DNA of 47,228 nucleotides, taken from the NCBI GenBank assembly GCA_902797035.1, contig CADBRH010000039.1, positions 1 to 47,228 on the forward strand, read 5' to 3'. This document shows, piece after piece, positions 1-47,228 of the stretch. The position numbers and the translations under genes were made by a program. The notes below the pieces were generated by a model. That model ran no database searches. It saw nothing but the letters and a program-made list of their open reading frames with translations, and was not told where the DNA came from. The stretch's first letter is position 1; every line of letters begins with the position of its first letter. Source of the DNA: an uncultured Bacteroidia bacterium. Lineage in GTDB: Bacteria > Bacteroidota > Bacteroidia > Bacteroidales > UBA932.

Positions 1-30
1 CTGACGCCATATCTTAAGATTGAAATCCAT
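1..30 (-). CDS. frdB: Fumarate reductase/succinate dehydrogenase iron-sulfur subunit, N-terminal fragment
   Basis: Only the first ten codons are inside the window. The minus strand from base 30 reads MDFNLKIWRQ, which matches the usual start of Bacteroidetes FrdB/SdhB (a short lead followed by LKIWRQ). The ATG lies 6 bases after the frdA stop, so the two genes are almost certainly co-transcribed. FrdB is known to carry electrons through iron-sulfur clusters between the flavoprotein and the membrane quinone site. The cluster-binding cysteines lie outside the window, so the call rests on the start motif and on its position after frdA. Confidence 0.8.
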   Translation of the reverse strand, partial: MDFNLKIWRQ

Positions 31-36
31 ATCCGG

Positions 37-1983
37 TTATTCTTTGTAGTTTCTGGTTTTGACTTCGATAAACTCGTATTTGAGAGGTTCCTTGTGGAGT
101 TCGGGCTCCTTATCCTCGCCCTTGTACTCCCAGGCGGCGACATACATGTAGTTGGCGTCGTCCCTCTTTGCCTCGCCCTCCTCGGTCTGGCTCTCCTCGC
201 GGAAGTGGCCGCCGCAGGACTCGTTCCTGTTAAGGGCGTCACGGGCCATGAGCTCGCCAATCTCGAAGAAGTCCTCGAGCCTGAGGGCTTTCTCAAGTTC
301 CTGGTTGAACTCACCCTGCTCACCGGGGACACATACATCCTCGTAGAACTCTTTCTTGAGTTCCTTTATCTCGGATATTGCTTTCTTCAGGCCTTCCTCA
401 TTACGGGCCATGCCAACATAATTCCACATTATGTTTCCGAGTTTCTTGTGGATGGAATCGACAGTACGTTTCCCCTTAATGGCGAATAACTTGTCGATCC
501 TGGCCTGGACAGCCTTCTCGGCCTCGTCGAAAGCGGGATCGTTGATGTCGGTCTTAGGCTCGGCGAACTTGTTGGAAAGGTAGTCGGCTATGGTCACAGG
601 AAGCACGAAATAACCATCGGCGAGACCCTGCATGAGGGCTGAGGCTCCGAGGCGGTTGCCGCCGTGATCCGAGAAGTTGGCCTCCCCGATGGCGTACAGG
701 CCGGGGATTGTAGTCTGGAGATCGTAGTCAACCCATATTCCTCCCATGGTGTAGTGGATGGCGGGATAGATCATCATAGGCTCCTCCCAGGGGCTGACAT
801 TGTTGATCTTGTAGTACATGTCGAAAAGGTTGCCGTAGCGCTCCTGAACCCTTTGGTGACCGAGCCTCTTGATGGCGTCCGCGAAATCAAGGAACACGGC
901 GAGACCTGTCTCATTGACTCCGAAGCCGGCGTCGCACCTCTCCTTGGCGGCCCTGGAAGCCACATCGCGGGGAACCAGGTTACCGAAAGCGGGATAACGG
1001 CGCTCGAGATAGTAGTCACGGTCCTCCTCGGCTATCTGGGAAGGCTTTATCTCCTTCTTGCGGAGTTTGATTACATCCTCCATCTTCTTGGGAACCCAGA
1101 TGCGGCCGTCGTTACGGAGCGACTCGGACATGAGGGTCAGCTTGCACTGCTGCTCCCCGTGAACGGGAATACAGGTGGGATGGATCTGGGCGAAGCAGGG
1201 ATTGGCGAAATAAGCGCCTTTCTTGTAGCACTGCCAGGCGGCGGACCCGTTGCTGTTCATGGCGTTGGTCGAGAGGAAATAGGCGTTACCGTAACCTCCG
1301 GTGGCGATCACCACGGCATGGGCCCCGAATCTCTCGAGTTTTCCTGTAACGAGATTACGGGCGATGATACCCTTAGCCTGGCCGTTGATGACCACGAGGT
1401 CAAGCATCTCATGACGAGGGTAACTCTTTACTGTTCCAGCCGCCACTTGACGGTTCAAAGCGGCATAGGCTCCGAGAAGAAGCTGCTGGCCGGTTTGGCC
1501 GCGGGCATAGAATGTACGGCTGACCTGGACACCACCGAAAGAGCGGTTGGCAAGGTATCCGCCATACTCGCGGGCGAAAGGAACTCCCTGAGCGACGCAC
1601 TGGTCTATGATGGCCGAACTTACCTCGGCGAGACGATAGACATTGGCCTCGCGGCTACGGTAGTCTCCTCCTTTTATCGTGTCATAGAAAAGACGATAGA
1701 CGGCGTCGTTGTCATTCTGGTAATTCTTGGCGGCGTTGATACCTCCCTGGGCGGCAATGGAGTGCGCCCTTCTGGGGGAGTCGCTGATACAGAAAACCTT
1801 GACATTATAGCCCAACTCACCGAGAGAGGCGGCCGCGGAGGCTCCCCCCAGTCCGGTGCCGACTACTATGATCTCAAGTTTTCTCCTGTTGTTGGGATTG
1901 ACTAGACGAAGTTCCGACTTGCGTTTGGTCCATTTCTCGGCCAAAGGCCCGTCCGGAATCTTGGAGATTAATTTTTCGGCCAT
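37..1983 (-). CDS. frdA: Fumarate reductase/succinate dehydrogenase flavoprotein subunit
   Basis: The 648-residue protein is the catalytic FAD subunit that interconverts fumarate and succinate at the cytoplasmic face of the membrane. It has an N-terminal dinucleotide-binding motif ([18 protein letters not shown], about residues 41-58). His74 in [14 protein letters not shown] is the expected covalent FAD attachment site. The substrate-domain motif [12 protein letters not shown] lies in the middle, and the C-terminal FAD motif is [18 protein letters not shown]. The length fits the B-type enzymes of Bacteroidetes. frdB follows directly downstream. The usual cytochrome b gene (frdC) is not upstream; that position is taken by an unrelated hydrolase gene read the same way. 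A weak promoter lies just upstream. In an anaerobic gut lineage the enzyme would mainly act in fumarate respiration; that role is inference. Confidence 0.96.
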
Positions 1984-2022
1984 ATTTCAGTTATTAATGA
2001 TTAGCGTTTTAGGAACAGTCTG

Positions 2023-2053
2023 CAATTTTAATGATTTTTATCGTATTAAACAA
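2023..2053 (-). promoter_or_regulatory. Candidate promoter of frdA
   Basis: On the minus strand a TTG (2053-2051) and TAAAATTG (2030-2023) are separated by 20 bases. This resembles the Bacteroidetes -33 TTG / -7 TAnnTTTG pattern with one mismatch in the -7 box. It lies about 40 bases upstream of the frdA ATG. Confidence 0.35.
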
Positions 2054-2054
2054 T

Positions 2055-3116
2055 TCAAGAGACCACTTTCGGCAGTTTGCGGAGATACATCATCCTGTAT
2101 TTCCTGTACACTCTCTTTATGAACCGGTCGTACCTTGAAGGGGACATTGATCTCGAGAAATTGTTGTCAATATACTTCTCTACCTCCGCGCACTCATCGA
2201 CACATCCTTTCTCAAAACCGTATATTCCCTTGATAACCAATGATTGACTACAAATCTGAGCCTCGTCGCCTCCTTTATATTCCTTCATGAAGGACGGGAT
2301 ATGGTCGCTCCCGAACACTTTCAAAGGAATATATACACTCGTGGCAGGGCAACCCAAGACGGTCCACGCCACCGTCTGTGAAGGTTCCTCTTCGGGAGCG
2401 ATACCCTCGAAAACTATCGCGGATGAGGATATCTCCCTGATTATAGGTCTTCCTGAACGGGATATACTGTTTATCAGTTCTTTATGTCCGGTTGTGGATA
2501 TATCCAGACCCTTCATTATCCCGACAGCCTTCTCGAATCTGTCAACTCCCTTCCTGTCCTCAGGCCGGCCGCTTCTCGTGAAATTGGTCACAACCATATA
2601 ACCTCCCGGCTCATTATCCACGTCATACCTGCGGTAGGAATGGTTGTTCACCTCATAATAAGCGGCTTCTCCCTTGGCGTCTATTATCCCGAAATTGGCC
2701 TCCACTCCCCAAGGTTTCGGCAAAGAATCAAGAAAACGCTCGAAATCCCTAAGATCGGCGCACCGGCCCAGAGCCATGAACATAAGGACTCCCTCCTTAT
2801 CCATTTGGGAATCAGGGACATCATCGTCCTTAAGGTCATAAGTGGCGGTATTCATTATACAGAATCCGGCCGAATTGTGCCCTGACCATACCTCTCCTCC
2901 CTTGGATGAAGAGTTCACGAGCCCGATGAAATTATAGACCGGTCCCTCGAACCATCGCATCCTGTTGTTAAGCTCGTCAGTGTCCCTGTGTTTAAGCATG
3001 ACAGGGCGGCCGTCCTGACGAGCCTTTCCGGATATTATCACGGATGTGCAGCAGAAAACATTAGCGGGAAGAGCCAGCGCCACCGCTATCAATAACACTT
3101 TAAAATAACGTCCCAT
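2055..3116 (-). CDS. Exported Ntn-hydrolase (choloylglycine hydrolase / C45 acyltransferase-like)
   Basis: The ATG at 3116 gives 353 residues; a longer TTG start at 3137 adds seven residues of no evident value. Residues 1-22 form a signal peptide ([20 protein letters not shown]), and cleavage would expose Cys23 as N-terminal nucleophile in CCTSVIISG. The following [13 protein letters not shown] matches the conserved early motif of linear amide C-N hydrolases, and [17 protein letters not shown] also resembles this superfamily. Members cleave linear amide bonds such as bile-salt, penicillin or peptide amides; the substrate here is unknown. The start overlaps the end of ruvB by 17 bases in another frame, so it is probably co-transcribed with ruvB. 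Family level is fairly sure, substrate is not. Confidence 0.75.
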
Positions 3117-4131
3117 TCTCTGTCTTGTTAACTTCAAGCTCGGCGTCCATCCCGAGGTGACGGTAAGCCATCTCAGTGGCTATCCTTCCGCGCTGGGTAC
3201 GCACGATGAAACCCTCTTTGATAAGGAAAGGCTCATACACCTCCTCGTATGTTCCCTGATCCTCACTGATAGCGGTGGCTATGGTGTTGGCGCCGACCGG
3301 TCCTCCTTTGAAAGTGGAGATTATTGTTCTTAATATCTTGTTGTCAATCGAGTCGAGTCCTCTCGTGTCTATCTTGAGTTTGTTAAGGGCGTACTTCGCT
3401 ATCTCTATGTCGATGTGACCGTCCCCCATCACCTGGGCGAAATCACGCACCCTCTTAAGCAACGCGTTGGCTATACGAGGAGTCCCGCGGCTGCGCAAAG
3501 CTATCTCCCTCGAAGCCTCGTCATCAATCGTCACTTTCAGGATCCTCGAGCTTCTCTTCACTATCTTCACAAGATCCGCGGTATCGTAATACTCTAAAGG
3601 ACAAGTGATTCCAAACCTTTCTCTGAGAGGGGCGGTGAGAAGTCCGCTCCTTGTCGTGGCCCCGACGAGAGTGAAAGGATTGAGGGATATCCTGACAGAC
3701 CTGGCGCCAGGGCCCTTGTCTATCATTATGTCGATCACGTAATCCTCCATGGCGGAGTAAAGGTACTCCTCGACCTCGGGGGAAAGGCGGTGGATCTCGT
3801 CTATGAAAAGTACATCTCCTGTCTCGAGGGAAGTCAACAGTCCCGCTAGATCCCCTGGTTTGTCAAGTACCGGGCCGGACGTCACTTTCATGTTCACCCC
3901 CATCTCATTGGCTATGATGTGGGCGAGAGTTGTCTTCCCAAGGCCGGGAGGGCCATGGAACAGCGTGTGGTCTAGGGCCTCGCCCCTCATTTTGGCCGCT
4001 TTTATGTAGATGTTGAGGTTGGAGACTATCTCCTTCTGGCCGGTGAAATCTTCAAGCTCCCTCGGACGGATAATTCCGTCCAAATCCTTATCTTTGTAAG
4101 CGTTTGTGTCGCGAGGATCGAAATCTGTCAT
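3100..4131 (-). CDS. ruvB: Holliday junction branch-migration ATPase RuvB
   Basis: The 343-residue protein is the hexameric motor that drives branch migration of Holliday junctions with RuvA and RuvC. Visible motifs are the N-terminal [11 protein letters not shown], the Walker A loop [18 protein letters not shown] (about residues 59-76), the Walker B/DExH stretch [18 protein letters not shown], the sensor motif [19 protein letters not shown], and the C-terminal winged-helix segment with [15 protein letters not shown] and [15 protein letters not shown]. The length is normal. ruvA and ruvC are not nearby. The gene is divergent from mfd across an AT-rich gap and has a perfect TATCTTTG -7 box upstream. 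Confidence 0.97.
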
Positions 4132-4140
4132 CAGAGGTTC

Positions 4141-4395
4141 AATTACTCAATACAAAGATATTGATATTTTTTATAAGATTTGATGGTTTAATATAAGTTG
4201 TTGAAATGTTGAAAACATATTCAATTCTTTAATAATCAATCTAATATACTATTCATTTTATAAGTGTAAGGTTGTTTTTGAGGATTTGAGAGAATGTTGA
4301 TAACCCGCCGCTAGTCCGGTGTCCACAGAACAAATCCTTTTTTCAACACTGTTTTCAACAGGTTTTCAACACGCTTTTTCCATAAATGTTGATAA
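4141..4395. other. Candidate replication origin: AT-rich gap with DnaA-box-like cluster
   Basis: The divergent ruvB-mfd gap holds a very AT-rich half (about 4141-4270) followed by a cluster of nonamers close to the DnaA box TTATCCACA. TTTTCAACA occurs on the plus strand at 4340-4348, 4352-4360 and 4363-4371, spaced 12 and 11 bases apart (about one helical turn), and on the minus strand at 4207-4215. TTATCAACA, one mismatch from the consensus, occurs on the minus strand at 4295-4303 and 4387-4395. GTGTCCACA is at 4319-4327 and ATTTCAACA on the minus strand at 4199-4207. Genes on both sides point away from the gap. An AT-rich unwinding region beside helically phased boxes is typical of oriC. 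No dnaA gene is present, and the cluster could instead regulate mfd or ruvB. Confidence 0.5.
4153..4160 (-). promoter_or_regulatory. -7 promoter box of ruvB
   Basis: The minus strand reads TATCTTTG, a perfect match to the Bacteroidetes TAnnTTTG -7 consensus, ending 21 bases before the ruvB ATG. No convincing -33 TTG stands at the usual spacing. Confidence 0.55.
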
Positions 4396-7300
4396 GTTCA
4401 AAAACAGGAAATAAACTGTCACTTCTTCTGTCGGAAAGGAACGAGGTTTACTGCAAGGGACTCTTTCTTTCCGCCCGTTGGTTCGTCCTCTGCCAGGTGG
4501 CTGTTGGCGGGACACATGTCGTCCTGATGCCGGACAAGGAAAGCGCCGAGTACTGCGCCTCGGATCTTTACAGTCTTGTCGATGGGGATATAGTGTTTTT
4601 CCTTCCCGACAGCGGGAAAGCTGTGGAAAAAAGCAATTTCAAGTCGTCCGTCGGAGTTCAGAGAACCTCCGCTATCGGTGAGTTGATATCAAACCGTGAT
4701 AATTCCGGGAGACTCTTTATAGTGACTTATCCCGAGGCCCTGAAGGAAAAGACCCGTCCGGTCTCCGAGATAGAGAAATCCGTTCTGAAGATCCGCGAGG
4801 GACAGGAGATATCTCATGATCAAATCATGGAAACACTTGTGTCCAAAGGGTTTGAGAAAACTGATTTTGTGTCTGCCCCGGGACAGTTCTCGATAAGGGG
4901 ATCGATAATAGACGTTTTCTCATATTCATACAATTACCCTTTCAGGTTGTCTTTCTTCGGCGACGAGGTGGAGTCCATCCATGTATTTGACTGCGACACA
5001 CAACTTTCGAAAGAGAAAAAGGAAGAGGTGGATATATTCCCGGATCTCGCTGGAGAGGAAGGAGGGTTTGTGAATGTGTGGGATTTGTTTCCGGAAGGGA
5101 CCGTTGTCTGGGCAGACTCCTCCGACATGTACAGGAAGGAGGATTTCTTCAAGGAGTTGAATCCTTTCAAGAAGGTCTTTATTGATGTTCCCCTCGAGGT
5201 TGACAACGATGAGGTAATAAAGTTCGATATATCCCCGCAGCCTGTTTTCAACAAGAATTTCGAGTTGCTCTCCGCGGATATAGGGAAGAATATCGAGAGA
5301 GGTTACAAGGTCTATATATTCAGTGACAAGAAGTCCCAGACGGACCGTCTCGAGTCAATCCTCAGGGAAAGCAAAGGCTTGATGCCGGAATTTGTCCAGG
5401 GTAAGAATATCCACGCCGGCTTCATAGACAACGAGGATAGGATTTGCTGCTATTCAGATCATGAGATTTTCGACCGTTTTCACAGGGTAAGCGTAAGGAG
5501 GACAGTAGAGAAAAGCGAGAGATTGACCCTTAATGAGTTAACCGCTTTCAATATTGGTGATTACGTTGTGCATATCGATCACGGGGTCGGGGTTTTCGGC
5601 GGTCTTGTCAGGATGTTCGACGACAAGGGCAGGGCCAGGGAGGTGGTCAAACTGATGTACAAGGACGGGGACGTGGTGTTCGTGTCGGTTCATTCCTTAA
5701 ACAAGATATCCCGTTTCCGCTCCAAAGACGGAGAGCCGCCAAAAATCAATAAACTCGGCTCAAAGTCGTGGCAGACCCTTAAGACAAGCGCCAAGTCGAG
5801 GATAAAAGATATAGCCAAGGATCTTATCCAACTGTACGCCAAGCGAAAGGCCTCTAAAGGGTTCGCTTTCTCCCCGGACAGCTACCTTCAAGAGGAACTA
5901 GAGTCGTCTTTTATGTATGAGGATACGCCTGATCAGGAGACAGCCACGAGGGCTGTTAAAAGGGATATGGAAGATTCCAGCCCCATGGACAGGTTAATTT
6001 GCGGCGACGTGGGTTTCGGGAAGACAGAGATAGCTATAAGGGCCGCTTTCAAGGCTGTCACTGACGGCAAGCAGGTGGCCGTTCTGGTGCCAACCACCAT
6101 ACTAGCCCTTCAGCATTACACGACATTCTCCTCACGCCTTAAAGATTTCCCCTGTTCTGTTGATTATGTAAGCAGGTTAAGGACAGCCAAGGAAATCTCC
6201 TCGGTCAGGGATAGGTTGAGGGAGGGGACTCTCGACATAGTGATAGGTACTCACAAGATGCTAGGGAAAGGATTCGAGTTCAAAGACTTGGGTCTTCTAG
6301 TGATAGACGAGGAACAGAAGTTTGGGGTGTCCTCGAAGGAAAGGCTGCGTCAATTGAAGTCGTCCGTGGATACTTTGACTTTGACGGCCACCCCTATTCC
6401 GAGAACACTTCAATTCTCCCTTTTGGGGGCCAGGGACCTTTCTATAATAAACACCCCTCCCCCGAACAGGATCCCAACCCAGACAGAGATAATCCTTTTC
6501 GACGAGGCCGAGATAAAAAGCATAATCAATTACGAGTTGGCTCGTGGAGGGCAGATATTCTTCCTGCACAACAAGGTTGAGGAACTTCCTTCCATCCACG
6601 AGATACTTCATCGCCTGAATCCCGACATGAAGATTTGTGTAGCTCATGGTCAGATGGAGGCGAAAGAGTTGGAGAACAGGATGTTGGACTTCATCAGGGG
6701 GGACTATGACATGCTCCTTTGCACCACCATCATAGAGAACGGCCTGGATATCCCGAACGCCAACACCATCATAATCAACCAGGCGCAGAATATCGGTCTG
6801 AGCGACCTTCATCAGCTCCGTGGCCGCGTGGGACGCTCCAACAGGCGGGCTTTCTGTTATCTGATTGTGCCGCCCCTTATCTCTATCACAGAGGACGCCA
6901 GGAGAAGGCTGAAAGCCATAGAGGAGTTCTCGGATCTCGGGAGCGGGTTCAACATAGCAATGCAGGATCTGGACATCCGCGGCGCCGGCAACCTTCTCGG
7001 GGCGGAGCAGAGCGGTTTCATCATGGATATGGGTTACGAGACTTACCAGAAGATTCTCGCCGAGGCGATGGAGGAACTTGGTGTCGAGACCGGAATATCG
7101 TCTGGCAAGGGAGATGAGGCGTTATCCGTCGACTGCTCTGTCGAGACGGACCAGATAGCCATGATCCCCGACTCATATATTGACATAACCGCCGAGAAGA
7201 TAAGGATTTACAAGCAACTCGACAATCTTTCTAATGACAAGGATATAGATCGTTTGAGAGAGAGCCTGAAAGACAGGTTCGGGATTTTGCCGCCAGAGGC

Positions 7301-7574
7301 GGAGAATCTTTTCGATGTGGTCAAGATAAGGAATCTTGGAGGAAGGCTCGGTTTCGAGAAAATAATCATTAAGAACGGGATGATGATATTGTTCTTCATA
7401 TCCAATCCTATGTCCCCGTATTACAAGACTAAGGTTTTCGCCGGCGTGCTGTCAAGAATAAACGCCAACGAGAAGATTTTCGCCCTTAAGCAAACCGAGG
7501 GAAAACTGAAGATTGTGTCGCGGGGGATTGACTCGCTTCCGGTCGCTCTCGCCACTTTGCGGAAATTAAACTGA
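4386..7574 (+). CDS. mfd: Transcription-repair coupling factor Mfd
   Basis: The 1062-residue protein is the translocase that displaces RNA polymerase stalled at DNA lesions and recruits UvrAB. The N-terminal third is the UvrB-like region with GQFSIRGSIIDVFSYSYNYP. The RNA-polymerase-interaction domain follows (about 410-480, DYVVHIDHGVGVFGGL). The RecG-like motor has Walker A GDVGFGKTE near residue 540, DEEQ near 641, the motif TATPIPRTLQFSLLGARD, and QLRGRVGRSNR in motif VI. A TRCF C-terminal domain closes the protein. Length and order are normal for the family. The ATG overlaps a DnaA-box-like nonamer. coaX starts 11 bases downstream, suggesting one transcript. Confidence 0.97.
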   Translation: MLISSKTGNKLSLLLSERNEVYCKGLFLSARWFVLCQVAVGGTHVVLMPDKESAEYCASDLYSLVDGDIVFFLPDSGKAVEKSNFKSSVGVQRTSAIGELISNRDNSGRLFIVTYPEALKEKTRPVSEIEKSVLKIREGQEISHDQIMETLVSKGFEKTDFVSAPGQFSIRGSIIDVFSYSYNYPFRLSFFGDEVESIHVFDCDTQLSKEKKEEVDIFPDLAGEEGGFVNVWDLFPEGTVVWADSSDMYRKEDFFKELNPFKKVFIDVPLEVDNDEVIKFDISPQPVFNKNFELLSADIGKNIERGYKVYIFSDKKSQTDRLESILRESKGLMPEFVQGKNIHAGFIDNEDRICCYSDHEIFDRFHRVSVRRTVEKSERLTLNELTAFNIGDYVVHIDHGVGVFGGLVRMFDDKGRAREVVKLMYKDGDVVFVSVHSLNKISRFRSKDGEPPKINKLGSKSWQTLKTSAKSRIKDIAKDLIQLYAKRKASKGFAFSPDSYLQEELESSFMYEDTPDQETATRAVKRDMEDSSPMDRLICGDVGFGKTEIAIRAAFKAVTDGKQVAVLVPTTILALQHYTTFSSRLKDFPCSVDYVSRLRTAKEISSVRDRLREGTLDIVIGTHKMLGKGFEFKDLGLLVIDEEQKFGVSSKERLRQLKSSVDTLTLTATPIPRTLQFSLLGARDLSIINTPPPNRIPTQTEIILFDEAEIKSIINYELARGGQIFFLHNKVEELPSIHEILHRLNPDMKICVAHGQMEAKELENRMLDFIRGDYDMLLCTTIIENGLDIPNANTIIINQAQNIGLSDLHQLRGRVGRSNRRAFCYLIVPPLISITEDARRRLKAIEEFSDLGSGFNIAMQDLDIRGAGNLLGAEQSGFIMDMGYETYQKILAEAMEELGVETGISSGKGDEALSVDCSVETDQIAMIPDSYIDITAEKIRIYKQLDNLSNDKDIDRLRESLKDRFGILPPEAENLFDVVKIRNLGGRLGFEKIIIKNGMMILFFISNPMSPYYKTKVFAGVLSRINANEKIFALKQTEGKLKIVSRGIDSLPVALATLRKLN

Positions 7575-7585
7575 ATAAGCTGATT

Positions 7586-8299
7586 ATGCCGAATCTTTTA
7601 ATCGAGATTGGAAACACCGCATTGAAAGCGGCCTGGGCCGAGGGAAAAACTCTTGGTAAGACATTCCGCTACCAGGGAGAGAAAATGTTCGGATTCATAG
7701 ACTCTCTCGTCGAGCGTGAGAAACCGTCGGTTATGGTGATATCCTCCACGATAGACATCGACGAAGAGGAGGAGAGAAGACTTGGCTCCAAATGCGGGAA
7801 ACTTGTGATCCTAGACAAGAACCATACGGAAACGGCTGTTTCTCATGGTATTCCCGAGTATCTCCCGTCAGACAGGGTGGCGTCGGTCATAGCCGCCAGG
7901 GACATGTTCAGGGGATCCGGAGTGATGGTGTTCGACTTCGGGGCCACGCTCACTATCGACATTCTCGGCGTTGACGGTGAGTACGAGGGCGGCAATATAT
8001 CCCCAGGGTGTCGTACAAGGTTCAAAGCCATAAATCGCTACTCAAGGAGACTGCCGCTTGTGTATATTCCCTCAAATGTCAGAGACACAGGAGATTCTCT
8101 TGTCTCTTCGATAGAATCGGGCGTTATTGGCGGCATAATGTTTGAAATACAGGGCTACTTGTCGTTATTTCCCGAAAAAATAGCGGTTTTTACGGGCGGA
8201 GACGCTTTATATTTTGCAAAAAAAATGAAAAACTCCATCTTTGTAGTCTGCAATCTTGTGTTGATGGGGTTGGCTTTAATAGCGGACGATTATGTTTAG
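7586..8299 (+). CDS. coaX: Type III pantothenate kinase CoaX
   Basis: The 237-residue cytoplasmic enzyme phosphorylates pantothenate in the first step of coenzyme A synthesis. It belongs to the ASKHA fold: the phosphate-1 motif is LLIEIGNTALKAAW at residues 4-17 (Glu in place of the more usual Asp), the middle motif is VFDFGATLTIDIL, and GGNISPGCRTRFKAI matches the CoaX signature region. It sits 11 bases after mfd and overlaps the next gene by 8 bases. The coaX to outer-membrane-protein arrangement is common in Bacteroidetes. The first-motif Asp-to-Glu change is conservative and does not argue against function. Confidence 0.92.
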   Translation: MPNLLIEIGNTALKAAWAEGKTLGKTFRYQGEKMFGFIDSLVEREKPSVMVISSTIDIDEEEERRLGSKCGKLVILDKNHTETAVSHGIPEYLPSDRVASVIAARDMFRGSGVMVFDFGATLTIDILGVDGEYEGGNISPGCRTRFKAINRYSRRLPLVYIPSNVRDTGDSLVSSIESGVIGGIMFEIQGYLSLFPEKIAVFTGGDALYFAKKMKNSIFVVCNLVLMGLALIADDYV

Positions 8300-9617
8300 A
8301 GGAAAGATAAGGATTATACTCACAGGCCTGGTTCTGGTTTTATGCGCTCTCCCGTCGAGGGCCCAGAACGAGGCGTATGGAGCCTTTTCCCCCTATTCCA
8401 TGTACGGAGTGGGTGACATATCCAAGTTCGGCACGGCTTACAACAAAAGCATGGGAGGCGTCGGGATCGCCACGCGGGACAAGAGGAATATCAATATTCT
8501 CAACCCCGCCGCTGTCACCGAGAGGGATGTCCAGTCGTTCATGCTTGATTTCAGTCTCGCCCAGGGCAACAGGTATTACGCCCAAGGAGACATGCGTAGC
8601 GCCAACAACACATTCAACGTCAACAACATAATCATCTCTTTCCCTGTCTGGAAGTCTTTGGCGATGTACGCCGGTCTCATGCCTTTCAGCGACATCGGCT
8701 ACAAGACGTCGGCTTGGGTCAAGGACCAGGCGACCATAGCGAGGGCAGGAGCGATACTCAACACGGTTGAGGGTTACGGAGGATTGTCACAGATAGTCTT
8801 CGGCGCGGGATTCTCCCCGTTCAAGGGTTTCTCCATAGGCGGAGAGGTGGATTATGTTTTCGGGAACCTCCACAAAGACAACACTTTCGAGATTTCGGAA
8901 TCGTCTTTCAGAAGCATTGAGAGCGGTTATACCCTCGGCCTTAACGCTTTCACGGGGAAGGTCGGGGCCCAGTACGCGTTCCCTATCTCCAACAGCGCCT
9001 CAGTTGTTGTCGGAGCAACCTACAGGTTCTCCGCCGACCTTAAGGGCACAGTTGACAGGTTCGAGATCCAGACCATATCCTCGATCAATGACTCCACCCC
9101 TTCCCCGAGGACATATTCCGAGGTTTTGAAAAAGGGCGACGTGAGGCTTGTCGGGGAGGCGGGTTTCGGGATAGCCCTGAAAGGCGGGGACAAATGGACC
9201 GCCGAGGTCAATTACCTCCGCTCCGACTGGACATCGAGCGGAATGGACAAGGTGACCGGTTTCGCCAATGTCGGCAACGCCGTTTTCAGCGCCACGACAT
9301 CCCAGTCCGTCAGGTTCGGAATGTCGTATGTACCCAACCGCAATGACATCAGATATTACCGGAAGAAAATAAACTACAGGGCTGGAACTTATTGGGATCA
9401 AGCGTATTGCGCTATCGATGGAACCAACCTTCACGCATTTGGTCTGACTTTTGGAGCGACCTTCCCGGTATACAGGCTGAGCAACGGTATCACGTTCGGT
9501 GTGGATATAGGCCAGAGGGGGTCGATGAAGGGTAGCATGGTTAGAGAGAGATACATCAATTTCAACCTTGGACTGAATATACACGACATATGGTTCATTA
9601 AGACCAGATACGAGTAA
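8292..9617 (+). CDS. Outer-membrane beta-barrel protein conserved in Bacteroidetes
   Basis: The 441-residue protein has a signal peptide (about residues 1-24, ending LPSRAQ). The rest is rich in alternating aromatic/polar strands, glycines and turn residues, as expected of a transmembrane beta-barrel. The early segment YSMYGVGDISKFGTAYNKSMGGVGIATRD followed by NPAAVTERD resembles the start of FadL/PorV-type outer-membrane proteins, where an NPA motif after a GG turn is common. It overlaps coaX by 8 bases and is followed after 29 bases by a TPR protein, in a cluster that continues to lptC and ppiD, so an envelope-biogenesis context is likely. The specific function is unknown. Confidence 0.75.
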   Translation: MFRGKIRIILTGLVLVLCALPSRAQNEAYGAFSPYSMYGVGDISKFGTAYNKSMGGVGIATRDKRNINILNPAAVTERDVQSFMLDFSLAQGNRYYAQGDMRSANNTFNVNNIIISFPVWKSLAMYAGLMPFSDIGYKTSAWVKDQATIARAGAILNTVEGYGGLSQIVFGAGFSPFKGFSIGGEVDYVFGNLHKDNTFEISESSFRSIESGYTLGLNAFTGKVGAQYAFPISNSASVVVGATYRFSADLKGTVDRFEIQTISSINDSTPSPRTYSEVLKKGDVRLVGEAGFGIALKGGDKWTAEVNYLRSDWTSSGMDKVTGFANVGNAVFSATTSQSVRFGMSYVPNRNDIRYYRKKINYRAGTYWDQAYCAIDGTNLHAFGLTFGATFPVYRLSNGITFGVDIGQRGSMKGSMVRERYINFNLGLNIHDIWFIKTRYE

Positions 9618-9646
9618 CGATATAAACTAAATAAAAGATAAAGACC

Positions 9647-10948
9647 ATGAAAAAGATCACTCTTGTACTGCTGGCTTTGGCGATGGCGTTCGGGGCAAAG
9701 GTCTCGGCGCAGGGTAAATTCGGTGCCGACAGCGCCGAGTGTGTTAAGTACCTTTCCTATTATCAAGAGTACTACAAGCAGAAGAATTATGATGACGCTC
9801 TCCCCAACTGGAGAAAGGCCATGAAGCTCTGCCCTCCTACAGCGAGCCAGAACATGCTTCTCAACGGAATGACCCTTCTCGGAAGAGAAATCAATAAGAC
9901 AAAGGACGCCGCTGCCCGGGCAGCCCTCGTGGATTCCCTTTTGAGCCTCAACGACCTCAGGGCCCAGTACTATCCTAAGTATGCCGTGGCGGCCTTGAAC
10001 ACCAAGGGTCAATACATGACTCAGTTCTACAAGGATCCCAAGGCGCTATATGACGGTCTGGGAGTGATCGTGGCCACCAACAAGGAGCAGACTAAGCCCA
10101 GTCTCCTGCTTCTTCAGCTTAACTCGGCGATCGACCTCTTCAAGGCCGACAAGCTTGGCGCCGAGGATGTTATCAATACCTACCAGAACGCTATAGCCCT
10201 GTTGGGCAAGACTGAGCAGACCGAGGATGTCACGAAGGCCAAGGCTGACATAGAGGGCCTGTTCATCACCAGCCAGGTGGCGAGCTGCGACAACCTTATC
10301 GCCCTGTTCACCCCTCGTTACGAGGCCGATCCTGACAACATCGACCTTATCACCAACATCGTGAAGATGATGGGTAACACCGAGGGTTGCCAGAACAACG
10401 ACCTCTTCCTCAAGGCCGTGACCAAGATGCACGCCAACGAGCCTTCGGCCGCTTCCGCGTACTATCTTTATAAGCTTCACGCCGCCAAGGACGAGACCTC
10501 GACCGCCGTCAAGTATCTCGAGGAGGCTCTGAACTTCGGAGACCTAGACACGCAGACCAAAGCCAATTATCAGCTGGAGCTCGCCGCTTTCGCGCTCAAG
10601 AATAACATGTACGCCAAGGCGTTCGGCGCCGCCCAGAAGGCCGCTGAGTTCGATCCCGCCAACCAGGGCAAGGCCTACTACATAATCGGTACTATCTGGG
10701 GGTCTGTCAGCTGCGGAGGCAACGAGGTTGAGAGAAGGGCCAAGTACTGGGTGGCGGTGGACTACCTGCAGAAGGCTAAGGCCGCCGATGAGTCCCTCAC
10801 CGCTGACTGCAACAAACTCATAGGCCAGTACAGCGTGTACTACCCGCAGAAGGCTGAGGCGTTCATGTATGACGTTGTGGACGGCCAGTCCTACACCGTC
10901 AATTGCGGAGGAATGCGCGCCACCACAACCGTAAGGACCCAGAAGTAG
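9647..10948 (+). CDS. Periplasmic tetratricopeptide-repeat protein
   Basis: The 433-residue protein has a clear signal peptide (KKITLVLLALAMAFGAKVSA, cleavage near residue 22). Helical-repeat segments follow: CVKYLSYYQEYYKQKNYDDALPNWRKAMKL near the N terminus and NNMYAKAFGAAQKAAEFDPANQGKAYYIIG towards the C terminus both fit TPR helices A and B. It would act as a protein-interaction scaffold in the periplasm; the partner is not evident. It lies between an outer-membrane barrel protein and lptC, and conserved clusters of this type in Bacteroidetes suggest a role in envelope assembly (inference). A 10-base tandem duplication spans its stop codon. Confidence 0.8.
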   Translation: MKKITLVLLALAMAFGAKVSAQGKFGADSAECVKYLSYYQEYYKQKNYDDALPNWRKAMKLCPPTASQNMLLNGMTLLGREINKTKDAAARAALVDSLLSLNDLRAQYYPKYAVAALNTKGQYMTQFYKDPKALYDGLGVIVATNKEQTKPSLLLLQLNSAIDLFKADKLGAEDVINTYQNAIALLGKTEQTEDVTKAKADIEGLFITSQVASCDNLIALFTPRYEADPDNIDLITNIVKMMGNTEGCQNNDLFLKAVTKMHANEPSAASAYYLYKLHAAKDETSTAVKYLEEALNFGDLDTQTKANYQLELAAFALKNNMYAKAFGAAQKAAEFDPANQGKAYYIIGTIWGSVSCGGNEVERRAKYWVAVDYLQKAKAADESLTADCNKLIGQYSVYYPQKAEAFMYDVVDGQSYTVNCGGMRATTTVRTQK

Positions 10949-10958
10949 CCAGAAGTAG
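10939..10958 (+). repeat. 10-base tandem duplication across the TPR-gene stop
   Basis: CCAGAAGTAG occurs twice in direct succession (10939-10948 and 10949-10958). The first copy contains the TAG stop of the TPR gene; the second lies in the short gap before lptC. It looks like a replication-slippage duplication. Confidence 0.85.
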
Positions 10959-10970
10959 TAAGTACCAGGG

Positions 10971-11603
10971 TTGAAAAGCCTGACACATACGATTTCGATG
11001 ATTGCAACCGCCGCCGCGGTTGCTTTCATCTTCTTTTCCTGCAACAAAAAGCTTTCGGAGGCGGCGAGGCTCGATCTCTCCCAGACACCCGTCCAGACTG
11101 TTGACAGCCTTTTCATGGTCCAGACAAGGAATGGCGGTTTGAGGATGAGAGTCGAGGCTGACGTGATGGAGAGGTACGACAATGACACATGCTCCTTCGA
11201 GCTGTTTCCCAGTGGCCTGCATGTGTTCGCGTATTCGGAGGACGACATGCTCGAGACGGTGCTGCACTCCAACAACGCAAAGCACTTCAAGTCGAAGACG
11301 AGTGACGAGGAATACTGGTCCGCGTTCGGCGACGTTACCGTCCAGAACATAGTCAACCGGCAAACCCTTGAGACCGACACCCTATACTGGGACCAGGCCA
11401 GTCAGGAGATTTACACCGACTGCTATGTGAGAATGTACACCGAGGACGATTTCATGCAGGGCTACGGGATGCGCTCCGACGAGATGGCCAGAAACTGCAT
11501 CCTTTACAGGCCGTTCAACAGCTATGTCTATGTGCTTCAGGACTCGACTAAGGTGGTGATAGATTCTGTCAACTTTATAGGGCCTTTACTCAAAAAAAGA
11601 TGA
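10971..11603 (+). CDS. lptC: LPS-export protein LptC (lipoprotein form)
   Basis: The 210-residue protein is LptC-like: the periplasmic link that passes lipopolysaccharide from LptB2FG to LptA. The start is a TTG at 10971, giving MKSLTHTISMIATAAAV with a basic residue before the hydrophobic core; the ATG at 10998 would remove the charged n-region, so TTG is preferred. FFSC at about residues 21-24 resembles a lipobox. The body (residues 37-190) is beta-rich, with segments such as LRMRVEADVMERYDND and DTLYWDQASQEIYTDC that fit the LptC/OstA jellyroll pattern. It sits in the coaX-to-ppiD envelope cluster, 22 bases after the TPR gene. Confidence 0.8.
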   Translation: MKSLTHTISMIATAAAVAFIFFSCNKKLSEAARLDLSQTPVQTVDSLFMVQTRNGGLRMRVEADVMERYDNDTCSFELFPSGLHVFAYSEDDMLETVLHSNNAKHFKSKTSDEEYWSAFGDVTVQNIVNRQTLETDTLYWDQASQEIYTDCYVRMYTEDDFMQGYGMRSDEMARNCILYRPFNSYVYVLQDSTKVVIDSVNFIGPLLKKR

Positions 11604-11622
11604 TTAATTGAATAAAAATCAC

Positions 11623-11630
11623 TATCTTCG
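11623..11630 (+). promoter_or_regulatory. -7 promoter box upstream of the PpiD-like gene
   Basis: TATCTTCG matches the TAnnTTTG pattern with one change and is followed by CACCCC. It lies 44 bases before the foldase ATG and may give this gene its own promoter in addition to read-through. Confidence 0.45.
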
Positions 11631-11674
11631 CACCCCAATACGGATTAGAGTAGTATTTAGAAAAAAGATAAGAA

Positions 11675-13771
11675 ATGGCGATTCTTCAGAAAACCCGTGA
11701 AAAGGCCGGACTCGCGGTGTCCGTAATCATCGCGCTGGCTCTCTTGTCATTTATCATTGATCCCGGCACTTTGGAGTCCGCTTTCCAGATGATGTCGTCA
11801 AAGAACAATGTGGGAGAAATCAACGGTAAGGCCGTGTCCTATGTCGATTTCCAGCAGGACATCGACAACTTCACCACTATCAACGAGATAGTGACAGGGA
11901 ACACGGCGCAGAACGATCAACAGCAACAGCAAATCCGCGACGCCGCCTGGCAGAGCCTTCTGGACAAGTATCTGTTCGTCAAGAAGGCCAACGAGGCCGG
12001 TATCAGGGTCGGGGACGAGGAGATGAAAGCTCTTCTCGCCGGAGATATCGTTTCTCCAATCATCGCCCAGAACCCCGCGTTTGTGGATGAGACCGGAACG
12101 TTCTCTCCCGCCGCCCTTCAGAACTTCATCAACAGCATCCCCTCGGATAATACCGGTAGGCTCGCCGCTTATTGGAACTATCTCCAGAATACCGTCCGCT
12201 CACAGCAGTATTACACCAAGTACGGGTCTCTTTTCACCAACAGCAACATCCAGAGCCCTCTCATGGCCCGCAAGGCCATTGAGGAGAACAACGAGACCTC
12301 CAATGTGGACTTTGTCCTGGTTCCTCTCGCCTACGCTACCGACACCACAATCAAGGTCAGCGCCGCCGAGATCAAGAAATACTACGAGGATCACAAGCAC
12401 CTGTTCCAGCAGGGCGCCACAAGGGATATGGAATATGTCGTTTTCGAGGTGAAGCCCTCCGAGTCTGACATCGCCGCCGCCAACGAGGCGATCGATAACC
12501 TCCACGATGAGTTCGCCCAGACCGACGCCATGAAGTCCTTCCTCGCGAAGAACTCCGAGAGGCCTCTTGACGAGTATTGGTACAAGGACGGTGAGCTCAA
12601 CGTGGTCAACACCGACATCAACGATTTCGTGTTCGGCAACGCCGCCGGCACCTCTCCTGTCGTCAAGGACAACAACAACGTGTTCTACGCCGCCAGGATT
12701 ATGGATTCCGCCAATATTCCCGACTCCGTTTATGTCAGGCATATCCTTCTCGCCGGGACCAATCAGACCCAGCTGGCCGACAGCCTTCTCGGCGTTCTCG
12801 GTAAGGGTGAGAGTTTCTCCAATCTCGCCGCCTCGTATTCGGCCGACAACCAGTCAGCCATGGACGGGGAACTGGGCAACCTCGGCTGGATGACCCAGAA
12901 TTACATGGTGAACGGATTCGCCCCTATTTTCACCGCCCAGGTCAAGAAGCCATTCATCCTCAAGACCCAGTACGGGACACACATCGTCGAGGTCACCAAC
13001 AGGACCGCCCCCGTCGCCAAAAAGCAGGTGGCCATCCTTCAGAAGACTTCCCTCGCCAGCAACGAGACATTCAATGAGTATTACGCCCAGGCCAGCAAGT
13101 TCGCAAACCTCGCCGCCGGCGGTTACCAGGATTATCTCGCCGCCGTGGATTCTTGCGGGACATATTCTCACCCTATGAACGGTGTTCTCGAGAGCACTTC
13201 CAGCTACGGCGCCATCGATCAGGCCAAGGAGGTCACAAGGTGGGTCTTCGACAATAAGGTCGGAAAAGTTTCACCCATTATCACTGTGAATAACAACTAC
13301 TTCTTCGTGGCTACCGTTAAGGGTATCCACAAAGAGGGCACGGCCACGCTTGCCGAGGTCAGCCCCATGATCAACCAGCAGCTCTACGGCGACAAGTCCA
13401 GCGCCAAGGCCGCCGAGGAGATCGCCGCCAAGATCGCCGGGCTGGACGACCTTCAGGTCATCGCCGACACTCTTCACAGTGTGATAAGCTCCGGCGTGGA
13501 TGTGAGGTTCGCCTCCCTGACCGGACAGGGTCTTGATCCCAAGTTCATCGGAGCGGTCGTCGTGGCCCCCGTGGGCCAGATCAGCGGCCCCGTCCCCGGA
13601 ACCATCGGGACTTATGTGTTCAAGGTCAATTCCCGTGAGGCAGAGTCCTTCTACACCGAGGAGGACGCCAAGAATTACCTCGCCCAGATGAACTCCTACG
13701 CTTCGCAGATGGTTCTTCCCGCGATGATGCAGGAGGCCGGCGTCAAGGACAACAGGGCCCGTTTCTTCTAG
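11675..13771 (+). CDS. ppiD: Membrane-anchored peptidylprolyl isomerase, PpiD/SurA type
   Basis: The 698-residue protein has an N-terminal membrane anchor (LAVSVIIALALLSFIID, about residues 13-29), a SurA-like chaperone domain starting VGEINGKAVSYVDFQQDI, a parvulin domain (about 345-450) containing VYVRHILLAGTNQTQLADSLL, GELGNLGWM and KTQYGTHIVEV, and a C-terminal chaperone-like region. The architecture matches PpiD-type periplasmic foldases that help outer-membrane proteins fold. It is the last gene of the rightward cluster and is followed by a strong hairpin terminator. Its length exceeds that of E. coli PpiD (623 residues) but is common in Bacteroidetes. Confidence 0.92.
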   Translation: MAILQKTREKAGLAVSVIIALALLSFIIDPGTLESAFQMMSSKNNVGEINGKAVSYVDFQQDIDNFTTINEIVTGNTAQNDQQQQQIRDAAWQSLLDKYLFVKKANEAGIRVGDEEMKALLAGDIVSPIIAQNPAFVDETGTFSPAALQNFINSIPSDNTGRLAAYWNYLQNTVRSQQYYTKYGSLFTNSNIQSPLMARKAIEENNETSNVDFVLVPLAYATDTTIKVSAAEIKKYYEDHKHLFQQGATRDMEYVVFEVKPSESDIAAANEAIDNLHDEFAQTDAMKSFLAKNSERPLDEYWYKDGELNVVNTDINDFVFGNAAGTSPVVKDNNNVFYAARIMDSANIPDSVYVRHILLAGTNQTQLADSLLGVLGKGESFSNLAASYSADNQSAMDGELGNLGWMTQNYMVNGFAPIFTAQVKKPFILKTQYGTHIVEVTNRTAPVAKKQVAILQKTSLASNETFNEYYAQASKFANLAAGGYQDYLAAVDSCGTYSHPMNGVLESTSSYGAIDQAKEVTRWVFDNKVGKVSPIITVNNNYFFVATVKGIHKEGTATLAEVSPMINQQLYGDKSSAKAAEEIAAKIAGLDDLQVIADTLHSVISSGVDVRFASLTGQGLDPKFIGAVVVAPVGQISGPVPGTIGTYVFKVNSREAESFYTEEDAKNYLAQMNSYASQMVLPAMMQEAGVKDNRARFF

Positions 13772-13791
13772 CGTAGAGACCAATTGAAAAC

Positions 13792-13832
13792 AAACAGGCT
13801 GACCGTAATGGCCAGCCTGTTTTGTTTATTTT
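13792..13832 (+). terminator. Rho-independent terminator after ppiD
   Basis: AAACAGGCTG (13792-13801) pairs perfectly with CAGCCTGTTT (13813-13822), with further CC/GG pairing inside the loop, and a T-rich tail follows. It lies between two convergent genes and could terminate the leftward gene too, as A-rich sequence precedes the stem. Confidence 0.9.
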
Positions 13833-13843
13833 CCCGAGAGGGG

Positions 13844-14329
13844 TTACTCGTCCTCGGTGAAGATCTTCACGATAGCCTCGAGTTTTTCCCTCAAGCGAGC
13901 GGTGTCAATACTTTCCGTAAGCCCCTCAAGGCCTTTCTTGATATTCTCGACGCTTTTCCGCAAAGACGCCGTGTCGATGTTGTCGATCATCTCGTTGATG
14001 GTCTCGGGAATCTTCTCAAGAACCCCTCCAACCGTTTCTGTTGCCCCGGAAATCTCTTTCTCAAGCACCATGGCCCCGTAGCGGCCGGTCGCTTTCATGA
14101 CTTGGATTTTCTCGGCGGCGGAGTAGGAGTCGTAGTTCTCCTGAATCTCCGCCATGATGGTGTCGTACTCCTCTTTAGACTTGGTCCAATCATCCTCGTT
14201 GTAGTTCTTGTATTCTTTCTCTGTAGCATCGACAAACTTGTCGAGACGATCGGGAAGACTTATCGTCGCGGCGCAGCCAAAAGCTAACATCATAGCCGCG
14301 CAAAACGCTGTCAGTGTGGAGTTTCTCAT
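13844..14329 (-). CDS. Small predicted lipoprotein, function unknown
   Basis: The 161-residue protein has a short lipoprotein signal peptide ending LAFGC (lipid-modified Cys19). The mature part is highly charged and mostly helical, with KEYKNYNEDDWTKSKEEYDTIMAEI and a C-terminal repeat-like half in which IDNIDTASLRKSVENIKKGLEGL resembles TESIDTARLREKLEAIVKIF. Small Bacteroidetes lipoproteins of this style (DUF6565-like) are known but uncharacterised; that family name is from memory and is tentative. It lies between ychF and the ppiD terminator, read leftward. Confidence 0.7.
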   Translation of the reverse strand: MRNSTLTAFCAAMMLAFGCAATISLPDRLDKFVDATEKEYKNYNEDDWTKSKEEYDTIMAEIQENYDSYSAAEKIQVMKATGRYGAMVLEKEISGATETVGGVLEKIPETINEMIDNIDTASLRKSVENIKKGLEGLTESIDTARLREKLEAIVKIFTEDE

Positions 14330-14341
14330 CTTGATATACTA

Positions 14342-15445
14342 TTACACGTTAAACAGAAAATGCATAATGTCCCCGTCTTGGACGACGTATTCCTTGCCTT
14401 CCGTGGCAAGTTTTCCCGCTGCCCTCGCCGCGCTCTCACCCCCAAGGCTCACATAGTCATCGTATTTGATAACCTCGGCCCTGATGAAGCCTTTCTCGAA
14501 GTCGGTGTGGATGACTCCGGCGGCTTTTGGAGCCTTGTCTCCCTCGTGGATGGTCCACGCCCTGCACTCGTCGGCGCCGGCGGTGAAGAAAGTCCTCAGC
14601 CCGAGGAGATGATAGGCGCCTTGGATGAGCCTGACCACGCCGGACTCTTTCAATCCCATCTCCTCTAGGAACATCTGTCTGTCCTCATAGCTTTCCATCT
14701 CGGCGATCTCTGATTCAGTTTTAGCCGAGATGACTAGTATCTCGGCGTTCTCGTCTTTGACGGCATCCCTCACGGCGTCGACATATTTGTTGCCAGCCAC
14801 CGCTGAGGCGTCATCGACGTTACAAACGTACATTACCGGCTTGTTGGTGAGAAGGTATAGGTCCCTCGCGAGGGTAGCCTCCTCCTCGTTCACCAGCCCT
14901 ACGGTCCTGCACGACCTCCCCTGCAGGAGAGCCTCTTTGTAACGTAGCAGCAGGTCAACCAGTTTCTTGGCGTTCTTATCCCCTCCTGTGGTGGCCTGCT
15001 TCATTGATTTGGCGAGTCTTGACTCGACAGTCTCCAGATCCTTGATCTGCAGCTCCAGGTCAACCACCTCCTTGTCCCTGACGGGATCGACGCTTCCGTC
15101 CACATGGACGACGTTACCGTCGTCAAAACAGCGCAGCACATGAAGGATGGCGTCTGTTTCCCTGATGTTCGCCAGAAATTGGTTGCCCAACCCTTCTCCC
15201 TTACTCGCGCCCTTGACAAGTCCGGCGATGTCCACGATATCCACAGTGGCCGGGACGACGCTTTTCGGCTTGCACATGTCGGCGAGTATCTCAAGCCTTC
15301 TGTCCGGCACGTTCGTCGATCCCAGATTGGGCTCGATCGTGCAGAAAGGGAAATTGGCGCTCTGGGCTTTTCCGGAGCTGACACAGTTGAAAAGGGTTGA
15401 TTTGCCGACATTCGGAAGTCCGACTATTCCGCATTTAAGGGACAT
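14342..15445 (-). CDS. ychF: Ribosome-associated GTPase/ATPase YchF
   Basis: The ATG at 15445 gives 367 residues, the normal YchF length; a longer frame to 15529 adds 28 residues with no family match and crosses the promoter. The protein starts [20 protein letters not shown] with the G1/P-loop. [20 protein letters not shown] follows as G3, and NVDD stands where canonical GTPases have NKxD, the change linked to ATP preference in this family. The C-terminal TGS domain includes [17 protein letters not shown] and the end motif [14 protein letters not shown]. YchF binds ribosomes and is linked to stress responses. A TATCTTTG box stands upstream. Confidence 0.96.
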
Positions 15446-15485
15446 ATCGTGTTGGTTTAGAGGTTCAATCAAAAATTCTTGAGGA

Positions 15486-15493
15486 CAAAGATA
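15486..15493 (-). promoter_or_regulatory. -7 promoter box of ychF
   Basis: The minus strand reads TATCTTTG, a perfect TAnnTTTG match 40 bases before the ychF ATG chosen here. Its position supports that shorter start. Confidence 0.6.
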
Positions 15494-15582
15494 CGAATCA
15501 TAAGAAAATGTTCTTTTGTTTATGATCATTTTTTCCGTTTCCTATCCCCATCTTGGATGTCGTTCATTAAAAAGGTCAATCC

Positions 15583-16494
15583 GTGTTCCAGAGTTTTCTT
15601 GTTGCCGCTGTCCTTCTTTTTCCGCCAGTTCCAGCGGTGGGGGATTCCACGCTGCTGATGTTCTGGAACATCGAGAACTTCTTCGGCTGGAAGGCCGAGG
15701 CTATGGAAAACAAATATTGGACCCGAAGGAAATACTCCCGGAAATGCCAGGCGTTCTCCAAGGCCGTTCTTTGGATATCTGACGAATCGGGCCGCCCTCC
15801 GGACTTGATCGGGTTGGCGGAAGTGGAGGACAGGAAGGTCGTCGAGTCTTTGTTGAAAGAGACCCCTTTGAGGCGCCTCGGGTATGGGATAGTCCACTAT
15901 GACTCGCCGGATCCAAGAGGAATAGATGTCGCCCTGTTGTTTCGTAAAGACAGGTTGAGATTATTATATTCCAAGCCTTTACGAATAAACGGTGTCGTCA
16001 CAAGGGATATTCTTCTGGCTGGTTTCGAACGGGCTGGCGGGGACTCTCTGGCTGTTCTCGTCAATCACCATCCCTCCAAGTACGGGGAAGACTCCTCATG
16101 GAGAAGGAGGGCCGCGATGTCGAGGCTTCGCTCGGCCACAGACTCTTTGATGGCGGCCGGCGACAGGAAAATAGTCGCCATGGGGGATTTCAACGACACG
16201 CCGGAATCGACCCTGGAATATTCAAGAATTATGGTGAATCTCGCCGCGCCGCTCTCCCGCAAGGGGATGGGCACGATAAAATACGCCGGAAGGTGGGAGA
16301 TGATAGACATGTTCTTTATCTCTCCTCTTGTCGCCTCGGCGAATCCGGGAGCGGAGATGAGGATAGAGAGAATCCCCTTCCTTATGGTCAGGGACAACGC
16401 CCACTCAGGGGAGAAGCCGCTGAGGACATTCGCTGGCCCGAGATACATCGGCGGAGTCAGCGATCATTGCCCGATAACCCTAGTTATTAGATAA
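15583..16494 (+). CDS. Secreted endonuclease/exonuclease/phosphatase-family protein
   Basis: The GTG start at 15583 gives 303 residues and a signal peptide (QSFLVAAVLLFPPVPAVG); the first ATG (15658) would lose it. The EEP fold is clear: LMFWNIENFFG (about 25-35) gives the first metal/phosphate Asn, LIGLAEVEDRKV the catalytic Glu, VLVNHHPSKYG a strand near the active site, MGDFNDTPES the Asp/Asn pair, and VSDHCPITLV the terminal Asp-His. The family splits phosphodiester bonds in nucleic acids, lipids or sugar phosphates; the substrate cannot be told here. The protein would work in the periplasm or outside the cell. It is divergent from ychF. Confidence 0.85.
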   Translation: MFQSFLVAAVLLFPPVPAVGDSTLLMFWNIENFFGWKAEAMENKYWTRRKYSRKCQAFSKAVLWISDESGRPPDLIGLAEVEDRKVVESLLKETPLRRLGYGIVHYDSPDPRGIDVALLFRKDRLRLLYSKPLRINGVVTRDILLAGFERAGGDSLAVLVNHHPSKYGEDSSWRRRAAMSRLRSATDSLMAAGDRKIVAMGDFNDTPESTLEYSRIMVNLAAPLSRKGMGTIKYAGRWEMIDMFFISPLVASANPGAEMRIERIPFLMVRDNAHSGEKPLRTFAGPRYIGGVSDHCPITLVIR

Positions 16495-16502
16495 TAATTT
16501 AT

Positions 16503-16510
16503 TATTTTTG
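16503..16510 (+). promoter_or_regulatory. Possible -7 promoter box of galK
   Basis: TATTTTTG fits TAnnTTTG and lies 47 bases before the galK ATG, but no -33 TTG stands at the usual distance. Confidence 0.35.
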
Positions 16511-16557
16511 TGAGAACGGGTTGATAGTATTAACGCTCTAATCACATATTTATTGAA

Positions 16558-17703
16558 ATGAAAACCAAAATCAGGGAAAAATTCAAAACTATTTTCGGCT
16601 CGCGCGGCGAAGTGTTCGCTTCCGCCGGACGAGTGAACCTTATCGGGGAACACACTGATTATAACGGTGGTTATGTGTTCCCAGGCGCTATCGATCGAGG
16701 GATCATGGCGGAGATCAAGGTGAACGGGTCAAACAAGGTGAGGGCGTTCTCGCTCGACTATGACGAGTATGTGGAGTTCGGGCTGGCCGAGGAGGACAAG
16801 CCGGATCAGCAATGGGCGAGATATATCTTCGGAGTCTGCAGGGAGACGGTCAAGAGGGGCGGCAAAGTCGAGGGGTTCGACTGCGTGTTCGCCGGAGATG
16901 TGCCGCTCGGCGCCGGACTATCCTCTTCCGCGGCCCTTGAGAGCACGTTCGCTTTCGCCATTAACGAGATTTTCGGCAACGGTATCGACAAATTCACGCT
17001 CGCGAGGATCGGCCAAAGCACCGAGCATAACTATTGCGGGGTCAAATGCGGCATCATGGATCAGTTCGCCTCCATCTTCGGAAAGAAGGGCTGTCTGATC
17101 CGCCTTAATTGCAAGACCCTTGAATACAAGTACTTCCCCTTCAATCCGGAGGGCTACAAGGTCGTCCTGATCGACTCTTGCGTCAAGCATGAGCTCGCCT
17201 CCTCGGCTTATAACAAAAGACGCGAGTCATGCGAGAACGCGGCGGCGGCCATAAAGAAAAACCACCCTGAGGTTGATTTCCTCTCCGACGCGAAGCGTGT
17301 TTGGCTTGAGGAGGTCCGAGATGAGATCCCCGAGGAGGATTTTCTCAGGGCCGAATATGTCATCGGCGAGGTCCAGAGGGTTCTCGACGTTTGCGACGCC
17401 CTTGAAAGGAATGACTATGAGACAGTCGGCGAGATGATGTACCAGACCCACTTCGGCATGAGCAAGCTTTACGAGGTGAGTTGCCCCGAGCTGGACTTCC
17501 TCAACAAGCTGGCCCGCAAATGCGACGTGACCGGATCCCGTGTCATGGGAGGAGGTTTCGGAGGCTGCACGATCAACTTGGTCAAGGAGGAACTCTACGA
17601 AGGTTTCATCGCCGCCGTGAAAGAGAGATTCCCAGCCGAGTTCGGCCACGATGTCAAGATCTACGATGTCGTGATCAGCGACGGCGCGAGAAAGGTGGAG
17701 TGA
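16558..17703 (+). CDS. galK: Galactokinase
   Basis: The 381-residue GHMP kinase phosphorylates galactose to galactose-1-phosphate in the Leloir pathway. Motifs are the galactokinase signature GRVNLIGEHTDYNGGYVFPG (residues 24-43), the ATP loop VPLGAGLSSSAALE (about 116-129), CGIMDQFASIFG with the catalytic Asp, and GSRVMGGGFGGCTINLV near the C terminus. The length is typical. rhaM begins 18 bases downstream, suggesting a small sugar-use unit; galM is about 7 kb away in another operon, and no galT or galE is in the window. Confidence 0.97.
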   Translation: MKTKIREKFKTIFGSRGEVFASAGRVNLIGEHTDYNGGYVFPGAIDRGIMAEIKVNGSNKVRAFSLDYDEYVEFGLAEEDKPDQQWARYIFGVCRETVKRGGKVEGFDCVFAGDVPLGAGLSSSAALESTFAFAINEIFGNGIDKFTLARIGQSTEHNYCGVKCGIMDQFASIFGKKGCLIRLNCKTLEYKYFPFNPEGYKVVLIDSCVKHELASSAYNKRRESCENAAAAIKKNHPEVDFLSDAKRVWLEEVRDEIPEEDFLRAEYVIGEVQRVLDVCDALERNDYETVGEMMYQTHFGMSKLYEVSCPELDFLNKLARKCDVTGSRVMGGGFGGCTINLVKEELYEGFIAAVKERFPAEFGHDVKIYDVVISDGARKVE

Positions 17704-17721
17704 TTTTAATATCAACGGGAT

Positions 17722-18048
17722 ATGGCGAGTCAAGTCAAACGCCTCGCGTTCAAGATGAAATTGAACGAGGGCTTCAAGGAAGAGTATAGGAAGCGTCACG
17801 CCGCCTTGTGGCCGGAGATGAGGAAAATGCTGAAAGACAGCGGAGTGGGCAACTATTCGATATTCCTGGACGAGGAGACGAACATTCTTTTCGCCTATCA
17901 GGAGGTCACCGGGGAAGGCGGGTCCCAGGATCTCGGGACAGAGGAGATTGTCAAGAAATGGTGGGACTACATGGCCGACATCATGGAGGTCAACCCGGAC
18001 AATTCCCCCGTCTCCATCCCCTTGGAGGAGATGTTCTACATGGAATAG
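17722..18048 (+). CDS. rhaM: L-rhamnose mutarotase
   Basis: The 108-residue protein matches RhaM, which interconverts the alpha and beta anomers of L-rhamnose. The motif KLNEGFKEEYRKRHAALWPEM near residues 13-33 contains the catalytic-region His of the family, and KKWWDYMADIM is the conserved tryptophan motif towards the end. Length matches the family (about 104-110). It follows galK by 18 bases and is convergent with the CpXC gene, only 6 bases separating the two stops. No other rhamnose genes lie in the window, so the enzyme may serve several deoxy sugars. Confidence 0.9.
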   Translation: MASQVKRLAFKMKLNEGFKEEYRKRHAALWPEMRKMLKDSGVGNYSIFLDEETNILFAYQEVTGEGGSQDLGTEEIVKKWWDYMADIMEVNPDNSPVSIPLEEMFYME

Positions 18049-18054
18049 CCGGCC

Positions 18055-18705
18055 TTACCTGAAGAAACGGGCGATCCAGTCCTGATCTATGACAGGGAAG
18101 CCGCCCGAAGGCTTTATCGAAGGGTTGCGCCGGAGGATTCCGGCGCAATCCTCATATACATTGAAACCTACCTGGACGCCATGCATGGCGCCGCCAGAGG
18201 GGTACGTGAAAGTCAGCTCGTTGTCCGGACCGTCGATCCGGAAAAACTTGAAAGGAGCCTCCAGGACATCTTTCCCGCCTTCTTTTCCCGCGAGTTCCAT
18301 CTTTGTCACGTATTTGCACATCTCTACCGCCATGTCGTCAAGCCCGGCGTCGACGATGTTGACTTTCTCTATAAGCGATCCGGCGTCCTCCACCCGTCTG
18401 AACACATATCCCTCAAGGGTTCCGGCCACTTCGGCTAGGCTCGCCTCCACCAGCCTGACCTTATCTTCAGGCACTGAACCCTTGGGGAGCAGCCAGATCA
18501 TGACCCTTTCCTCGGGGTCGTGGTAAATGGTTTGGCCCGAGGCGAGATTTGTCTTTCCGCAATGGGGACACTCCCAAAGGAATAAGGACCCGTCCTTGAC
18601 CTTGGCTTTCAATTCAGGTTCCTCGCCCACATTGACTCCGCTGTAAACGGAGATATCGCTCGTCTCCCCACAGAAGGGGCAGACGGCTTTGACCGTCGTT
18701 CTCAT
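18055..18705 (-). CDS. CpXC-domain zinc-ribbon protein
   Basis: The 216-residue protein has two CxxC knuckles, CPFC at residues 9-12 and CPHC at 46-49, in the arrangement of the CpXC domain, a proposed zinc-binding ribbon of unknown function. The conserved stretch GQTIYHDPEERVMIWLLP follows the second knuckle. The rest is alpha/beta without a recognised fold. Its ATG overlaps the stop of the upstream small membrane protein (ATGA), so translation is probably coupled. A 12-bp GC-rich hairpin at 18122-18151 lies inside the coding region over residues 185-194 (DCAGILRRN) and may be an inserted palindrome. Confidence 0.75.
   Translation of the reverse strand: MRTTVKAVCPFCGETSDISVYSGVNVGEEPELKAKVKDGSLFLWECPHCGKTNLASGQTIYHDPEERVMIWLLPKGSVPEDKVRLVEASLAEVAGTLEGYVFRRVEDAGSLIEKVNIVDAGLDDMAVEMCKYVTKMELAGKEGGKDVLEAPFKFFRIDGPDNELTFTYPSGGAMHGVQVGFNVYEDCAGILRRNPSIKPSGGFPVIDQDWIARFFR
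18122..18151. repeat. Perfect GC-rich hairpin inside the CpXC gene
   Basis: TTGCGCCGG (18125-18133) pairs perfectly with CCGGCGCAA (18140-18148) around a 6-base loop, and pairing extends three more positions outwards with one G-T wobble. It lies inside an open frame and has no T-tract, so it is not a standard terminator. Confidence 0.8.
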
Positions 18706-18986
18706 TTCTTCCTTTTATCTATCCAAACCCAGAGGCGATACATCAGCCAGCCCCAGCCGATGAATAACACCACATGGACCCAATATGGCACTCCCGTCCG
18801 GTAAACCCCTTCTTTCTCGATATTCTCGTAACCGGGGATGTCGGCGTAGTAATACGCCCCTGCCCCGAAGTCATAGCCAGGGACTAGACCGAGCCGATGG
18901 CCCATTATCCACAAGGCGCAAACCAAAATGGCCACCACCACGAGGATCGTGACCATTTTGAATAGTTTCTCACGCCTTGAACCCAC
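18702..18986 (-). CDS. Small two-helix membrane protein, function unknown
   Basis: The 94-residue protein has two predicted transmembrane helices (MVTILVVVAILVCALWIMG, about 11-29, and WVHVVLFIGWGWLMYRLWVW, about 69-88). A short loop with YYYADIPGYENIEKEGVY lies between them, probably outside the cytoplasm. The start is GTG, overlapping the TAG stop of the YeiH-like transporter by one base (TAGTG), and its own stop overlaps the CpXC ATG. The three genes therefore look translationally coupled. I do not recognise a family. Confidence 0.65.
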   Translation of the reverse strand: MGSRREKLFKMVTILVVVAILVCALWIMGHRLGLVPGYDFGAGAYYYADIPGYENIEKEGVYRTGVPYWVHVVLFIGWGWLMYRLWVWIDKRKK

Positions 18987-20335
18987 TATTTGAAGAGGTC
19001 GAGGACGGGAATGTCAAAGACCACTCCGGAGAGGAGGAACCAGACCGCGAAGAGAGTGAGGGCGATGTTGAACACCTGGCCGATGATGTAGAGCCAGAGA
19101 ACCTTGCCGCCATGCATCTGCTTGGCCAGCTCCTTGAAATTGGTGTCCAGGCCTATGCTGGTGAAAGCCAGCACGAAACACCAGTTCTTATACTGGTCGA
19201 GAACCGTGTTGATCTCCTTGACGGAACCCGAGCCGAAGATAGGCTGGATCAGGAATGATGCGATCAGGGAGGCGGCGAAGAAACCTAGGATGAATTTCGG
19301 GAAGCGGGTCCAGATCTCGCTGGCGCCGACCTTCTTCTCGGAGGTTTTCTCCACTCTCGTGGCGAAGAAAACGGCCACGAAGAAGGCGATGAAGCCGATC
19401 AGGATGTTCTGGATGCTCTTCACGAGGACGGCCGCCTGCTCAGCCTCAGGTCCAAGGGCGTTACCGGCGAGAACCACGGCTCCGGTGGAGTCCACGGTGC
19501 CTCCGATCAGCGCTCCGCCCATGAGCTGGGTCATCCCGGCGGCCTTGATGATCATTGGCTCAAAGACCATCATGAGTATGGTGAAGATTATGGAGATCGA
19601 GATGGCTATGGAGAGATCGTCTTTCTTTGCCCCCGAGGCCGCTCCTGTGGCGATGGCGGCTGAGGTGCCGCAGACAGAGGTAGCCGAGGCCAGGGTGATC
19701 ACCAGAGGCTTGTTGTCAATCTTAAGGACTTTTGTTCCAAGCCACCACATGAATATGATGACAACCGGAGTGACGATCCAGGCTATTCCCAGTCCATAAA
19801 GGCCGAACTTCGCGATGTTGGAGAACAGGACCGAGAAACCCATTATGACAAGCCCGGTCTTGATATAGAACTCGGTCTTGATGGCGGGTTTCAGCCAGTT
19901 GGGGACTCCTACCGTGTTGGAGATCAAAAGGCCGATCAAAAGCGCCCAGAAAGCCCATTCCAGATAACGGTTGAGGGTGAACTCGGCGCTGACCATGCGG
20001 ACCACAAGGGCGATCACGAACAAGCAGATGAAGGCGGGGATATATTTCTTGATCTTCTCGCCTTGAAGTTTGACCCCGATGGAGAAGAGTATCCCGAGGG
20101 TAACGAAGGTGACAATCAGTTTGCGCCAGAAGACCCATGTCCCGAGCTGGGTTCCTAACGGGGTCGCTTTCGGGGCGGCTTCGCCAAGAGTCCAAGTCGA
20201 GAACTTCACCGCGGAGAAATCAAAAGCTTTGGTCAGGACGGCGACACAGGCGATGAGAATCACTATGAATCCCAGCCAAACGGCCTGCCAGTCCTCTTTC
20301 CCCCAGAAAGCGGGGACGGATTTTTGTTTTTCCAT
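18986..20335 (-). CDS. YeiH/UPF0324-family putative sulfate exporter
   Basis: The 449-residue integral membrane protein has about eleven hydrophobic helices. YeiH-family features include VKFSTWTLGEAAPKA in the N-terminal loop, EFYIKTGLVIMGFSVLFSNI, the conserved glycine/serine-rich ASATSVCGTSAAIATGAASG, and GGTVDSTGAVVLAGNALG. Family members are annotated as putative sulfate exporters, but the substrate is poorly established. Bacteroidetes versions are longer than the roughly 350-residue proteobacterial ones, as here. It is the first gene of a three-gene coupled operon with a TATCTTTG box upstream. Confidence 0.85.
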   Translation of the reverse strand: MEKQKSVPAFWGKEDWQAVWLGFIVILIACVAVLTKAFDFSAVKFSTWTLGEAAPKATPLGTQLGTWVFWRKLIVTFVTLGILFSIGVKLQGEKIKKYIPAFICLFVIALVVRMVSAEFTLNRYLEWAFWALLIGLLISNTVGVPNWLKPAIKTEFYIKTGLVIMGFSVLFSNIAKFGLYGLGIAWIVTPVVIIFMWWLGTKVLKIDNKPLVITLASATSVCGTSAAIATGAASGAKKDDLSIAISISIIFTILMMVFEPMIIKAAGMTQLMGGALIGGTVDSTGAVVLAGNALGPEAEQAAVLVKSIQNILIGFIAFFVAVFFATRVEKTSEKKVGASEIWTRFPKFILGFFAASLIASFLIQPIFGSGSVKEINTVLDQYKNWCFVLAFTSIGLDTNFKELAKQMHGGKVLWLYIIGQVFNIALTLFAVWFLLSGVVFDIPVLDLFK

Positions 20336-20366
20336 ATTGTTAACCGGTAAAAGAATCCACTATCAG

Positions 20367-20374
20367 CAAAGATA
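20367..20374 (-). promoter_or_regulatory. -7 promoter box of the YeiH-like operon
   Basis: The minus strand reads TATCTTTG, a perfect TAnnTTTG match 31 bases before the transporter ATG. It lies in the 47-base gap after the upstream 1024-codon gene. Confidence 0.55.
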
Positions 20375-20382
20375 TGAAAAAA

Positions 20383-23300
20383 TCATAAGGAAACATCGAA
20401 GATGAAACCGAAGTAGTCCTTGGCCGGCGCGGTTCCGGACGCGGTGAACACCCGTGACTTGTCCCATGAGTTCCGCGCGTACCTGACCCCGATTCTCGAG
20501 TTGTAAGGCAGCCACAGCAGGTTACCGAGACCGACTGTCAGATCAGCCCCGACGCTCGATACCATCTCGAAGTCCTTGCCTCCGGCCAGGTCGGCGAAAG
20601 GGGTCAGGATCAGGTTTTTGACATAGGCTACGGGGCATAGCCAGGAACAGTCGAGGTTGAGGAATGGGATCGCGTAATCGAGAGTGAGCTTGAATCTCTC
20701 GGGAGAGTTGGAATAGAAAACCGTCCTCAGGTTGGAGTCCGCGAATCCCCTCGGGATAAATGAGACCGCGTTGTCGTGATAGCTGAATGGCCCGCCCTTG
20801 ATCTCTTTCCCGTATGTGGCGGATACTCTTAGCCCCTGGTTCTGGAGAAAACCGGGCAGGTAGCCGTAAACATAGAGATAAGCGGCGTCACCGTTGTATT
20901 CATTGAGACTCGGACGGACACGCAGTCCCAATTCGGCCCCTATCCCCAGACTCGGGTAAATCCGGGAAGGAGCCTTGTCCCTCATTACATATCCCCTGAC
21001 CGAGAAGTCCAGGGTTTTCGAAGAGTACAGGCGGTCCTCCCCCACAGAGCCGACATCCACGGCTATTTCCCTCCCTTCCTCGCCTGGCTGGAGTTCCTTG
21101 ATGATGACTTTCTTGTTGAATAAATCGTTGGTAATACGTAATTTGACTTGTGGCACAAGCCCTCGGGCAACTCCTCCCGAGCTGAAATTCAAGGGAACAT
21201 AGGCTTTCACGGAACCCTCAAGGTAGGGGACTTCCCTGACCTCGCCGGAGGAATAATAGGAAACACTCCCTTTGGCCGGATTCCTCAACTGGACTTTGGT
21301 TATTTCCTTAGCCGCGCGGTCTCCGGCGTCGGCGGAGAACTCAATTACGGCAGGAAGGCCTTGATACAAGTATTTGATATGACCGGAATGCCTCCAGCTC
21401 TCTTTGTTCTCCGGATCTTTGTGGGCCCCGTAACCGACGAAGCCGTACCCATCGCCCACAAGGTTCTGTAACAGGACCGTGGCCCCGAGTGAGGCGGTCC
21501 TGTAATACTCGTCTCCGCTGAAATTGTCAATATTGTCGTAATTGAAGAATATAGGCGCCCAGGAGTGGATGGAGGGGGTTAATTTCCGGTATTTTCTTGG
21601 CTCGCTGAAAGTGGTTTCCGAATACTTCTTGAAAGAGTCCCATCCTTCCCCCGCGACTGCCTTCTCCTGCGCCGAGAGGGCGTCCGCGACAGGGTAAGAG
21701 TGAATGTCTCCGAAAGACACACGCCTCATCGGCAGGTCCTTTGCCGGAGTGAAGTAGATCATCCATCCGTCCTTATATGCCTCTGGTTTGTCCGAAGGGG
21801 CCAGGGCGCTGTAGAACAACGTGTCGGCGGCAGGGTTGAAAGCCGGCGAAGCGATCCCGTAACGAGTCTCCGTGACTTGGAAAAGGGTTTTCGATCCCAT
21901 TTCCAGAAGGTACATCTCGTTCACTCCGGTCCTGTCGCAGACAAAGGTCAACCCTTCGCTTTTCCATGACCTCAGGCCGGAAAGCTCGACTGGTTTTGGC
22001 CCGATTATAACTTTCAGCGGATCAATGGAATATATCCCCATTCCGCTATCCGAGAGACCGGCGGTGAACAGGCGGTCCCCCACCCAGACCGGCTCGGTGA
22101 ACTGAAGGGAATCCGGGGCCTGAACGGTCCTGACGACGGAGCCGTCCCCACTGTCAAGAATAACCACTCTTGAGCCTCCGTCGCTCGGGTACTCAATGGC
22201 GCAAACGAGTTTCCCGTCGGGAGATGGGGCCGGGTTGAAATAATTCCCCTTCCTGGTCAAATCCTTGACTTTAGAGGGGTTGTCGGTCTCAATGAATCGT
22301 ATTCTGGACGCTCCCGCGAGGGACCATCTGATGTCCGGCGTCGTCTCCGACCACCATAGCCTCTCCCCGGTCTCATCATAGGTCAAGCCACTGACACGGG
22401 ATGAGAACGGCCGGATTCTTTTCTCAGTGCCGGAGGGGGATAGCCTCACAAGCTCTCCGGAGACGGTCATCCCGGATTTCCTTGACCATATTCCCCCGTT
22501 AGCGTCCATCACCGTCCCGGAATACGCGGTGTGTCTCCAAGGTTTAACGGACACTCTTTCCGAGGGCATGAAAGGACCCCTGGCGGCCGCCTCTGCCGTC
22601 CAGATGTCACGATAACGCTCCTCAATCGCCCTGAAAGAGTCTTTAAGGCTCATCCCGCCGGATTTTTTCACTGTTTTTTCAAGAAGGAAGAATCCCCCGT
22701 CCCTCTTGACCGCCGAGAAATAATCCGAGGTGAAAAGCGGGTTGTCGAAGAACACCCTCATTCCGGAGACGAGCATGTATCCGGCCCTGTAATGATCAGG
22801 GGCGTAAAACTTCTCGGAGCCGATCGACCATTTCCAGTAATCCCGCCAATCACCGCTGTCAAAAGCCGGGGCCATATATGAGAGAAAAGACGCTTGGCGG
22901 CCCCTACCAGATTCTGTTAGAGCTGTTTCCGCCACGACAGCATCGCCCTCAAGAAGTGTCGGGCCAGGATACAATCCGGCCACAGCTCCGGCGAAAAACT
23001 CCCCGACCAGATACTTCATGATTTTGTTCCTGCCTCCGGCTCCGGCCTGCATCTGCGCGGCGTGCCTTCCCTCGTGGGCGGCGAGCAGTCTTTCCCATTT
23101 CACCGGTGTCGGGAAATACGGGTCAGGGAGAGTATAGATATCCATTCTCTTCGGCGCCCAGGTCACTGAAGCGTTGGGTACCGGATAGAAACTGTGAAGA
23201 ACCACAGGCGTCCGACCCTTGTAATTCTCCCCTATCTCCATCCCCGACGACCAGCTCACCGCCACTTTCGCCTTTTCAAGCCATGACCCGTACACCCTTG

Positions 23301-23457
23301 CAAGCGAGTCCTCTCCGGAAGGGTAGATTAAAGTGAAGTTTCCAGAATCCATCCTTTCCCAACGGACTCTGCCCGGGTCGCTGCCCGTGAGGGAGAACTG
23401 GGCCCGTAGAACGCAGCATAAAAGCAGCAGCGGCAATATGAGAGAGATTCGTCTCAT
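20383..23457 (-). CDS. Exported HExxH peptidase-like / beta-propeller / beta-barrel protein
   Basis: The 1024-residue protein starts with a signal peptide (residues 1-19). The N-terminal domain contains HEGRH at 128-132 in LLAAHEGRHAAQMQ and TLLEGDAVVAET near 168-178, a layout like the HExxH...E site of gluzincin metallopeptidases (peptidase MA type). The middle (about 300-600) has TolB/PD40-like propeller blades, for example NYFNPAPSPDGKLVCAIEYP and RYGIASPAFNPAADTLFYS. The C-terminal 350 residues alternate like beta-barrel strands and end in YFGFIFDVSL, a typical outer-membrane C terminus. A single chain may thus hold a periplasmic peptidase-like domain on an outer-membrane barrel. The domain reading is by eye; activity is unproven. 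Confidence 0.7.
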   Translation of the reverse strand: MRRISLILPLLLLCCVLRAQFSLTGSDPGRVRWERMDSGNFTLIYPSGEDSLARVYGSWLEKAKVAVSWSSGMEIGENYKGRTPVVLHSFYPVPNASVTWAPKRMDIYTLPDPYFPTPVKWERLLAAHEGRHAAQMQAGAGGRNKIMKYLVGEFFAGAVAGLYPGPTLLEGDAVVAETALTESGRGRQASFLSYMAPAFDSGDWRDYWKWSIGSEKFYAPDHYRAGYMLVSGMRVFFDNPLFTSDYFSAVKRDGGFFLLEKTVKKSGGMSLKDSFRAIEERYRDIWTAEAAARGPFMPSERVSVKPWRHTAYSGTVMDANGGIWSRKSGMTVSGELVRLSPSGTEKRIRPFSSRVSGLTYDETGERLWWSETTPDIRWSLAGASRIRFIETDNPSKVKDLTRKGNYFNPAPSPDGKLVCAIEYPSDGGSRVVILDSGDGSVVRTVQAPDSLQFTEPVWVGDRLFTAGLSDSGMGIYSIDPLKVIIGPKPVELSGLRSWKSEGLTFVCDRTGVNEMYLLEMGSKTLFQVTETRYGIASPAFNPAADTLFYSALAPSDKPEAYKDGWMIYFTPAKDLPMRRVSFGDIHSYPVADALSAQEKAVAGEGWDSFKKYSETTFSEPRKYRKLTPSIHSWAPIFFNYDNIDNFSGDEYYRTASLGATVLLQNLVGDGYGFVGYGAHKDPENKESWRHSGHIKYLYQGLPAVIEFSADAGDRAAKEITKVQLRNPAKGSVSYYSSGEVREVPYLEGSVKAYVPLNFSSGGVARGLVPQVKLRITNDLFNKKVIIKELQPGEEGREIAVDVGSVGEDRLYSSKTLDFSVRGYVMRDKAPSRIYPSLGIGAELGLRVRPSLNEYNGDAAYLYVYGYLPGFLQNQGLRVSATYGKEIKGGPFSYHDNAVSFIPRGFADSNLRTVFYSNSPERFKLTLDYAIPFLNLDCSWLCPVAYVKNLILTPFADLAGGKDFEMVSSVGADLTVGLGNLLWLPYNSRIGVRYARNSWDKSRVFTASGTAPAKDYFGFIFDVSL

Positions 23458-23465
23458 TTATGAGG

Positions 23466-23473
23466 CGAAGATA
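23466..23473 (-). promoter_or_regulatory. -7-like box of the 1024-residue gene
   Basis: The minus strand reads TATCTTCG, one change from TATCTTTG, 8 bases before the ATG, so the leader would be very short. Confidence 0.35.
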
Positions 23474-23495
23474 AAGATTTATGATAAGTTTTGAG

Positions 23496-23503
23496 TAAAT
23501 TCG
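23496..23503 (+). promoter_or_regulatory. -7-like box of the DUF5106-thioredoxin gene
   Basis: TAAATTCG followed by CAC resembles the Bacteroidetes -7 element with one change. It stands 22 bases before the chosen ATG. Confidence 0.35.
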
Positions 23504-23525
23504 CACTAATAATCTTCTCGTGACA

Positions 23526-24509
23526 ATGGATAAAAGAAGAATGTCCCCGCGATTCCTTACGGCGCTTCTTCTGGCCGTCCTTCTTCCCGCCTGCGCGGGG
23601 AGGAGCCGCCCGTCCTTAACGGCGGAGGAGCTTGGGGGAGCGATCCCTTTTCCGGCCGATCCGGTGGCGCCATCCATTATCACGAACCCATCGGAGATAA
23701 ACGAGTATGTCGTCTCCCGTTTCTGGGACGCGTTCCTAGAGAAGCCACGAGGGTGTGATTCCACCTTGGTCAACGGGGTTCCGTCCGTTGAGGTCGAGGA
23801 GGCCCTCGGGCGCTATATCTCCTTGCTTGAGAATGTTATCGATGGAGACAAGGCCCGGGCCTTCATGGGCGGTTTCTTCGTGAAAGTTAGTGATTTCCAG
23901 TCGGCCAACCCCACCTCAAAAGTGTTCGGTTTCTTTGAGGATAAAACACGGGGGTACCTTAACGACCCGAATTCTCCTTTACGTGACGAGGATCTTTACT
24001 TTCCTTATGTCAAAGGCTTGTCTGAGTCCGGGTTTGTCGAAGAGGGGATGAGGAAGGTTTATTCCAGAGAAGCCGGGATGTGCTCGCTGAACCGGAAAGG
24101 CACCCCTGCGGCCGACATCGTCTTCACTTTGCTTGACGGCCGCCGGGCCACCCTTCACGGGATAGAGGCCGGTCACACGCTTCTCTTGTTTTCGAATCCC
24201 GGATGCGAGGCTTGCGACGAGTTGACCGGGCGTTTGGCGTCCGACAAGACTGTCGGGAGGCTGGTAGGGTCAGGCGAGCTTGCGGTTGTCAACCTCTACA
24301 TAGACCTCGAGGTCGAGAAATGGAAGGCCCTCGCCGCGAAATACCCGAAAACGTGGCTCAACGGTCATGACCAGGACTATACCATCCGGAAAGATCTCAC
24401 TTACAATGTGCGGGCGATCCCGTCCCTGTACCTTCTCGGCAAGGACAAGACGGTGATTCTGAAGGACGCTCCGATAGAGAAGGTTTTGCTGTATCTTGAG
24501 AATATATAA
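23526..24509 (+). CDS. DUF5106 / thioredoxin-like lipoprotein
   Basis: The ATG at 23526 gives 327 residues; a GTG two codons earlier is possible. The signal peptide ends in the lipobox LPAC, so the protein is a predicted lipoprotein. The N-terminal helical part, with EYVVSRFWDAFLEKP, fits the DUF5106 domain that precedes thioredoxin folds in Bacteroidetes. The C-terminal domain is thioredoxin/TlpA-like, with catalytic CEAC in LLFSNPGCEACDEL and the cis-proline motif VRAIPSLYLLGKD. It would act as a periplasm-facing disulfide reductase or isomerase. galM starts 10 bases downstream. Confidence 0.8.
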   Translation: MDKRRMSPRFLTALLLAVLLPACAGRSRPSLTAEELGGAIPFPADPVAPSIITNPSEINEYVVSRFWDAFLEKPRGCDSTLVNGVPSVEVEEALGRYISLLENVIDGDKARAFMGGFFVKVSDFQSANPTSKVFGFFEDKTRGYLNDPNSPLRDEDLYFPYVKGLSESGFVEEGMRKVYSREAGMCSLNRKGTPAADIVFTLLDGRRATLHGIEAGHTLLLFSNPGCEACDELTGRLASDKTVGRLVGSGELAVVNLYIDLEVEKWKALAAKYPKTWLNGHDQDYTIRKDLTYNVRAIPSLYLLGKDKTVILKDAPIEKVLLYLENI

Positions 24510-24519
24510 AACAAACGAT

Positions 24520-25569
24520 ATGGAAGTCACAAAAGAGAAATGGGGCCAGAGTCCCGCCGGGAAGGATATATTCCTTTACACCATCCGGAACGAGAGCGGG
24601 GCTTTCGTCAGGCTTTCAAGTGTGGGAGCCGGAATAGTCGGTATCGCCGTTCCTGACAAGGAGGGCAAGTTGGCGGACGTGGTTCTCGGCTACCCCGACG
24701 CGGCCAGTTATTTCGCCGACGGCCCTTGCTCCGGGAAATGTCCCGGAAGGTTCGCCAACCGCATAGCCCTGGGTAAGTTCACTCTTGACGGGGTCGAGTA
24801 CAACCTGCCGTTAAACAACGGCCCCAACCATCTTCACGGTGGCCCGGAGGGCTTTCAGAACCAAGTATGGGACAGCAGGATAGTTGACGACGCGGTGGAA
24901 TTCATGTATTTCTCCGAGGACGGGGAGGCTGGATATCCCGGTGACATGAAAGTCGTGGCCCGTTACGAGTGGAGCGAGGACAACGCCCTCAAGCTATTCC
25001 TGACCGCCAGGACCGACAAGACCACGGTCGTGAACCTCACCAACCACGCCTATTTCAATCTCGACGGGGAGGGAGCCGGGGATATTCTCAGCCATGAGCT
25101 CAAACTGAACGCCTCGGTGTATCTTCCTACCGACGAGACCCTCATCCCTGTCGGAGAGCCGGATCCGGTGGCCGGGACTCCGATGGATTTTCAGGAGTTC
25201 AAGATGATAGGGACTGAGATCAAGGAGGATTTCCCGGCTCTGAACTACGGCAAGGGATATGACAACTGCTGGATAATCAATGGTTTCGAGCCTGGTCAGC
25301 TTCAGACCGCGGCAACATTGCGCTCTCCCCGCAGCGGTCGTGTGCTGGAGGTGCTCACCACCCAGCCCGCCGTTCAGATCTACACAGGTAACTGGCTGTC
25401 AGGCAGTCCTGTCGGTAAGTGCGGCCGTTCGTATTTCGACTACGAGGGCGTGGCCATCGAGTGCCAGCATTGCCCCGATTCTCCCAATAAGCCGGATTAT
25501 CCGACCACAGTCCTGCGTCCTGAAGAGTTGTTCGAGGAAGCTATCATCTGGCAATTCTCCGTGGCATGA
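24520..25569 (+). CDS. galM: Aldose 1-epimerase (galactose mutarotase)
   Basis: The ATG at 24520 gives 349 residues; the longer frame from TTG 24496 runs into the upstream gene and is rejected. The enzyme interconverts alpha and beta anomers of galactose and glucose. Family motifs are [30 protein letters not shown], the catalytic-His region [13 protein letters not shown], and the catalytic-Glu region [14 protein letters not shown] near the C terminus. The last codons overlap the thyA start (ATGA), so galM and thyA are probably translated in a coupled way despite unrelated functions. Confidence 0.95.
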
Positions 25570-26360
25570 GACAGTATCTTGACCTTTTGAACAGGATAAT
25601 GGACGAGGGCGTGATCAAACATGACCGCACCGGCGTCGGCACAAAGTCTGTATTCGGTCATCAGATGAGGTTTGACCTCTCCGAGGGCTTCCCTCTCCTG
25701 ACGACCAAGAAAGTGCATCTGAAATCCATTATCCACGAGCTCCTGTGGTTCATCTCGGGAGACACGAATATCAAATACCTTAAGGATCACGGAGTCTCCA
25801 TATGGGACGAGTGGGCCGACGAGAACGGCGACCTCGGGCCTGTCTACGGCCACCAGTGGCGCTCATGGCCCGCGCCGGACGGACGCTCCATCGACCAGCT
25901 ATCCCAGGTGATTGACATGATCCGGAACAATCCGGATTCCCGACGCATGCTCGTCTCGGCGTGGAACCCGGGAGAGGTCGACAAGATGGCCTTGCCCCCG
26001 TGCCACTGCCTGTTCCAGTTCTATGTGGCGGAGGGGAAGCTTTCCTGCCAGCTCTATCAGCGCAGCGCCGACACATTCCTCGGAGTGCCGTTCAATATCG
26101 CCTCTTACGCCCTTCTGACGATGATGATCGCCCAGGTTTGCGGTCTCCGTCCCGGAGAATTTGTCCACACAACCGGCGACACGCACATTTACCTCAATCA
26201 TTTCGACCAGGTGAGGGAGCAGCTGTCCAGGGAGCCTCGTCCACTGCCTGTGATGAGATTGAACCCTGACGTGAGGAGCGTGTTCGATTTTGTTTACGAG
26301 GATTTCACCCTGGAGGGTTACGACCCCTGGCCCGCCATCAAGGCCCCTGTCGCCGTTTAA
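25566..26360 (+). CDS. thyA: Thymidylate synthase
   Basis: The 264-residue enzyme methylates dUMP to dTMP with methylene-tetrahydrofolate. It has exactly the E. coli length, and the catalytic Cys falls at residue 146 in [12 protein letters not shown], as in E. coli. Other signatures are [13 protein letters not shown] at 19-31, [23 protein letters not shown], and the end motif [14 protein letters not shown]. Its start overlaps galM by four bases. folA follows after 19 bases, giving the common thyA-folA pair that recycles the dihydrofolate produced. Confidence 0.98.
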
Positions 26361-26379
26361 TCAAAAACACACGATATAA

Positions 26380-26889
26380 ATGGAGAAATGCATAATAGTC
26401 GCTATCGCGGATAACCGCGCGATCGGCAAATCAAACGCCCTCCTCTGGCATATCGCCGATGATATGAAGTATTTCCGCCAGACGACCACCGGATGTCCGG
26501 TTGTGATGGGATGGATGACTTTCCAGTCAATCGGAGGGAGGCCCCTTCCGAAGAGGGATAATGTGGTGATATCCATATTCCCATGGCCGGACAAGCCCGA
26601 GGGGGTCAAGGTGGCCGGGAGCCTCGACGAAGCGTATTCCATCATAGAGAGAGACCATGGCGCCGATGTGGGCAAGGTATTCGTCATGGGCGGCGGGGAG
26701 ACTTACCGTCAGGCCCTTCCGACGGCCGATAAGCTTTACATCACACATGTGCATGCCGTGATCGAGGACGCCGACACTTTCTTCCCGGTAATCGACCCGA
26801 AGATCTGGGAAGTCGAGTCCACCACGCCGGTGGCCATCGATCCCGAGACCGGCTACGGTTACGAGTTCACGGTTTACACACGGAAATAA
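26380..26889 (+). CDS. folA: Dihydrofolate reductase
   Basis: The 169-residue enzyme reduces dihydrofolate with NADPH. Motifs are IIVAIADNRAIGKSNALLWHIADDMKYF at the N terminus, with the substrate-binding acidic residue in IADDM, then GCPVVMGWMTFQSIGGRPLP, and the nucleotide-loop VFVMGGGETYRQALP. The length is normal for the bacterial family. It directly follows thyA. Trp appears in GWMTFQSI where GRxTWESI is more usual, a mild variation. Confidence 0.97.
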   Translation: MEKCIIVAIADNRAIGKSNALLWHIADDMKYFRQTTTGCPVVMGWMTFQSIGGRPLPKRDNVVISIFPWPDKPEGVKVAGSLDEAYSIIERDHGADVGKVFVMGGGETYRQALPTADKLYITHVHAVIEDADTFFPVIDPKIWEVESTTPVAIDPETGYGYEFTVYTRK

Positions 26890-26910
26890 TTATTTTACAC
26901 GAACTTACAA

Positions 26911-28200
26911 ATGTCTGGCAACAGAGAGCATTTCGGCAGTCGAGCCGCTGTGATCATGGCTATGGCCGGTTCGGCCATAGGATTGGGCAACATCTGGAGA
27001 TTCCCTTATATGGTCGGGGAATATGGAGGGGCCGCCTTTATTCTGGTCTATATCCTCTGCTCGTTCGTCCTGTCCTTCCCGATATTCCTGTCCGAGGCGG
27101 TGATCGGGCGTAAGACCCACTCCAACGCCATCGGCGCCATGAAGAAGCTCGCCCCCGGAAGCTTCTGGACATCATTGGGATACCTTAGCGTCATCACCCC
27201 GATGATCATCGTCTCCTACTATAGTATTGTCGGGGGATGGTCCATCGAGTACTTTTTCAAGTCCTTGACCTTGAATTTCGGAGAGTTCCGCCCCACAGGT
27301 TGGACCCCGCTCATTTTCAACACAATCTTTCTCGCCTTGTCCTCCCTCGTGGTGGCTTTCGGGATCAAAGGAGGCATAGAGAAATTCAACAAGATATCCA
27401 TCCCCGTCCTATTCGTCCTCATCGTGCTGATCATGGTATATTCAGTGAATATGCCGGGCGCGGACAAGGGGATCGACTACCTCATCAAGCCGGACTTCTC
27501 GAAACTAACGGGAAGGACCTTCGCTTTCGCCCTCGGCCAGAGCTTCTACTCGATGTCCCTCGGGATGGGAATAGTAATCACATATTCCTCATATGTGAAA
27601 AAGGACGAGAACCTTGTGGCCTCCGGAGTCGGCACCGTCGTGGCCGCTCTCATCTTCTCCGTGCTGGCTGGATTCGCCATCATGCCGGCCGTGTTCTCGG
27701 CGGGGATAGCCCCGAGCAGCGGCCCCGGTCTGGTTTACCAGACCTTGCCACACGTCTTCATGGGGATGGGCGCCAGCTCCCCCGTGATAGCCACGATCGT
27801 CGCCTCTCTTTTTTTCTTCTCAGTTGTAGTGGCCGCCATGACATCCAGCATCTCACTGATAGAGGTAGGTGTGGCTTATCTAGTTGAGGAGAAGGGGGTT
27901 AAAAGATCTTTGGCCTGCCTGCTAGTCTTCCTTGTCGCCTGGGTTCTCGGCCTCGCCAGCGTGTTCTCAATCAAGGCGTTCGGCAAGGTGGACGCTTTCT
28001 CTTCCAACTTCCTGCTGACGGCTGGAGTCCTCCTCGTGGTCCTGTTCGTGGGATGGAGGATGGGCAAGGAGGATGTCCGCGGGGAAATCACCAATCAGGG
28101 AACCGTGAACAAGAGAGTTTTCGGTATATTCTATTTCCTGATACGGTATGTGGCACCCATAACTGTCCTAACCATTTTCGTGACTAATTTAGCGCTATGA
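26911..28200 (+). CDS. Sodium-dependent NSS-family transporter (first of a tandem pair)
   Basis: The 429-residue inner-membrane protein belongs to the neurotransmitter:sodium symporter family (LeuT fold). TM1 carries the signature MAMAGSAIGLGNIWRFPYMVGEYGGAAFILVYI, including the unwound Gly-Asn-hydrophobic-Arg-Phe-Pro stretch that binds substrate and sodium. About eleven hydrophobic helices follow, a common count for bacterial members. Substrates in this family are mostly amino acids; the exact one is not evident. Its stop overlaps the start of a paralogue (ATGA), and the two are probably co-translated. It follows folA by 21 bases. Confidence 0.93.
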   Translation: MSGNREHFGSRAAVIMAMAGSAIGLGNIWRFPYMVGEYGGAAFILVYILCSFVLSFPIFLSEAVIGRKTHSNAIGAMKKLAPGSFWTSLGYLSVITPMIIVSYYSIVGGWSIEYFFKSLTLNFGEFRPTGWTPLIFNTIFLALSSLVVAFGIKGGIEKFNKISIPVLFVLIVLIMVYSVNMPGADKGIDYLIKPDFSKLTGRTFAFALGQSFYSMSLGMGIVITYSSYVKKDENLVASGVGTVVAALIFSVLAGFAIMPAVFSAGIAPSSGPGLVYQTLPHVFMGMGASSPVIATIVASLFFFSVVVAAMTSSISLIEVGVAYLVEEKGVKRSLACLLVFLVAWVLGLASVFSIKAFGKVDAFSSNFLLTAGVLLVVLFVGWRMGKEDVRGEITNQGTVNKRVFGIFYFLIRYVAPITVLTIFVTNLAL

Positions 28201-29558
28201 CAAACAGGGAGAAATTCGGCAGCAGGGCGACTGTCATCATGGCTATGGCCGGATCAGCCATAGGTCTCGGCAATATCTGGAGGTTCCCTTTCATCGTCGG
28301 GGAATACGGAGGGGCCGCTTTTATTCTGGTTTATATCCTTTGCTGTTTCCTCCTTTCGATGCCGATACTCCTGTCGGAATCCATCATCGGCCGCAGGACT
28401 CACCAGGGCACATTCGGGGCTATGAACACCTTGGCGCCAGGCACCGCCTGGAAATGGCTTGGCCTTCTCACGGTCATATCCCCCCTGATAATCCTATCCT
28501 ACTACAGTGTTGTCGGAGGCTGGTCTTTCGCTTATTTGACAAAGGCTTTAAGTCTTCAGTTCAAGCCCGAGAACGCGGAGTCGGTCATAGGAATGTTCGC
28601 GACATTCTCATCCACGACATGGGCGCCTCTAGCGTGCACCGCCGCTTTCCTTGTCTTGACTTCGGTGATAGTGTATCTTGGAGTCAATAAAGGGATAGAG
28701 AAATTCAGCAAGATATCCATCCCCGTCCTCTTTGTGCTAATAGTCGTCATAGCGGTGTATTCCATCACCCTTCCAGGAGCCGGGGAGGGAGTGAGATACC
28801 TCGTGAAGCCAGACTTCTCGAAACTAACCCCCGGCGCGTACGCGGCCGCTCTCGGGCAGAGTTTCTTCTCGCTCTCGCTTGGAGTCGGGACCATGCTGAC
28901 TTACGCCTCCTATGTCCGCAAGGACGAGAACATCCTGGCATCCGCCTCAGGCACCGCCTTCTTCGACCTTCTTTTCGCCATCTTGGCCGGCTTCGCCGTG
29001 ATGCCCGCCGTGTTCGCGGCCGGTATCGCCCCCTCTTCTGGCCCGGGGCTTGTCTTCGAGACACTTCCTTTCATTTTCTCGAAGATGGGAGCTGGCGGAC
29101 AGGTTATCAGCGCCGCTGTGTCCATCCTGTTCTTCCTGACCATCCTTGTGGCGGCCCTCTCCTCTTCCATCTCAATGATGGAGGTGGGCGTCGCCTATCT
29201 GGTCGAGGAGAAAAAACTCTCAAGGCACAAGGCCACGTTCCTGCTGTTTCTCGTGTCTTTGGTGATAGGCGTACTGTGTTGCCTCTCTTTCGGTTCCCTC
29301 TCCGGAATCAAACTGTTCGGCCAGACTATATTCAACTTCTGCGACCGTCTGTGCTCCAACTTCCTGATGACGATCGGCGCCTTGCTGTTCAGCGTCTTTG
29401 TGGGCTGGAAAATGGACAAGAAAGCCGTCCGGGACGAGCTTACCAACGGCGGATCCCTGAAGGGTCCCGGAAAGGTATTCCCGGCGCTGTATTTCCTGAT
29501 CAAATACGTCACCCCGGTGACGATCATAGCCATTTTCCTCATCGGTATCCTGGCATAG
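28197..29558 (+). CDS. Sodium-dependent NSS-family transporter (second of a tandem pair)
   Basis: The 453-residue protein is a paralogue of the preceding gene, with nearly the same TM1 motif (MAMAGSAIGLGNIWRFPFIVGEYGG) and matching segments throughout, such as GIEKFSKISIPVLFVLIV and AGIAPSSGPGLVFETLP. It carries extra residues in the loop after TM3 (FKPENAESVIGMF) and near the C terminus (LSGIKLFGQTIFNF), which account for the greater length. It starts on the ATGA shared with the first copy. Substrate unknown; an amino acid is most likely by family. Confidence 0.93.
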   Translation: MTNREKFGSRATVIMAMAGSAIGLGNIWRFPFIVGEYGGAAFILVYILCCFLLSMPILLSESIIGRRTHQGTFGAMNTLAPGTAWKWLGLLTVISPLIILSYYSVVGGWSFAYLTKALSLQFKPENAESVIGMFATFSSTTWAPLACTAAFLVLTSVIVYLGVNKGIEKFSKISIPVLFVLIVVIAVYSITLPGAGEGVRYLVKPDFSKLTPGAYAAALGQSFFSLSLGVGTMLTYASYVRKDENILASASGTAFFDLLFAILAGFAVMPAVFAAGIAPSSGPGLVFETLPFIFSKMGAGGQVISAAVSILFFLTILVAALSSSISMMEVGVAYLVEEKKLSRHKATFLLFLVSLVIGVLCCLSFGSLSGIKLFGQTIFNFCDRLCSNFLMTIGALLFSVFVGWKMDKKAVRDELTNGGSLKGPGKVFPALYFLIKYVTPVTIIAIFLIGILA

Positions 29559-29617
29559 GCCATAACGTATGGTAATAATCATTTTATTCCGTAGATTGTC
29601 ATAAATAATAATCAATC

Positions 29618-29803
29618 ATGAAAATCATTATTATTATCCTTGGTTACATCCTTGCGATTTTGGCGATTCTTGACATTTTCAAGAAGAACATGTCCATGGC
29701 TGGTAAGATCATCTGCACCATTTTACTTCTCCTTACGAACTGGGTTGGCGTTCTGGTCTATTTCCTCTGGGCCAAGGATCACGTCACCGAATGGTTTAAA
29801 TAA
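29618..29803 (+). CDS. Small PLDc_N-like membrane protein
   Basis: The 61-residue protein has two hydrophobic helices (IIIIILGYILAILAILDIF and MAGKIICTILLLLTNWVGVLVYFLW) joined by KKNMS. The pattern, with KxxW-type ends and NWxGxLxYFLW, resembles the two-helix PLD-nuclease N-terminal (PLDc_N) module that often stands alone in Bacteroidetes. Function is unknown. A hairpin terminator follows at 29835-29867, which supports a real transcript. Confidence 0.65.
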   Translation: MKIIIIILGYILAILAILDIFKKNMSMAGKIICTILLLLTNWVGVLVYFLWAKDHVTEWFK

Positions 29804-29834
29804 GACCGCAAGTGAGGGGAATCCAGAGACTCTT

Positions 29835-29867
29835 GGCGCTGTTAGCGGGGCTTTCGGCGCCTTTTTT
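29835..29867 (+). terminator. Rho-independent terminator after the small membrane protein
   Basis: GGCGC (29835-29839) pairs with GCGCC (29857-29861); pairing continues through TG/CG, a two-base mismatch and AGC/GCT around a GGG loop. Six T residues follow directly. It ends the rightward unit that starts with the DUF5106 gene. Confidence 0.85.
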
Positions 29868-29946
29868 CTTTTGCGATCCCAGACCAGGATGATCGTGAAT
29901 GAACGCCGCGGGCCGATTCGCGGAGATGGGAGAGGCGGTATAGGGC

Positions 29947-30585
29947 TTAATCCCTGTGGCTGAACTCACAGCCGCACCAGGTTTGGTTATATAGGGCGCG
30001 GGACTGTATCAGGAAGTTCCTGCGCGCTTGCAGTCCCCCTCTCCTCCAATTTTGATTCCACCAAATTACCTCTATCGGACCATGTCCCGTCAGGAAGGTT
30101 GTCCCCTCCGAGACGGCATGGCGTCCGGCTTGGTCGACTTGGGAGAGGTCCTTCCAGCGGGAGGAGGCGAGGGTGGTGGTGAGGAGGTCGTAACCGTGGT
30201 AGGCGGCGTACCTGGCGGCCCTCAGAAGGCGGAACTCGAAGCACGCGAGACAGCGGGGGCCGCGCTCGGGACCATCGGGGGAGCCTTGGACCCGGGAGGT
30301 CACATATTCCAGCCATGCGGCGTGATCATATTCATCATCAATTATTTCCAGTCCGAAAGAAGCGGCGTATCTGGCCAGCTCGTCACGGCGTTTGAGATAT
30401 TCCTCAAGCGGCACGATGTTGGAGTTGCTGAAGAATACCCCGGGGCGTAGCCCCTCTTCCACCATCCACTCGAGAATGGCGGTAGAGCAGGGGGCGCAGC
30501 AGCAGTGAAGCAGGATCCTCCTCTCCCTCAGATCAACCCCGGAAGGTGTTTCCGGCTTGAAAGAACAACTCTCGAAATGTCCCAT
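29947..30585 (-). CDS. queH: Epoxyqueuosine reductase QueH
   Basis: The ATG at 30585 gives 212 residues; a TTG seven codons earlier is possible. QueH performs the last step of queuosine tRNA-modification synthesis, reducing epoxyqueuosine, and replaces the cobalamin-dependent QueG. The family motif LLHCCCAPCSTAILEWM with its cysteine cluster lies near the N terminus. FFSNSNIVPLEEYLKRRDEL follows, and the second cysteine pair appears in GPRCLACFEFRLLRAA. The late motif TTLASSRWKDLSQVDQAG is also typical. It is monocistronic, divergent from the ABC exporter operon. Confidence 0.93.
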   Translation of the reverse strand: MGHFESCSFKPETPSGVDLRERRILLHCCCAPCSTAILEWMVEEGLRPGVFFSNSNIVPLEEYLKRRDELARYAASFGLEIIDDEYDHAAWLEYVTSRVQGSPDGPERGPRCLACFEFRLLRAARYAAYHGYDLLTTTLASSRWKDLSQVDQAGRHAVSEGTTFLTGHGPIEVIWWNQNWRRGGLQARRNFLIQSRALYNQTWCGCEFSHRD

Positions 30586-30694
30586 AAAACCGTTTTGTGG
30601 CCGCAAGATATCAATTTTTTAAAGTATTCTTGTCACAAAACCTTGTTTTCAACGTCTAATGTGTCGTAATGGTATGATTTTTCCGCGAAAAGAG

Positions 30695-30724
30695 TTGCTT
30701 TTATAAAAAAAATACATACCTTTG
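30695..30724 (+). promoter_or_regulatory. Promoter of the ABC exporter operon
   Basis: TTG (30695-30697) and TACCTTTG (30717-30724) are separated by 19 bases, matching the Bacteroidetes -33/-7 layout (TTG-N19-TAnnTTTG). It is the best-formed promoter in the window. Confidence 0.8.
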
Positions 30725-30726
30725 CA

Positions 30727-30748
30727 GTGTATTAGCAAACTAATACAC
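30727..30748. promoter_or_regulatory. Palindromic operator over the exporter start site
   Basis: GTGTATTAG (30727-30735) and CTAATACAC (30740-30748) form a perfect 9-bp inverted repeat around CAAA. It begins two bases after the -7 box, so it covers the probable start of transcription. The half-sites AGTGTA and TACACA resemble operators of YtrA-type GntR repressors, which often control ABC exporters; that link is inference. No regulator gene lies beside it. Confidence 0.7.
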
Positions 30749-30769
30749 AAATTATAAAAAAGCGAGCTT

Positions 30770-31492
30770 ATGCTGATTGAGCTTAAAGACGTCAACAAGA
30801 CATATTTCGGTGCGCAGCCGCTGCATGTCCTCAAAGGAATAAACCTCGACATCGATCGGGGCGAGTTTGTCTCCATCATGGGGGCGTCCGGATCCGGCAA
30901 GTCCACCCTTCTAAATATATTGGGAATCCTTGACAATTACGACTCCGGCGAATACCGCATCGACGGGAAACTGATCTGGGATCTGTCCGAGGCCAAGGCG
31001 GCCGAATACAGGAACAAGATGATCGGATTCATATTCCAGTCTTACAACCTGATTGGTTTCAAGACCGCCGTAGAGAACGTGGAACTACCTCTTTTCTATC
31101 AGGGAGTGAACCGCCACAAGCGTCATGAGATGGCTATGGAATATCTTGATCGTCTGGGACTTAAGGATTGGGTAGGGCACTATCCCAACGAGATGTCAGG
31201 AGGCCAGAAACAGAGGGTAGCAATAGCCCGCGCGCTGATCACAAAGCCGGACATCATCCTCGCCGACGAGCCCACAGGAGCTCTCGACTCGAAGACCTCT
31301 GTGGAGATCATGGAGCTCTTGAAGGAACTCAACGAGAGAGATAAGCTCACCATTATAGTTGTCACGCACGAGAGCGGAGTCGCGAACTACACCAACAAAA
31401 TCATCCACATCAAGGACGGTGTGATCGGCGAGATTGAGGAGAACCGCCTGCACGATTCCGTGACATTCAGCTCTGACGGAGCCCTTAAATAA
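30770..31492 (+). CDS. ABC exporter ATP-binding protein, MacB/LolD type
   Basis: The 240-residue ATPase energises the exporter encoded downstream. It has Walker A GASGSGKSTLLNILG (about 38-52), the Q-loop FQSYNLIGFKTAVENVELPL typical of the MacB/LolD/FtsE group, signature MSGGQKQRVAIARAL, Walker B IILADEPTGALDSKTS, and the H-loop VVTHE. It is the first gene of the operon, behind a strong promoter and a palindromic operator. The permease gene begins 9 bases after its stop. Confidence 0.95.
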   Translation: MLIELKDVNKTYFGAQPLHVLKGINLDIDRGEFVSIMGASGSGKSTLLNILGILDNYDSGEYRIDGKLIWDLSEAKAAEYRNKMIGFIFQSYNLIGFKTAVENVELPLFYQGVNRHKRHEMAMEYLDRLGLKDWVGHYPNEMSGGQKQRVAIARALITKPDIILADEPTGALDSKTSVEIMELLKELNERDKLTIIVVTHESGVANYTNKIIHIKDGVIGEIEENRLHDSVTFSSDGALK

Positions 31493-31501
31493 AGCGGGAA
31501 G

Positions 31502-32764
31502 ATGAAGGACCTCTTCACAGAGATATGGAGTACCCTGCGGCAGAATAAGCTGCGCACGACCCTGACAGGCCTTGCCGTCAGCTGGGGCATCATAATCATC
31601 ATCGTGCTGCTCGGGACGGGCAACGGGTTGATGAACGCCTTGATGAACAACTCCTCCGACTCGATCCAAAACATCATGGTCGTCTATCCGGGCTCGACCA
31701 GCAAGGCTTACAACGGGATGAAGGAAGACACGATGATCCGCTTCAACGACCGCGACATCGCTTTCTCGGAACAGTTCAGCGAGAAGATCGACAGGGCCTA
31801 TGGAAGCCTTGACTTCTCCGACACCCTAAGCCTCGGCCGCGAGGCCCTCTTCTCCTCGATAATGGGAGTTGATCCCCAGCTAAAGAACGTGTGGAACCTG
31901 AACCTTGTCTCGGGACGCTTCATCAACCGAAGCGACCTCAAAGACAAGAGTAAACACATAGTCATTGACGACAACGCCGCCACGCAGCTGCTCGGGGATG
32001 ACAAAGAGTATTCGAAAATACTCGGCCGCCACATCAATGTTGGCAACATACCCTTCAAGGTTGTCGGGATAGTCGAGGCGGAGGAGCAGTCCTGGGGGCA
32101 TAACTCCTACATCCCTTATTCCACGGCCAGGTTGATGCGCTCGGACGGGGCCTGGCTCAGCAGGATCACGATGGAGTTCCACGGTCTAGAGACCAAGGAG
32201 GCCAACGAGAAGTTCGAGAAAAGCTACAAGAGAGCGATGAGCACCTTCCACGGGGCCGACCCGGAAGACACCAGAACCACCTTCGTCAGCAATTACTACA
32301 TTAACAACCAGCAACTCAGTAAGGCCATCAGGATCATGCGCCTGGCCCTTTGGATACTTGGTTTCCTGACTCTTTTGAGCGGAATAGTGGGAGTCTCGAA
32401 CATCATGCTGATCACCGTCAAGGAAAGGATTCACGAGTTCGGGATCCGAAAGGCCCTGGGAGCCACCCCGTGGTCGATCCTCAAGCTCATCGTGGTGGAA
32501 AGTATCGTCATAACAGCCTTCTTCGGCTACATAGGTATGGTGATAGGTATGGGAGCCGACTTCTTCCTGGACAAGACCCTCGGTTCTCATCCGATGGACA
32601 TCGGCATCATGCAGATGTACATATTCAAGAACATCGGGGTTGGTTTCGATGTGGCGCTGGAAGCGACAGCGCTGCTCATCGTGGCGGGGACCGTCGCCGG
32701 GATTATCCCGGCCTGGAAGGGCGCCAAGGTACGTCCGATTGAGGCTTTGAGGGCGGATAAATAG
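31502..32764 (+). CDS. ABC exporter permease 1 (MacB-like, FtsX domain)
   Basis: The 420-residue permease has one N-terminal helix (TLTGLAVSWGIIIIIVLLGTGNG), a periplasmic MacB-type domain (about 45-270), and three C-terminal helices of the FtsX domain. The conserved GVSNIMLITVKERIHEFGIRKALGATPWSIL precedes TM3. The protein ends GIIPAWKGAKVRPIEALRADK, typical of the family. In MacB-type systems the permease transmits force to the periplasm rather than carrying substrate through the inner membrane. A second, different permease follows after 8 bases. Confidence 0.94.
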   Translation: MKDLFTEIWSTLRQNKLRTTLTGLAVSWGIIIIIVLLGTGNGLMNALMNNSSDSIQNIMVVYPGSTSKAYNGMKEDTMIRFNDRDIAFSEQFSEKIDRAYGSLDFSDTLSLGREALFSSIMGVDPQLKNVWNLNLVSGRFINRSDLKDKSKHIVIDDNAATQLLGDDKEYSKILGRHINVGNIPFKVVGIVEAEEQSWGHNSYIPYSTARLMRSDGAWLSRITMEFHGLETKEANEKFEKSYKRAMSTFHGADPEDTRTTFVSNYYINNQQLSKAIRIMRLALWILGFLTLLSGIVGVSNIMLITVKERIHEFGIRKALGATPWSILKLIVVESIVITAFFGYIGMVIGMGADFFLDKTLGSHPMDIGIMQMYIFKNIGVGFDVALEATALLIVAGTVAGIIPAWKGAKVRPIEALRADK

Positions 32765-32772
32765 GAGGAGAG

Positions 32773-34023
32773 ATGAAGTTCGACATCGACAGATACAAGG
32801 AGATCATCGACACCCTGGCCCGTAACCGCAGCAGGACCCTCCTGACCGGTTTCGGAATATTCTGGGGGATATTCATGCTGCTTATAATGCTGGGCGGCGG
32901 CGATGGCCTCAAGGCCATCCTCAGACAGAATTTCGGGGGTTTCGCCTCCAACACCATCATCACCGGAAGCGCCCCTACCTCAAAGCCTTACGGCGGCTTC
33001 AAGAGGGACCGTAACTGGTTGATGGACAACACCGACATCGAGGCTCTCAAGACCATCATACCCGAGACAGACATCGTCACGATGATGGACGCCGAATGGG
33101 GCCGCCAGATGTCTTATGGAGAGAACACTTATTCGGGGATCCTGAAAGGGCTGTCTTATGAATATGCCCAAGTGGAGACCCCACAGATGCTTCACGGCCG
33201 CTGGATCAACGAGGTGGACTGCTCTCAGGAGAGGAAGGTCTGCGTCCTCGGCAAGCGCGTATGGGAGAACCTGTTTCCCGAGGGGGATGACCCCACCGGA
33301 AAGTATATCATGGTGATGAACACGTATTTCCAGGTAATAGGCGTGGACGCCCGGACTGCCGGAATAAACATCAACGGAAGCCCCAGCCAGAGTGTGGTTA
33401 TCCCTTACCCCTTGATGGACAGGCTGTTCAACAAGGGTGGCAAGTTCGACATCATCTGTGTGACATTGAAACCGGATTCGGACTCCGAATCGGCGCAGGA
33501 GAGGATCCGTTCCCTCCTTGCGAGACGCCACACAATCGCCCCGGACGACAAGAAAGCCATCATGATGCTTGACACCGAGAAAATATTCTCAATAGTGGAC
33601 AACCTTTTTAAAGGAGTTAATATCCTCGTGATCCTGGTCGGTCTGGGCACTCTGCTCGCCGGAGCCATCGGAGTTTCCAACATCATGATGGTCACGGTCA
33701 AGGAGCGCACCACCGAGATCGGCATCCGCCGAGCCATCGGGGCCACCCCGAGGATGATCCTTTCACAGATCATCACCGAAAGTATAGGCCTGACCATCCT
33801 CGCGGGAATGTTCGGGATACTGTTCTCCGTTCTTATATTATGGGGTGCCGGGACCATTGTGTCCGGCCTGCCCGACATGGACGGTCCGATATCCTTCCAG
33901 ATAAGCTTCTGGACGGGAATCCTGGTTCTTCTTCTGCTCGCGGCGCTTGGGGTGCTGGCAGGGCTGGCCCCGGCGCTAAGGGCTATGGAGATCAAGCCTG
34001 TGGACGCGATGAGAGACGAATAA
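32773..34023 (+). CDS. ABC exporter permease 2 (MacB-like, FtsX domain)
   Basis: The 416-residue permease has the same architecture as permease 1 but is diverged. It has an N-terminal helix (LLTGFGIFWGIFMLLIMLGGG), a periplasmic domain, GVSNIMMVTVKERTTEIGIRRAIGATPRMIL, two further helices, and an end motif LAPALRAMEIKPVDAMRDE. Two unlike permeases beside one ATPase suggest a heterodimeric membrane core, unlike the homodimeric MacB. It lies 15 bases before the adaptor gene. Confidence 0.94.
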   Translation: MKFDIDRYKEIIDTLARNRSRTLLTGFGIFWGIFMLLIMLGGGDGLKAILRQNFGGFASNTIITGSAPTSKPYGGFKRDRNWLMDNTDIEALKTIIPETDIVTMMDAEWGRQMSYGENTYSGILKGLSYEYAQVETPQMLHGRWINEVDCSQERKVCVLGKRVWENLFPEGDDPTGKYIMVMNTYFQVIGVDARTAGININGSPSQSVVIPYPLMDRLFNKGGKFDIICVTLKPDSDSESAQERIRSLLARRHTIAPDDKKAIMMLDTEKIFSIVDNLFKGVNILVILVGLGTLLAGAIGVSNIMMVTVKERTTEIGIRRAIGATPRMILSQIITESIGLTILAGMFGILFSVLILWGAGTIVSGLPDMDGPISFQISFWTGILVLLLLAALGVLAGLAPALRAMEIKPVDAMRDE

Positions 34024-34038
34024 TAAAAACAAACAGAT

Positions 34039-35133
34039 ATGAAAAAGAACCTTAAGTACATCATCCTGGCCCTGGTGGGCATCGTGTTCGTCGCCACTTT
34101 CGTGGCGCTCTGGAAGAATTCCAGGCCGAAGGAAATCCTCTACGAGCATCTCGAGGCCACGGTGAAGGATATTCACAAGACCTCCGTTGTGACCGGCAAG
34201 ATCATCCCCAGGGACGAGGTCAATATCAAGCCCCAGATCAGCGGTATCATCTCTGAGCTCTACAAGGAGGCCGGAGAGAAAGTGGCCGAGGGGGAGATCA
34301 TCGCCAAGGTTAAGGTTATCCCAGAGATGAGCTCGTTGAGCTCGGCCCAGTCGAGGGTGCGTCTGGCGGAGATCAATCTCCAGCAGGCCCAGGTCAACTA
34401 CGATCGCGAGAAGGCCCTTTACGACAAGAATCTCGTGAGCGCCGAGGAATATGACCAGGTCCGCCAGGCTCTCGCTCAGGCGAAGGAGGAAAAGGCCGCC
34501 GCCGTGGAGACCCTGGAGGTTGTCAGGGACGGTGTCTCGAAGAGCAACGCCAAGTCAAGCTCTACTCTCATCAGATCCACCATCTCAGGCCTTATTCTCG
34601 ATATTCCAGTGAAAGTCGGGAACTCGGTGACGCAGAGCAACACATTCAATGACGGTACCACCATCGCCACCGTCGCTAATATGGGCGACCTGATTTTCGA
34701 CGGTTTCATCGATGAGACCGAGGTCGGCAGGGTCAAGGAAGGCGTGCCGATGACCATTACCGTCGGTGCCCTTAAAGACTTGACGTTCGACGCGGTGATG
34801 GAGTTCATATCCCCTAAGGCGCAGGAGAAGAACGGCACCAACGAGTTCGAGATCAAGGCCGCCGTGACAGTTCCCGACAGCGTCACCGTTCGTTCGGGCT
34901 ACAGCGCCAACGCCGAGATCCGCCTCGAAGGTGTGGATGGCGTACTGTCGGTTCCCGAGAGCGCCCTGGCCTTTGAGAACGACTCCACCTATGTCTATCT
35001 TGTGAAGGGCGAGAAGAAATACGAGAAAATCCCCGTGACCACCGGACTCTCCGACGGCATCAATATCGAGATCAAATCCGGCCTCAAGGAAGGGGACAAG
35101 GTCCGCGGTAACCAGATAATCGAGAAGAAGTGA
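34039..35133 (+). CDS. Periplasmic adaptor (membrane fusion) protein, MacA/HlyD type
   Basis: The 364-residue protein has an N-terminal anchor (YIILALVGIVFVATFVALW). A biotinyl-lipoyl half (VVTGKIIPRDEVNIKPQISGIISELYKEAGEKVAEG) follows. An alpha-hairpin (about 95-170) comes next with heptad-like SSAQSRVRLAEINLQQAQVNYDREKALYDKNLVSAEEYDQVRQAL, then a beta-barrel and a membrane-proximal domain ending GLKEGDKVRGNQIIEKK. It links the inner-membrane permeases to the TolC-like channel. Its stop overlaps the start of the TolC-like gene by four bases. Confidence 0.94.
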   Translation: MKKNLKYIILALVGIVFVATFVALWKNSRPKEILYEHLEATVKDIHKTSVVTGKIIPRDEVNIKPQISGIISELYKEAGEKVAEGEIIAKVKVIPEMSSLSSAQSRVRLAEINLQQAQVNYDREKALYDKNLVSAEEYDQVRQALAQAKEEKAAAVETLEVVRDGVSKSNAKSSSTLIRSTISGLILDIPVKVGNSVTQSNTFNDGTTIATVANMGDLIFDGFIDETEVGRVKEGVPMTITVGALKDLTFDAVMEFISPKAQEKNGTNEFEIKAAVTVPDSVTVRSGYSANAEIRLEGVDGVLSVPESALAFENDSTYVYLVKGEKKYEKIPVTTGLSDGINIEIKSGLKEGDKVRGNQIIEKK

Positions 35134-36452
35134 TGAAAACACATTTTTTACTCATAACCTTATTCGTGTCAGGGGCCGTTTTCGGTCAGACCCATAACGG
35201 CCCCTGGACTTTGGAGGAATGTGTCCGCCACGCCCAGGACAATAACATCACCCTCCAGCAGCAGGAGTTGCAGGTGAGACAGAGGGAGATCCAGCTGGAC
35301 AACGCCAAGGGCAGCCGTCTTCCGCAGGTCAGCGGAAGCGCGAGCGAGAACTTCTCGTTCGGCCGCGGCCTCACCGCCGACAACACATATTCCAACACGA
35401 ACACCACCAGCACGGGATTCTCACTTGGCACGGCAGTTCCGATTTTCCAGGGTTCCCGTCTCCGGAACAACATAAAGGAGAGCGAGTTGGATCTGAAAGC
35501 CGCCACAGCCGACCTTGAGAAGGCCCGCGAGGACATGAGTGTGGCCGTCGCCCAGGCCTATGTCCAGATCCTTTACAACATGGAGCTCTTGGATGTGGCG
35601 TTGAACCAGGTTGTGATCGATTCCCTGCAGGCCGAGCGTCTTTCCGCTATGCTCGAGAACGGCAAGGCCTCGCCCTCGCAACTCGCCCAACAGAAAGCGG
35701 CTTTGGGCCAGAGCAGACTCTCGGCCACCCAGGCGAGGAACAATCTCAATCTTTCCCTTCTTGACCTCTCCCAGCTCCTTGAACTCCCCGACCCCGAGGG
35801 ATTCAGTGTGGTTCGTCCTGTCGTCCCGATTGACGGGATACTTCTCGGCGACCCCGAGGACATCTATTCTGAGGCGATCGAGAACAAGCCGTCCGTGAAA
35901 GCCGAGATGTTCAGGCTGGACGCCACCGAATTCACAATCAAGAGCGCCAAAGGTGCTTTCCTGCCTTCGATCAGTGCCAACGGAGGACTCGGAACCAATT
36001 ACTACACAATGAGTAGCGCCCCCTCGGCGACGTTCATGGAGCAGATAAAGCACAACTTCAGCCAGTACCTCGGCATATCCCTGAGCGTTCCGATATTCAC
36101 AGGCTTCCAGACCCGCAACCAAGTGCGCTCGGCCGAGCTTTCTCGTCTCAACCAGACCCTTCAGCTGGAGAACACCAAAAAGACTCTTTACAAGGAGATC
36201 CAGCAGGCGTACTACAACGCCGTGGCGGCTTCCGAGAAATATCGCTCCAGCGTAGACGCGCAGGCCAGCGCCCTCGAGTCTTTCGATCTGGTGAAAGCCA
36301 AATATGAGAACGGCAAGGCGAATATCACAGAGTTCAATGAGGCCCGCGACTCTTGGCTCAAAGCCGAGTCCGACCTGGTCCGTTCCCGTTACGAGTACCT
36401 TTATTCCGCCAAACTTCTTGACTTCTACCGAGGTCGCCCGCTGAAGTTCTGA
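35130..36452 (+). CDS. TolC-family outer-membrane channel
   Basis: The 440-residue protein has a short signal peptide (THFLLITLFVSGAVFGQ) and two repeated outer-membrane-efflux domains. WTLEECVRHAQDNNITLQQQELQVRQREIQLDNAKGSRLPQVS opens the first half and SIKSAKGAFLPSISANGGL the second. Long helices pair with strands rich in Tyr, Ser and Gly, as in TolC, and NITEFNEARDSWLKAESDLVRSRYEYLY is the usual closing helix. It completes the tripartite exporter. Downstream, an inverted repeat overlaps a promoter-like box. Confidence 0.94.
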   Translation: MMKTHFLLITLFVSGAVFGQTHNGPWTLEECVRHAQDNNITLQQQELQVRQREIQLDNAKGSRLPQVSGSASENFSFGRGLTADNTYSNTNTTSTGFSLGTAVPIFQGSRLRNNIKESELDLKAATADLEKAREDMSVAVAQAYVQILYNMELLDVALNQVVIDSLQAERLSAMLENGKASPSQLAQQKAALGQSRLSATQARNNLNLSLLDLSQLLELPDPEGFSVVRPVVPIDGILLGDPEDIYSEAIENKPSVKAEMFRLDATEFTIKSAKGAFLPSISANGGLGTNYYTMSSAPSATFMEQIKHNFSQYLGISLSVPIFTGFQTRNQVRSAELSRLNQTLQLENTKKTLYKEIQQAYYNAVAASEKYRSSVDAQASALESFDLVKAKYENGKANITEFNEARDSWLKAESDLVRSRYEYLYSAKLLDFYRGRPLKF

Positions 36453-36462
36453 AAAACATGAT

Positions 36463-36470
36463 TATATTTG
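36463..36470 (+). promoter_or_regulatory. -7 promoter box upstream of the S41 protease gene
   Basis: TATATTTG matches TAnnTTTG and lies in the 49-base gap after the TolC-like gene, 31 bases before the ATG. A CTG stands 19 bases upstream in place of the -33 TTG. It could give the protease pair its own promoter. Confidence 0.45.
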
Positions 36471-36494
36471 AAAGTTGAGAGGGAATTTCAAATA
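36465..36494. promoter_or_regulatory. Inverted repeat overlapping the S41 promoter
   Basis: TATTTGAAA (36465-36473) and TTTCAAATA (36486-36494) are a perfect 9-bp inverted repeat with a 12-base spacer. It overlaps the -7 box and the probable start site, so it may be an operator. It differs from the operator of the exporter genes. The absence of a T-tract and of GC pairs argues against a terminator. Confidence 0.5.
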
Positions 36495-36501
36495 ATTGAT
36501 C

Positions 36502-38367
36502 ATGATAAAAAGAACTTTAATCCTCCCCGCGTTGGCCGCTTTGGCGATTATCTCGTCATGTGGCCCCAAGACCGTCACGGCAATTGTGGTCCCCGACGAC
36601 CAGCCTGACGGTGGCGCTTACACAGAAAAAACAGTCCCGGTGGTGACGAAGGTCGCCCCGGACGGAGAAGTCACCCTTCGCTTCTACCAGGACCTTCCGG
36701 ATGTGGCGTACATATCGGCCGCTGATTTCCAGTCCATTGTGTTGCCCGGATCGACTATGGTGGTGACCCACACCGGTGTCGGGGAATACACCCTCGCCAA
36801 CGGGGACGCCAAGGCCGTGGTCAATGTCCTCAAAGACGTGTTCGTGTCTTCTTCCTTCGAGGCTTTCACCAACCAGATGGGACTTCTTCAGCCAGGTATG
36901 GCCAATGTCTATTATGACGGGATGCCTTTCATCCGCTACAAGAGCATCACCATGACCCCGGCGGTCTCGACCGTCACCCTGGATTTCGCCAGATACGGGA
37001 TTGACATCCACGCCGACGGTAAGGGAGCTGTTTATTTCCCGTTCGCCACCTTGGCAGACATGTATTCTGACCTTTTCTACCATCACGCCGGCTTCAACGG
37101 CGAGAAGGTCGTGGCCAACACTTCCGTCAACGAGGTCAGCCTTGCCAGGATAGACCCTGATTACAACAAGACGCTCTTGTCCAAGACCACACGATCCGAG
37201 TCCATGGCTGATTTCGCCTACAAGGAACTGTGCTTCGCGATGGATCATTTTTACGGGTTCCCCGGCCGCGTGACTTATAACGAGGCCTTGGTGACCAAGG
37301 GTATGGACAGGACCTTGGAAGAGGATCTGGCCGTGGGACCGACGCTAAAGAAACTCCTGAAATCCACCGACTTGGCCGAATACTTCGTCGGCATGCAAGG
37401 CCTCAACGCCCTGTATTACGAGGGGCACACCTCAATGGCGATCTCTTCCGCCATGGGCCGCGACGGCTCTCAGTACGAGGAGCTCGCCGCCAGGATCAAG
37501 AGTATCCAGGAGAAGCATAAGGATGTCATGGACGCCATCCAGGCCGGCCGTGCCACCATGGGTAACAGGTCTCAGAAGATGATGGCGGTACGTACCCTCC
37601 GTCCCCAGATTTACGGCAACCCCCAGGCCACCTATATCAAGAAGGGCAACACCGCTGTCTGCGTGTTCAACTCGTTCAACACGATGGCCCAGACCGCCTG
37701 GGAAGCCTATTACGCCGGAAAGGGCCCCAAACCCGACATCAACGATAACGGCAGGGACTCCATGGTCATATTCCTTGACGCCCTCAACCAGGCCGAGGCC
37801 GACCCTGAGGTCGAGAATTTCATAGTTGACATAACCTCCAACGGAGGCGGATCCGCCGACATCGTCATGGCCATGACCTCCCTGATCATGGACAAGAGCT
37901 ACCTTTGCTACGACAATCCCCTGACTGGACAAAGATCGGTTGTCGAATATGAGGTTGACCGTAATTTCGACGGTGTCTTCGACGAGAAGGACAAGGATGT
38001 CCGTTACAACCTCAACTTCGGAGTCCTGACCTCGGATATCTCCTTCTCTTGCGGAAACCTCTTCCCTTCAATGCTTAAGGATGGCGGGATCCCTGTAATT
38101 GGCGAGAAATCCGGAGGCGGAAGCTGCGCCATCCAGGCGATGTGCACCGCCGACGGGTTCTGCTTCCAGATCTCGTCGTTCAGGTCCAGGCTCAACACCC
38201 TGGCTGGAGAGAACATCGATGGCGGCATTGTCCCTGATATCATCATCCCCAACGATGATATGATCGAGATCACGGTGGCTGAGGACAGGAAGATGACCGT
38301 CCAGAATTACAAAGATTTCTACGACATCGAGAAGGTCGGCCAACTAGTCAAGGAAAGAGTTAAATAA
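36502..38367 (+). CDS. S41-family peptidase lipoprotein
   Basis: The ATG at 36502 gives 621 residues; a TTG two codons earlier is the longest frame. The signal peptide ends in ISSC, a lipobox, so the protein is a predicted lipoprotein. S41 features are VDITSNGGGSADIVMAMTSL, the Ser-containing FSCGNLFPSMLKDGGIPVIG, GEKSGGGSCA with the likely catalytic-site Lys, and the end motif ENIDGGIVPDIIIP. The N-terminal 350 residues do not show a clear PDZ domain. It would cleave peptides on the periplasmic side. The C69 dipeptidase gene begins 6 bases downstream. Confidence 0.85.
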   Translation: MIKRTLILPALAALAIISSCGPKTVTAIVVPDDQPDGGAYTEKTVPVVTKVAPDGEVTLRFYQDLPDVAYISAADFQSIVLPGSTMVVTHTGVGEYTLANGDAKAVVNVLKDVFVSSSFEAFTNQMGLLQPGMANVYYDGMPFIRYKSITMTPAVSTVTLDFARYGIDIHADGKGAVYFPFATLADMYSDLFYHHAGFNGEKVVANTSVNEVSLARIDPDYNKTLLSKTTRSESMADFAYKELCFAMDHFYGFPGRVTYNEALVTKGMDRTLEEDLAVGPTLKKLLKSTDLAEYFVGMQGLNALYYEGHTSMAISSAMGRDGSQYEELAARIKSIQEKHKDVMDAIQAGRATMGNRSQKMMAVRTLRPQIYGNPQATYIKKGNTAVCVFNSFNTMAQTAWEAYYAGKGPKPDINDNGRDSMVIFLDALNQAEADPEVENFIVDITSNGGGSADIVMAMTSLIMDKSYLCYDNPLTGQRSVVEYEVDRNFDGVFDEKDKDVRYNLNFGVLTSDISFSCGNLFPSMLKDGGIPVIGEKSGGGSCAIQAMCTADGFCFQISSFRSRLNTLAGENIDGGIVPDIIIPNDDMIEITVAEDRKMTVQNYKDFYDIEKVGQLVKERVK

Positions 38368-38373
38368 GCCCTT

Positions 38374-39927
38374 ATGAGAAAGATATTCGCGCTGTTGACA
38401 GCGTTAAGCCTTGTCTTCATCGCCTGGGGACAGGATGACGAGCGTTCCTACGATGAGTGTACCAGCCTGGTCGTCGGCCGTCTGGCCACGACCGACGGGT
38501 CGGTGATCACCTCCCACACCTGCGACGGGGTGTCCCGCACTTGGATAAATGTCGTTCCCGCCGCCAGACATGCCCGCAAGGAGACGGTGAAAATATTCAA
38601 GAACACCCGCCGCACCGCATTCGACGGGGACACCACTGGAGTCCGGTACGCCGGGGAGATCCCGCAGGTGAGAAACACCTACGCTTATCTCAACACCGCC
38701 TATCCCTGCATGAACGAGAAGCAGGTCGCCATGGGAGAGACCACCTTCTCCGGCCCGGACACGCTCAGGAACGGCAGCTCGATGTTTCTGATTGAGGAGC
38801 TGCAGAGAATAGCGCTCCAGAGGTGCGACAACGCCCGCGACGCCATCCGGATGATGGGTTCCCTGGCTGAGGAATATGGCTACGCCGACGGAGGCGAGTG
38901 TATAACCGTGACCGATAAGAAGGAGGCCTGGTTCTTTGAGATCCTCGGCTGCGGACGTGGCAAGAAAGGGGCCGTTTGGGCGGCCCAGAGGGTTCCAGAC
39001 GGAGAGGTGGCGGTCTCGGCGAATATCCCCAGGATCGGGAAGATAGACAGGAGCGACAAGGATAATTTCATGGCTTCAGACAATGTTGAGGCTGTGGCCA
39101 AAGAATATGGTCTTTGGGATGGAGAGGGCGACTTCGTTTTCTGGAAAGCATATCGCGGCTCTTACGGGGACGGGAAGAATTTCAAGGAAAGGGAGTTCGT
39201 GATTTTAAGTACCCTAGCGCCCTCGCTGAACCTGTCGTTTGATGCTCCGGAACTTCCCTTCTCGGTCAAGCCTGACGAGAAGGTGGACGTCCGCAGGGTT
39301 ATGGAGATACTCCGGGGCACCTATGCGGGGCTCGGTTTCGACATGACCAAGAACCTTCTGGTTGAGATTCCGGCTAAGGGAGACGAGCCTGCCAGGAAAG
39401 TCGTCAGCCCTGTGGCCAACCCTTGGCCCACGACCGACACCCGGAATATGCTGAACGCCATTGCCCCTGGGGTAGTTGATTTCACCCGCACGATAGCCGT
39501 GGCGTGGTGTTCCCACTCCACCGTGATCCAGTCCAGGGACTGGCTTCCCGACTCGGTCGGAGGAATATGCTGGTACGCCCTTGACAACCCGGGCGAGAGC
39601 CCTCGTTTCCCGATATTCAGCGGCACCACCGAACTTCCCGCCGCCTTTGATACCTGCGGGATGCGCCGATATGTTCCAGACGGGGCCTTATGGACGTTCC
39701 GTCGTCCCAACCGCCTGGCCACTGTGGCCTGGCAATCCAACAAGGAAAGGGTATTTAAGGATATCCAGACTATAGAGGATCTTGGTTTCGAGGGACTTCC
39801 CGAGGTGGAGAAGAACCCGACGACAGAGAGCCTGAACGCCTACACCGCCAAGATTTACTCAGCGGCGGCCTCTCTCTGGAGAAAGCTTGAGGAAGATCTC
39901 TGGATGAAGCACGGGAGAGGCTTCTGA
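38374..39927 (+). CDS. Exported C69-family dipeptidase
   Basis: The 517-residue Ntn-hydrolase removes a signal peptide (about residues 1-20). Cys29 in YDECTSLVVGRLATTDGSV is the expected nucleophile, after further trimming of the short DDERSYDE stretch. Family motifs include SMFLIEELQRIALQRCDNARDAIRMMG, ECITVTDKKEAWFFEILGCG and the late VAWCSHSTVIQSRDWLPDS and GICWYALDNPGESPRFPIF. Members split dipeptides of broad sequence. It follows the S41 protease by 6 bases, making a proteinase-dipeptidase pair behind the exporter. Its stop lies 6 bases from the convergent bcp stop. Confidence 0.92.
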   Translation: MRKIFALLTALSLVFIAWGQDDERSYDECTSLVVGRLATTDGSVITSHTCDGVSRTWINVVPAARHARKETVKIFKNTRRTAFDGDTTGVRYAGEIPQVRNTYAYLNTAYPCMNEKQVAMGETTFSGPDTLRNGSSMFLIEELQRIALQRCDNARDAIRMMGSLAEEYGYADGGECITVTDKKEAWFFEILGCGRGKKGAVWAAQRVPDGEVAVSANIPRIGKIDRSDKDNFMASDNVEAVAKEYGLWDGEGDFVFWKAYRGSYGDGKNFKEREFVILSTLAPSLNLSFDAPELPFSVKPDEKVDVRRVMEILRGTYAGLGFDMTKNLLVEIPAKGDEPARKVVSPVANPWPTTDTRNMLNAIAPGVVDFTRTIAVAWCSHSTVIQSRDWLPDSVGGICWYALDNPGESPRFPIFSGTTELPAAFDTCGMRRYVPDGALWTFRRPNRLATVAWQSNKERVFKDIQTIEDLGFEGLPEVEKNPTTESLNAYTAKIYSAAASLWRKLEEDLWMKHGRGF

Positions 39928-39933
39928 CGCCCC

Positions 39934-40389
39934 TTACTCGCCAAGAATCTGCCCCGCGGCGTTCTTGGTGTCCACTTTCTCGATAACCCGCTCAAGGATT
40001 CCTTCCTCATCGAAGATGAAGGTGCGCCTGAGTGTGCCGAAAGTTGTTTTCCCGTACATTTTCTTCTCTCCCCACGCCCCGAAATCCTGGAGCATCCTGG
40101 TGGTTGTGTCGGCTAGAAGAGTGAATGGGAGCTCATACTTCGCGCGGAAGCCGGTGTGGGACTTGGGGCTGTCCTTGCTGACTCCGACCACATTGTAGCC
40201 GGCCTCGGCCAGTTCAGAATAATTATCCCTGAAGCTGCAGGCCTCGGCGGTGCATCCGGAGGTGTTGTCCTTGGGATAGAAATAGAGGATGGTCTTTTTC
40301 CCGTTACCGATGAAATCGTCTGATCTCACGGTGTTTCCGTCTTGGTCCAGCACCTCGAAAGAGGGCATTTTATCTCCTGGCTTAAGCAT
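39934..40389 (-). CDS. bcp: Thioredoxin-dependent thiol peroxidase (Bcp peroxiredoxin)
   Basis: The 151-residue peroxiredoxin reduces hydrogen peroxide and organic peroxides using thioredoxin. The peroxidatic Cys46 and resolving Cys51 stand in TSGCTAEACSFRDNY, the usual atypical two-Cys arrangement of this subgroup. YFYPKDNTSGC precedes them and VVGVSKDSPKSHTGFRAKYELPFTLLAD follows. The length is normal. It is the last gene of the leftward suf-ispE unit, with one base between the ispE stop and its ATG. Confidence 0.96.
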   Translation of the reverse strand: MLKPGDKMPSFEVLDQDGNTVRSDDFIGNGKKTILYFYPKDNTSGCTAEACSFRDNYSELAEAGYNVVGVSKDSPKSHTGFRAKYELPFTLLADTTTRMLQDFGAWGEKKMYGKTTFGTLRRTFIFDEEGILERVIEKVDTKNAAGQILGE

Positions 40390-40390
40390 A

Positions 40391-41485
40391 TCATTGTTTT
40401 TTATAGATAGCGAACATGGCTGATCCGGAGCCGGACATGGAGGCGTACACGGCTCCAGAGTCGTAGAGGGATCGTTTGATGGCCGCGAGTTCGGGATGGG
40501 CCTTGAACACCGTCTCCTCGAAGTCGTTGACCAGCAACTCCTTCCATTCCTCCACAGGCCGCTTCAGGATGTTTTTAACGCGATGGTCTTCAAGGGGCAA
40601 GGGTGCCAAAACCGTCTCGCTACGCTCGACCTCACCGTCCGCTTCGCTCCCGGTCCCCCCTCTTAACGTGCCGAGGGTGACAGTGGTTTTGGCACCCTTC
40701 CCCTCGAAGGAATTGTTTGTCGCCCCACTATTCCCCTCGGCCTCGTAGAAACGAGGGGTTATGCCGCGGTAGGCTTCGGCGGTGGAGACGGAGACCCCTT
40801 CGGGGACGAGGACTCTGACCTCATAGCCGGAAAGGTCGATGTCAAAAGGCTCTAGAATCTCTCCCCTTCCGGTGCCGATCATGGGCCTGTTCCAAATGAA
40901 GAAAGCGCAGTCGCTTCCGAGGCGGGAGGCATATTCAGAAAGGCATTCGTCGGGAAGGTCGAGGCCGCATAGCTCGTTCAGGGCCTTGAGGGTAAAGGCA
41001 GCGTCGGCGGAACCGCCGCCAAGGCCTGCCCCCACGGGTGCCTTCTTTTCCAGGAATATCTTGACTGGCGGCAAATCGAAGTCCTTGGCCAGCAGGAAGT
41101 ACGCCTTGGCGCAAAGGTCTTCGAGAGGATCCCAGTCCACACCTCCCTCCCGGGCTATGGTGATCATCAGTTTCCCGTCTTCCGATATTCCCTGAGCCAA
41201 ATCAAAGCAGTTTCCCTGAGGAGCGGTCGGCCTTAGGCGATACTCAGCCGCAGCTAGGCGAGGATGGACTTCGCCGTGGTCGAGCCGCTCCTCAGGATAA
41301 GGATTCCCGTAGCGAGCGAAAAGAGCCGCGGAGGTTCGGCTATAGTCGTCGCCGGTGATGACCTCAAGAGTGTCGCCATATTCATGGCAAGGGACGAACA
41401 GCGTCTCGATGTCATGGTAGCCGTCCGGTCTCTTGCGCAAGACATGGAGCCCGAGATTCAATTTGACGTTTGTCCGTAGGATCAT
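40391..41485 (-). CDS. ispE: 4-diphosphocytidyl-2-C-methyl-D-erythritol kinase with two in-frame insertions
   Basis: The 364-residue GHMP kinase phosphorylates CDP-methylerythritol in the MEP isoprenoid pathway. Motifs are KLNLGLHVLRKRPDGYHDIETLF at the N terminus, the ATP loop APVGAGLGGGSADAAFTLK (149-167), SDCAFFIWNRPMIGTGRGE and the end motif AVYASMSGSGSAMFAIY. The family is usually about 260-290 residues. The excess falls in two places, near residues 61-96 and 245-300, both of which coincide with hairpin-forming DNA. The first residues NPYPEERLDHGEVHPRLAAA and the second FEGKGAKTTVTLGTLRGGTG have no family counterpart I recognise. The frame and catalytic motifs are intact, so the enzyme may still function. 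ATG overlaps the sufD stop. Confidence 0.93.
   Translation of the reverse strand: MILRTNVKLNLGLHVLRKRPDGYHDIETLFVPCHEYGDTLEVITGDDYSRTSAALFARYGNPYPEERLDHGEVHPRLAAAEYRLRPTAPQGNCFDLAQGISEDGKLMITIAREGGVDWDPLEDLCAKAYFLLAKDFDLPPVKIFLEKKAPVGAGLGGGSADAAFTLKALNELCGLDLPDECLSEYASRLGSDCAFFIWNRPMIGTGRGEILEPFDIDLSGYEVRVLVPEGVSVSTAEAYRGITPRFYEAEGNSGATNNSFEGKGAKTTVTLGTLRGGTGSEADGEVERSETVLAPLPLEDHRVKNILKRPVEEWKELLVNDFEETVFKAHPELAAIKRSLYDSGAVYASMSGSGSAMFAIYKKQ
40588..40709. repeat. Long palindromic insertion in ispE (element 2)
   Basis: AAGGGTGCCAAAACC (40599-40613) and GGTTTTGGCACCCTT (40685-40699) are perfect inverted repeats. Pairing continues outwards, with one bulge and one mismatch, to 40588 and 40709, giving a stem of about 24 pairs around a 71-base spacer. 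The spacer carries further small repeats (TCACC 40632-40636 / GGTGA 40676-40680) and the string CTCGCTACG. It corresponds to ispE residues about 260-299. Confidence 0.9.
40733..40758. repeat. Small hairpin beside ispE element 2
   Basis: CCCCTCG (40733-40739) and CGAGGGG (40752-40758) form a 7-bp stem with a 12-base loop, 23 bases from element 2. It lies over ispE residues about 243-251 and may be part of the same inserted block. Confidence 0.65.
41215..41296. repeat. Palindromic insertion in ispE (element 1)
   Basis: CCTGAGGAGCGG (41215-41226) and CCGCTCCTCAGG (41285-41296) are perfect 12-bp inverted repeats around a 58-base spacer. The spacer contains a second stem, GGCGA (41257-41261) / TCGCC (41271-41275). 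It covers ispE residues about 64-90, inside the first region that is extra relative to the family. Confidence 0.88.
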
Positions 41486-42171
41486 AGCAGCGAGCGGATA
41501 GCTTTTTCCACTTTCCCTATAACACTTTTGTCCAGACCCTCGAGGACCGGAGCCACAAAAGAAATCATCTGCAAAGCTTTGGCCTCGTCTTCAGGTATTC
41601 CTCTTGACCGCATGTAGAACAGCTCGTCCTCGTTGAGTTTCCCGACCGTGGCTCCGTGAGAGCATTTCACGTCGTCGGCGTAAATCTCGAGCTGGGGCTT
41701 GGTGTTGGCCGAGGCCTCGTCAGAGAGGACTATGTTGTGGTTCTCTTGATAGGCTTCGGTCCGCTGGGCGTCCTGGGCCACGATAATCTTCCCGAAGAAC
41801 GAGCATTTAGCCGACCCCGCGGCGATGCCGTTGAAGAGCTGCCTTGAGACGCAGTCCCCGACAAGGTGCCGCACCATGATGTCGAAAGAGACCTCGTCTT
41901 CGCCTGAACACAGGTACAGTCCCTTAAGGTCGACTTTGGCTCCAGGTCCGACGATGTCAACCCCCAGGTCAATCCCCGCCGTCTCTCCCGGCAACACAAT
42001 TATCGTGATATCAAGCGTTTCCCCTTCTTTGACAGTGATTTTGCCAGGGAGGCAAGTATCACCACTGCCTCCCGGCGCTTCGCGCCCTATCCGGGAAAAT
42101 GGTCGGCAGAGGGTGATCTTGCCTCCACATGCCAAATAAACCATCTTTATGTCAGAACCGCTCGAAACCAT
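41482..42171 (-). CDS. sufD: SufD-like iron-sulfur assembly protein, short form
   Basis: The 229-residue protein fits the SufB/SufD core beta-helix of the SufBCD scaffold: GGKITLC near the N terminus, VGDCVSRQLFNGIAAGSAKCSFFGKI, QENHNIVLSDEASANTKPQLEIYADDVKCSHGATVG, and LNEDELFYMRSRGIPEDEAKALQMISFV. This last part is the diagnostic SufBD C terminus. Typical SufD has more than 400 residues; here the N-terminal half is missing. The ATG at 42171 overlaps sufC by 20 bases; an alternative ATG at 42144 leaves a 7-base gap and may be the true start. A 60-base palindromic stretch lies near the N terminus (20 codons). Its stop overlaps the ispE start. Confidence 0.85.
   Translation of the reverse strand: MVSSGSDIKMVYLACGGKITLCRPFSRIGREAPGGSGDTCLPGKITVKEGETLDITIIVLPGETAGIDLGVDIVGPGAKVDLKGLYLCSGEDEVSFDIMVRHLVGDCVSRQLFNGIAAGSAKCSFFGKIIVAQDAQRTEAYQENHNIVLSDEASANTKPQLEIYADDVKCSHGATVGKLNEDELFYMRSRGIPEDEAKALQMISFVAPVLEGLDKSVIGKVEKAIRSLL
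42058..42117. repeat. 60-base palindromic stretch in sufD (exactly 20 codons)
   Basis: ATCACC (42058-42063) pairs with GGTGAT (42112-42117), TGCC (42066-42069) with GGCA (42105-42108), and a perfect inner hairpin GGCGC-TTC-GCGCC occupies 42074-42086; CCCGG (42071-42075) / CCGGG (42091-42095) is an alternative pairing. The block begins and ends on codon boundaries of sufD. GGGAGGCA (42047-42054) and TGCCTCCC (42066-42073) make an overlapping repeat at one edge. Confidence 0.75.
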
Positions 42172-42898
42172 CGCGCTCGATTATGTTGATGAGTTCCCTT
42201 CCACCGTCGGCGACGATCCGCCCTTCTTTCAGGACATGTACGAAGTCCGGCTTGACATATTCCAGAAGCTTCTGGTAATGAGTGATGACAATCGCTGATT
42301 TCTCTGGCGTGTGCAACGCGTTGACCCCATCCGCCACTATCTTCAGGGCGTCCACGTCAAGGCCGCTGTCGGTCTCGTCGAGAATCGCCAGGACAGGGTC
42401 AAGCATGGCCATCTGGAATATCTCGTTCCGTTTCTTCTCGCCGCCGGAGAAACCGACGTTGACCTCTCTTTTGGCGAATTCGGGATTCATCTTGACGAGA
42501 TTCATCTTTTCCTTCATCATCTTGAGAAACTCCGCGCCCTTGACCGGCTCGAGTCCTTCGGCCTTACGTTTGGAGTTGATGGCGGTCTTCATGAAGTTGG
42601 TGATGGTCACTCCGGGAATCTCTATGGGATACTGGAATGATAGGAATATTCCCGCCCATGCCCTTTCCTCAGGCTTCATCGCCAACAGGTCTTTTCCCAT
42701 GAACTCGACACTTCCGGCGGTCACCTCATAGTTGGGCTTGCCCGTGAGGACAGCGGACAAGGTGCTTTTGCCGGCCCCGTTCGGCCCCATCACGGCGTGG
42801 ATCTCTCCCGCGCGGATCTCAAGGTCGATGCCTTTGAGGATCTCCTTGTCGCCGATCCCGGCGTGAAGGCCGGTTATTCTCAACATTATATCTGACAT
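42152..42898 (-). CDS. sufC: Iron-sulfur assembly ATPase SufC
   Basis: The 248-residue ABC-type ATPase drives the SufBCD scaffold. It has Walker A GPNGAGKSTLSAVLTG, the SufC-typical FLSFQYPIEIPGVTITNF, signature GFSGGEKKRNEIFQMAMLDP, Walker B LAILDETDSGLDVDALK and the switch His in VITHYQKLLEYV. The length is normal. It stands between pnuC (7-base gap upstream) and sufD (20-base overlap downstream), away from sufB, which is 2.6 kb upstream beyond the restriction-modification genes. Confidence 0.97.
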   Translation of the reverse strand: MSDIMLRITGLHAGIGDKEILKGIDLEIRAGEIHAVMGPNGAGKSTLSAVLTGKPNYEVTAGSVEFMGKDLLAMKPEERAWAGIFLSFQYPIEIPGVTITNFMKTAINSKRKAEGLEPVKGAEFLKMMKEKMNLVKMNPEFAKREVNVGFSGGEKKRNEIFQMAMLDPVLAILDETDSGLDVDALKIVADGVNALHTPEKSAIVITHYQKLLEYVKPDFVHVLKEGRIVADGGRELINIIERDGFERF

Positions 42899-42905
42899 CT
42901 CGATA

Positions 42906-43565
42906 CTATTTTCCGTCTCTGTAGAGTTTGTACCAGGTCCAGAGGGACCAAAGCCCGTTGATAAGGTAGAGGGCGCTGACGATCGGCATAAAAACCAGTC
43001 CGGCGCTCAGGTAGAGGGTGATGTTGGCGGCGTTGACGATCAGCCACACTATCCAGCAATCCCATTTCTTCTGCGCCGACAGGAACTGGGCAAGAAGTGT
43101 GAGCATCAGCACGAAAGAGTCCAGCCATGGGGTTGGATCCGGATCGAAAATCCCCGCGCCCCAGGAGGTTCCGAGCTTGCTGAGGACATATCCCCAGACC
43201 GCCCCCGCCACCACGACCACGGTCAGCGCAATGCACCAGCCCCGCATGTCCAGTCTGCTGACTTTTAGGGACGTAGCGTCTTTCGCACTCCGTTCGTCAT
43301 CCTTGGGATGGGTCCATCTCCAATGGCCGAAAGCGTTGATCCCGAAGGCTATAGGCTGGAGAAGCATCGCCGAGTAGAGGTGTCTCTGCCAGAAAAGGAT
43401 GAACAGCAGGATGTTGTAGATGTAGCCGACCCAGAAGTTGTACTTGTTGTTCCGGCCGGCCATCACCACGCAGGTCAGGCCGGCGATGACTCCCATCAAC
43501 TCCAGCCAGCTGACCCCCGTCCCTCCCAGCGCGAACGCTATGTTATTTATGTCGAATATATTCAC
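42906..43565 (-). CDS. pnuC: Nicotinamide riboside transporter PnuC
   Basis: The 219-residue membrane protein has seven hydrophobic segments. Family motifs are AGRNNKYNFWVGYIYNILLFILFWQRHLYS, the tryptophan-rich NAFGHWRWTHP, and WDCWIVWLIVNAANITLYLSAGLVF, where Trp and Asn line the substrate path in PnuC proteins. The start is GTG at 43565, two bases after the restriction-endonuclease stop; no upstream ATG exists in frame, so the native start may have been altered by the insertion. PnuC imports nicotinamide riboside (or a close relative) for NAD synthesis. No NAD-related riboswitch is evident, and the gene depends on upstream promoters. Confidence 0.9.
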   Translation of the reverse strand: MNIFDINNIAFALGGTGVSWLELMGVIAGLTCVVMAGRNNKYNFWVGYIYNILLFILFWQRHLYSAMLLQPIAFGINAFGHWRWTHPKDDERSAKDATSLKVSRLDMRGWCIALTVVVVAGAVWGYVLSKLGTSWGAGIFDPDPTPWLDSFVLMLTLLAQFLSAQKKWDCWIVWLIVNAANITLYLSAGLVFMPIVSALYLINGLWSLWTWYKLYRDGK

Positions 43566-43567
43566 GT

Positions 43568-44326
43568 TTAAAATGAAAAGCCAAAATCATCCGGATAACC
43601 AGAATTCAAATTAACAATTTTATCCCACAGCAGATTACCATCGGAATCAGAATACTTTGCACCAAAGTCGTTAGAGAATCTGGTTATCATTTTATCATAT
43701 TCTCTTTGGTATTCAAGATTCATAATAGTCGCATCCATTCCAAGCGGTAGGATGATTTCTGTGTAAAGGTCTGGTTCCCCAGAAATAAACTCCCAAAACA
43801 ATTTACCACAGAGTTTGAAATGACCATCCTTTTTCTCTGGGGAAAAGTCTTGCCCATAGCAACACCCTTCTATGCACTCACTTATTGTCTTGTTGCCACT
43901 GGTTTTAAAAATTCTAGTAGCCTTAACAAAGTTCTCGCAGAGTTTTTTCATAGAGGATGAATTACTCCAGTTAGGCCCTGATTTAATGCTCACAAAATAG
44001 TGTATACCATTTTTATCTAACTCAAGATCAATACCTTCCGCACTACTTTTTCTTCCATCGTATATTATTCTGGCAACATGGATAGCTAAACCTTCAAGCC
44101 AGTCACCAAACATAGTTTCTTCAGCAGAGGACATAAATGCGGCAGCTAAACTCTCCACTACAGCCTGTGGAGTGTTAAGATCCTTCGCTTTATAAAGATA
44201 AGGGTTCTTTCTTTTAAGAAGACTTTCGAGTTTTAGGCTTTTCAGTTTTTCAATTCGAGCCTCATGAAATAAAGCGATGTTGCTGGCCACATAACCATCG
44301 ACGGCATTTTTAAGATTGTTGTTCAT
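43568..44326 (-). CDS. Type II restriction endonuclease, PmeII-like
   Basis: The 252-residue protein follows a C5-methyltransferase and overlaps it by 17 bases, the usual layout of a type II restriction-modification pair. GIDLELDKNGIHYFVSIKSGPNWSNSSSMKK (about residues 98-128) gives the expected PD-(D/E)xK pattern, with Asp in IDLE and Ser-Ile-Lys as the (D/E)xK-like strand. KRKNPYLYKAKDLNTPQAVVESLAAAFMSSAEETMFGDWLEGLAIHVA resembles PmeII-family nucleases from memory. Its base composition is clearly AT-richer than the flanking genes. The recognition site cannot be read from the sequence. Family name is moderate, role as nuclease is likely. Confidence 0.7.
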   Translation of the reverse strand: MNNNLKNAVDGYVASNIALFHEARIEKLKSLKLESLLKRKNPYLYKAKDLNTPQAVVESLAAAFMSSAEETMFGDWLEGLAIHVARIIYDGRKSSAEGIDLELDKNGIHYFVSIKSGPNWSNSSSMKKLCENFVKATRIFKTSGNKTISECIEGCCYGQDFSPEKKDGHFKLCGKLFWEFISGEPDLYTEIILPLGMDATIMNLEYQREYDKMITRFSNDFGAKYSDSDGNLLWDKIVNLNSGYPDDFGFSF

Positions 44327-45515
44327 AATTATTGTTTTTAAGGTTAATATTTCTCTTATGATATTCCGAACAAATGTCGTCAGTTGAATTCAGATATCTA
44401 GAATAGGGGATATAATTGTTACTCTCGTCTTCAGGTTTTGTCTCGTGATTAATATGGCGAATAATCTGATTTCCAACAGCTAAGCCTAGCCCAACAGGAA
44501 CAGCGTTTCCAATTTGTTTATAAATAGATTCAATACGTCCTTCGAATATCCAAGTGTCTGGGAACTGTTGGATTCTGGCATATTCTTCTATGGAGAGAGG
44601 GCGAAGTTCAGTTGGATGACATAGTTGGGTGGCGGGCATAGTAGGGCTAGTTACCAGCGTAGGTGAGGGTTCGTTGAAACTAAGTCTTCTTAAAAATCCG
44701 GTTTTTCCTCCAGATAAGTCGAAAGCTTTTCCCATCGCCTCTTTTGCCATATCAGTGGTAAGACTTGTCCAATTCTCTCCTTCTTTTATTATTGTCATAT
44801 ACTTTTCCACTCTTGGTCTAAGCGGGATAAACCTCATCTCTTTACCCTGGAGATCCTGAATCGCCTCTCTAAGACTAACCCACTTTTTTGTATTAAATAC
44901 ACCTTGCTCCGAGTGAGAAGGCGCCGGAATAGGAACCCTATCCCCAAGGTGTCCAATCATAATCACCCGTTCTCTTTTCTCAGGAACGCCATAGTTCGCA
45001 GAATTTAATAATGCGTAACTAACGCTGTATCCTAATTTTCGAAATTCATTTAGCACAAGAGCCAGAACGCTTCCATTATTATGCTTGATAGAATCATATT
45101 CTTTATACTCTCTAGGAATTTCATTCAACTTGGCCGAAAGAAGTCCTCGCACATTTTCTAAAACAAAAAAGTGCGGTAGCAAATCAGAAACAATTCTGAT
45201 AAACTGAATGATACAACCTCCTCTGATATCAGAAAAACCACGTTGTTTGCCTGCTGTTGAAAAAGCTTGACAAGGAGGTCCACCAACCACTAAGTCCACT
45301 TTTCCGTGTTCAACCCCTGATAATCTAAGAATCTCCTCAGATGAAACCAAATTGATGTCTTGTTCAATAACAGGAATCTTGGTGTTCTTTCTTATGGTTT
45401 CTGCCGCCCATTTATCCATTTCCACACAGATCTTGATATCGAAGCCAGCTGCTTCGATACCTAAATCTAGTCCCATAGCTCCTGAGAACAGTGATATGGC
45501 GTTATATCTCTTCAT
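44310..45515 (-). CDS. DNA (cytosine-5) methyltransferase of the restriction-modification pair
   Basis: The ATG at 45515 gives 401 residues; a TTG four codons earlier is the longest frame. It methylates cytosine at C5 to protect host DNA from the partner nuclease. Motif I is AISLFSGAMGLDLGIEAAGF, motif IV GGPPCQAFSTAGKQRGF with catalytic Cys82, motif VI FFVLENVRGLL, motif VIII YGVPEKRERVIMIG and motif X IYKQIGNAVPVGLGLAVG. The variable target domain (about 195-320) includes DLSGGKTGFLRRLSFNEPSPTLVTSP. The gene is AT-rich with A/T-ending codons, unlike neighbours, and starts 18 bases after sufB. Confidence 0.95.
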   Translation of the reverse strand: MKRYNAISLFSGAMGLDLGIEAAGFDIKICVEMDKWAAETIRKNTKIPVIEQDINLVSSEEILRLSGVEHGKVDLVVGGPPCQAFSTAGKQRGFSDIRGGCIIQFIRIVSDLLPHFFVLENVRGLLSAKLNEIPREYKEYDSIKHNNGSVLALVLNEFRKLGYSVSYALLNSANYGVPEKRERVIMIGHLGDRVPIPAPSHSEQGVFNTKKWVSLREAIQDLQGKEMRFIPLRPRVEKYMTIIKEGENWTSLTTDMAKEAMGKAFDLSGGKTGFLRRLSFNEPSPTLVTSPTMPATQLCHPTELRPLSIEEYARIQQFPDTWIFEGRIESIYKQIGNAVPVGLGLAVGNQIIRHINHETKPEDESNNYIPYSRYLNSTDDICSEYHKRNINLKNNNYEQQS

Positions 45516-45533
45516 AACTATTAACAATAATCA

Positions 45534-46982
45534 TCATCCGACCGATCCTTCGAGTGAGACTTGGAGGAGTTTTGTAGCCTCTACGGCGAACTCCATAGGG
45601 AGGCGTGAGAGGACCTCTTTGGCGTAACCGTTGACGATCAGGCCCACGGCGTCCTCGGGGTCAAGGCCCCTCTGGTTGCAATAAAAGAGCTGCTCGTCGC
45701 TGATTTTGGAGGTGGTGGCCTCATGTTCCACGATGGCCGAGGAATTGTGGCTCCTGATGTCAGGGAAGGTGTGCGCCCCGCATTTTGAACCTATCAGGAG
45801 GCTGTCGCACTGGGAATAGTTGCGGCCTCCTTCGGCCCCGGAGGCCATCCGCACCAGCCCCCTGTAGCTGTTCTGGCTGTGTCCGGCGGATATACCCTTG
45901 CTCACTATGCGGCTTTTGGTGCCTCGGCCCAGATGAATCATCTTCGTGCCGGTGTCAGCCTGCTGGTAATTATTGGTCACGGCCACGGAATAGAACTCCG
46001 AGGAGGAATAGTCCCCCTTGAGAATGGTGGAGGGATATTTCCATGTGATCGCCGAGCCAGTCTCTACCTGAGTCCAACTCAAATGCGCCCCGCTGCCCTT
46101 GCATATTCCCCTCTTGGTCACAAGGTTGAGGATTCCCCCTCTCCCTTGGGCGTCCCCGGGGTACCAGTTCTGGACGGTGGAATACCTCACGTCCGCGTTT
46201 TTCTCGACAATGATCTCCACCACGGCGGCGTGAAGCTGGTTCTCGTCCCGCATCGGGGCGGTGCAACCCTCCATGTAACTGAGGCTGGACCCCTCGTCCG
46301 CCACGATAAGGGTTCTCTCGAACTGGCCTGTGCCGGCCGCGTTGATCCTGAAATAACTTGACAGGTCCATCGGGCATTTCACTCCCTTGGGAATATAGCA
46401 GAAGCTGCCGTCGCTGAAAACCGCGGAGTTGAGTGCCGCGTAGAAATTGTCCCCCGCCGGCACCACGCTGGCCAGATACTTCCTGACCAGGTCGGGGTGC
46501 TCCTTGACCGCCTCGGAGAAACTGCAGAAGATGATTCCTTTCTCGGCAAGGGACGCCCTGAAGGTAGTGGCCACACTAACCGAGTCGAACACGGCGTCCA
46601 CCGCCACGACTCCCGCGAGGGCCTCACGCTCCCTGACCGGTATTCCCAACTTCTCGAAAGTCTCCTCCAGTTTCGGGTCGATCCCTTTAGGCCTGTCGGA
46701 GTCTTTTTTAGGGGCGGCGTAATAGATAATATCCTGAAAATCAATCTCAGGCATGTCAAGATGTCCCCATGTGGGCATCTTCATCCTTTGCCATTTCCGG
46801 AAAGCGTCGAGACGGAACTCCAGAAGCCAGCCCGGCTCCTCCTTCAACGAGGAGATTGTCCGGATGATCTCCTCGTTCAGGCCCTTGGGGATGAATTCCT
46901 GGCGGATGTCCGTCACGAATCCCTCCTTGTACTCCTGCGAGGTTATCCCTTTGATGATCTTGTCTTCCTCTCTTCGTTCCAT
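45534..46982 (-). CDS. sufB: Iron-sulfur assembly scaffold SufB
   Basis: The ATG at 46982 gives 482 residues; a TTG seven codons earlier is the longest frame. SufB is the core scaffold on which the cluster is built with SufC and SufD. Motifs are [26 protein letters not shown] at the N terminus, [48 protein letters not shown], and [44 protein letters not shown] near the C terminus. The length is normal. It begins a leftward unit behind a TATCTTTG box, but its partners sufC and sufD lie 2.6 kb away beyond the methyltransferase pair and pnuC. Confidence 0.97.
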
Positions 46983-47000
46983 CGTCAAAACTCCATTATG

Positions 47001-47008
47001 CAAAGATA
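47001..47008 (-). promoter_or_regulatory. -7 promoter box of sufB
   Basis: The minus strand reads TATCTTTG, 18 bases before the sufB ATG. It is the mirror partner of the aroC box and no clear -33 TTG is seen at the usual spacing. Confidence 0.55.
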
Positions 47009-47019
47009 GCGAAAATAAG

Positions 47020-47027
47020 TATCTTTG
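47020..47027 (+). promoter_or_regulatory. -7 promoter box of aroC
   Basis: TATCTTTG on the plus strand, 25 bases before the aroC ATG. The distance between this box and its mirror partner is 11 bases, so the sufB and aroC promoters overlap. Confidence 0.6.
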
Positions 47028-47052
47028 TGAGAATGGTAAATAGTCAAAGGAT

Positions 47053-47228
47053 ATGAATACTTTCGGCCGGAATTTCAGGGTGAGCGTCTTCGGCGAGTCT
47101 CATGGCGAGGCGATAGGAGTGGTCGTTGATGGAGTCAAAGCGGGCATTCCCCTTTCAAAAGAGGACTTTCTCGAGGATATATCCCGCCGCAAAAGCGGCG
47201 CGAAGGGCACAACCCCGAGGGTTGAGGC
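47053..47228 (+). CDS. aroC: Chorismate synthase, N-terminal fragment
   Basis: The frame runs open from the ATG at 47053 to the window end (58 codons). The protein starts [20 protein letters not shown], matching chorismate synthase, where GESHG is the conserved FMN-site motif, and continues [20 protein letters not shown], where an RR(K/R)xG motif is normal. It makes chorismate from 5-enolpyruvylshikimate-3-phosphate. The rest of the gene is outside the window. It is divergent from sufB, with paired promoter boxes between the two. Confidence 0.93.

Follow-up and report, generated by a model that had tools for sequence, protein, structure and literature searches.

An in-frame hairpin in ispE of an uncultured Bacteroidia bacterium belongs to a multi-copy family of palindromic elements with locus-specific arms and a core found in both orientations

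The hairpin in ispE and the loop that it encodes

The ispE gene in a 47,228-nucleotide stretch of DNA from an uncultured Bacteroidia bacterium (assembly GCA_902797035.1, contig CADBRH010000039.1; the window) contains a hairpin of 122 nt through which the reading frame stays open. The draft genome comprises 2.27 Mb in 113 contigs, of which the window is number 39. A reading made from the sequence alone likened the hairpin to the Rickettsia palindromic elements (RPEs), which insert into genes while keeping the frame, and suggested a mobile or replicated family of short palindromes. This raises the question which part of such an element is repeated, how its copies remain palindromic and how they come to lie within genes. 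The features of the locus are as follows.

40391..41485, minus strand: ispE (4-diphosphocytidyl-2-C-methyl-D-erythritol kinase), 364 aa, with GHMP_kinases_N at residues 126-198 and GHMP_kinases_C at residues 304-363 (Pfam)
40588..40709, no strand assigned: whole hairpin element, 122 nt, coding for residues 259-300 on the ispE strand
40588..40613, plus strand: left arm, locus-specific, with one C more than the right arm (repeat search, arm alignment)
40685..40709, plus strand: right arm, the reverse complement of the left arm (repeat search, arm alignment)
40611..40691, minus strand: conserved family core (covariance model R1, 86.3 bits, E 7.8e-18)
40614..40630, no strand assigned: H1, small hairpin GTCTCGCTACGCTCGAC (sequence reading; alignment A1)
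40634..40654, no strand assigned: H2, hairpin of variable length and sequence with base ACCG..CGGT (alignment A1, H2 list)
40658..40677, no strand assigned: H3 region CCCTCTTAACGTGCCGAGGG, the most conserved block (alignment A1)

The arms share a perfect block of 15 bp (AAGGGTGCCAAAACC / GGTTTTGGCACCCTT) and can be aligned over ~24 positions, with a single mismatch and a bulged C; an inverted-repeat search returned them as 19-nt arms (40595-40613 and 40685-40703) with 95% complementarity. Folding energies of the hairpin gave z values of -5.96 and -6.07 on the two strands, and none of 200 dinucleotide shuffles folded as well. Direct reading of the sequence and of its 364-aa open reading frame showed that the ispE frame is uninterrupted across the whole hairpin. 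The sequence-only reading, which had described a 15-bp perfect inverted repeat extended to about 24 pairs, a hairpin and a frame open through both arms, was correct on all these points. An automatic consensus structure of the core contains 11 pairs, and the two sides of H2 vary in step when the 31 copies of alignment A1 are compared by eye. Model R1, for which the window copy (L001) itself was among the 31 sequences used in building, matches the ispE core and nothing else in the window at E <= 1.

IspE loci were searched in 81 genomes of the genus, 71 of which gave a hit; 30 loci were fetched and 29, including that of the window, were readable. The window protein has 57 residues between 'GI.PR' and the 'LREVL' helix (residues 245-303), where 19 of the 29 loci have four or five residues at the same spot, so that ~52 residues are extra. 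The insert itself was thereby borne out, at a size slightly larger than the 40-50 residues expected earlier. Pfam recognizes an N-terminal and a C-terminal GHMP kinase domain, with the insert between them. Alignments with two solved IspE structures end at residue 244 or 246, and one of them restarts weakly at residue 319. In the predicted structure of the window protein residues 251-294 have pLDDT values below 50, against a mean of 82.9 and values of at least 90 for 246 of the 364 residues. On this prediction the insert forms a disordered loop that separates the two kinase domains, in keeping with the surface loop considered before.

The core is intact in five of the 29 IspE loci (window, G049, G088, G017 and G065) and a remnant is found in a sixth (G058), in which one arm is left, in frame. 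Five relatives thus carry the palindrome or a remnant of it, and the situation in which relatives all have the same region without a palindrome does not apply. The core lies one way in the window and G049 and the opposite way in G088, G017 and G065, with the frame open in all. Between the window and G017 common arms (identity 0.88) surround a core that is inverted (0.92). A second in-frame insert was observed in the window ispE at 41215-41305 (residues ~62-92), where the predicted structure is of low confidence at residues 76-87. Elsewhere in the genome 8 further matches to this second insert reach E <= 0.001. Its translation is similar to GRxHSRFAAAE inserts found in G017 ksgA (L248) and in L020, a citrate-lyase-accessory-like gene by motif reading.

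Copies, host genes and losses

Matches at E <= 1e-5 were found at 24 other places in the same genome, which makes the element a repeat family and not a chance structure. The core covariance model gave 35 matches in this genome and, at E <= 0.001, matches in 47 of the 81 genus genomes, weaker in many of them; the strongest genomes (G000, G017, G049, G058, G065 and G088) contain 19 to 35 matches each. By a less sensitive DNA search 5 of 41 genomes had the element, and 16 genomes that represent other families in the order had none. The core pattern matches at least 112 stretches in a public collection of 84,980 species genomes. The 80 matches listed are all from Bacteroidales or Bacteroidia, with 20 isolates, and come from rumen or omasum where a source is stated; RUG in the genome names denotes rumen genomes. 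The DNA of the 32 loci beyond these 80 was used in the empty-site, subfamily, co-change, frame, orientation and final core comparisons. Viral contigs, searched with one pattern, and plasmid and phage records, searched with one core, gave no match. A description of such a family in Bacteroidales was not found in the open-access literature, a scope outside which most subscription journals lie. All 80 listed records are assemblies of uncultured bacteria, which would agree with a metagenome assembly artefact, but the same structure recurs in 20 differently named isolates and at orthologous loci with frames kept open, and an artefact is extremely unlikely.

The element is a multi-copy family in which the repeated part is the loop or core of ~80 nt (40611-40691), the arms not being common to the copies. 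Other copies thus abound here and in relatives, and the family proposed from the sequence alone stands, with the correction that it is the loop, not the palindrome's arms, that is replicated. In four loci (L022, L025, L033 and L035) the core is broken between H2 and the last block by a longer GC-rich sequence, and these appear as nested or composite elements.

For 26 of the 27 copies compared in the window genome the own right arm is the best partner of the left arm; the 27 are those of 32 BLAST places that had a core marker and enough flank. Across all sources the same is true of 94 among 98 non-redundant copies (126 copies minus 3 without a left marker and 25 near-duplicates or copies too short), with a mean pairing score of 36.8 for the own partner versus 11.6 for other loci and 22.9 bases matched on average. 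Arm identity between non-orthologous pairs of the same type (n = 3379) was 0.46-0.49 in every core-identity class from 0.5 to 1.0, where chance gives 0.34, and was no higher even at core identities of at least 0.99 (128 pairs), although these core identities are partly high because loci were fetched by exact core pattern. The excess over chance consists of a weak purine/pyrimidine consensus and of subfamilies with a common inner part of the arm. In one subfamily of 23 copies pairing drops to background ~16 bases past a fixed point, which indicates that the arms have a more or less constant length but a variable sequence. A search for terminal inverted repeats common to the copies found none, apart from the shared inner part in some subfamilies, and a strongly conserved element end was not seen in the copies compared either. 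Even at one locus in different species near-identical cores may be flanked by unrelated arms (L007 versus L104, L116 versus L125). L116, L125, L016 and L158 represent a single intergenic position in four species, upstream of the same gene each time; the four cores are near-identical except for the length of H2 in L125, the arms are very different and self-complementary, and the core of L016 is flipped relative to the other three.

Codon usage was scored on both sides of 176 non-redundant copies, obtained from 216 by dropping 19 near locus ends and 21 near-duplicates. Sixty-one of these lie inside genes in one open frame, and a single copy is open with differing frames. Between coding flanks on one strand a stop was found in copies with the same frame (14) or a different frame (13); the remaining copies are located between opposite strands (22), beside coding sequence on one side (56) or beside none (9). 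The ratio of 61 to 1 speaks for the in-frame palindrome seen in the sequence-only reading, and the reading as an RPE-like in-frame family is supported. None of the 61 in-frame copies has core type I (with GCCGCGAAGCGGC); all belong to the type II kind, of which they form 61 of 115 copies. Relative to the gene 36 in-frame copies have one orientation and 25 the other, and mainly two codon phases are used per strand and orientation. In an earlier, smaller set of 39 open reading frames the host genes included ispE, miaA, the linker of an E2 acyltransferase, ksgA, GH3, GH92, aldehyde dehydrogenase, IspH and methionine synthase. Pfam backs ispE, ksgA, miaA, E2, a 4Fe-4S protein and GH92 (6 of 6 tested); the other names are motif readings.

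Sites at which a relative lacks the core and both arms were found at three loci (L136 versus L160, L166 versus L146 and, less cleanly, L298 versus L170). Since other species carry the element at two of these, loss is as likely as gain there. At L190 the core and one arm have been deleted between 8-bp direct repeats (CGTCCCCG) and the remaining arm is in frame; together with the single in-frame arm in ispE of G058 this indicates that the element can leave new loops behind. The miaA locus and the short private outer arms had suggested that the arms arise when the target is duplicated in inverted form, an idea that was considered and set aside; it is countered by the three sites lacking core and arms, with loss as likely as gain at two of them.

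In other species unrelated inserts, palindromic or repetitive, occupy the loops of ispE, miaA and ksgA. A family B in the miaA loop (L223, L227 and L232) has a common core (CGTGCTACCCCCCTGGCCGCAGGGGG..GGGAGGGGTT) and locus-specific arms, and follows the same plan. In ksgA a short in-frame insert (TGTCATTCTGAGCGAAGCGAAGAATCT, coding for PSVILSEAKNL) occurs in L246 and L247 at the loop where the window species has the hairpin element, and a repeat coding for TPLHPxGGLRGVPLRH adjoins the element in L244 and L245, twice close together in G049. Two more palindromes are present in ispE of L071 and L072. The motif GAGCGAAGCGA was noticed by eye in H1 and H2 of the core and across unrelated palindromic families. 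It seems that several in-frame palindromic families occur in the genus.

Compensated arms, inverted cores and their possible origin

The arms diverge between species in step. In 46 disjoint orthologous comparisons, comprising 915 paired columns, 779 columns were unchanged, 49 had changed on one side, 11 on both sides otherwise, and in 76 both sides had changed to another Watson-Crick pair; ~4.5 such columns are expected if the sides change independently, a ratio that is somewhat inflated because only alignable arms were counted and alignment favours paired columns. Loss of arm identity with age was not found among these alignable arms. Such compensated changes may reflect a functional RNA structure (a processing site, an attenuator or a stability element) in which selection on the RNA keeps the arms paired. 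The joint change of the two sides of H2, seen by eye, would agree with this, as would the apparently stronger conservation of the core: among 27 orthologous pairs identity was 0.888 for the 29-nt core block, 0.799 for the flanks and 0.716 for the arms, the first value being biased upward because copies were picked by a core pattern allowing five errors. In addition, arm mismatches on the model strand of noncoding copies are G-T in 56 and A-C in 30 cases, a bias that may reflect a degree of selection for pairing on one strand. However, on the coding strand of in-frame copies G-T (19) is not preferred over A-C (21). RNA selection should favour G-U and copying at the level of replication should not, and the coding mismatches therefore speak for copying. 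Furthermore, the double changes outnumber the one-sided ones, in-frame copies occur both ways round, loci flip between species, and in 9 loci nothing scored above the threshold of an Rfam family (one chance sub-threshold match was obtained elsewhere). We regard an RNA function of this kind as unlikely.

Forty-one loci have at least two copies when matched by both flanks, and 23 of the 41 hold both orientations of the core. The orthologous pairs comprise 114 in the same orientation and 107 flipped (113 and 107 between genomes only, from the same loci); when a match by either flank was accepted, in a smaller set, the counts were 74 and 55. As pairs within a locus are not independent, the locus count of 23 of 41 is the safer number. 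In flipped pairs the asymmetries of the arms go with the element in 92 of 107 and with the locus in 11 of 107, the rest being ties, a pattern that fits inversion within the outer arms rather than re-insertion. An alignment of one locus (locus D) has the spacer inverted between similar arms.

Two other explanations of the mixed orientations were weighed. Repeated independent insertions into the same permissive loops, in random orientation and with no inversion, would agree with the unrelated inserts that the ispE, miaA and ksgA loops bear in other species, and with the unrelated arms at some orthologous loci. This is possible but doubtful, as in flipped pairs the arms match with the element far more often than with the locus (92 versus 11), and as the ispE copies of the window and G017 have common arms around an inverted core. 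A site-specific recombinase that flips the core on purpose, as in phase variation, would account for an orientation near 50:50 at orthologous loci. The arms, which would be its necessary binding place, share little sequence between loci, however, and such a system is very unlikely.

Template switching between inverted repeats has been described, for coding genes too, to homogenize arms and invert spacers (passages of PMC8604942 and PMC8794818). Arm homogenization and spacer inversion are the two odd features of the present family, and pairing and flips are on that ground taken as products of replication. We propose a non-autonomous palindromic element, similar to RPEs, which would be kept palindromic and flipped by template switching during replication, and we give this reading a probability of about 0.6; we infer it from patterns between species. 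A hairpin would land at a locus, and gene-breaking copies would be purged so that in-frame copies remain in loops and linkers. Once the hairpin is in place, DNA polymerase would switch template from one arm to its partner when the locus is replicated. Some switches would copy one arm onto the other, so that arms drift and stay complementary, and a switch across the loop would leave the core inverted; slippage would delete the core and might leave an in-frame scar. Arm pairing would then need no cellular function, and the spread of copies would be a matter of mobility.

Several observations do not sit easily with replication template switching. The excerpted results of a yeast template-switch study give spacer inversions as substitutions of 2-5 bp, far below the 80-nt core. 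The core seems more conserved than its flanks, although the value of 0.888 is biased upward. Unrelated arms around near-identical cores at some loci would be explained equally well by repeated insertion. In covariance-model coordinates, the least biased of the core-identity comparisons, identity is 0.873 for orthologous (39 pairs) and 0.874 for non-orthologous cores (3509 pairs), so that the core is either constrained everywhere or exchanged between loci; this equality is not explained by the template-switch model. It would follow if the loop alone spreads and its core is refreshed across loci, orthologous cores then being no more alike than others. In that tentative and rather improbable scheme the stem would be made anew and kept matched by host replication at every site, around a core that flips freely and can be read as protein in either direction.

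The mobility of the proposed palindromic element may be sought in Y1/HUH (RAYT-like) transposases, which would spread single-stranded hairpins as in REP elements. The one mobility protein searched for was Y1_Tnp. A Y1_Tnp gene lies ~1 kb from the ksgA copy and another ~4 kb from the C58 copy, and on its model strand the core repeats GCGAAGC, an unusually stable DNA mini-hairpin. Two of the three Y1_Tnp genes in the window genome are within ~4 kb of a copy. One of these is explained by synteny, since the Y1 gene near ksgA lies near ksgA in G049 and G088 too, and that gene has its own, different flanking repeats. Moreover, Y1_Tnp occurs in 64 of the 81 genus genomes whether the element is present or not. 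Spread by these transposases is quite unlikely, and a linked Y1 transposase does not stand out as a specific partner given its presence in 64 of 81 genomes. In another locus (L041, 1429-2313) a Y1 transposase gene was observed between two similar copies of its own palindromic repeat (~1260-1375 and 2320-2432), which is unlike the hairpin element.

Comparison with known palindromic elements

REP elements are described as palindromes of 20-40 bp with GTAG or CGTC tags (PMC3733652, in part). The present element shares with REP/RAYT systems that it is a short multi-copy palindrome in a genome with Y1 transposases, but it measures ~120-150 nt (core ~80 nt, arms ~25 nt) and has no specifically linked RAYT. 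An assignment to the REPs was dropped on account of its size and the lack of a specific Y1 partner. Enterobacterial RU-1/ERIC, RU-2 and RU-3 and bacterial MITEs are portrayed in passages of PMC2229807 and PMC2759123 as short non-autonomous palindromes, some of them fused in frame; MITEs have terminal inverted repeats and often target duplications (PMC2229807, same passages). Unlike in MITEs, terminal repeats common to the copies were not found in the hairpin element. The BrickBuilt elements and MITEs of Porphyromonas gingivalis, likewise repeats in Bacteroidales and compared here by description, are treated as intergenic and non-coding in the available text of PMC5771137. In nematomorph mitochondria perfect inverted repeats of up to 284 bp within coding genes are described as actively maintained; unlike for the hairpin element, a shared core is not mentioned in the excerpt of PMC6649704.

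The homogenization of arms and the inversion of spacers resemble template-switch (quasipalindrome) mutation, which in the passages of PMC8604942 and PMC8794818 is described for repeats in general and not as upkeep of a repeat family. The present family offers a natural many-copy record of palindromes that evolve within genes and outside them, with co-evolving arms, inverting loops and in-frame scars that turn into loops of the protein. With it the survival of coding palindromes becomes testable, as does the question whether replication alone can yield the compensatory stem changes that are usually read as proof of RNA function. The data suggest several such families in this group of Bacteroidales.

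The closest resemblance is to the RPEs and the Wolbachia palindromic elements, according to portions of PMC2229807, PMC3767692 and PMC10969869 multi-copy elements of ~100-150 bp located between genes and in frame in unrelated conserved genes. Like these, the hairpin element of 122 nt is a multi-copy palindrome that occurs in frame in unrelated protein genes and between genes. In contrast to RPEs, which are said in part of PMC6649704 to lose repeat identity with time, its diverging arms stay complementary; its terminal repeats are private to the locus, its core flips and it belongs to another phylum. The element would thus appear to work like RPEs, a likeness drawn from descriptions rather than from RPE sequences, and frequent in-frame palindromic elements also occur outside Rickettsia and related bacteria.
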